Positions 1 through 33,791 of a DNA stretch of 33,791 bases are shown here, one piece after another. The stretch is taken from assembly GCA_020058225.1 (NCBI GenBank), contig JAGVEJ010000160.1, positions 1 through 33,791 of the forward strand, read 5' to 3'. A model generated the notes under the pieces. It was given only the letters and a program-made list of their open reading frames with translations. It searched no databases and was not told where the DNA came from. A program made the translations under genes and the position numbers. The DNA is from Candidatus Zixiibacteriota bacterium. Lineage in GTDB: Bacteria > Zixibacteria > MSB-5A5 > GN15 > PGXB01. Positions within the stretch are counted from its first letter, which is position 1. Every line of letters starts with the position of its first letter.

Positions 1-183
1 AAGGGGCGTGCCGAACTGCCTTTTGGTCATATTAAACAGAACTTTGGGGTGCGTTCCTTTATGGCGCGTGGTTTGCAAAGGGTGCAAGCCGAGGCCAGCC
101 TTTTGGCGACATGCTTCAATCTTCAGCGCGTGATTAACCTAATTGGCGTATCAAATTTACTTCAAAGCTGGGCAACAGCCTAA
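1..183 (+). CDS. Transposase, C-terminal fragment (IS1182/IS5-like DDE family), cut by window start
   Basis: An open frame runs from base 1 to the TAA at 181-183 and gives 60 residues beginning KGRAELPFGHIKQNFG. The pattern PFGxIKxNxGxRxFxxRGLxxVxAExxLLAxxxNLxR is, from family knowledge, the C-terminal end of DDE transposases of the IS1182-like group (DDE_Tnp_1_6 type), which cut and join DNA ends. The conserved Glu in the QAEASLL segment would be the third acidic catalytic residue of the DDE triad. The first two acidic residues lie outside the window, so intactness cannot be judged. The probable right terminal repeat of the same element lies at 398-414. Family assignment is from motif memory, not a search. 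Confidence 0.8.
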   Translation, partial: KGRAELPFGHIKQNFGVRSFMARGLQRVQAEASLLATCFNLQRVINLIGVSNLLQSWATA

Positions 184-752
184 AAGATCAGGGATAATAA
201 CAACCTGATCATAAAAATGACCTGAAAAATTAAAGAATTATAAAAAACAGATAAGCCATAGGCTTAAAAGAAGAAAATGCAATTTCATCATATCAATCCC
301 AATAACTCAAAATGATTATGACACAGCCTCCAAAGCACGGGATGACAGGTCGGGGTACGGCGATAAACTTGAATGAGCACAATTGCCATAATATACACTT
401 TTTCAACAAGCTCCTAAGAGTAAGTGCATGCCAAAATCGTAGGGGTTTGATTTATCAAACCTTAAGTCCTCTCGGCTGATCATATAACAAAGTCTCAGCG
501 GTACAAGTGTGAAACCGAATTCACAGATTTTCAATTACCATTGCCAAAACTGAACGGAAATAATTACGGTCAGGATCGTATCAAGTATAGGCATTTCCCC
601 ATAGCGAATAATGTAATTCTATCGAAGATATAGTGATATGGCCGATTTTATTTTCCGATAAGGGAAGATTACATTCGAATTTCAGCTTAATACTCTAAAG
701 GCATAATCTTTGCTCAATACTGTTTTGAAAGAAATGCGATAGAGGAGAAAGT
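184..752. other. Gene-free stretch: IS tail plus upstream region of the next gene
   Basis: No credible coding frame was seen. It holds the untranslated tail of the IS up to about 414, then roughly 340 bp of AT-rich DNA before the gene at 753. An 18-bp perfect palindrome at 444-461 (GGTTTGAT-TT-ATCAAACC) follows a short GTAGG run. Such palindromes are common in dispersed intergenic repeats, but no second copy was seen in this window. No clear sigma70 promoter was identified. Confidence 0.5.
398..414. repeat. Probable right terminal inverted repeat of the IS at the window start
   Basis: CTTTTTCAACAAGCTCC reads on the reverse strand as GGAGCTTGTTGAAAAAG. This is nearly the same as the motif GGGCTTGTTGAAAAA found at 2552-2566 and 16684-16698. 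It lies about 215 bp beyond the transposase stop, facing inwards, as expected for the right end of the element. The left end is outside the window, so the pairing cannot be checked directly. Confidence 0.55.
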
Positions 753-1373
753 ATGTTAGAAAACAAACACCAACGCGGATTCACTCTTGAAAGACTGAAA
801 AGTTGTGCCGAACCCAAAGTGCATAAAGACGCCGGAGGGTATTATATCAACACTCTCTCCGAAAATATGAAAGTATATTTTGACGACTATTACTTATTCT
901 TGGAAAAGATATATGATAGATGCCAAGTCGAGAAATCCGACTTGGATGAAAAGATGACCAAGACGACCCGCAGTTGCGCTGAGACAATCTCATATTATAG
1001 GGCGAAAGCTGTTATTCTTGAAATTACCATGAAAGCGGCCAAGAGTTTCTATACTGATGGAAGCAATTTCGGCGTGATCATGACGCCATGGTGTTTTGGG
1101 ACGGTGGTGATGGAGAAAATAGAGGTCTATCGCGAAAGATTGGCCAAGGGTGAAATTAACGATGCCAATGTGCCGGAATATCCGTACTATGTCATAAAGT
1201 ATATTGATGAAATTTATAAGAAAACACTTCTTGACCTCTTTGATTTCCCTGAAGAGGCTTTCAAAATGCGCTGGCAGTACAGCGAGTTGTTGAAAAGATA
1301 TTCCAAAGTTCTTTCAAATATATCGCAGTCGCTAAATTCGGTTTTGATGGTAGTAAAAAATTATGGCGCCTGA
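753..1373 (+). CDS. Hypothetical protein, 206 aa
   Basis: The frame is complete, with a good ribosome site (AGAGGAG at 741-747) six bases before the ATG and a factor-independent terminator just after the stop, so this is very probably a real single-gene unit. The protein has no signal peptide or membrane segment. It looks largely helical and charged, and has several aromatic-rich patches (for example DDYYLFLEKIYDR near residues 43-55 and PWCFGTVVMEKIEVYRERL near 112-130). I do not recognise a family. Repeated Lys/Glu-rich amphipathic stretches suggest an all-alpha cytoplasmic protein, possibly a helical bundle, but no function can be assigned. The next gene encodes an HD-GYP signalling protein but has its own start region, so a functional link is speculative. 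Confidence 0.8.
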   Translation: MLENKHQRGFTLERLKSCAEPKVHKDAGGYYINTLSENMKVYFDDYYLFLEKIYDRCQVEKSDLDEKMTKTTRSCAETISYYRAKAVILEITMKAAKSFYTDGSNFGVIMTPWCFGTVVMEKIEVYRERLAKGEINDANVPEYPYYVIKYIDEIYKKTLLDLFDFPEEAFKMRWQYSELLKRYSKVLSNISQSLNSVLMVVKNYGA

Positions 1374-1410
1374 CAACCCAGCAGGCCCATTTCCTCCCTC
1401 CTATAGGTTG

Positions 1411-1446
1411 CCCCCGGAATACTCCTCCCTTCCGGGGGTTTTTGTT
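1411..1446 (+). terminator. Rho-independent terminator after the 206-aa gene
   Basis: CCCCCGGA and TCCGGGGG form an 8-bp GC-rich stem around a loop of about 12 bases, followed by TTTTTG TTT. It lies about 40 bp after the stop at 1373, in the orientation that ends transcription of that gene. Confidence 0.85.
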
Positions 1447-1512
1447 TAATGTTTTTCCCCAGTTTAGCCGATAAATAATTAGATATTTACGAAAAACTTT
1501 GGCCTTAGATAT

Positions 1513-2496
1513 ATGTCACTATTAATACCGGCTGCAAAAATCGATTCCAAATATCTTCCAATATATTTGGAATCGTTACGCCTTGATACCGTTCTCAATT
1601 TTGACCTCTTTATAAAGGTCAGCGGGGAAATGGTTCTCTATCGCTCGGCCGACCTCCCCTTTACGGAAAAAACCAAAGAAAAACTTCTGGATAATAAAGT
1701 CTCCCGTCTTTATGTCAATGCCAAGGCCAAGGCTAAATACCAAAAATATATCGAGCAAAATCTTGATAAAATCCTTCTTGATAGGCATGTTCCCGAAGAA
1801 AAAAAGGCCGGTATTTTGTATGAAACCTCAAAAGCTCTGATGAAAGATGTCTTGGATAATCCGACCTTCGGCGAAAATATCCATCGTTCGAAAAAAATGG
1901 TGGAAAACCATGTCAGTTATATCCTCAGGGGACAGGAGGCCTTTCATAATCTAATCAAGCTTAGCTCGTTTGATTATTATACCTATACTCACTCGGTAAA
2001 TGTCTGCACCTTTGCCGTGGCGTTGGCGCAACAGCTGGGGAGACACGATGAACAATATCTTCATGACCTCGGCATCGGCGCCTTATTGCATGACATCGGA
2101 AAATCAAAAATCTCTGAGAGAATCATAAACAAGCGAACCTCTCTTTCTCCCATAGAGTTTGAATTAATGAAGAAACATCCCAAATGGGGCGTGGAGATTC
2201 TTACTTCTACCGATATGATTAAATCCGCATCATATTATCCCGTGCTTCAGCATCATGAAAGAGGAACCAAAGCCGGATACCCGAACGGTCTGTCGCTTGA
2301 TGAGATGCATGAGTTCAGCCGAATTGTTTCTATTGTAGATACCTTTGATGCCATGACAACCGAGCGGGTTTATCAGGGGGCGATGGATACCTTCCCGGCG
2401 CTGAAAGTAATCTTTGCTCTCAAAGGTGATTATGACCATGATATGCTGGTAGCTTTCGCCGAGCTTATGGGTCCCTACGGTCTTAAAAGCGCCTGA
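1513..2496 (+). CDS. HD-GYP domain protein, probable c-di-GMP phosphodiesterase
   Basis: 327 aa, cytoplasmic. The N-terminal ~115 residues resemble the small DUF3391-like region often found before HD-GYP domains. The HD-GYP domain spans about residues 120-325. The metal/catalytic set is visible: His160 (YTHSVNV), the HD pair 193-194 in LLHDIGK, His247-His248 followed by E249, GYP at 255-257, and D276 in VDTFDAMTTERVY. This family hydrolyses cyclic di-GMP to pGpG or GMP. The linker between HHE and GYP reads RGTKA, a departure from the common RLDGS. There is no receiver or membrane domain, so the input signal is unknown. The ATG at 1513 has no obvious Shine-Dalgarno sequence, so initiation may be leaderless or weak. 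Confidence 0.9.
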   Translation: MSLLIPAAKIDSKYLPIYLESLRLDTVLNFDLFIKVSGEMVLYRSADLPFTEKTKEKLLDNKVSRLYVNAKAKAKYQKYIEQNLDKILLDRHVPEEKKAGILYETSKALMKDVLDNPTFGENIHRSKKMVENHVSYILRGQEAFHNLIKLSSFDYYTYTHSVNVCTFAVALAQQLGRHDEQYLHDLGIGALLHDIGKSKISERIINKRTSLSPIEFELMKKHPKWGVEILTSTDMIKSASYYPVLQHHERGTKAGYPNGLSLDEMHEFSRIVSIVDTFDAMTTERVYQGAMDTFPALKVIFALKGDYDHDMLVAFAELMGPYGLKSA

Positions 2497-2550
2497 TTAT
2501 ACCGATTCTCTGAAATATTATCGTTTTTATTGCACTCTTTCCACCCCTAA

Positions 2551-2570
2551 GGGGCTTGTTGAAAAACCCC
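2551..2570. repeat. Solo copy of the IS/MITE end motif
   Basis: GGGGCTTGTTGAAAAACCCC lies 55 bp after the HD-GYP stop. Its first 16 bases match the end of the element at 16684 and the reverse complement of the IS end at 398-414. No partner end was found within the next 120 bp. The flanking GGGG/CCCC can also fold into a small hairpin, so a weak terminator role is possible, although no T-run follows. Confidence 0.5.
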
Positions 2571-2684
2571 ATTGATCATGGGATGAAGTCGTGCTGACAC
2601 ATGGATATTCTGATTGACTTCTCTCATTATCACCATTAATTTAAAATTCAAGCCTGAATTTTATTGCGAATTGAAAATATAACA

Positions 2685-4127
2685 ATGAATCAGCGAACGA
2701 CACCGACCATTTTATTGGTTTACCCGTCAAGTTTTTATTATCCGATGGAACAGGAAAGATTTGAAATCAAATCTTCCTTACTCCTTCTGGGTTCATTTCT
2801 TGTCCAATATTTCCCCGTAATTTATGCTGATTTCGAAATCACTATTGGCCGTCCGACCGGAAATATTCAAATTAAGCGATTTGAAAGGCAGGTAAAGGCC
2901 TTTCTTGAAAATCAAAGCTATGACATTTTAGCTATATCCTGTTGGACCAGCCTTTCCTACATGGCGACAATGTCCGTTGCGAAGATTGCCAGGGAGTTAT
3001 ACCCTGAAAAACTTGTGGTGGTTGGCGGATATCACCCTTCGGCAATTCCGGAGGATTTTTTGACCGCGGATAATATAATAGATTATGTTATCAAGGGGGA
3101 GGGGGAGCTTGCTCTTATGCAAATAGCCGAAAATTATCCGACAGCAAAACGACCTTCTGAAACAAAAATCGTCGCAGGCGCTACAATTCTTCCGGAAAAT
3201 TTTATCGGGATGAATTGGGATATTGTCGAGTCATTCCTGAAAACAAATTTTCCCGCCGGCTTGCGAAGTGTGGCGCTATATCTATCGCGGGGATGTCCGT
3301 TTGACTGCTCCTTCTGCATGGAATCATTAAAAGAACGGCGATGGCACCCATATCCGCCGGAAATGGCGGTGAATGAAGTCAATTCTGCCGCAGAACAACT
3401 TAAAGTATCAGCAATCAATCTGGGAGATGCCTGCTTTGGTTTGCAATCGCGATGGCGCAAGGAGTTTTTTACACGGCTTATAGAACGGAATCCTAATTTT
3501 TGGATTACTTTTGAGACTCGTCCGGAATTATTTGATGAAGAGGATGTTAAACTACTTTCTCATCTCAAGGTGGCCATTGAGCTGGGAGTAGAGAGTTTCT
3601 CACCTTATATACTTGGCCTAATGAATAAGACTAAGAATCCTCAGAAATTCTTGGATGATTTTCGAAAAACCAGCAGTTTGTTAAATCAGTATGGCATCGT
3701 TCACATGGCCAATTTAATATTTAACCATCCCGGTGAGACAGAGCGGACCCTGCAAGAAACTTTTGCCGTGGTGGATGAGTTGATTGACATTTCAGATTCA
3801 TATTTGATTTGGGCCTGTCATGATTATATGCATTATCCGGGAAGCTTTTTGGATCGGAATAAAGAGCAGTTCGAAAAGGAATATGGCACGCGGATTCTTG
3901 TTCGGGAATGGTGGAAGGTTAACGAAGATCAGTTGGTCAACTGCCGCAAAGTGATCCCATCCTCTGGATTAAGCGATGATAAGCTGAAACTCTGGAGAAG
4001 CATGTATAAAGAACGGGAAAATCGCATCAAAAATTCCCTTCATCCCGACGCTTTTCAATTCGCGGCGGAGACTTATTCTCCCTCATGGCGCCGTGATCCT
4101 CGATACCGGCCGACGACGTCCAAATAG
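2685..4127 (+). CDS. B12-binding-domain radical SAM protein
   Basis: About 480 aa from the ATG at 2685; an in-frame TTG at 2664 would add seven residues, and neither start has a clear ribosome site. Residues ~1-160 have the Rossmann-like pattern of the cobalamin-binding domain of class B radical SAM enzymes (ILAISCWTSL, then VVVGGYHPSAIPEDF, then IKGEGELAL). Residues ~190-400 form the radical SAM barrel with the cluster motif C204-x3-C208-x2-C211 (CPFDCSFC), which ligates a 4Fe-4S cluster and cleaves S-adenosylmethionine. GxESFSPYIL and NLIFNHPGE are typical of the group. The cobalamin ligand motif DxHxxG is not visible, as in many members. The substrate is unknown, and the gene stands alone between an HD-GYP gene and a convergent peptidase operon. 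Confidence 0.85.
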   Translation: MNQRTTPTILLVYPSSFYYPMEQERFEIKSSLLLLGSFLVQYFPVIYADFEITIGRPTGNIQIKRFERQVKAFLENQSYDILAISCWTSLSYMATMSVAKIARELYPEKLVVVGGYHPSAIPEDFLTADNIIDYVIKGEGELALMQIAENYPTAKRPSETKIVAGATILPENFIGMNWDIVESFLKTNFPAGLRSVALYLSRGCPFDCSFCMESLKERRWHPYPPEMAVNEVNSAAEQLKVSAINLGDACFGLQSRWRKEFFTRLIERNPNFWITFETRPELFDEEDVKLLSHLKVAIELGVESFSPYILGLMNKTKNPQKFLDDFRKTSSLLNQYGIVHMANLIFNHPGETERTLQETFAVVDELIDISDSYLIWACHDYMHYPGSFLDRNKEQFEKEYGTRILVREWWKVNEDQLVNCRKVIPSSGLSDDKLKLWRSMYKERENRIKNSLHPDAFQFAAETYSPSWRRDPRYRPTTSK

Positions 4128-4194
4128 ATTCGATTGATAAACCACTGGCAGGCGAAAGAAGACTGCTTATAGGGCTTTTTGATATAAGTGATTA

Positions 4195-4214
4195 GGGCGC
4201 ACAATTGTGCGCCC
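4195..4214. terminator. Perfect 20-bp palindrome between convergent genes
   Basis: GGGCGCACAATTGTGCGCCC is fully self-complementary and lies between the ends of the radical SAM gene (+, ends 4127) and the M16 operon (-, ends 4250). It may act as a transcript-end hairpin in both directions. No T-run follows on either strand, so this is a terminator-like structure rather than a canonical terminator. Confidence 0.4.
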
Positions 4215-4249
4215 ATGCAATTGTCGGATAAAATAATTTTAGAAAACCG

Positions 4250-5704
4250 TTATTCAATCACTGGGGGAGCGATCTGAATGTTCGTTACCTTTCCAAATTC
4301 ATCCAATGGTTTTTCAAATGTCTCCGGCTTTCCCACAATGATATAAGTCAGCTTGTCAGGCTGAAGATATTTCTGGGCAACCCTTTTTATATCATCGCGG
4401 GTTATTTTTCGGAAGCGGTCGAAATGCCCGTTATAATAGTCCATTGGGTATCCATCGTATTCAAGATTCGTTAATGCCGTTACAATTTTATGCGGGGAAT
4501 CAAATTCAAATACCAACCTATTGATAGTGGCATCGCGGGCATCTTCGAGTTCGTCTTCAGTAACGCTTTCATCCCGAATTCGTTTAATCTCGTCGGTTAT
4601 CAATTTGGTTGCCTTATAGGCGGTAGCGCTTTTGGTCTGGCACTCAGCGCCGAAAGCGCCAAGGTCGCGGCCGCCGGTATAGAAACTGGAGCTGACATGA
4701 TAAGCCAAACCCTCATCGGAACGAACACGCGATGTCAATCTCGAGGTGAATGAACCGCCGCCAAGGATATAGTTGACCAGCTGAATGGCATATCTATCCG
4801 GATTATCCCTTTTAATTCCAAGATGACCGATTTTCATATAGGCTTGATTGATATCTTTCCATACTTGATAAACCCCGGGATGATATTCTGTTTTGACCTC
4901 CGGATACGGCGGCAGGGGCTGATCTGATTTTTGCCAGTCGCCAAAATATTTTTTGATTTTTTCTATTATACCGGCTTTGTCGAAATCGCCGCTGATTGCA
5001 ATCATAATATTATTTGGCACAAAATACCTTTGATGGTAATCAATCAAGTCCTGAGGGGTAATTCCTTTGACCGATTCCCATTCAAGAATGCGGCCGTAGG
5101 GATGATCTCCATAAATGGTGTTGGCAAAATATCTTCCAACTACGCTATTGGGGCTGTCATCCCTTCTCTTAATGCCATTTTTAATATCAGCTTTGGCAAG
5201 GTCCAATTTGTCTTGCGGGAAGGCGGGATTACGAATCAAATCGGCGAATAATTGCAGGCCAAGGTCAATATCTTTCGACATGACACTCAACGAAGCCGAG
5301 CCTCTTTCATCGCTAATCCATGTTTCCAGCGAGCCGCCCATAAATTCCATGATAATATTCAGGGAATCGCCCGTGATAGTTTTTGAGCCGCCGGTACGCA
5401 GAACAGTACCGACTATTCCGGATAAACCATTCTTTTCGAAAGGGTCAAAGATGCCACCGCAACGAATAGTGGCGCTAAGGTTGAATATGGGGAGTTTGTT
5501 ACTCTGATAAAGGTACAGGACTATGCCATTGTCAATCGTAACCCTTTCCACTTCTTTGCCGACCTCGGGAATGGCCAATTCAATTTTCCCAATGGTGAGG
5601 GAATCAATAATTTTTGAGCCGGGGGATTTTGCCATCTCGGTCTGGCCAAAAGCAAAGCCTGTAAGTATCATGATGATTAATAAATAGCAAATTATCTTCT
5701 TCAT
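4250..5704 (-). CDS. M16-family peptidase homologue lacking the zinc motif (non-catalytic subunit)
   Basis: 484 aa with an N-terminal signal peptide (hydrophobic core at 4-18, likely cut after the FAFG segment). Two M16 halves are visible: the N-terminal lobe starts at VTIDNGIVLYL, and the C-terminal lobe contains GGGSFTSRLTSRVRSDEGLAY near 315-335, the Arg/Tyr-type motif conserved in inactive partners. Where active members carry HxxEH, this protein has GLSGIVGTVL near 93-102, so the zinc ligands are gone. In the PqqL/mitochondrial-processing-peptidase type of M16B pairs, one subunit binds zinc and the other helps hold the substrate. This matches the gene just upstream, which ends 14 bp before this ATG; AAGGAGGTG lies in the gap. 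A periplasmic or secreted heterodimer is inferred. Confidence 0.9.
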   Translation of the reverse strand: MKKIICYLLIIMILTGFAFGQTEMAKSPGSKIIDSLTIGKIELAIPEVGKEVERVTIDNGIVLYLYQSNKLPIFNLSATIRCGGIFDPFEKNGLSGIVGTVLRTGGSKTITGDSLNIIMEFMGGSLETWISDERGSASLSVMSKDIDLGLQLFADLIRNPAFPQDKLDLAKADIKNGIKRRDDSPNSVVGRYFANTIYGDHPYGRILEWESVKGITPQDLIDYHQRYFVPNNIMIAISGDFDKAGIIEKIKKYFGDWQKSDQPLPPYPEVKTEYHPGVYQVWKDINQAYMKIGHLGIKRDNPDRYAIQLVNYILGGGSFTSRLTSRVRSDEGLAYHVSSSFYTGGRDLGAFGAECQTKSATAYKATKLITDEIKRIRDESVTEDELEDARDATINRLVFEFDSPHKIVTALTNLEYDGYPMDYYNGHFDRFRKITRDDIKRVAQKYLQPDKLTYIIVGKPETFEKPLDEFGKVTNIQIAPPVIE

Positions 5705-5718
5705 TGTTGGTCACCTCC

Positions 5719-7242
5719 TTAGCCTTCCTTGGGGTAAGCGGGTTGGCTCTTTGACTCTTCGGTTTTTACGATATATGCGACCGACCTATTTTTCTTGATA
5801 AGATATTTATTGACCACTCGCATGATATCATCAGCGGTGACCTTTTTCACCGCCATCTGATGGTCAATAAAATGATGCCAGTTACCTGTAACGGCTTCAC
5901 TGCCGGCCAATCTCCAACAGAGCCCCATATTCGATTCGAGTGAGCGAATAAAAGAAGCATCAACCTGATTGCGCACCTTCTCCAGTTCCCAATCGGTTAC
6001 CGATTCCGACTTAAGTCGATCGATTTCGGCATAAATGGCAGTTTCCAGTTCCGTGATAGAATGATCTGGCATTGGGGTTGCGGAACAAACAAAAGTTCCG
6101 GGATATCGGGCATTTTCGGCGTATGCCCAGACATCGCCGAGTTTTTTCACTTTGATATTCTTGTAAAAGCGACTGGTCCGGCCATTAGAGAGAATATTGG
6201 CGGCGACTTCAAGAGCAGGCAAATCCGGATGGCCAATTTGGGGAATTTTCCAAGCAATAAAAGCCATCGGATTTGAGGTATGCTCTATCTCGATGCGACG
6301 TTCTCCCTCTTGGGGGGCGTCGCGGGTTATGACAGGCGGAGGAAGCGGTTGGGCCGGGATTTTTCCAAAGTTCTCTTCGCAGATTTTGAATACCTCCTCG
6401 GCGTTTACATCGCCCACTATCACCGCTACGGCATTGGAAGGAGAATAATGCGATTTGAAATACGCTTCAACTTCCTCACGCGTGACTGTTTGAATATCGC
6501 TCATCCAACCAAGGACAGGCCATTTATAAGGGGTTGACCAGTAGGTCGTCGCACTGAGCGCCTCATCGAGTTTGCCCCATGGGTTATTTTCGCTGAGACG
6601 CCTTTCCTCCATGACCACATCGCGTTCAGAATAGAATTCACGAAGAATAAGATTGGCCAATCGGTCGGCTTCGAGAAAAGCCCATAGTCCAAGTCTATTC
6701 TTTGGCAATGATACATAATATTGGGTTCCATCATTTCCGGTGGAAGCATTTAATGAGGTGCCGCCATTGTTCAAATAAGTATCCCAGAGTTCATCCTTGA
6801 CAACATATTTTTTTTGCTCGGATTGCACATCTGCCATTTGCTGTCTCAATTCTTTAAGGCGAGTGGAATCTTGGAGATTTAACGGATTAGATAGTTTTTC
6901 CTGTTCACTTCTAAACAGGTGGGCCAGCGAATCGATTTTATGCATTAGCGGGGCTTCCGCCTTATAATTATTGGTACCTATAATTTTGGTGCCTTTGAAC
7001 AGCATATGCTCCAAAAGATGAGAAATACCGGTGATTCCAGGGCGCTCATCGACAGAACCGGTGTTGAAACGAATCATTCCGGAGAAAACCGGCGCGGAAT
7101 GGTTCTCCAACACCAGAACTCTCATCCCATTGGAAAGGGTCTGCTTTTTTGCATCGAGCTTGATTTCACCGGTTTGAGCCTGTACCGTGAAAGCGGCAAT
7201 GAGCAAAATGGCGGCAAGCGGAAGAAATAATCGCTTGTGCAT
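5719..7242 (-). CDS. M16-family zinc metallopeptidase (catalytic subunit)
   Basis: 507 aa with a signal peptide (LFLPLAAILLIAAFTVQAQ, probable cleavage after VQAQ). The inverted zinc motif HLLEH is at residues 75-79, with the third-ligand region ERDVVMEE at 206-213. Family members degrade or process unfolded peptides inside a clamshell of two M16 units; here the second unit is supplied by the downstream gene. Between the zinc motif and the distal Glu there are about 57 extra residues (roughly 97-155), charged and likely helical or coiled, compared with the spacing in insulin-degrading enzyme. The gene has a GGAGGAG ribosome site before the ATG and a plausible promoter at 7311-7338. The length is that of one full M16B subunit plus the insertion. 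Confidence 0.92.
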   Translation of the reverse strand: MHKRLFLPLAAILLIAAFTVQAQTGEIKLDAKKQTLSNGMRVLVLENHSAPVFSGMIRFNTGSVDERPGITGISHLLEHMLFKGTKIIGTNNYKAEAPLMHKIDSLAHLFRSEQEKLSNPLNLQDSTRLKELRQQMADVQSEQKKYVVKDELWDTYLNNGGTSLNASTGNDGTQYYVSLPKNRLGLWAFLEADRLANLILREFYSERDVVMEERRLSENNPWGKLDEALSATTYWSTPYKWPVLGWMSDIQTVTREEVEAYFKSHYSPSNAVAVIVGDVNAEEVFKICEENFGKIPAQPLPPPVITRDAPQEGERRIEIEHTSNPMAFIAWKIPQIGHPDLPALEVAANILSNGRTSRFYKNIKVKKLGDVWAYAENARYPGTFVCSATPMPDHSITELETAIYAEIDRLKSESVTDWELEKVRNQVDASFIRSLESNMGLCWRLAGSEAVTGNWHHFIDHQMAVKKVTADDIMRVVNKYLIKKNRSVAYIVKTEESKSQPAYPKEG

Positions 7243-7310
7243 AATAGAACTCCTCCGATTAGATTTATGGGTATTTTTGGTCTTTTCTTCTCAAGAAAGG
7301 GCATAGGGGA

Positions 7311-7338
7311 ATTTAAGTATAACCTCCGCAAGAGTCAA
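7311..7338 (-). promoter_or_regulatory. Candidate promoter of the M16 operon
   Basis: On the minus strand TTGACT (7338-7333) and TTAAAT (7316-7311) are separated by 16 bp, placing the start of transcription near 7304, about 60 bases before the ATG at 7242. The -35 matches consensus at five of six positions, the -10 at four. It is divergent from the tRNA promoter 35 bp away. Confidence 0.4.
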
Positions 7339-7370
7339 GGATGGGGATTGTGGAAAAAGGGTAAATTGAC

Positions 7371-7398
7371 TTGACAAATTTAGGAAAAGGTTTATAAT
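7371..7398 (+). promoter_or_regulatory. Consensus sigma70-type promoter of tRNA-Asn
   Basis: TTGACA at 7371-7376 and TATAAT at 7393-7398, both perfect consensus hexamers, are separated by 16 bp. The predicted start near 7405 leaves a leader of about 57 bases before the mature tRNA at 7462. A strong housekeeping promoter fits a stable RNA gene. Confidence 0.8.
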
Positions 7399-7461
7399 AT
7401 CGGCCTTGCGGTAGCGTAGTGAAAAAATTTGGTTCTTTGACGAAATAGTGAATATCATTAC

Positions 7462-7534
7462 TCCCCTGTAGCTCAGTTGGTAGAGCAGGTGACTGTTAAT
7501 CACCGGGTCGCAGGTTCAAGTCCTGCCGGGGGAG
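7462..7534 (+). tRNA. tRNA-Asn (anticodon GTT)
   Basis: 73 nt with a full cloverleaf. The acceptor strands TCCCCTG (7462-7468) and CGGGGGA (7527-7533) pair with one G-U. The D arm is GCTC-AGTTGGTAGA-GAGC-type, the anticodon stem is GGTGA/TCACC with loop CTGTTAA and anticodon GTT at 7495-7497, and the T arm is GCAGG-TTCAAGT-CCTGC. The discriminator base is G (7534), usual for Asn. CCA is not encoded (CTTTT follows), so it must be added after transcription. Confidence 0.97.
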
Positions 7535-7556
7535 CTTTTCTTTTCAGCGTTCAAAT

Positions 7557-7605
7557 TGATCAGTCGGTAGAGTCCGCCGCCGGCTGCCGGATTAATCACC
7601 GGGTC
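7557..7605 (+). pseudogene. tRNA-Asn-like remnant
   Basis: CAGTCGGTAGAG at 7561-7572 matches the D-loop region of the adjacent tRNA-Asn at 11 of 12 positions. TTAATCACCGGGTC at 7592-7605 matches its anticodon-loop/stem region over 14 bases exactly, in the same order but about 9 bp further apart. Acceptor and T-arm sequences are missing, so it cannot form a functional tRNA. It could be a decayed tandem copy or a footprint of integration at the tRNA. Confidence 0.5.
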
Positions 7606-7798
7606 ATCCCATTTCCGGGCTGACCGCTCATATGCAATCCCGGCCTTTAGTCTGCTTCTTATGGCGCCTATGCCCAAAACGGGAATAGATGTATCTTTAT
7701 CCATCTCCTGTCTTGACTTCACGGCAATTTCCAGTTATTTTTAATTAATTGACTCAACGCCTTGCTTAAATTTATGTAACAGAGAGGATATCCGATAC

Positions 7799-9127
7799 TT
7801 GACACATCAAGCGCGAAAATCTGTCCCGCCGGGCCATGTCAGGTCAGCTGATCGGCCCACCAAATCCTCTCACAGTGGATTTTCCGGCCTTGGGATCGCC
7901 CCCGGTCTGCTCGATGCCATCGACCGCCTCAAATTCAGCGAACCAACACCGATCCAAAGGCAGTCCATCCCCACAAGTATTGAGGGGAAGGACCTCATTG
8001 CGATCGCTCAAACCGGGACCGGCAAGACACTCGCGTTTGCCGTTCCCATGATTCAGCGTCTGGCCCAAATCAAGGGACGCGGCCTCATCATTACTCCGAC
8101 TCGTGAATTGGCGCTTCAGATCGACGAAGCTCTCAATGATGTGGGTCGATCTCTGGGTCTGCGGACCACGGTGTTGATAGGTGGAGCGCCAATGGCGCCC
8201 CAGCGTCGCTCGCTCGAGCGGCAACCGCGTGTAATCGTCGCCACGCCGGGACGGCTGATTGACCACCTCGAGCGCCGGACTGTTAGTCTTGCCGACGTAC
8301 AAATTCTTGTCCTCGACGAGGCGGATCGGATGCTCGACATGGGCTTTGCTCCCCAGATTAACAGGATTCTGGCCGCCGTTCCGAAAAAACGTCAGATGAT
8401 GCTCTTTTCAGCGACCATGCCGGAGGAAATTCTGGCCCTGGCACGGCGGGAAATGCAGGTTCCGATTCATGTGGAGGTCGCCCCATCGGGTACAGCTCCA
8501 GCCAAAGTCGTTCAGGAGATGTTTTTCGTGGAAAAAGGGGCAAAGACGCAATTACTCAAGGTTATGCTTGAGCGGTATCTCGGCCCGGTGCTCATTTTCA
8601 CCCGGACCAAGCATGGGGCAAGAAAGCTGACGCGCGAGGTGAAAAGAATGGGGCATTCGGCCGCGGAGATCCATTCAAATCGGAGCATGCCACAGCGACG
8701 CGAGGCGCTCGACGGTTTCAAGTCGGGCAAATACCGCGCTCTGGTGGCGACCGATATCGCCTCCCGGGGAATCGATGTGTCCGGAATCGAGTTGGTTGTC
8801 AACTATGATCTGCCGTCCAATTCTGAGGATTATGTCCATCGTATCGGACGTACCGCGCGAGCAGGCCTATCGGGTCGGGCGATATCATTTGCCACCATCG
8901 ACCAGAAAAAAGATATCCGGGATATTGAGCGGTTGATTAGAACCAATATTCCAATAATGAAATTGCCCCCATTGCCGCTTCAGCGTCAAGGGGAATTATC
9001 GCCCAAATCCTCCCGCGCCGACGAACCGCCGCAACGCCCATATTCGGATCAACGGCCGTTAAAGAAATCGACTTCTTCGCGCCGTTCGTCTAATCGGGTA
9101 GGTTTCCGATGGCGGAAACGGACATAG
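7799..9127 (+). CDS. DEAD-box ATP-dependent RNA helicase (RhlE-like)
   Basis: 442 aa starting at TTG 7799, ten bases after GAGAGGA. It unwinds RNA duplexes using ATP in the cytoplasm. The motif set is complete: the Q-motif region with F28 and TPIQRQSIP (50-58), motif I AQTGTGKT (70-77), Ia PTRELALQ, GG, Ib TPGRL, motif II DEAD (173-176), motif III SAT (204-206), ATDIASRGID near 318-326 and motif VI HRIGRTAR (347-354). The C-terminal ~60 residues are basic, Ser/Pro/Arg-rich and disordered, as in RhlE-type proteins that bind RNA through such tails. Base composition is clearly more GC-rich than most of the window, with many GCG/CGC codons, which hints at a different history. A weak TTGACT-N18-TATGTA promoter may lie at 7749-7778. 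Confidence 0.93.
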   Translation: MTHQARKSVPPGHVRSADRPTKSSHSGFSGLGIAPGLLDAIDRLKFSEPTPIQRQSIPTSIEGKDLIAIAQTGTGKTLAFAVPMIQRLAQIKGRGLIITPTRELALQIDEALNDVGRSLGLRTTVLIGGAPMAPQRRSLERQPRVIVATPGRLIDHLERRTVSLADVQILVLDEADRMLDMGFAPQINRILAAVPKKRQMMLFSATMPEEILALARREMQVPIHVEVAPSGTAPAKVVQEMFFVEKGAKTQLLKVMLERYLGPVLIFTRTKHGARKLTREVKRMGHSAAEIHSNRSMPQRREALDGFKSGKYRALVATDIASRGIDVSGIELVVNYDLPSNSEDYVHRIGRTARAGLSGRAISFATIDQKKDIRDIERLIRTNIPIMKLPPLPLQRQGELSPKSSRADEPPQRPYSDQRPLKKSTSSRRSSNRVGFRWRKRT

Positions 9128-9554
9128 CAGTATTGTGGGATACATCATACTCCCGGAATATATCTCTGGTATGTTTCGGGAACGGATGCAAAAGGTAAGT
9201 TGGTTGTTGTGCATTGAGACCTCCTGTAATTTGGATCTTCATCCAATTCCGGGGGAGGTTCAAATTACCCATTCGCAAATCAATATTGGTTTTCTATTGA
9301 CAAGTCATTGGTGATAGTTTAGCTTTCAAGCAAGTGGGTGGGTTTGTCCTCAGAACCCATAACGAATCAGTTATTGTTTTATAAGTTTCCTTTCTGAAGG
9401 AAGCGACCTTCAGGGGAGTCTATTTTCATGCGATGGGAAATACTTCAATCGATGAAGATTTTTCAAAAAAGAGCCCCACCGTGATGTCAGAATGCCCACA
9501 AATGCTTCGTAAACAATTTAGTTATCATCTATCAATGAAATAGGAGGGGATTGT
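9128..9554. other. Gene-free stretch between helicase and dockerin protein
   Basis: No credible coding frame. It contains an imperfect hairpin at about 9221-9262 (GACCTCC...GGAGGTT with inner AATTTGGAT/ATCCAATT), which may end helicase transcription. A possible TTGACA lies at 9297-9302 without a convincing -10. A pair of overlapping hairpins lies at 9387-9413 (described as a finding). The ribosome site AGGAGGGG is at 9542-9549. Confidence 0.5.
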
Positions 9555-12323
9555 ATGGTAAAAATGAGGAAATTGATTAATTTTATTCACTTCCCAGTCT
9601 TAATTCTCGGCATATCAATTGTGGCTTTTGCTCAAGACAATAGGGATTATGATTCCCGAATAGTTCAGTCACCGATTATGATTCAAAAATGTGAAACAGC
9701 ATTCCAGAAGGATCTTTGCCGCGGTGCCATGATTCGCAGTAATATTGAAGAGAAACCGGGACCCGGTGTAAATAAGATCCTCTATGCAGTAGTCGATGAA
9801 GATCCGGGCACATTTTTGCGCATGGAACCGGGTGGGAATGAATGGCTTGAGATTGAATTTCAAGGTGCATGGTATTGGGTAAATCAGATTGAAATTCAAT
9901 ATCGAGGAAATAATAATTTTAAGTTGGCGACATTCAGTACAAAGGGCTCGGCGCAGGATCTAATTCCACTGTCAATCGAGGATAGAGAATTGGAGAATGC
10001 GAATTTCAGCAAATTTATCGAAATTGAGCCCATCAAGGCAAAAGGTTTAAGATTTTCAATGCCGGCAGATGGAAAAGGCGCTAAGGGGGTCGATATTTAT
10101 GAAATAAAAGCATGGTTCTACTTTCCCGATCCCGACAAGGTCAAAAGGGGAATTGATGATCCCGAAAACTGGCTTCTTTGCGAAAATATCGACGGCATGG
10201 GCGCTGATGATATGAAGCCATTCTGGACCAAAATCTCGGGTCTTGGGGGATGGTGTCCCAACTCCTCTCATTGGTGCCATTGGTGGAATGGGTCAGCTGC
10301 TTGGGCAGGTGATTTCAAGGGTGCGGTCGTGGGGGGGGCGGAAGATAACCATACTGGGGCTTGGACGGGGATGGACTATCACGATATGGCGGCGATCGCT
10401 CTCCACGGATACCCGTGCGGCATTGTTTTCCCCAACGGCCCGCCACCATTGAGCCCGGTTCTTGTACCAAGTGACATTTTGTCGGCATGGGGGGAGAGGG
10501 ACAATGAATGGTTTGTCGCTCTGAGCTGTAGTCCCTATGCTTGGCCAAATTGCCCATGGAGTTGGGCAGCAGGGTTTAATGGTCAGCATCTGCAATGTGG
10601 ATTCACGACCACAGCCTATGCGACTGGTGGCGCTTTCCTTGGTGGCTTTGCGGAATTGATGATAAGAAGAAATATGTGGGATCCGGCTCTGCCAATAACA
10701 ATGTCATGGTTTTTGGCAAGGGCGCTCTGGCAACCGGCAGGCACTTGTGTGCTCGTACTGGCCGATGATTGGGCAGGGTATTCTGATTATCTCTGGACGC
10801 AGGGATGGGTTTCTCCCGACCCCTCGCCCCCGCTGGGAATCGTCTGGGCGATGTGGGACCCTCCCTTTAATGCAAAGGAATCGGAAACACAAACCTATCC
10901 TCCTCCTTTAACTCAACAGGAAGAATATTCGATTGCGAAAATAGGATCCCCTACGGAATCAGTCAACTTCTCCGCAAAAGGCTCAAACGGCATTCCAGTC
11001 AGAACTTCCCGGCATCTTATCAAAAAATCTTTCCCTGACAGCATGATGGTATATCAACTCCAGGCAATCAATATCGATAGTGGAGTCATCGCGGAGCTTG
11101 CAAGCGATATATGTGCCAGAGAAGGTGTTCTCTGTAATCCCGACATAGGTCAAGATGAGGAAGGAAATTGGTGGGCAAGTGATTCAAGTTCTATACTGTG
11201 GGGTAATCCCGCGATTGGATTTCTGCAGTTTGCCAATTCGGATAAGTATCTCGCCAAACTGAATTCGCCGCCTTCGCTCCCGCCGGCCATAACCGCTTTA
11301 GTGGAAGCTATCGACAGACTTCAAGAAATGGGCCTTAGTCGAGTGGACGCATGTTCGGCGTCAGTATCATTTAACATCCAATCAGCCTACGACCTCGATC
11401 TCTTTCAACTGCTTCCAGATTCCTCTTTCGACCTATCCATTAACACTGAATTCAATCGGTGTGTCGATGGTTATAATGTTTATGGACCCGGAGGGCACAT
11501 TTCAATGACCTTTGGCGAGAATCTCGAAATGCAGCATTTTACCTGCGGAGGATGGCAAAACCTCATTAATCCTGTCAAAGAGCGGATCATCACTGTCACT
11601 GAAGCTATCAATCTGCTGAATAGTATGGGTGAAGATGCTACTATTGGAGGGATCCCTCCCGAATTCGATACCTTGCTTATTGATGATGATAGCACCGAAG
11701 CGGCATATTACAACTCGAATGGCGACTGGGATACCGATATTCTCGAACCAATTTATAAATTTAAATGCTACGCCGTCAGCTCTTTTGACACGGTGCCATG
11801 CGTCATATTTGTTCCCGCACGGGCTTCTTTACTACGTGGCATTATCAATGAACCAAAAGACAACAGCTCATTTAAGAAAGAAATTACTGTAACATTTGAC
11901 GCGACCGCAATGGGTGGAGTTGCTCCTTATGCCTATAAATGGTATTCCGATGTCGATGGCTATTTGGGAAGCGGCGCTTCTCTCGCCATTAATCATCTAT
12001 CAGTTAAGAAAAAAGACACGGTTGTGTTAGCGCACACGATTACGCTTGAAGTAATTGATAATGTTGGTATGATCGACAGCATGCGGATTTCACTAACGAT
12101 TCTACCCTGCTGTGATCTGGCCGGCGACGCCAGCAATAATGGAAATGTCAATGTCATAGATGTTACTTATTTAATTAATTACTTATATAAAGGGGGTGCG
12201 AAGCCCATCTGCTCTGCTGAAGGCGACGCTAATGGCAACGGCATTATCAACGTACAGGATATAACATCTTTGATCAATTATCTCTATAAGCATGGTGCGG
12301 CACCCATTTGCCGTCCGGAATAG
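9555..12323 (+). CDS. Secreted dockerin-tagged protein with discoidin-like and HG/C (caspase-like?) regions
   Basis: 922 aa, with ATG preceded by AGGAGGGG. Signal peptide at 1-26 (core FPVLILGISIVAFA). Residues ~60-190 have the strand pattern of an F5/8-type (discoidin) jelly roll, ending in VDIYEIKAWF. Residues ~200-425 are Trp-rich and contain IALHG (His284) and, 41 residues later, VALSC (Cys325), then a GxHLxxGFTTT-like segment. This layout resembles DUF6345-type domains as I remember them and, loosely, clan-CD peptidases. Residues ~770-850 look PKD/Ig-like (VAPYAYKWYSDVDG). The last 71 residues are a type-I dockerin: two calcium-loop repeats (GDASNNGNVN and GDANGNGIIN), each followed by LINYLYK. 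Dockerins bind cohesins, so surface anchoring or complex assembly is inferred. Catalysis is unproven. Confidence 0.85.
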   Translation: MVKMRKLINFIHFPVLILGISIVAFAQDNRDYDSRIVQSPIMIQKCETAFQKDLCRGAMIRSNIEEKPGPGVNKILYAVVDEDPGTFLRMEPGGNEWLEIEFQGAWYWVNQIEIQYRGNNNFKLATFSTKGSAQDLIPLSIEDRELENANFSKFIEIEPIKAKGLRFSMPADGKGAKGVDIYEIKAWFYFPDPDKVKRGIDDPENWLLCENIDGMGADDMKPFWTKISGLGGWCPNSSHWCHWWNGSAAWAGDFKGAVVGGAEDNHTGAWTGMDYHDMAAIALHGYPCGIVFPNGPPPLSPVLVPSDILSAWGERDNEWFVALSCSPYAWPNCPWSWAAGFNGQHLQCGFTTTAYATGGAFLGGFAELMIRRNMWDPALPITMSWFLARALWQPAGTCVLVLADDWAGYSDYLWTQGWVSPDPSPPLGIVWAMWDPPFNAKESETQTYPPPLTQQEEYSIAKIGSPTESVNFSAKGSNGIPVRTSRHLIKKSFPDSMMVYQLQAINIDSGVIAELASDICAREGVLCNPDIGQDEEGNWWASDSSSILWGNPAIGFLQFANSDKYLAKLNSPPSLPPAITALVEAIDRLQEMGLSRVDACSASVSFNIQSAYDLDLFQLLPDSSFDLSINTEFNRCVDGYNVYGPGGHISMTFGENLEMQHFTCGGWQNLINPVKERIITVTEAINLLNSMGEDATIGGIPPEFDTLLIDDDSTEAAYYNSNGDWDTDILEPIYKFKCYAVSSFDTVPCVIFVPARASLLRGIINEPKDNSSFKKEITVTFDATAMGGVAPYAYKWYSDVDGYLGSGASLAINHLSVKKKDTVVLAHTITLEVIDNVGMIDSMRISLTILPCCDLAGDASNNGNVNVIDVTYLINYLYKGGAKPICSAEGDANGNGIINVQDITSLINYLYKHGAAPICRPE

Positions 12324-12397
12324 GCAAACATCAGACGTCTTAAGATAATAACATATATGAATATCGTCTTGCCCCGAAAATGAATCGATGAACAGGA

Positions 12398-12422
12398 AGG
12401 CCGCCCTATTTCAGGGCGGCCT
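12398..12422. terminator. Strong hairpin between convergent genes
   Basis: AGGCCGCCCT and AGGGCGGCCT form a perfect 10-bp GC-rich stem around the loop ATTTC. It sits 75 bp after the dockerin protein stop and 93 bp before the end of the minus-strand TPM gene. No T-run follows on either strand, so termination efficiency is uncertain. Confidence 0.55.
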
Positions 12423-12514
12423 GAAATATAGACTTTCACACTCCTTCAAAATTCCGATATTTTCAATAATAGGCCATTTACCGCCTAAGCCGGAATCGCG
12501 GCAATCAGGGGTTT

Positions 12515-13147
12515 TCAGTCGATAATTTTTGGTTTGTCGGGCAGTTCGTTGATGTCGCCGCTTTCGCGGGGAAAATTGCGAGCAAGTTCAACCGCAATCG
12601 TTTCAATCGCCTGAATGATTCCTTCTGCATGTTTGCCCTGTTTCATGGCATTGACTATTGTTGCATGTGGAGCGTGCCAGTAGTCGGGCGGCACTTTGGA
12701 AGCGATACCTTTGTCAGCCACAATCGCGGCCTGCTCTTCTTCGAGCGATACAAAAATCAGAACACCCGTAAGCGCGCGTGCAGGCGTCATCTGGCGAAAA
12801 ATGCCCAGCGAACGTTTCCAAACAACCTTGCGCCGGCGTTCACTGCGCCTGAGCAACCGCCCCCATCCGAAATAAGCGACCACAAATCCGACCGCTCCCC
12901 ACAGGATTCCCTGTGTGGCATTGTAGTAAACCCCCCAGCTAACTTCGCGCGTAAGGTAAAGAGCCGCAAGCATGCAGATGAGAGTGAACCCCAGCGAATA
13001 AACTAACCGCTCAACGTTCCAGCTCCGGGAATGGGAAGCCAACTCGACCACTATCTCGCCGCTGGTTGACAGTTCGGCCTTTTTCACCGTCGCCTCGATA
13101 GCATCGAAGTCAGCTTTAGAAAAATACTTATCAATAAGTGATGCCAT
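12515..13147 (-). CDS. TPM-domain membrane protein (second TPM paralogue)
   Basis: 210 aa with ATG preceded by AGGAGGG. The TPM (DUF477) pattern begins at FSKADFDAIEATVKKAE and STSGEIVVEL. It is then interrupted by two likely membrane segments (about 50-66 and 79-97) and a basic RRSERRRK stretch, and resumes at LTGVLIFVSLEEEQAAIVADKGI and GIIQAIETIAVELARNF. TPM domains occur beside LemA genes in many bacteria and are thought to act at the membrane; their biochemical role is not settled. It is the last gene of a three-gene operon, 14 bp after the first TPM gene. The TPM fold split by a transmembrane hairpin is seen in other small members. Confidence 0.8.
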   Translation of the reverse strand: MASLIDKYFSKADFDAIEATVKKAELSTSGEIVVELASHSRSWNVERLVYSLGFTLICMLAALYLTREVSWGVYYNATQGILWGAVGFVVAYFGWGRLLRRSERRRKVVWKRSLGIFRQMTPARALTGVLIFVSLEEEQAAIVADKGIASKVPPDYWHAPHATIVNAMKQGKHAEGIIQAIETIAVELARNFPRESGDINELPDKPKIID

Positions 13148-13161
13148 ATTCTATAACCCTC

Positions 13162-13896
13162 CTACCAGCCACCGCTTGCGCCACCGCCGCCGGATGACCC
13201 GCCGCCGAAACTGAAACCACCTCCGCCCCCTCTTCCGCCACTGAATGAGCCGCCGCCAAATCCACTGCTAAACGGCCCACCAAATCTTCGACCAGTCAAA
13301 CGACGTCGGCGAAGAATCGCTGTCAGCAAGAAGAGGACGAACAATCCAAGCGGCATTAGGACTGGTATCCCATCGTGATTTCCATTCTTCGGCGGGGGCG
13401 GGTTGTACTCCCCACCAATTGCCTGCGCTATTCCGTCGAGCACCGCGTTTACACCGGCGACGTAGTCACCTTTGCGAAAATGCTGTGCCATCGGTGAATT
13501 GCGGTTCACAAGCCGGCCGCTTTCAATATCAGTCAACTTCCCTTCAAGACCATACCCGACTTCAACCCGGGCTTCTCTTTCCTGTATCGCTACCAGAAAC
13601 AGGACGCCATTGTCATTATCTTTCTGACCAATACCCCAAGCTTTGAATAAATCATGCGCGTAATCCTCGATCGATTGATCGCCAATTGTCGGTACAATCA
13701 ACACGCCGATCTCACTGCCCGTTTGAGCACGATAAGCGCTGGCTTTGGATTCAAGTTGCTGGATATCACTTTGGCTGAGTATGTTGGCCCGGTCGGTGAC
13801 AAGACCTTCATAATCAGGCAACTGCGAACTGGCCAGAAGACCGGCCGCCACCAGCAATACGATAATTACAGGAAAGGTCTTTCTCACTCGGATCAA
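13162..13896 (-). CDS. TPM-domain (YgcG-like) exported protein with Gly-rich tail
   Basis: 244 aa. Start TTG at 13896 follows the LemA stop by five bases; an in-frame GTG three codons later is an alternative. There is a signal peptide (FPVIIVLLVAAGLLASS), then a TPM domain at about residues 28-160 (YEGLVTDRANILSQ, GSEIGVLIVPTI, DNGVLFLVAIQEREARVEVGYGLEG, a typical series). One transmembrane segment lies near 176-190, followed by an RRRR stop-transfer signal, and the last ~45 residues are Gly/Ser/Phe-rich. This is the canonical layout of YgcG/TPM proteins partnered with LemA. A role in envelope assembly or stress is suggested by family context only. Confidence 0.88.
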   Translation of the reverse strand: MIRVRKTFPVIIVLLVAAGLLASSQLPDYEGLVTDRANILSQSDIQQLESKASAYRAQTGSEIGVLIVPTIGDQSIEDYAHDLFKAWGIGQKDNDNGVLFLVAIQEREARVEVGYGLEGKLTDIESGRLVNRNSPMAQHFRKGDYVAGVNAVLDGIAQAIGGEYNPPPPKNGNHDGIPVLMPLGLFVLFLLTAILRRRRLTGRRFGGPFSSGFGGGSFSGGRGGGGGFSFGGGSSGGGGASGGW

Positions 13897-13901
13897 TCCG
13901 C

Positions 13902-14519
13902 CTACTTATTGTTGAAGGCGTCTTTCACGCTGGGGGCTGTCTGAGCGTCGGCCTGCGCCGCAAAAAACTGCTTCTCATACGGGAAACCGAAGATTGCGCC
14001 CGCGATAAGCGCCTTGACACCCTTCTGACGGAAGGTGTTGTAATCACGGACCGATTCGTTGTAAGAGCGCCGTTCCTGGGTAATGCGATTCTCGGTTCCT
14101 TCGAGCTGAGTCAGCAGATCGGAGTACAGCTGGTCCCCTTTGATCTGTGGGTACTGCTCAACGACCACGTTAATAAACGAATTCAACTGACGTGAAAGCT
14201 GGCTCGCCAGCGAATCCAGAAGCGCCGGGTCCTTGCTCCCCAGAGCAGTCTCAGCGGATCCCTTAAGATCGATTACACGCTGACGCATAGCGATCACTTC
14301 GGTCAGGGTCGCCTGTTGCCTCTGCATGAAATTATCCACGCTTGCCACCAGATTCGGAACGAGATCAAACCGACGCTGGTAAACGTTCTGCACCTGCGCC
14401 CATTTTTCATCGACCCCCTGGGAACGATCGATCAATCCACCGCGACCGGACCAAATCCAGCCGCCGATAATGAGGACAAGCAGAAAAATAACGCCTATAA
14501 CAATACCGACAATTCTCAT
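13902..14519 (-). CDS. lemA: LemA family protein
   Basis: 205 aa with ATG preceded by AAGGAG. One N-terminal membrane segment (IVGIVIGVIFLLVLIIGGWIW) precedes the conserved LemA helical bundle: VDEKWAQVQNVYQRRFDLVPNLV, then QRQQATLTEVIAMR, SRQLNSFINVVVEQYPQIKGDQ and NRITQERRSYNESVRDYN. The family is membrane-anchored with a long coiled helical domain facing the periplasm; its precise function is unknown. It heads an operon with two TPM genes, a widely conserved grouping. The three genes are somewhat more GC-rich than the AT-rich genes after 16 kb. Confidence 0.93.
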   Translation of the reverse strand: MRIVGIVIGVIFLLVLIIGGWIWSGRGGLIDRSQGVDEKWAQVQNVYQRRFDLVPNLVASVDNFMQRQQATLTEVIAMRQRVIDLKGSAETALGSKDPALLDSLASQLSRQLNSFINVVVEQYPQIKGDQLYSDLLTQLEGTENRITQERRSYNESVRDYNTFRQKGVKALIAGAIFGFPYEKQFFAAQADAQTAPSVKDAFNNK

Positions 14520-15311
14520 CGTTGTCTCCTTTCACACCTCCACTTACGAGACGAGAGCCCTCTTTGTTACAAAAATCGGCAGTCTCCTAATGACAGGCCG
14601 TCTGGAACACTCATCTGGGAGTTTATATACATGGTTAAATGCCCAGAGCGCAATAAGAAAATATGATTCAATATATTTCATGGCACACCCAGAGTCTATC
14701 TGTTAGTTTCTCTCGAGGCAGTTTGCAACATAGCAACTACTTATCGGCCGCATCCCGTCACAGATTCCCGGCGACTTCAAAGTTGTCAATATTGCTCCAA
14801 GGCCTTCCCATCCTCTATTCGTGGCGGACCTGTTAACGTCCATGGGAATGTTTAAAAGTGTGTGTCCTTGGATTCAGGCGACGTTTTCGATTACCCGGTT
14901 GCGATTTGCGCCTTGCGGCATCAGCCATTGATATCAGGTCCGACGGGAGTCGGACCTCTCCTTCTATCGGCCATCAGAACGGGCGGGTTAAAACAAACTG
15001 CCATTTATTTATTAATGAGGATATCAATAGCTTAATCCGTCATTTCTCATGACTATTGCCGATTCGCGCATAGTATAATTATAATCGAACCTTGTGCTGG
15101 AGGACCGTAAAAGCCTGCCAAAAATGAAACCGGATCGCTTTCGCTCAATCATAGCGAAACGTGAGTTTGAAAGTTCTGGGTATTAACAAGTTAACCCACT
15201 CAATCTTCCAATAACAAGAACAAGGCTAAATTGTGAATTCCAGCCTAAACGTTCTGAGTTCTGGACGGTAAATGGCCGCTTTTTATTTGAGTTTGAGCTG
15301 AAGAAATCGAA
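14520..15311. other. Gene-free stretch, 792 bp, with one perfect hairpin
   Basis: No frame with convincing codon use was found; a 64-codon frame at 14858-15052 runs through a hairpin and has no ribosome site. AGGTCCGAC-GGGA-GTCGGACCT at 14936-14957 is a perfect 9-bp stem with a four-base loop. A weaker TTCGCT/AGCGAA hairpin lies near 15137-15161. The stretch upstream of LemA probably contains its promoter, but no clear pair of hexamers was identified. Confidence 0.5.
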
Positions 15312-16544
15312 CTATAGTCCCATGCTCAAACCGGCAATCCAGCCGGTTGTCCAGGCGTTCTGAAAATTAAATCCCCCAGTAAGGCCATCAATGTCTAAAA
15401 TCTCGCCGGCAAAATACAACCCGGGACATCGTTTGCTCTGCAAAGTTCTAAAATCAACTTCCTTGAGACTAACTCCACCACAGGTTACAAATTCATCCTT
15501 GAAAACCCCTTTTCCGCTAATGGCAAAACGCCCATGAGTAAGTTCGGCGATGATTGATTTCATAGCGCTTCTAGTCATATTCATCCAAGCAGTATCCTCG
15601 GCTACTCCCGTAAGTTGCACTATCCGACTCCAGTATCTCCGGGGAACGGGAAGAACGTTCACGCCTTGAACTCGTTTCTTGCCGTTTTGTTCCTTGCAAA
15701 CAATCAGCATTTGATATAGTTGCTCGGAACTATAATTCGGCAATAAATTGACTGCCAGCTCTGCCTGATAGCTGTTATCATGAAGTATTCTTGCTCCCCA
15801 TGCTGATAATTTAAGCACAGCCGGTCCGGATAATCCCCAATGCGTAATAAGCAGGGCGCCGGCCTGTTCTAACTTTTTTTTATCGTTGGTTGTCAAAGTA
15901 AGTTTTACATTCTCAAAACTTATTCCAGATAGACCATCAAGACGCGGATCGGCCACTTTGAAAGTAAACAGCGAGGGGACACAAGGCACAATGGTATGCC
16001 CCAAAGTCTCTGCCAAATGATGCCCCTGAGTATTACCGCCGGTAGCCAATAGCGCCCGATCGTATTGTTCCCGCACTCCATTTTGGAACTTAATTTCAAA
16101 TTGCGGGGGTTTTACATCTTGGGAAATAGTTTCAATACTTTTCACTCTGGCGCCAAGTCGAATTTTAATTTTATTTGTTGCCGCGATATTTAGCAGGCAA
16201 TCAATAATGGTTGATGATTTGTCGGTTATCGGAAACATTCTGCCATCATCTTCGACTTTCAGGGGAACTCCATGCTTTTCAAACCAAGCAACAGTATCGC
16301 GAGGTTGAAATCGACTGAACGACCCTCGCAATTCTTTATTTCCTCGCGGATAATATTTTACTAATTCGGCCGGGTCAAAACAGTGATTTGTTACATTGCA
16401 ACGTCCACCACCGGAAATGCGCACTTTGGATAGCGGTTGTTTGGTTGCTTCGAGTATTGCAATTTCGGCTGATGGGTTATGAGTTGCGGCAGAAATGGCG
16501 CCAAAGACTCCTGCCGGACCGGCCCCGATAACTGCTATACGCAC
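15312..16544 (-). CDS. HI0933/BaiN-family flavoprotein, NAD(P)/FAD-dependent oxidoreductase
   Basis: 410 aa starting at GTG 16544. The N-terminal Rossmann dinucleotide fold has GAGPAG at 8-13 (VIGAGPAGVFGAISA) binding the FAD ADP moiety. KVRISGGGRCNVTN near 40-53 is the family signature. GRMFPITDKSSTIID, a second motif ALLATGG near 164-170, and the C-terminal GLYFAGEILDIDGLTGGFNFQNA close the FAD site. The length is normal for the family (about 400 aa). Relatives include YhiN and the bile-acid enzyme BaiN; most members have no known substrate, so a redox role is all that can be stated. The gene is monocistronic, with no partner nearby. Confidence 0.92.
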   Translation of the reverse strand: MRIAVIGAGPAGVFGAISAATHNPSAEIAILEATKQPLSKVRISGGGRCNVTNHCFDPAELVKYYPRGNKELRGSFSRFQPRDTVAWFEKHGVPLKVEDDGRMFPITDKSSTIIDCLLNIAATNKIKIRLGARVKSIETISQDVKPPQFEIKFQNGVREQYDRALLATGGNTQGHHLAETLGHTIVPCVPSLFTFKVADPRLDGLSGISFENVKLTLTTNDKKKLEQAGALLITHWGLSGPAVLKLSAWGARILHDNSYQAELAVNLLPNYSSEQLYQMLIVCKEQNGKKRVQGVNVLPVPRRYWSRIVQLTGVAEDTAWMNMTRSAMKSIIAELTHGRFAISGKGVFKDEFVTCGGVSLKEVDFRTLQSKRCPGLYFAGEILDIDGLTGGFNFQNAWTTGWIAGLSMGL

Positions 16545-16683
16545 AAACTTATCCAGTGCGGAGAAAACTTCTTCATCAGGTATAGTATGAACTCTAATGA
16601 TTCAAATACCAAACAGATTTTGCGAAATAAAGCATAAATTCCGGATTTTTTTGGGGACCGACCATTTCCCATTTTGTCCCAAC

Positions 16684-16830
16684 GGGCTTGTTGAAAAACA
16701 CAATTGTGTTGCACGAGTGCATGGTTCGCCATGGCGAATCCACATCTGCCAATGTTATGCAATGGCTTAGGGGCAGATGTGAACTCGCCGCGGCGAGCCC
16801 CCCACGCACAGGGACTTTTTCAACACTCCC
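16684..16830. mobile_element. MITE-like element with IS-type terminal inverted repeats
   Basis: Left end GGGCTTGTTGAAAAA (16684-16698); the right end at 16815-16830 reads GGGAGTGTTGAAAAAG on the reverse strand, so the ends match at 13 of 15 positions. The left end is identical over 13-15 bases to the solo copy at 2552 and the IS end at 398-414. It has no coding capacity. The interior is packed with perfect palindromes: CACAATTGTG (16699-16708), TTCGCCATGGCGAA (16725-16738), CACATCTGCC/GGCAGATGTG (16741-16781) and CTCGCCGCGGCGAG (16784-16797). It is most likely a non-autonomous relative of the IS at the window start. No clear target duplication was seen. Confidence 0.65.
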
Positions 16831-16929
16831 CAAATGAAGGGTTTTGGATTCCCTATAAGAAAGGGATCAGATTGGCTTTTAAGCCTTAGGCTTACAAGTT
16901 AAATATGGCGATAGATTTTCATATATCTA

Positions 16930-16957
16930 TTGATAATTATTCATAACTCAGTATATA
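16930..16957 (+). promoter_or_regulatory. Candidate promoter of the 16971 gene
   Basis: TTGATA (16930-16935) and TATATA (16952-16957) with a 16-bp spacer. The predicted start near 16964 falls after the in-frame TTG at 16959 and seven bases before the ATG at 16971. This favours that ATG and an almost leaderless mRNA. Confidence 0.4.
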
Positions 16958-16970
16958 TTTGCTCTGCCGT

Positions 16971-17768
16971 ATGTGTGGGAATAATAAATATTCAGAATGC
17001 CTTCTTTATATTTCTGCTATTCTGATAATAAGCGGGATGATATGCCCGCAGGCAATCGGTGGGCAGTCACTGCGGCATCCTGATGGAATAGTCGGCAAAC
17101 CAAATGGCCGAATTTGGGGGCAATATGTATCGGTTTCGCCGGGCAAGGGGGTCAAGGCAGAAGATCGTCAACGGGGCGGGATTACCCTTGGTTGGCCAAT
17201 TTTATCCAGGATGTCTATCGCCGGGCGCTATCAGATGGATAAATCAGACTCTCTTTTTCATACTTTTGGTTTTGATGGCATTTTCTATTTCGGGAATCCC
17301 CTTGATTTAGCCAAACAAGGCAATCCCGACGGGATTTTGCTTATCCCAATTTTGGGGTGCGGCTTTGGTTTTACGATTGCGGATCAAGAACCAAAAAACC
17401 ATAGATTTCAGGTCGAGGTCAAATTTCAATTGCCGATTCTGACATGGTTGACGGTTGGGTCGGAATATCATTATTATGATAAACGGCCGAACCATATAAT
17501 AAATCGATATGCCGGCATGATTAAAATTCATACAGGCGAGTATTCTGTTTCCGAAAGATATTTAAATCCGGATGCCCCAGAAGGAAGCATTTCATTTGTG
17601 ATTAAAGGTGGAGGTTCCGGGGACGGTATCTTTGGAGAAATAATGGCCCTATTTCCTCTTCGATCGAATATGACGGTTGACCTATTTGCCAGCGGAGAAA
17701 AGGTTTATAATCCAAGAATTGTTTCTGTCGCAATCGGTTTCGGTTTGCGATATTATCCCGAAAATTAA
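16971..17768 (+). CDS. Exported protein, likely outer-membrane beta-barrel
   Basis: 265 aa from ATG 16971 (four residues longer if TTG 16959 is used). A hydrophobic leader (LLYISAILIISGMICPQAIGG) looks like a signal peptide cut near residue 30. The rest alternates short hydrophobic and aromatic strands (GITLGWPILSRMSIAGRYQM, FQVEVKFQLPILTWLTVGSEYHYYD, VSVAIGFGLRYYPEN) and ends in an aromatic strand, as outer-membrane barrels do. No named family was recognised. No ribosome site is visible. The gene lies between two repeat elements and has no operon partner. Confidence 0.75.
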   Translation: MCGNNKYSECLLYISAILIISGMICPQAIGGQSLRHPDGIVGKPNGRIWGQYVSVSPGKGVKAEDRQRGGITLGWPILSRMSIAGRYQMDKSDSLFHTFGFDGIFYFGNPLDLAKQGNPDGILLIPILGCGFGFTIADQEPKNHRFQVEVKFQLPILTWLTVGSEYHYYDKRPNHIINRYAGMIKIHTGEYSVSERYLNPDAPEGSISFVIKGGGSGDGIFGEIMALFPLRSNMTVDLFASGEKVYNPRIVSVAIGFGLRYYPEN

Positions 17769-17905
17769 TTTCGTTTCTGATAGATACAACCACCTATTTT
17801 TGATGATATTTGGTAACTATGGGAATAGCGGCGAAAATATTATATAAGTCATTACTAATCAAGCAGATAACTATCCAGCGATAATAGACTTTTCAATATT
17901 CTAAT

Positions 17906-18097
17906 GTGGTGTCCCAGAAATAAATTTCAAGTTTTGTCGGGTCCTAATCCCGATTCGCTTTGCGATTCGGGACGAGACCCGGCAACTTTATTTATGGCAA
18001 GCGAATGCGTCAGGTCTCATTCTCCCCAACAAATTCGGGGAGAATTAGGACCTAACGCAACCATTAGATAGATGTAAAGATTCGTTGGAGACACCAC
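17906..18097. mobile_element. 192-bp two-hairpin repeat element with terminal inverted repeats
   Basis: The ends are GTGGTGTCCC (17906-17915) and, inverted, GTGGTGTCTC (18097-18088), nine of ten matching, flanked on both sides by AAT. Inside are two long stem-loops. Hairpin 1 at 17935-17984 combines TGTCGGGTC/GACCCGGCA with an inner TCCCGATTCGC/GCGATTCGGGA around TTT. Hairpin 2 at 18007-18058 pairs GCGTCAGGTC and ATTCTCCCC with GGGGAGAAT and GACCTAACGC. There is no coding capacity. It looks like a MITE or REP-type element unrelated to the one at 16684. Confidence 0.6.
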
Positions 18098-18282
18098 AAT
18101 AATTCTATTTCAAATTATTCTTTGACCATTCTCAAATTTTCTTCCGCAGAAGCTAATTCCCGTAACTATTTATCTAATAGAAAAGGGGACGGACACAATA
18201 TCAAAGGGGGGAGCGGCAAATACCGGCCTGCTAAATTCTGGCTGATCGGAACAATCTTTAATGTTCTCTGACAGTCAAGGAA

Positions 18283-18316
18283 TTCCCGGCGATGCCAGTG
18301 CTCGCATCGCCGGGAA
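18283..18316. repeat. Perfect 13-bp stem hairpin
   Basis: TTCCCGGCGATGC (18283-18295) and GCATCGCCGGGAA (18304-18316) pair perfectly around an 8-base loop. No strong T-run follows on either strand, so a REP-like or RNA-stability role is as likely as termination. Confidence 0.6.
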
Positions 18317-18356
18317 AAGAAAAAGCTGGGGGACTTATTGAGTAAAGGGGTTGCTT

Positions 18357-18393
18357 AAAAAACCCGGCAAGTAAGGATACTCGCCGGGTTTTG
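18357..18393 (-). terminator. Rho-independent terminator for the minus-strand EamA gene
   Basis: On the minus strand AAAACCCGGC and GCCGGGTTTT form the stem and the 3' arm runs into TTTTTT. It lies about 90 bp beyond the stop of the EamA gene ending at 18485. The plus-strand reading has four T residues, so it may work in both directions. Confidence 0.8.
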
Positions 18394-18484
18394 ATTTGAC
18401 ATATTGTAAATTAGCTCATCGCCGCTTTTGCACCAGTACAACACCAAAATATTACTGTCAGTAAGACAAGAAAATTAATCATAA

Positions 18485-19366
18485 TCAAACAGCAGGTTCA
18501 ATCGGCTTCGCCAGTCCAAATTTTTCCGATACATATACTCCGGCAACAATAAAGAAAGCCCCTAAAATCAGCCAGACGGTTATCGCCTCTTTAATCAATA
18601 TGGTTGCTCCCGCCATGGTGAATAACGGTTCCAGATACAAATAAACCCCAACTTCCCCCGCCGGCCTTTTCGAAAGCCCTTCCGACCATGACCAAAATGA
18701 AATTGCCAGGCATCCCACACCCAAAAACACCAAAGCAACGATGCCATCAGTATTCATCATATAATAAGCATCGCGACCGCTTCTTAATAAACTATATGGA
18801 ACAATAACCGCGGCGGATATGGTTATCATCCAAAAAGTCCCGACAAGAGGGTTAAGCGCTTTGGTCAACTTGCGAGTTACAATCGTATAAAACGCCCAGG
18901 TAACACAACTGCCCAAAACAATCCAATCGCCGGTTGATGATATCCAGTCAAGCGAACCCAAGTCCCCTTTGGATACCAAAAATACGACTCCAATCGTTGC
19001 CAAAAAAACACCCATTATTTGAAATCGGCCAAAAGGTTCTTTTAAAACAAAAAATGATAAGATGGCGATAAATATCGGCGCCGTGGTTAGAATCCAGGCG
19101 GTATTGGTAGCCGTAGTGGTTTCCATACCGGTCGCCATTACCCAAAAATGAAGAAACAGTATCACCGCTGATAATAGCAAATATTTGATCTGACCCTTTA
19201 TCGCCAATGATAAATGCTTGTACCATATAATTATCAGCAATGTCACCCCCCCCAACACAAAGCGGGCGGCAATCATCTCAATCGGCGTAAGATATTTTAA
19301 GACAACCTTTATGGCGATGTATGACAGTCCCCAAAAAAAAACCGCTATCAGCAAAAATATCGACAT
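18485..19366 (-). CDS. EamA/DMT-family permease
   Basis: 293 aa, strongly hydrophobic, with about ten predicted membrane helices in two EamA repeats (residues ~1-135 and ~148-285). FWGLSYIAIKVVLKYLTPIEMIAARF at the start and YLYLEPLFTMAGATILIKEAITVWLILGAFFIVAGVY near the end are the typical repeat signatures of drug/metabolite transporters. The family exports amino acids, nucleobases or other small molecules; substrate cannot be told from sequence. It is divergent from another EamA gene whose ATG is 46 bp away, and a strong terminator follows. The sequence similarity between the two products is modest and is not a recent duplication. Confidence 0.9.
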   Translation of the reverse strand: MSIFLLIAVFFWGLSYIAIKVVLKYLTPIEMIAARFVLGGVTLLIIIWYKHLSLAIKGQIKYLLLSAVILFLHFWVMATGMETTTATNTAWILTTAPIFIAILSFFVLKEPFGRFQIMGVFLATIGVVFLVSKGDLGSLDWISSTGDWIVLGSCVTWAFYTIVTRKLTKALNPLVGTFWMITISAAVIVPYSLLRSGRDAYYMMNTDGIVALVFLGVGCLAISFWSWSEGLSKRPAGEVGVYLYLEPLFTMAGATILIKEAITVWLILGAFFIVAGVYVSEKFGLAKPIEPAV

Positions 19367-19398
19367 ACATACTCTAATTAACTATATTAAACGGCCAA

Positions 19399-19404
19399 TA
19401 TAAT
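19399..19404 (+). promoter_or_regulatory. -10 element of the plus-strand EamA gene
   Basis: TATAAT at 19399-19404 ends only eight bases before the ATG at 19413, so transcription would begin at or next to the start codon. No good -35 is visible at the expected distance, and no ribosome site precedes the ATG. A leaderless or nearly leaderless mRNA is likely. Confidence 0.35.
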
Positions 19405-19412
19405 GCAAACTT

Positions 19413-20300
19413 ATGGCAAACCAAGGTACTTTATACATATCGCTTATTATCGCTACTTTTGCGGTTTCATGGGCGGCTATATTCATAAAATTGGCCGACG
19501 CCGCTCCTCTTGCCACCGCTTTTTACCGAATGGCAATTGCATCCCTAATCCTCGCCATTCCCGCAATCCCCAAAGTATGCAAAATATCCAAAATCCTTTC
19601 TGCCAAAGAGAAGCTGATGATATTGATATCCGGCATCGTTCTGGGATTGCATTTTGCCTTTTGGGTTACATCGCTTTTTTACACTACTATATCCAATTCC
19701 ACTATTCTGGTGGCCACACAGCCAATATTTGTCCTTATGATGGAAACCTTGATTCTCCGCGAAAAAATCCCAAAAAGATCATTAATTGGAATGATGGTGG
19801 CTATTATTGGAATGGGTATTATTTCACATGGGGATTTAAATCTTGAAAAAAAATATATCATTGGTGATATTTTGGCTCTCATCGGAGCCATTTGCGCCGG
19901 AATATATCTATTCATAGGCCGCCAACTGCGTGTCAAGCTCGATAATCTCTGCTATATTTTCCCCGTCTATTCCATTTCCGCAATTACTCTTCTGATTATT
20001 TCCCTTTTTTATGGAGAAAACCTCACCAATTTTTCAACCAAAAGTTGGATGTTATTTCTGGCCCTTGCCATAATACCGACTGTTCTTGGACATTCGCTAT
20101 ATAACTGGCTTCTCAAATATGTCCCTGCCCATAAAGTGGCTACTACCATTCTTGGCGAGCCGATTGGGGCTTCCATTTTGGCCATAATATTCTTCGATCA
20201 GATCCCCGGTTGGTGGACCGTTATTGCAGGGGGACTAATTCTGGTAGGAATTTTTATAGTATTATCCCGATGTGACACCCAAGAACAATCAGAAAATTAA
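19413..20300 (+). CDS. EamA/DMT-family permease
   Basis: 295 aa with ten predicted membrane helices in two EamA repeats. Signatures are AVSWAAIFIKLADAAPLATAFYRM in repeat one, and TVLGHSLYNWLLKYVPAHKVATTILGEPIGASILAIIFF in repeat two. The latter motif is common in the RhaT/YdcZ-like branch of DMT exporters. The substrate is unknown. It shares a 46-bp divergent intergenic region with the minus-strand EamA gene, so the pair may be co-regulated. The ATG has no Shine-Dalgarno sequence and lies just after a TATAAT. Confidence 0.9.
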   Translation: MANQGTLYISLIIATFAVSWAAIFIKLADAAPLATAFYRMAIASLILAIPAIPKVCKISKILSAKEKLMILISGIVLGLHFAFWVTSLFYTTISNSTILVATQPIFVLMMETLILREKIPKRSLIGMMVAIIGMGIISHGDLNLEKKYIIGDILALIGAICAGIYLFIGRQLRVKLDNLCYIFPVYSISAITLLIISLFYGENLTNFSTKSWMLFLALAIIPTVLGHSLYNWLLKYVPAHKVATTILGEPIGASILAIIFFDQIPGWWTVIAGGLILVGIFIVLSRCDTQEQSEN

Positions 20301-20561
20301 AATAAAAAAATCACTTGACTTCAATTATGTAATTAGGCATTTTTTATCGGTATCCGCCGAGAAAGAGATTTTTTCTTATGCCCATAATTGGGTGGCTTTT
20401 TATATTTTGGGGGAATATTATACCTGCTCTCGAAAATTTTGTCGCCTCGGTTCCTATTCCAAGGGTTAATTATCGATTACTCTCAATTCCTGTGAAACTT
20501 TTATCATGCCATTACCATATATCCATAAGGAATCAAAATTTTTTAATAGGGGAGTAAAATT

Positions 20562-21059
20562 ATGAAAAAGGGTGATTTTGCGTTCCGGTTCATGCTTGTC
20601 GCATCCATTATTGCATTGTTATTTTCCTGCGGTGGAGATGAAGCAACAACTAATCCAACAACAAATAGCGGGATCAGATGGGTCGGCACCAGTTTTGTCT
20701 TTGATGACGAACCTCAGAAAAAAAATTATTCTTTCATGCTTTTTTATTATGACGGCTGTTATTATTGCAACCAGTTTAAGGCCGTGACTTTGGCTGATCA
20801 GGAGGTAATTAAAATTCTCAAAGAGTCTTTCAACACTACCAAAATTAATGCCTTTGCCGATTCTCAGGTGATCTTCCGAGATTCTTCGGTTTCTTGTAAC
20901 GAATTTGCCACTGATATCTGTGGGGTTAAGGGTTACCCTACCGGGCTATTTTTCAAAGATACCGGTATTTATATCGGGCGCTTTGAAGGGTATGTGCCGC
21001 CGGCGACATTTAAGCTATATCTTAAAGCGGTTCTTGATGGCACTTTCCGCACCCAATAA
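20562..21059 (+). CDS. Thioredoxin-fold lipoprotein
   Basis: 165 aa with ATG preceded by AGGGGAG. A type II signal peptide ends in the lipobox LFSC with Cys23 as the lipidated residue, followed by GG and a Thr/Asn-rich linker. The thioredoxin fold covers ~50-160: FMLFYYDGCYYC with the redox pair Cys66-x2-Cys69, and GYPTG at 124-128 giving the cis-Pro loop. Two more cysteines (112, 120) lie just before the cis-Pro loop. This resembles the thioredoxin_7/DsbD-gamma-like group that handles disulfides or reductants at the membrane. No DsbD or cytochrome biogenesis gene is nearby, so the partner is unknown. Confidence 0.85.
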   Translation: MKKGDFAFRFMLVASIIALLFSCGGDEATTNPTTNSGIRWVGTSFVFDDEPQKKNYSFMLFYYDGCYYCNQFKAVTLADQEVIKILKESFNTTKINAFADSQVIFRDSSVSCNEFATDICGVKGYPTGLFFKDTGIYIGRFEGYVPPATFKLYLKAVLDGTFRTQ

Positions 21060-21127
21060 ATTGAAATAAAAATGAAGAATGGGTTTGATATTTTGATTAT
21101 CTAATTAAAAGGCCAAGATAAATATAG

Positions 21128-23515
21128 TTATAATATCATCCCTGCAAAGTGCGGATCGAAACTGACTTCTTTTTCGGTAGGCCCGGCATGCTCTGCCAAT
21201 GCTCTTTCCAAATTCCTTCTGGCCTTTTCTACATCGCCCAAAAGCGCATAACCGCGGGCAATGTCATAAAGTATTTCCCCGTCGATTTGGCTTAATTTTT
21301 CCAGCTCTGCCAAAAATAAAACCGCCTTTTCCCTCTGATTGTCCGCCGCCAAGGCCAGTGCACAATATGCCTTTATATGGGGATTATCTTTATCCTGCGA
21401 TTCACACCCTTGCGCCACTTCAAGCGCCTTCGCAAAATATACCTTTGCACTCGACTCATCGCCGCTCTGCCGCCCAATGAAACCGCAAAAATACAGAGCA
21501 ATAAATGGAAAATACCCGACCTTGATCGACTCATTAAACATTCCCAGCGCTTTATCATATTCTTTTTTAATTAGATAAATATATCCGGCATGAATGTTGG
21601 CATTGGGGTCACCTTTATATTTAACCGCCATCAGCATATTATCCAATGCCAAATCCAATACTCCCAACTTCAGATAAACCGTCCCAAGATTATAATGTGC
21701 CCGCCCATAATCCGGCGCCAATTCAAGGATACGTTGAAGTGTCGCCATGGCTATGGTATATTTTCGCAAGTCCATATTTATAAGACTCAGAAGCAAAAGC
21801 GTCTCTAAATCGTTGGGTGCATATTTCAGGGACATCCTCGCCCAATAAATAGCGTTCTCATGGTCGCCTTCCGTCTCTTTCAACCAGGCTAAAGTACGAT
21901 ACCCAATGGCATACTTTGGATTCAACTCTATGGCCTTTAAAAATGCCGCTTCGGCATTGGAGAAATCGCCCGCAAACATATAATATCTTCCCAATGATCG
22001 ATGCGCCTCGGGAATATCCGGCAAAATTTCAATCGCCTTTAAGGCCTCATCTTTGGCATGCTCGATCTTTTGCCGGCTTCTATCATAATACGCCATATAT
22101 TGAGAGGCATAGACATCCGATAGACCGGAATGGGCATAGGCCAAAGTTGGGTCGATTTCCAGCGCCCGTGTAAACATCTTTTCGGCTATTTCCATGTCAT
22201 CCGGCTTGCCGGTCTGATAATAATTTTTTCCTTTTAAATAGTATTCATAAGCGGCAATATCCGTCCTGAATATATCCTCAACCTCAATCGCTTTATGGCC
22301 GGTGGCATCTTCAAGCGCCTCAGCCGCTTCCTGTACCGCCATCGCCAGTGAATGAAATATTTTATCATGCAAGGAATCATAATTCTTCCCAAAGATAAGA
22401 TTCTTGCCATTATCACTGAATATTTTTAGGTGCAGTCTTATTTTATCCTGCCATTTCATCAACGAACCAAGTATTACAAAATCCGACCGGCAATGCTTAA
22501 AAACCTCCCTGACATCGCGGACATACTTCGTCGACGGTTCTGCGGAAATTATCAAATCCGTCCTTTTGGACAATTCATTGATAATATCCTCGGTAAAGCC
22601 GATACAAAAATATTCCCAGTTTTCGTCACCCGAAAGGTTTTTCAGATCGATAACTGTTACGGCTTGACGGCTCTTGAGAAGTCGGTATTCTTTCTTAACC
22701 TCTTTCGTCCTGAGAGAATTATCTATGAAATCAATTACGGCATTGATATTCTCAAACCTCTCCGCCGGCTGTTTTGATAACAATTTCATCACCAATTCAT
22801 CAACCCAACCCGGCATTTCCTTAAATATGTCAGAGGGCAGTGATGGTTCTTCATGCAGGATCGAATATATAATTGCCGCCGGATACTCCCCTTCAAACGG
22901 CCTGATACCCGTAAACAGCTCATACAAAAGCACACCAAAACTGAATTGATCAGAAAGAGCCGTAATAGAGTCCCCGGTTAGCTGTTCGGGAGATAGATAG
23001 TGGAGAGTTCCTTCTATGTTTCCCAATTGATCGACACTATCTGAATATTCGGACTTGGCCAAACCGAAATCGAGAATCTTGATCTGACTTTCTTCATTTA
23101 CCTTAATATTTTCCGGTTTAAGGTCACGATGTATTAACCCCTGAAGATGCGCTGATCTTAAACCCAAAGCTATCTGCCGGGCAAGATTGAGATTATCATC
23201 AAAATCTTGACCCGCCATATATTCTCTTAAGGTCCGACCGGGAATATATTCCAAAGAAATATAAGATTGGCCGTCAACCTCCGATTGCTCCCATACTTTG
23301 ACAACATAAGGAGAATCTATCTTGGCGGCGGCTTTTGCCTCTTGAACCAGTTTGGCGCGATAATCCGGGTTCTGGGAAAACTTGTCATTTATTACCTTCA
23401 GAGCAACCACCCTGTCCAAGCGGGTATCGGTTGCCTTATAGACATCTCCCATTGCTCCAGAACCAAGCAATTCAATTATTTTATGACTACCAAAAATGGA
23501 ACCGGCGGCTAACAT
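21128..23515 (-). CDS. Ser/Thr protein kinase with TolB-like and TPR domains
   Basis: 795 aa, no membrane segment seen, so probably cytosolic. Kinase domain 1-265: Gly-rich loop LGSGAMGDVY (17-26), catalytic Lys40 in VALKV, HRDLKPEN (129-136), DFG (149-151), SPEQL and R205 near the lobe end; all catalytic residues are present. Residues ~285-420 (VTVIDLKNLSGDENWEYFCIGFTEDIINEL to DFVILGSLMKWQDKIRLHLKIF) match the TolB/FlgO-like alpha/beta domain often fused to such kinases. From ~425 to 790 there are at least eight TPR-like repeats (for example AEKMFTRALEIDPTLAYAH and AEAAFLKAIELNPKYAIGY). Eukaryotic-type kinases with TPR tails bind protein partners. It is divergent from a PP2C phosphatase gene 128 bp away. 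Confidence 0.93.
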   Translation of the reverse strand: MLAAGSIFGSHKIIELLGSGAMGDVYKATDTRLDRVVALKVINDKFSQNPDYRAKLVQEAKAAAKIDSPYVVKVWEQSEVDGQSYISLEYIPGRTLREYMAGQDFDDNLNLARQIALGLRSAHLQGLIHRDLKPENIKVNEESQIKILDFGLAKSEYSDSVDQLGNIEGTLHYLSPEQLTGDSITALSDQFSFGVLLYELFTGIRPFEGEYPAAIIYSILHEEPSLPSDIFKEMPGWVDELVMKLLSKQPAERFENINAVIDFIDNSLRTKEVKKEYRLLKSRQAVTVIDLKNLSGDENWEYFCIGFTEDIINELSKRTDLIISAEPSTKYVRDVREVFKHCRSDFVILGSLMKWQDKIRLHLKIFSDNGKNLIFGKNYDSLHDKIFHSLAMAVQEAAEALEDATGHKAIEVEDIFRTDIAAYEYYLKGKNYYQTGKPDDMEIAEKMFTRALEIDPTLAYAHSGLSDVYASQYMAYYDRSRQKIEHAKDEALKAIEILPDIPEAHRSLGRYYMFAGDFSNAEAAFLKAIELNPKYAIGYRTLAWLKETEGDHENAIYWARMSLKYAPNDLETLLLLSLINMDLRKYTIAMATLQRILELAPDYGRAHYNLGTVYLKLGVLDLALDNMLMAVKYKGDPNANIHAGYIYLIKKEYDKALGMFNESIKVGYFPFIALYFCGFIGRQSGDESSAKVYFAKALEVAQGCESQDKDNPHIKAYCALALAADNQREKAVLFLAELEKLSQIDGEILYDIARGYALLGDVEKARRNLERALAEHAGPTEKEVSFDPHFAGMIL

Positions 23516-23643
23516 TTATCCACATTTTGATTTATATTTTATGTCTTTTCAAGTAAATTCAATATTGCCAATTGGCCTACAATTAGCTTAAATTAAACGG
23601 GATATTATTTTCCTCACTCCTAATATATGGGAATGCAAACAGA

Positions 23644-24939
23644 ATGCCAAATGGTTTTAGCCATGACCATGATCGCCTGAAGCAGGCCCTCGATGAGCTG
23701 ACATCCCTGAATCAAATCGCCAATGCCATCAATGCCCTGATGGCCGTCGATAAAATCACCCAAGTTATTATCGACCACTGCCTGAAAAAAATACGGGCTT
23801 CTCAGGGAGCGGTCTTTTTATTGGATGAAAAGAAGGTTGAACAGGTCGATGTATTTAAAACCTTTATTAGGGAATTTTCCATTTCCTCGGATAAAATTCC
23901 CATGCATCTTAATGAAAGCATTACCGGCTGGATGATCAAGTATAGAACCATGTTGGTCAGCAATAATCCCGACTCTGATGATAGATTCAAGGGTTTCAAA
24001 TTTGCCCCCATGGGAGTTCATTCCATTCTAGCAGCGCCTCTCTTGACCAAAAGCGGCTTAATCGGCGCGTTGGTTCTTTTCAATAAGAAGGATGGCGAGG
24101 GATTCGGCGAAGATGATAAGCGTTTTTTGGGAATTGTCGGCGCCCAGGCCGCCAAAGTAATCGAAAACGCCCGCCTTCATGAACAGGAAGAAAAATATAT
24201 AGCCATACAGGAAGAAATCAAGCTGGCCCAATCAATCCAACAGGGTTTTCTTCCCCGATGCGGCTTAAAAACAGCTAATTTGGATATCTGTGGATTTAAC
24301 CATCCCGCCAAAGAAGTGGGAGGTGATTTTTATGACATTGTCAAATTGGATGAAAATCGGGTTTTTATTTCCCTTGGCGATGTTTCCGGCAAAGGTATCC
24401 CTGCCGCTCTTTTGATGGCCAACGCCCAAGCCGTATTCAGATCTCAGCTTTTTAAGAAGGGGGAAATTCGCATAGAAGACCTTGCAACAAGCCTCAATAA
24501 TCTTATATGCCAATTCAGCGGCCCTGGTCAATTTATAACAGCTCTCTTTGGAATTTATGATATCCCCTCCCAGAAATTTACCTATATCAATGCCGGGCAT
24601 CTACCCCCAATAATTCTCAACGCAAACGGCGATATCTCCCAATTTGAGGCCGCCGATCTTGTAATCGGAGTCCTGCCGGATATCAATTTTGGCCTAAATG
24701 AAATCTTGCTGAAAGAAGGGGATATTCTTTTCATATATTCCGATGGGATTATTGAACTTTATGGAAAAAATGATGAACAATTTGGCGAAATAAGACTGGC
24801 CGAATTATTGGGCCGTTCTCGCAATAAAGATGCTTCAACTATATGTTCCTCAATTTTTCAGTCCTTGAATGAATTCCGGAGCGATTGCGTGCAATCCGAC
24901 GATATCACCATGATTGCGCTGAAAATTTTGGAAAGATAA
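23644..24939 (+). CDS. GAF-domain PP2C/SpoIIE-type protein phosphatase
   Basis: 431 aa, soluble. A GAF sensory domain spans ~20-180 (ASQGAVFLLDE, SITGWMIKY, SILAAPLLTKSGLIGALVLFNK). After a helical linker comes a PPM/SpoIIE phosphatase domain ~215-430 with EVGGDFYD (224-231), GDVSGKG (245-251), NAGHLPP (316-322), YSDGIIE (365-371) and DDITMIALK from 419; the metal-binding Asp residues are present. Such RsbU-like enzymes dephosphorylate Ser/Thr sites on anti-sigma-antagonists or kinase targets. It is divergent from the Ser/Thr kinase gene, which is the obvious candidate counterpart. No STAS or anti-sigma gene lies nearby. No strong ribosome site is visible. Confidence 0.93.
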   Translation: MPNGFSHDHDRLKQALDELTSLNQIANAINALMAVDKITQVIIDHCLKKIRASQGAVFLLDEKKVEQVDVFKTFIREFSISSDKIPMHLNESITGWMIKYRTMLVSNNPDSDDRFKGFKFAPMGVHSILAAPLLTKSGLIGALVLFNKKDGEGFGEDDKRFLGIVGAQAAKVIENARLHEQEEKYIAIQEEIKLAQSIQQGFLPRCGLKTANLDICGFNHPAKEVGGDFYDIVKLDENRVFISLGDVSGKGIPAALLMANAQAVFRSQLFKKGEIRIEDLATSLNNLICQFSGPGQFITALFGIYDIPSQKFTYINAGHLPPIILNANGDISQFEAADLVIGVLPDINFGLNEILLKEGDILFIYSDGIIELYGKNDEQFGEIRLAELLGRSRNKDASTICSSIFQSLNEFRSDCVQSDDITMIALKILER

Positions 24940-24954
24940 TGCAGAACTAAATAC

Positions 24955-24982
24955 TTGACAGATATCAATTTCCTTCTATATT
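24955..24982 (+). promoter_or_regulatory. Candidate promoter of the 25154 dockerin gene
   Basis: TTGACA at 24955-24960 and TATATT at 24977-24982, spacer 16 bp, just after the phosphatase stop. This predicts a start near 24989 and a leader of about 165 bases before the ATG at 25154. The -35 is perfect and the -10 matches five of six positions. Confidence 0.55.
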
Positions 24983-25153
24983 TAATCAAGAGCCGGACAT
25001 ATAGTATATTTTTAATATGGATAATTATTGGTTAGGGGTGTGACGACTTTTTCTAAATATTTGAATTTGTTGGTGGGGGAAATTAGTCATAAGCTATAAT
25101 ACTTCTTAAATACTGCTATTAGCTATAGCCTAAAATTACTATTGGAGGGAGTT

Positions 25154-28100
25154 ATGTTAAAGTTATTAACTATCTTACTTCTTCTCAGTTTTGCTTTCAC
25201 TTTGGTGGCTTTCGCCATCGATAAGCCGACCAGCGAAAAAATCAAAAACCGGCAAACCATTGATGCCCTACCCCGTACTCCGACCATAGATGAGATGGGG
25301 ATGCCTGCCAAATCTTATCCCATCGATAATCAAGACCTGCAATTGAATTATGATGGTAAAGCGTCACTCTCACCGGGACGTCTGGTTGGATTAACGACTC
25401 GCGATATGCAAAATCGCGGCAGAATGAATAGGACTATCGATTGGCGGGGCCCGGATAAATATATTTATTTTACATGGACACACAAATCAGATTTTAACTA
25501 TCTGGGCATGTTGCGAACCCGCTACCAAATCTATGATCCCTCTTACGGAGATTTCCTATGCAATCCTGGCGGGGTCGAATTACACTCTCTTGCGGATCAT
25601 TCTGCATATCCGGCGCTGAGTATCATGCCGGATGGCAAAGCTATCATCGCCAATCATTTTGATGTTTCCGACGATTTTGATTATAAACCACGCTTATGGT
25701 ATAAATCAAGTACGCAGATATGCGATTTCCCCTATGACTGCGATATTCCTGATTCGCTCCTAAATTATAATTTATACGATGATACCATGTTTTTATTCCC
25801 CTCAATGGAATGTCAAATTTATGGCACCGACACGGTTACGCATCTATTTGCCCAACAATCTGCCGCTGATGGCCGTAATATTCTCCGCTATTTCAGAAAA
25901 GTTGGGGGGGCTTTGACATGCGCCTGGGATTGCCCGCCGATGACAATTGATACTGTTTTCGACCCAAATTATTCCCAAACAGTTGTGGCATCAAACCTTA
26001 CCGACGATGTTGCCCTTGTCTGGACGGCTGAATTGCCATCTATCCCCGGCGGAAACGAATCGGTCAACCGCGACCGAGCCCGATGCAATGATATTTACTA
26101 TATGAGATCCGATAATATGGGATCGACCTGGAATGATAAAGTTAATGTCACCCAATCTGATTCATCCAAAGTCGGCTGGCGCGCCTATCAGGACTTAAGC
26201 GCTATATTCTCCCTCCTTAATGATCCCAGCCCTCTCCATATTGTCTGGAATGCCCGCGAATTTTCACCCTATCCCGCCCCGAATGGCTCTTTCCCTCATT
26301 ATTATGGCTCGCGACTGTTTCATTGGTGCAGTGATTATCCATCTGTCATCAATACAATCAAAGATGCCAACTGGGACATTCCTGATTATGGATGCTATGG
26401 CGATCCCTATAATGATATGAGCATGGTCAAACCGCAGATTTCGATATGTGATAACAAGCTTTATGTCGTTTTTGTGCAGTTTAATGATATTGAAAATGGC
26501 ATTTGGGATGATTGCCATAATGCAAACTGGACACACTATCGCCATTCTGGTACCGCCAATGGAGAGCTATATGTTTCGGTCTCTGACAATGATGGAGCAA
26601 GTTGGGATATCGCTCAAAATCTTACCAACTCCTTCACCTCGCGGTGCGATTCTGAGACCGGGCCTAATGGGGAATGCGATGCCGACCATTGGCCTTCAAT
26701 GAGTCGCTACGGTATGGACACTAATCTTATTTTTCCGGGAGTTCCGATAGTTGACCCGTCGGGAGGATATACGGGTAATTACTATCTTGATATTTTTTAT
26801 GTCAATGACAAATACCCGGGTTCATGTATCCTTAATGCAGGAGTCTGGACCACCAATCCGCTAAAATGGTTCCGGTTGCCATGCTATGAGCCGGGGAATT
26901 CATCAGAACTCTGTATTTTCCCATCTGATTTTACTCCTGAAGGCGGCGGTCCCATTTACATTGAGCCGGGAGCGGAACTTGATACCATTGTTACGCTTGA
27001 GAATTACGGGAACGCCCCTATGACTTTTAATAGCGTCAATGCAGTCAAACTAACCGGCGCCGAATATGATTGGCTCGGCATTTACAATGTTCCGGCGACC
27101 ATTCTTGCGGGCGACATTGATGATATGCATATTCAACTGAATAAGGCTGGCATTGTCAAAACTCCGATGGCCCTTGATGGGATAATTGTATTTGAAAAAG
27201 ATACCAAGGGACTCTGGGATACATTAAAAATCCACATTATGGTTGCTGACACCGTCTATATGCCTGAATGGGCGTCAATTAGAACATCAAGCATCCGTCT
27301 GACATTGAATAATGCCGGCAATATAGGGAAAGTCGGTGAAGAGCCGGGCCATAATATGAACTTTCTCAATGATTGCGACACGACTCTTAATACCGCCCCG
27401 GGAGTTGATGATAATTCCGAATTTTATTTGTTCGATGCCAGCCCATTTATTCTGCGGGCGAGCGGCGGCGATACAATATTAAATTCATATTTCTACGACG
27501 CCAATTGGCTTAAAAATGACGGATTCCGACCGCTGGAAAAGTTGATTGTCGATTCCAGTTTTGCCGACTATCAGTTTCTAAGTACCGGCAAGTATAGCAC
27601 GCCGGATATGGTTATATCAATGGAATGTAATTACTGGGCTCCAATGTCTGCGGAAAGTTCGGAATTTATTATTCAGGAAATTAGGGTTTTCAATGATGGC
27701 GATTCAACTCTGCATGGCATATTTGTCGGCAATATGATGGATTGGGATATTCCCTCGGATACTTCGGTTGATAATGGTTCCGGAATTGATGGTCCCCGGC
27801 AATTGATGTATTGTTATGGAGCTGAGTATGGGCCAGATCCCATTCCAAATAATGATTGTATCCTGGCCAATCAGCGGTACGGCGGTTATGCTTTCCATTA
27901 TGGCTACAAATTGCCTTTCTCGAATCCTACTACCGATAGCATTGGGTCTATTAAATATGCTTTCACCGACTACGTTAATAGCTGGTTGCGCCCCACGTCA
28001 AACTTCGTACCGCAGGAGCTTTATGATAGAATTAATCCCAATTTGGGATTTGAAGTATGGACTATTGACAGCCTTGCCGACATCTTCATGGTTTATGCAT

Positions 28101-28813
28101 TTGGGAAATTCGATATTCCGGCGGAGGGCGGGTTGGTCTTTGTAAATATTTTGGCCTCTGAATATGATGGCGGTTTATCCGGTTTACGGCAGACCATTGA
28201 TAAGGCCAGACAATGGATAGCCAATCGCCCGGGATTAATCGGTCGATCTCAATTTTTCGACCTGCGGCCATTGACTATTGTCGCCTATTCGCCGGTTAAT
28301 CTGAAAATAACTGATCCCGTGGGTGATTACATTGCCAGAGACCCCTATGATGTATTGACGCAGACTATCTTCCCAGCCGATTATTTCGAAAATCCGCCTA
28401 ATTACATCGATTCCGTGATCATCTATTTCCCCATTGAAGGTGATTATATAATAGAAGTCGTCGCTGAAGATGATCCACCCCCTGGGGCAACTTATACCAT
28501 CGGCATTCGCATTGATGGCACCGAACAGGCGATTATGACACTTGAAGCCGATGTTCCAGCCGCTGGCATGGTTGATTCCATTATTTATGTTGTTGAGGAA
28601 GAATGGCACTTTATCAACGGTGACGCCAATGATAATGGCCTCGTCAATATTCAGGACATAACTTTCTTGATCAATTATCTCTATAAACAGGGTACGGCGC
28701 CATATCCTGTTATTGCCGGTGATGCCAACTGCGATGGCACAGTGAATATAAAGGACATAACTTATCTAATCAATTACCTTTACAAGCAAGGCCCTGCCCC
28801 ATGCCAACAATAA
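25154..28813 (+). CDS. Secreted Asp-box (BNR) propeller protein with C-terminal dockerin
   Basis: 1219 aa from ATG 25154; the GGAGGG ribosome site at 25144-25149 lies inside the longer TTG-started frame, so the ATG is correct. Signal peptide MLKLLTILLLLSFAFTLVAFA. Residues ~90-590 have two Asp-boxes (SDNMGSTW at 319-326, SDNDGASW at 477-484), suggesting a sialidase-like beta-propeller, though no sialidase catalytic set was identified. An Ig-like segment (ELDTIVTLENYGNAPMTF) follows near 610-650, then a long unassigned region to ~1145. The last ~68 residues are a type-I dockerin with two calcium loops (GDANDNGLVN, GDANCDGTVN), each followed by LINYLYKQG. Anchoring through a cohesin elsewhere in the genome is inferred. 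Confidence 0.88.
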   Translation: MLKLLTILLLLSFAFTLVAFAIDKPTSEKIKNRQTIDALPRTPTIDEMGMPAKSYPIDNQDLQLNYDGKASLSPGRLVGLTTRDMQNRGRMNRTIDWRGPDKYIYFTWTHKSDFNYLGMLRTRYQIYDPSYGDFLCNPGGVELHSLADHSAYPALSIMPDGKAIIANHFDVSDDFDYKPRLWYKSSTQICDFPYDCDIPDSLLNYNLYDDTMFLFPSMECQIYGTDTVTHLFAQQSAADGRNILRYFRKVGGALTCAWDCPPMTIDTVFDPNYSQTVVASNLTDDVALVWTAELPSIPGGNESVNRDRARCNDIYYMRSDNMGSTWNDKVNVTQSDSSKVGWRAYQDLSAIFSLLNDPSPLHIVWNAREFSPYPAPNGSFPHYYGSRLFHWCSDYPSVINTIKDANWDIPDYGCYGDPYNDMSMVKPQISICDNKLYVVFVQFNDIENGIWDDCHNANWTHYRHSGTANGELYVSVSDNDGASWDIAQNLTNSFTSRCDSETGPNGECDADHWPSMSRYGMDTNLIFPGVPIVDPSGGYTGNYYLDIFYVNDKYPGSCILNAGVWTTNPLKWFRLPCYEPGNSSELCIFPSDFTPEGGGPIYIEPGAELDTIVTLENYGNAPMTFNSVNAVKLTGAEYDWLGIYNVPATILAGDIDDMHIQLNKAGIVKTPMALDGIIVFEKDTKGLWDTLKIHIMVADTVYMPEWASIRTSSIRLTLNNAGNIGKVGEEPGHNMNFLNDCDTTLNTAPGVDDNSEFYLFDASPFILRASGGDTILNSYFYDANWLKNDGFRPLEKLIVDSSFADYQFLSTGKYSTPDMVISMECNYWAPMSAESSEFIIQEIRVFNDGDSTLHGIFVGNMMDWDIPSDTSVDNGSGIDGPRQLMYCYGAEYGPDPIPNNDCILANQRYGGYAFHYGYKLPFSNPTTDSIGSIKYAFTDYVNSWLRPTSNFVPQELYDRINPNLGFEVWTIDSLADIFMVYAFGKFDIPAEGGLVFVNILASEYDGGLSGLRQTIDKARQWIANRPGLIGRSQFFDLRPLTIVAYSPVNLKITDPVGDYIARDPYDVLTQTIFPADYFENPPNYIDSVIIYFPIEGDYIIEVVAEDDPPPGATYTIGIRIDGTEQAIMTLEADVPAAGMVDSIIYVVEEEWHFINGDANDNGLVNIQDITFLINYLYKQGTAPYPVIAGDANCDGTVNIKDITYLINYLYKQGPAPCQQ

Positions 28814-28829
28814 TTTGAGATATTTTTTT

Positions 28830-28858
28830 GGGGGTGGTCAGGCGACCACCCCTTTTCT
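28830..28858 (+). terminator. Rho-independent terminator after the dockerin gene
   Basis: GGGGTGGTC and GACCACCCC form a perfect 9-bp stem around AGGC and run into TTTTCTTG. It begins 17 bases after the stop at 28813. Confidence 0.88.
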
Positions 28859-28861
28859 TGC

Positions 28862-28890
28862 TTGACACATGAATCATTTTATCTTATTTA
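28862..28890 (+). promoter_or_regulatory. Weak candidate promoter of the 28942 gene
   Basis: TTGACA at 28862-28867 is perfect; TATTTA at 28885-28890 is a poor -10 with a 17-bp spacer. It lies between the terminator of the previous gene and the ATG at 28942, so a promoter is expected about here. Confidence 0.3.
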
Positions 28891-28941
28891 GTAACAATAG
28901 GCTAATAAAATAGGGTAAATTGCAATTTCCCCTGAGGGTAC

Positions 28942-29622
28942 ATGAAATATCGTTCATCTCTGTTAATATTATTCTTTATTATTATTCAACCCTTATGCAC
29001 TTGGGGAAAAACAAAACCTCAATTCTGGATTTCCGGTTCCCTTGGTTACAATACCTATGACATGTCCGACATAAACAATGAAATCCAAGCCCGTAATGAT
29101 ACTCTGGGTGTTGAAATGGACAAAATTAAAGGCGGGGTTGGATATGGTTGTTCGTTCGGCGTAAATGTGAGCAGATTCGGTATAAATCTGGGATTTGAAC
29201 GATTGAATGCTTCCAAAGATTACATGGATTCTACCTGGAGTTTCGATTATTCCCTTCCGGCCAATCTGTACTATGCCGGAATTAATTATCAGATTCCCCT
29301 AATGCCGCATCTAAACCTTGGTATAGGGAGTGATGTCGGTATGATTTCATTGGGCGGCGGCATCGGCATGGCAACGGATGATGCCAGACCGATAATTGTC
29401 GGTATAAGCGGCAGTTCATTATTTCTCAAGGGACGCATTTTTATAGATTATCATTTCACGCCATCGATAGCCTTATGGTCATCCGCAGGGTATAGAGGCG
29501 CAAAAGTTGATGAAGTAAAAATCGGGGAAAAAGTAAAAAAGAATGAGGATGGATCAAATTTTTCTATAAGCCATAGTGGATTTGATTTAAGAATGGGACT
29601 TAGATTTATATTGAACCCCTGA
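28942..29622 (+). CDS. Outer-membrane beta-barrel-like protein
   Basis: 226 aa with ATG 28942 preceded by a short GAGGG. The N-terminal signal peptide (SLLILFFIIIQPLCTWG) is cut near residue 22. The mature part alternates amphipathic strands such as WISGSLGYNTYDM, YGCSFGVNVSRFGINLGFERL, LYYAGINYQIPLMPHLNLGIGSDVG and SGFDLRMGLRFILNP. It ends in an aromatic strand whose last strong position is Phe222, three residues before the terminal NP. This fits a small 8-strand barrel of the OmpA/OmpW/PorT-like group, but no named family was recognised. It has its own probable promoter after a terminator. Confidence 0.75.
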   Translation: MKYRSSLLILFFIIIQPLCTWGKTKPQFWISGSLGYNTYDMSDINNEIQARNDTLGVEMDKIKGGVGYGCSFGVNVSRFGINLGFERLNASKDYMDSTWSFDYSLPANLYYAGINYQIPLMPHLNLGIGSDVGMISLGGGIGMATDDARPIIVGISGSSLFLKGRIFIDYHFTPSIALWSSAGYRGAKVDEVKIGEKVKKNEDGSNFSISHSGFDLRMGLRFILNP

Positions 29623-29644
29623 TATTTTTCAACACTTCAATGAC

Positions 29645-29682
29645 AAAATTAAAGGGTCGGGAAAATGCATCATCCCGACCCC
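29645..29682 (-). terminator. Terminator of the ffh-rplS operon
   Basis: GGGTCGGG (29654-29661) and CCCGACCC (29674-29681) pair around a 12-base loop. On the minus strand the stem is followed by TTTAATTTTG, which ends the operon about 60 bases after the rplS stop. It may also stop plus-strand transcription from the barrel gene. Confidence 0.75.
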
Positions 29683-29743
29683 TAATCATTTCACCAATGG
29701 TGCAGAATATATTTTTGTGCTTGTAAGCCTCAGGCCTAAAGAC

Positions 29744-30124
29744 CTACCCCTTGCTCTTTTCTTTGGTGTCTCCCTCTTTTTCCGACAGCATTTCATCTAT
29801 ACGGGCTGATTTGCCGGTCAGTTTGCGCATATAGTACAATTTATTTCTGCGAACTTTCCCCTGACGAAGCCGTTCTATCTTTGAGATATTGGGAGAATGC
29901 AGTGGGAAAACCCTTTCAACGCCGACACCCGAAGATATTTTGCGGACGGTAAAGGTTTCTCCCAAACCGCCGCCGCGACGGCCTATAACTGTCCCCTGAA
30001 AAACCTGAATTCTTTCCTTATCTCCCTCCTTAATTTTCACATGAACCTTGACAGTATCACCCGACTTAAATGCGGGGACATTGTCCTTCATATAGCCCTT
30101 TTCCAACTGATCAATTTGTCTCAT
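29744..30124 (-). CDS. rplS: 50S ribosomal protein L19
   Basis: 126 aa. It starts [53 protein letters not shown] in segments typical of L19, and has [21 protein letters not shown] and [21 protein letters not shown]19 sits at the interface of the 30S and 50S subunits. The last ~14 residues are an extra charged tail. Its ATG overlaps the trmD stop by four bases (ATGA), a sign of translational coupling; it is the last gene of the operon. Confidence 0.97.
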
Positions 30125-30882
30125 AAATCTATCCTCTCATTCTTTTCTTTCTTTTTCAATTGCTCAATATACATTATTTCTTCTTTATCGAGTGGAATAT
30201 TATTTAATAAATCAGGCCGATTTTCATGGGTTTTACGGAGTGACTCGAATCTGCGAAATTTTCTAATCTCCTTATGATTCCCCTGCAAAAGCGGTTCGGG
30301 AACTCTATATCCCATATACTCTTCCGGCCGCGTATAGACCGGCGCCCCCAGGATTTTTTCGGTATGAGAATCGGCCAAAGCGGACTCAAAATTCCCAAGC
30401 ACTCCCGGTATTAACCGAATGACAGCATCAAGCATCACCCCCGCCGCCGCCTCGCCCCCAGTCATCACATAATCGCCGATAGATATTTCCTCAATCTCAA
30501 ATAGTGATAAAACCCGTTCATCCACCCCAAGATAATGGCCGCATATAATTGTCACCCTATCGGCCAGAGAAAATTCAACCGCTTTTTGCTGATTAAATAA
30601 TTTTCCGGCGGCGCTGGTCAGGATAATTTTCTCCCCCGCTTTATTAGTTCGGCCATACCCCAAAGATTCTAAACATCTATAAAGCGGCTCCATTTTAATG
30701 ACCATTCCGCCGCCCCCGCCGAATGGGGCATCATCCGCGGTTTTATGCTTATCAAGCGCAAAATCCCGAAAGTCTATTATTTTTATTTCAAAGAGCTGTT
30801 TATTCAATCCCCTGCCAATTATCGATTGGCTAATGACCGAATTAAAATAGGCCGGGAAAAGGGTAATTATTTCAATTTTCAT
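30121..30882 (-). CDS. trmD: tRNA (guanine-N1-)-methyltransferase TrmD
   Basis: 253 aa. It methylates G37 of tRNAs with G36 using S-adenosylmethionine, which prevents +1 frameshifting. The SPOUT trefoil-knot motifs are present: [12 protein letters not shown] near 50-61, [13 protein letters not shown] near 111-123, [12 protein letters not shown] near 133-144, and [23 protein letters not shown] near 177-199. The length is normal. ATG is preceded by GAGG. It lies 74 bp after rimM and overlaps rplS, the classic arrangement. Confidence 0.97.
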
Positions 30883-30956
30883 TAAACCTCAGGGTTCATG
30901 GAATTTCTTCTTCCGGGGTTGATATAGGATGAATCCCATGTGATAACCCTGCCATC

Positions 30957-31475
30957 TCAATCAAATATCCCCTCAGGGGGGTCAACTACAATCTCTTTTC
31001 CTTCTATATTTATTTCTTTCAAAAACTGTCTGACCATCGGCAAAAAAAATCTCTTGCCAATGTCATTTTCAACTACCAGAACATCGTTGGCAGGATATGT
31101 TTCAACATCTACGGCCCGGCCAAGCAAACCGCCCCGGACATCAAAAATTAGACAGTCAATCAAATCAAAGTGATAAAAAACACCTTCAGGGGGATTTTTC
31201 AATGCGGCGCTTTGTATGTAAAGGAAATCATTGGCTAAGTCCTTTGCATCATCAGCGCTATTAATCCCCTTGATTTTTATCACCGGTCTTCCGGAAATCA
31301 AGTTCATTCTCTCAATTATGATTTCCTTCCAACCTTCGTCTATTTTAATCCAGAGCGGTTCTTTACTTTGAAACCGCTCAGGATTATCGGTCATTGGATT
31401 TATATATATTTCGCCGGTTACACCCCGTGGACGGCCAAACCGTCCGACTATGATATATTCCGGACGATTTACCAA
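30957..31475 (-). CDS. rimM: Ribosome maturation factor RimM
   Basis: 172 aa. N-terminal RimM domain (YIIVGRFGRPRGVTGEIYI and VIKIKGINSADDAKDLAN) and C-terminal PRC-barrel (GLLGRAVDVETYPANDVLVV and FLPMVRQFLKEINIEGKEIVV). It binds S19 and helps 30S head assembly and 16S processing. The start is TTG at 31475, directly abutting the khpA stop, with a GGAG about 11 bases upstream inside khpA, which suggests translational coupling. Confidence 0.95.
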   Translation of the reverse strand: MVNRPEYIIVGRFGRPRGVTGEIYINPMTDNPERFQSKEPLWIKIDEGWKEIIIERMNLISGRPVIKIKGINSADDAKDLANDFLYIQSAALKNPPEGVFYHFDLIDCLIFDVRGGLLGRAVDVETYPANDVLVVENDIGKRFFLPMVRQFLKEINIEGKEIVVDPPEGIFD

Positions 31476-31706
31476 CTATTCAAGTATCTCCAGAACAGCC
31501 CTTTTGCCCTTCTTGGCTGAGATAGCGGCAATCAGGATTCTGATTGACTTCGCTGTCTGTCCATGCTTCCCAATAACCTTTCCCAAATCACCCTGGCCGA
31601 CGCGCAGTTCATATACCGTTGTTCTTTCGCCTTGAACCTCAGTCAAAACCACATCATTGGGATTATCAACCAGCGCTTTCACGATTGTTTCGATGAATTC
31701 TTTCAC
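31476..31706 (-). CDS. khpA: KH-domain RNA-binding protein KhpA
   Basis: 76 aa, a single KH domain with the nucleic-acid loop GKVIGKHGQTAKSIR. Starts at GTG with AAGGAG seven bases upstream. KhpA usually pairs with KhpB/Jag to bind RNAs and affect cell division or length; the partner gene is not in this window. It occupies its usual place between rpsP and rimM. Confidence 0.95.
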   Translation of the reverse strand: MKEFIETIVKALVDNPNDVVLTEVQGERTTVYELRVGQGDLGKVIGKHGQTAKSIRILIAAISAKKGKRAVLEILE

Positions 31707-31774
31707 AGCAAACTCCTTTGTAGATCCAATTCCTGGTTTATTTCTCTATCTGCTAACAACAATCAAAAGGTAAA

Positions 31775-32131
31775 CTAAGCTTCAGTCTTGATTCCTTTTT
31801 TGCTCTTTCTCTTTTTGGGACGTTCCGTGATTGTCTCGGCCAAAATCATCCCCGATATATCCCCTCCCTTTTTCTTGGTTTCATATTTCTTAAGAAAACC
31901 AACCTGCTTAAGAAGCGTCATAACGGTATCCGATGGCTCAGCGCCCTGATCAAACCAATACATCATCTTGGTTTCATCAATCTTAACCAAAGCCGGCTTG
32001 GCAATCGGGTTATAATGTCCGAGAATTTCAACAAACCTTCCGTCGCGGGGCATGCGGGAATCGGTGGCAATAAATCTATAAGTAGGTTTTTTTTTAGCGC
32101 CCAGACGTCTTAATCTGATCCGTGTTGCCAA
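31775..32131 (-). CDS. rpsP: 30S ribosomal protein S16
   Basis: 118 aa. TTG start preceded by GGAGGT nine bases upstream. The conserved core is RIRLRRLGAKKKPTYRFIATDSR, DGRFVEILGHYNP and WFDQGAEPSDTV. S16 is needed for 30S assembly near the 5' domain of 16S rRNA. The Lys/Arg-rich C-terminal ~35 residues extend beyond the ~80-residue core, as in several phyla. It follows ffh by 27 bp. Confidence 0.96.
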   Translation of the reverse strand: MATRIRLRRLGAKKKPTYRFIATDSRMPRDGRFVEILGHYNPIAKPALVKIDETKMMYWFDQGAEPSDTVMTLLKQVGFLKKYETKKKGGDISGMILAETITERPKKRKSKKGIKTEA

Positions 32132-32158
32132 TTTTCGTTACCTCCATCATCTAAAGAA

Positions 32159-33487
32159 TTACATTTGGAAAGGGAATGCCCCTTTCGGCAGACCTTTAAG
32201 TTTGAATTTATTTACATTTTTAATCATTTTTTGCATAGCTGAAAACTGCTTTAAAAGAAGATTAAGATTTTGTACGGAATTACCTGATCCTAAAGCAATG
32301 CGTTTCTTCCTCGAACCATCTATGATATGTGGATTTCGTCTTTCTTCCAGCGTCATTGATTGTATCATCGCCTCAACCCGCTTCATCCCGTTTTCATCTA
32401 TCTGAACGCCTTTTAAAGCCTTTCCCATCCCGGGTATCATCCCCAAAATTGATTCCAGCGGACCCATCTTTTTTATCTGTTGCATCTGCTCATAAAAATC
32501 TTCAAGAGTAAAAGCCTGTCTCCTCAGCTTCTCCTCCAGCTTGGCCGCCTCTTTCAAATCTACAGATTGCTGGGCCTTCTCAACCAGACTGACTATATCC
32601 CCCATCCCCAGAATACGGGAGGCCATTCTATCCGGATGGAATGGCTCTAAATCCGATAATTTTTCCCCAATTGACGCCAGCTTTATGGGACATCCGGTAA
32701 CAGCGCGAATTGAGATGGCAGCTCCACCCCGCGCATCGCCGTCAAGCTTGGAAAGGGCCACACCTGTTAGTCCCAACCTTTGATGAAACTTCTCCGCCAA
32801 ATTTACCGCATCCTGACCGGTCATGGCATCTGCCACCAAAATCAATTCATCCGGAGCAACTCTGGCCTTTATCTCTTCCAGTTCCACCATTAACTCATCA
32901 TCGATATGGAGTCGCCCCGCCGTATCGCAAATCATTAAATCGATAAAATTCTTCTCAGCATATTTTTTGGCCTGCGAGCAGATTTCGGGAGGTTTGGCAT
33001 TATCCAAATGAAATACTTCAACTCCAATTGAATCCCCCAAAATCATGAGCTGTTTTATGGCAGCTGGACGATATATATCCGCGGCGACCAATAGTGGTTT
33101 TTTATTTTTCCTTTTTGCCTGCAAAGCCAGTTTGCCGCATAAGGTAGTTTTTCCGGAGCCTTGAAGTCCACAGAGAACATAAACGGTGGGCGCTTTATCA
33201 ATTGGCGCAAGAGGAACCATTTTCTCGCCCAACAGCCTTACCAATTCATCATGAACAATTTTGACAATCTGCTGACCGGGTTCGATTGATTTTAAGACCC
33301 TTTCGCCTACCGCTTCTGTTTCCGCATGCTTAATAAAATCACGGACAACCTTATAGTTGACATCAGCTTCCAAAAGAGCCCGGCGCACCTCTTTTAGGGC
33401 ATCCTTAATATTCTTTTCAGTAAGTTTTCCGGCGCCGCGAAGATTCTTAAAAATCTCGTCAAATTTATCTATCAGTTCACCAAACAT
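32159..33487 (-). CDS. ffh: Signal recognition particle protein Ffh (SRP54)
   Basis: 442 aa. N domain 1-90; GTPase G domain with the P-loop GLQGSGKTT (107-115), LVAADIYRPAAIKQL, DTAGR near 188-192 and SKLDGDARGG; then the Met-rich M domain (GMGDIVSLVEKAQ, FTLEDFYEQMQQIKKMGPL, MTLEERRNP, RIALGSG, VQNLNLLLKQFSAMQKMI), which binds 4.5S RNA and signal sequences. It targets nascent membrane and secreted proteins with FtsY. ATG is preceded by AGGAA. It is the first gene of the translation/export operon, with a promoter at 33546-33574. The C-terminus ends in LPKGAFPF QM as in many Ffh proteins. Confidence 0.97.
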   Translation of the reverse strand: MFGELIDKFDEIFKNLRGAGKLTEKNIKDALKEVRRALLEADVNYKVVRDFIKHAETEAVGERVLKSIEPGQQIVKIVHDELVRLLGEKMVPLAPIDKAPTVYVLCGLQGSGKTTLCGKLALQAKRKNKKPLLVAADIYRPAAIKQLMILGDSIGVEVFHLDNAKPPEICSQAKKYAEKNFIDLMICDTAGRLHIDDELMVELEEIKARVAPDELILVADAMTGQDAVNLAEKFHQRLGLTGVALSKLDGDARGGAAISIRAVTGCPIKLASIGEKLSDLEPFHPDRMASRILGMGDIVSLVEKAQQSVDLKEAAKLEEKLRRQAFTLEDFYEQMQQIKKMGPLESILGMIPGMGKALKGVQIDENGMKRVEAMIQSMTLEERRNPHIIDGSRKKRIALGSGNSVQNLNLLLKQFSAMQKMIKNVNKFKLKGLPKGAFPFQM

Positions 33488-33545
33488 ATTTCCTACAATA
33501 CTTCAAAAACCACTGGGCATACCATCCCCTTGGTTAGAGCCATAA

Positions 33546-33574
33546 ATTATATGAAAATGCCCCCAAAATGGCAA
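33546..33574 (-). promoter_or_regulatory. Promoter of the ffh-rpsP-khpA-rimM-trmD-rplS operon
   Basis: On the minus strand TTGCCA (33574-33569) and TATAAT (33551-33546) have a 17-bp spacer. This predicts a start near 33539 and a leader of about 50 bases to the ffh ATG. The -10 is perfect; the -35 has five of six matches. Confidence 0.65.
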
Positions 33575-33651
33575 GTTATTTCTACAACCGACCGAAACGG
33601 GTTTTAAAAATCCGTTTGACTTCGAAGGGGCGGCTACCCTATCTTAACTAT

Positions 33652-33719
33652 GTGTCCATTATTTTTTGGGGGGAAGACTAAAATGAATATTAGTGGAGTT
33701 CCCCCGATTTGACGGACAC
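33652..33719. repeat. Inverted repeat at the left end of the IS3-type element
   Basis: GTGTCC (33652-33657) pairs with GGACAC (33714-33719), with an inner GGGGGAA/TTCCCCC pair. The TGTCC...GGACA border pattern is typical of IS3/IS481-group termini. It may be the terminal repeat region of the IS whose first gene starts at 33758, or a small element next to it. Confidence 0.5.
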
Positions 33720-33757
33720 GGAGTTAAGGTGTATCTTAGCCTTATGGAGGTGTCCAA

Positions 33758-33791
33758 ATGGAAGGAAGACGCAAATATGACCGTCAATTCA
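33758..33791 (+). CDS. IS3-family OrfA transposase, N-terminal fragment (cut by window end)
   Basis: ATG at 33758, preceded by GGAGG at 33746-33750, opens a frame reading MEGRRKYDRQF to the window end. The RRKYxxxF pattern is the start of the HTH_Tnp_1 domain of IS3-type OrfA proteins, which bind the IS ends. Only 11 codons are visible, so the family call rests on this motif and the flanking inverted repeats. Confidence 0.6.
   Translation, partial: MEGRRKYDRQF

What the first reader, a model, noticed from the sequence alone, without database searches (positions are those of the whole stretch)
10404..10529. Possible caspase-like His/Cys pair in a dockerin-tagged secreted protein
His284 in IALHG and Cys325 in VALSC each follow a hydrophobic strand, 41 residues apart. 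This is the arrangement of clan-CD enzymes (caspases, gingipains, clostripain). The surrounding Trp-rich domain resembles DUF6345-type sequences from memory. If active, this would be a surface protease or related hydrolase carried on a dockerin, combined with a discoidin-like carbohydrate-binding module.
Basis: partly seen in the sequence, partly recalled or inferred. Interest (0 to 1): 0.6.

Follow-up and report, generated by a model that had tools for sequence, protein, structure and literature searches.

The report
Dockerin-tagged caspase-like (DUF6345) secreted protein
A secreted bacterial protein built to dock onto a surface scaffold carries a domain of unknown function that turns out to be a distant relative of caspase-type enzymes, with the two would-be catalytic residues kept in nearly every relative examined, so it is probably an undescribed kind of extracellular cysteine peptidase.

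Summary
His284 (10404-10406) and Cys325 (10527-10529) lie in a 922-aa secreted ORF (9555-12323 +) of a Candidatus Zixiibacteriota genome, in Pfam DUF6345 (E=3.9e-19), with a C-terminal dockerin. The bare motif is not rare (14% of shuffles of this protein). The evidence is conservation: across 33 DUF6345 domains from several phyla, His284 and its Gly are kept in all (one row is probably misaligned) and Cys325 in 32.

Profile-profile comparison relates DUF6345 to clan-CD families: Peptidase_C14 (E=3.9e-6) and CHAT (8e-4), not Lactamase_B (0.58). No shuffle of 400 per family reached the C14 or CHAT score. Of 489 background ORFs scored, 38 of the top 40 are clan-CD domain matches. The His and Cys align with the catalytic dyad.

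AlphaFold failed (pLDDT 31-36, four permitted rows), so the fold is not shown.

New here: a roughly 260-aa companion module related to FTP/PepSY propeptides occurs with DUF6345 in either domain order (E=3e-31), suggesting a built-in chaperone or inhibitor. I read the protein as a scaffold-docked, propeptide-controlled caspase-like cysteine peptidase. Activity and specificity are untested.

The parts
9555..12323 (+). 922-aa ORF, whole protein: signal peptide, F5/8C-like domain, DUF6345, FTP/PepSY-like module, PKD/SprB-like domain, dockerin
9555..9632 (+). putative Sec signal peptide (residues 1-26, ...VAFA|QDN)
   Evidence: read from the sequence; no signal-peptide program was run
9783..10103 (+). 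discoidin / F5-F8 type C-like domain (residues about 77-183)
   Evidence: PF00754 E=0.0019, 18.7 bits, below cut-off, nearly full profile length
10137..10874 (+). DUF6345 caspase-like domain (residues about 195-440; Pfam match 243-433)
   Evidence: PF19872 E=3.9e-19; profile relation to C14 and CHAT
10404..10406 (+). His284, predicted catalytic His, followed by invariant Gly285
   Evidence: 33/33 homologues; aligns with the catalytic His of C14, CHAT and C25
10527..10529 (+). Cys325, predicted catalytic nucleophile
   Evidence: 32/33 homologues; aligns with the catalytic Cys of CHAT and C25, and of C14 in the low-threshold alignment
10587..10589 (+). His345 of GxH, a second near-invariant His, role unknown
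   Evidence: 32/33 homologues, Arg in L015
11031..11819 (+). companion module (residues about 493-755)
   Evidence: shared with homologues in which it precedes DUF6345, profile E=3e-31
11436..11714 (+). FTP/PepSY propeptide-like core (residues about 628-720)
   Evidence: E=7.6e-5, score 44.9 against a maximum of 22.3 in 400 shuffles; weak Pfam FTP hit in homologue L015
11820..12104 (+). PKD/Ig/SprB-like beta domain (residues about 756-850)
   Evidence: SprB E=0.02-0.06 in this protein; weak SprB, PKD or Ig hits in homologues
12120..12305 (+). type I dockerin (residues 856-917, two repeats)
   Evidence: PF00404 E=1.1e-9; the same dockerin type at dozens of places in this genome

Best explanation
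In this protein it is exported by Sec (signal read from sequence), kept folded or inactive by a linked FTP/PepSY-type propeptide module (inferred), and attached by its dockerin to cohesin-bearing proteins outside the cell (inferred; cohesins are encoded in the genome). After activation, Cys325 acts as nucleophile and His284 as general base or acid to cleave a peptide or related amide bond. Shown: sequence anatomy, family membership, invariance of the dyad, profile relation to C14 and CHAT, and the companion module's relation to FTP/PepSY. Inferred: fold, activity, inhibition, docking and substrate.
For: Pfam DUF6345 and Dockerin_1 above their cut-offs. His284-Gly285 and Cys325 conserved in 33, 33 and 32 of 33 domains from several phyla. 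DUF6345 against Peptidase_C14: E=3.9e-6, probability 87%, 0 of 400 shuffles reach the score, and the score rises to 50.6 when the window protein and its closest relative are left out. Against CHAT: E=7.9e-4, 0 of 400 shuffles. Lactamase_B control E=0.58. Of 489 ORFs scored against DUF6345, the top 25 come from C14 loci and 38 of the top 40 are C14, C25 or CHAT domain matches. Dyads superpose. An adjacent Gly and a spacing of about 40-50 are normal for clan CD (caspase-7 144/186, PmC11 133/179, MARTX-CPD 91/140; PMC4357240). FTP/PepSY relation. Cohesins in the genome; dockerin-tagged C25 peptidases in the same genome.
Against: No confident structure. No PDB relative by sequence. The C25 comparison does not exceed block shuffles (46 of 200 reach it). 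The window's own subfamily pair (WIN plus L013) scores only 14.9 against C14, so the link runs through the family. The metacaspase S1 Asp two residues before the Cys is Leu here. Activity is unknown, and at least one homologue (L040) lacks the Cys.
Confidence: 0.72

Rival explanations
1. Caspase-like fold without peptidase activity: the dyad is kept for binding, or for another thiol reaction such as transpeptidation, amidation or other amide hydrolysis.
For: A second near-invariant His345 and many invariant Trp residues are not typical clan-CD features; L040 has lost the Cys. Presumably inactive pseudo-orthocaspases are known in bacteria (PMC6426788 abstract).
Against: Both dyad residues are kept in nearly all members of very divergent lineages, the usual sign of catalysis; the domain recurs with a propeptide-like module.
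Confidence: 0.17
2. Autoprocessing domain: the dyad cuts its own chain, for example between DUF6345 and the companion module, to release dockerin-borne parts, and has no external substrate.
For: Autoprocessing is common in clan CD (PMC4357240); linkage to a propeptide-like module in either order.
Against: Some homologues are single-domain proteins of about 250-300 aa (L022, L023, L041) with nothing else to cut; no conserved cleavage site was identified.
Confidence: 0.2
3. DUF6345 is unrelated to clan CD, and the HG/C resemblance is convergence or chance.
For: The bare motif appears in 14% of shuffled versions of this protein; no confident model.
Against: Conservation; C14 and CHAT profile scores beyond all shuffles; ORF ranking.
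Confidence: 0.08

Closest known systems
Pfam PF19872 DUF6345
   Same: The domain is a member, 69.4 bits against a cut-off of 26.9; His, Gly and Cys conserved
   Different: The family has no assigned function; no paper in the held library mentions it
Peptidase_C14 / orthocaspases (clan CD)
   Same: His-Gly then Cys in the same order, the N-terminal GV..DY.G....L...DA......GW/GF pattern, profile E=3.9e-6
   Different: Pfam C14 does not match this protein; the S1 Asp two before the Cys is Leu here; a second conserved His and Trp-rich segments; a linked companion module
CHAT domain (PF12770)
   Same: Profile E=7.9e-4; THG and SACE dyad motifs aligned with this domain's His and Cys
   Different: CHAT is typically intracellular and TPR-linked (general knowledge); here secreted and dockerin-linked
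Gingipains (Peptidase_C25)
   Same: Secreted clan-CD enzymes; GHG and SC motifs align; gingipain precursors carry a propeptide of about 200 residues (PMC3677877 abstract); dockerin-tagged C25 proteins in this genome
   Different: Profile similarity does not exceed block shuffles; the companion module here resembles FTP/PepSY
FTP-PepSY propeptides of M4/M36-type metallopeptidases
   Same: The companion core matches at E=7.6e-5, beyond 400 shuffles
   Different: Attached to a presumed cysteine peptidase, on either side of it, and below Pfam cut-offs

Membership tests
Pfam DUF6345 (PF19872) | Score above the curated cut-off | tested here: met
   69.4 against 26.9 bits
Clan CD cysteine peptidases | Catalytic His then Cys, conserved across the family | tested here: met
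   H 33/33, C 32/33
Clan CD cysteine peptidases | Gly adjacent to the catalytic His | tested here: met
   Gly285 33/33; stated as structurally conserved in all families in PMC4357240
Clan CD cysteine peptidases | Profile-level homology to established clan-CD families, beyond controls | tested here: met
   C14 and CHAT beyond all shuffles; C25 not beyond block shuffles; Lactamase_B negative
Clan CD cysteine peptidases | Caspase-haemoglobinase alpha/beta/alpha fold with the dyad at the ends of neighbouring strands | tested here: inconclusive
   AlphaFold pLDDT 31.5 and 35.8
Clan CD cysteine peptidases | Thiol-dependent peptidase activity | not testable with these tools
   needs purified protein
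Peptidase_C14 / orthocaspase | Match to Pfam PF00656 | tested here: not met
   no C14 hit at E<=1
Peptidase_C14 / orthocaspase | Acidic S1 residue two before the catalytic Cys (metacaspase type, from general knowledge) | tested here: not met
   Leu323 here; Asp in 6 of 33 homologues
Type I dockerin | Score above the curated cut-off, two repeats | tested here: met
   38.7 against 22.9 bits
Type I dockerin | Cohesin partner encoded in the same genome | tested here: met
   three of four cohesin hits over cut-off; binding itself untested
FTP/PepSY propeptide | Score above the Pfam cut-off | tested here: not met
   no hit in this protein; 15.3 against 21 bits in L015
FTP/PepSY propeptide | Profile-level homology beyond controls | tested here: met
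   E=7.6e-5, 0 of 400 shuffles reach it
F5/8 type C (discoidin) domain | Score above the Pfam cut-off | tested here: inconclusive
   18.7 against 28.2 bits over nearly the whole profile

The most novel reading that the evidence does not exclude
DUF6345 is a new family of secreted clan-CD peptidases with a thermolysin-type (FTP/PepSY) companion found on either side of it; in Zixiibacteriota it is tagged with dockerins, alongside dockerin-tagged gingipain-like C25 proteins, giving scaffold-bound protease assemblies outside the cellulose context.
Probability: 0.45. Interest if true: 0.65.

Novelty: new variant of a known kind. Interest (0 to 1): 0.52.

Why it matters
It would give a likely enzymatic function to a domain of unknown function found in several bacterial phyla and in Methanosarcina. 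It would also point to a regulator module shared between metallopeptidases and caspase-like peptidases, and to dockerin-cohesin assemblies built around proteolysis in an uncultivated phylum. All of this is testable with one purified domain and two point mutants.

Tried and rejected
PDB sequence searches with the protein and with profiles of the domains: no meaningful hit. Genome-contig scans found only three Zixiibacteriota loci; viral-contig scans found none. The plasmid search found one Deinococcus homologue. The C25 comparison was dropped as independent evidence because block shuffles reach it. A defence role was considered: no PADLOC hit. A conserved operon was considered: no window neighbour is shared near four homologues in the phylum (L200-L203) or one outside it (L204). 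A weak profile match between the companion module and DUF6345 (E=6e-4) lies in 24 columns at the domain boundary, where the two extracts overlap, and was set aside.

Full report
Observation. ORF 9555-12323 (+) encodes 922 residues. His284 is encoded at 10404-10406 and Cys325 at 10527-10529, exactly as stated. The N-terminus reads as a Sec signal peptide ending ...VAFA (seen in the sequence; no program was run). Pfam finds DUF6345 at 243-433 (E=3.9e-19) and Dockerin_1 at 856-910 (E=1.1e-9). The N-terminal part alone matches F5_F8_type_C at E=0.0019, below the cut-off but over almost the whole profile. The bare motif (hydrophobic run, HG, gap, hydrophobic run, C) is weak evidence: it occurs in 289 of 2000 shuffles of this protein.

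Source. Three loci of the same phylum in the named collection are Candidatus Zixiibacteriota. The window is a whole 33,791-base contig of a 2.9-Mb assembly. The dockerin region matches some 60 places in this genome, and four cohesin matches are present, three over cut-off. DUF6345 occurs once in this genome and in 7 of 133 genomes of the phylum, in two genomes of a second phylum, in 18 of 301 genomes of a third, in further single genomes, in Methanosarcina acetivorans (control) and on a Deinococcus plasmid.

Conservation. In an alignment of 33 domains, His284 and Gly285 are present in all, Cys325 in 32, Trp337 and His345 in 32, and Gly349 in all. Among Asp, Glu, His and Cys columns of the window domain, only D274, H284, C325, H345 and D411 exceed 85%. 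Many rows are close relatives; by eye there are about 16 independent lineages. Row L040 has lost the Cys, and its His is probably misaligned. The His-Cys spacing runs from 32 to 65, and is 41 here. In clan CD the published dyads are 42 (caspase-7), 46 (PmC11) and 49 (MARTX-CPD) residues apart, and a Gly next to the His is structurally conserved in all families (PMC4357240).

Relation to clan CD. Alignments of clan-CD families and of one control family were built from related genomes and compared by hhalign. DUF6345 against Peptidase_C14 gives E=3.9e-6, probability 87%. The score is 46.0, against maxima of 19.9 in 200 column shuffles and 38.8 in 200 block shuffles, and it rises to 50.6 without the window protein and its closest relative. 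Against CHAT: E=7.9e-4, score 33.6, maxima 18.5 and 24.5. Against C25: E=0.013, but 46 of 200 block shuffles reach it, so it is not independent evidence. Against Lactamase_B: E=0.58. CHAT against C25, both clan CD, gives only E=0.0045, so DUF6345 lies as near to the clan as its members lie to each other here. In the CHAT and C25 alignments His284 and Cys325 fall on HG and on the catalytic Cys; in the C14 alignment the confident part ends at HG, and the Cys pair appears only at a low posterior threshold. When 489 ORFs from fetched loci were scored one by one against the DUF6345 profile, the top 25 came from C14 loci, and 38 of the top 40 were matches within C14, C25 or CHAT domains. The background is small and enriched in these families, but 133 ORFs from Lactamase_B loci and 82 from FTP loci gave none in the top 40.

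Structure. They decide nothing, and no fold search was made.

Companion module. Residues about 493-755 match no Pfam family over cut-off. The same module plus a PKD-like domain follows DUF6345 in Zixiibacteriota and in the second phylum, but precedes it in the third phylum and in Deinococcus; the two sets match at E=3e-31 over 342 columns. Its core matches FTP/PepSY propeptides at E=7.6e-5, score 44.9 against a maximum of 22.3 in 400 shuffles; the CHAT, C14, C25 and Lactamase_B controls give E of 0.28-0.84. L015 shows a weak direct Pfam FTP hit. A module kept beside the enzyme in both orders suggests an intramolecular chaperone or inhibitor (inference).

Mechanism. I read the protein as a secreted, propeptide-controlled, scaffold-docked cysteine peptidase: His284 activates Cys325, Gly285 helps form the oxyanion site, the FTP/PepSY-like part is displaced or cut, and the dockerin ties the enzyme to cohesin proteins. 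Only the sequence relations are shown. Specificity cannot be given: the Asp two residues before the Cys, which in metacaspases contributes to Arg/Lys preference (general knowledge), is present in 6 of 33 homologues but is Leu here. A parallel exists in the same genome: two C25 matches lie in the same long open frames as dockerins (contig 83, 1602 aa; contig 245, 1651 aa).

Membership. The protein is a DUF6345 member and carries a type I dockerin. It is not filed as Peptidase_C14, because Pfam C14 does not match and the S1 Asp is missing. It works like a clan-CD enzyme in the sense that the dyad, the adjacent Gly and the profile relation are present, while fold and activity remain untested.

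Novelty. No paper in the held library mentions DUF6345. Whether Pfam or MEROPS already places it in clan CD could not be checked here. I rate it a new variant of a known kind.

Noticed in passing
25142-28813 (+): Second dockerin protein in the window: about 1100 residues with no Pfam domain apart from the dockerin; contains Asp-box-like motifs (SDNMGSTW, SDNDGASW) as in sialidase-type beta-propellers.
   Followed up: partly
L139 (own genome contig 76, about 4965-6707, - strand): One open frame (780 aa) carries both a cohesin-like match and a dockerin, so it could link docked proteins in chains.
   Followed up: no
own genome contigs 83 (1556-5623) and 245 (10780-14928): Gingipain-type C25 peptidase and dockerin in the same long open frames: dockerin-tagged clan-CD peptidases may be a theme of this genome.
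   Followed up: partly
L040: DUF6345 homologue that has lost the Cys, possibly a pseudo-enzyme.
   Followed up: no
window 10587-10589: His345 in GxH, 32 of 33 conserved, has no obvious counterpart in clan-CD enzymes and may lie near the active site.
   Followed up: no
5719-7242 (-): M16 (insulinase-type) peptidase gene; the ORF next to it at 4250-5704 (-) has a similar length but was not scanned.
   Followed up: no
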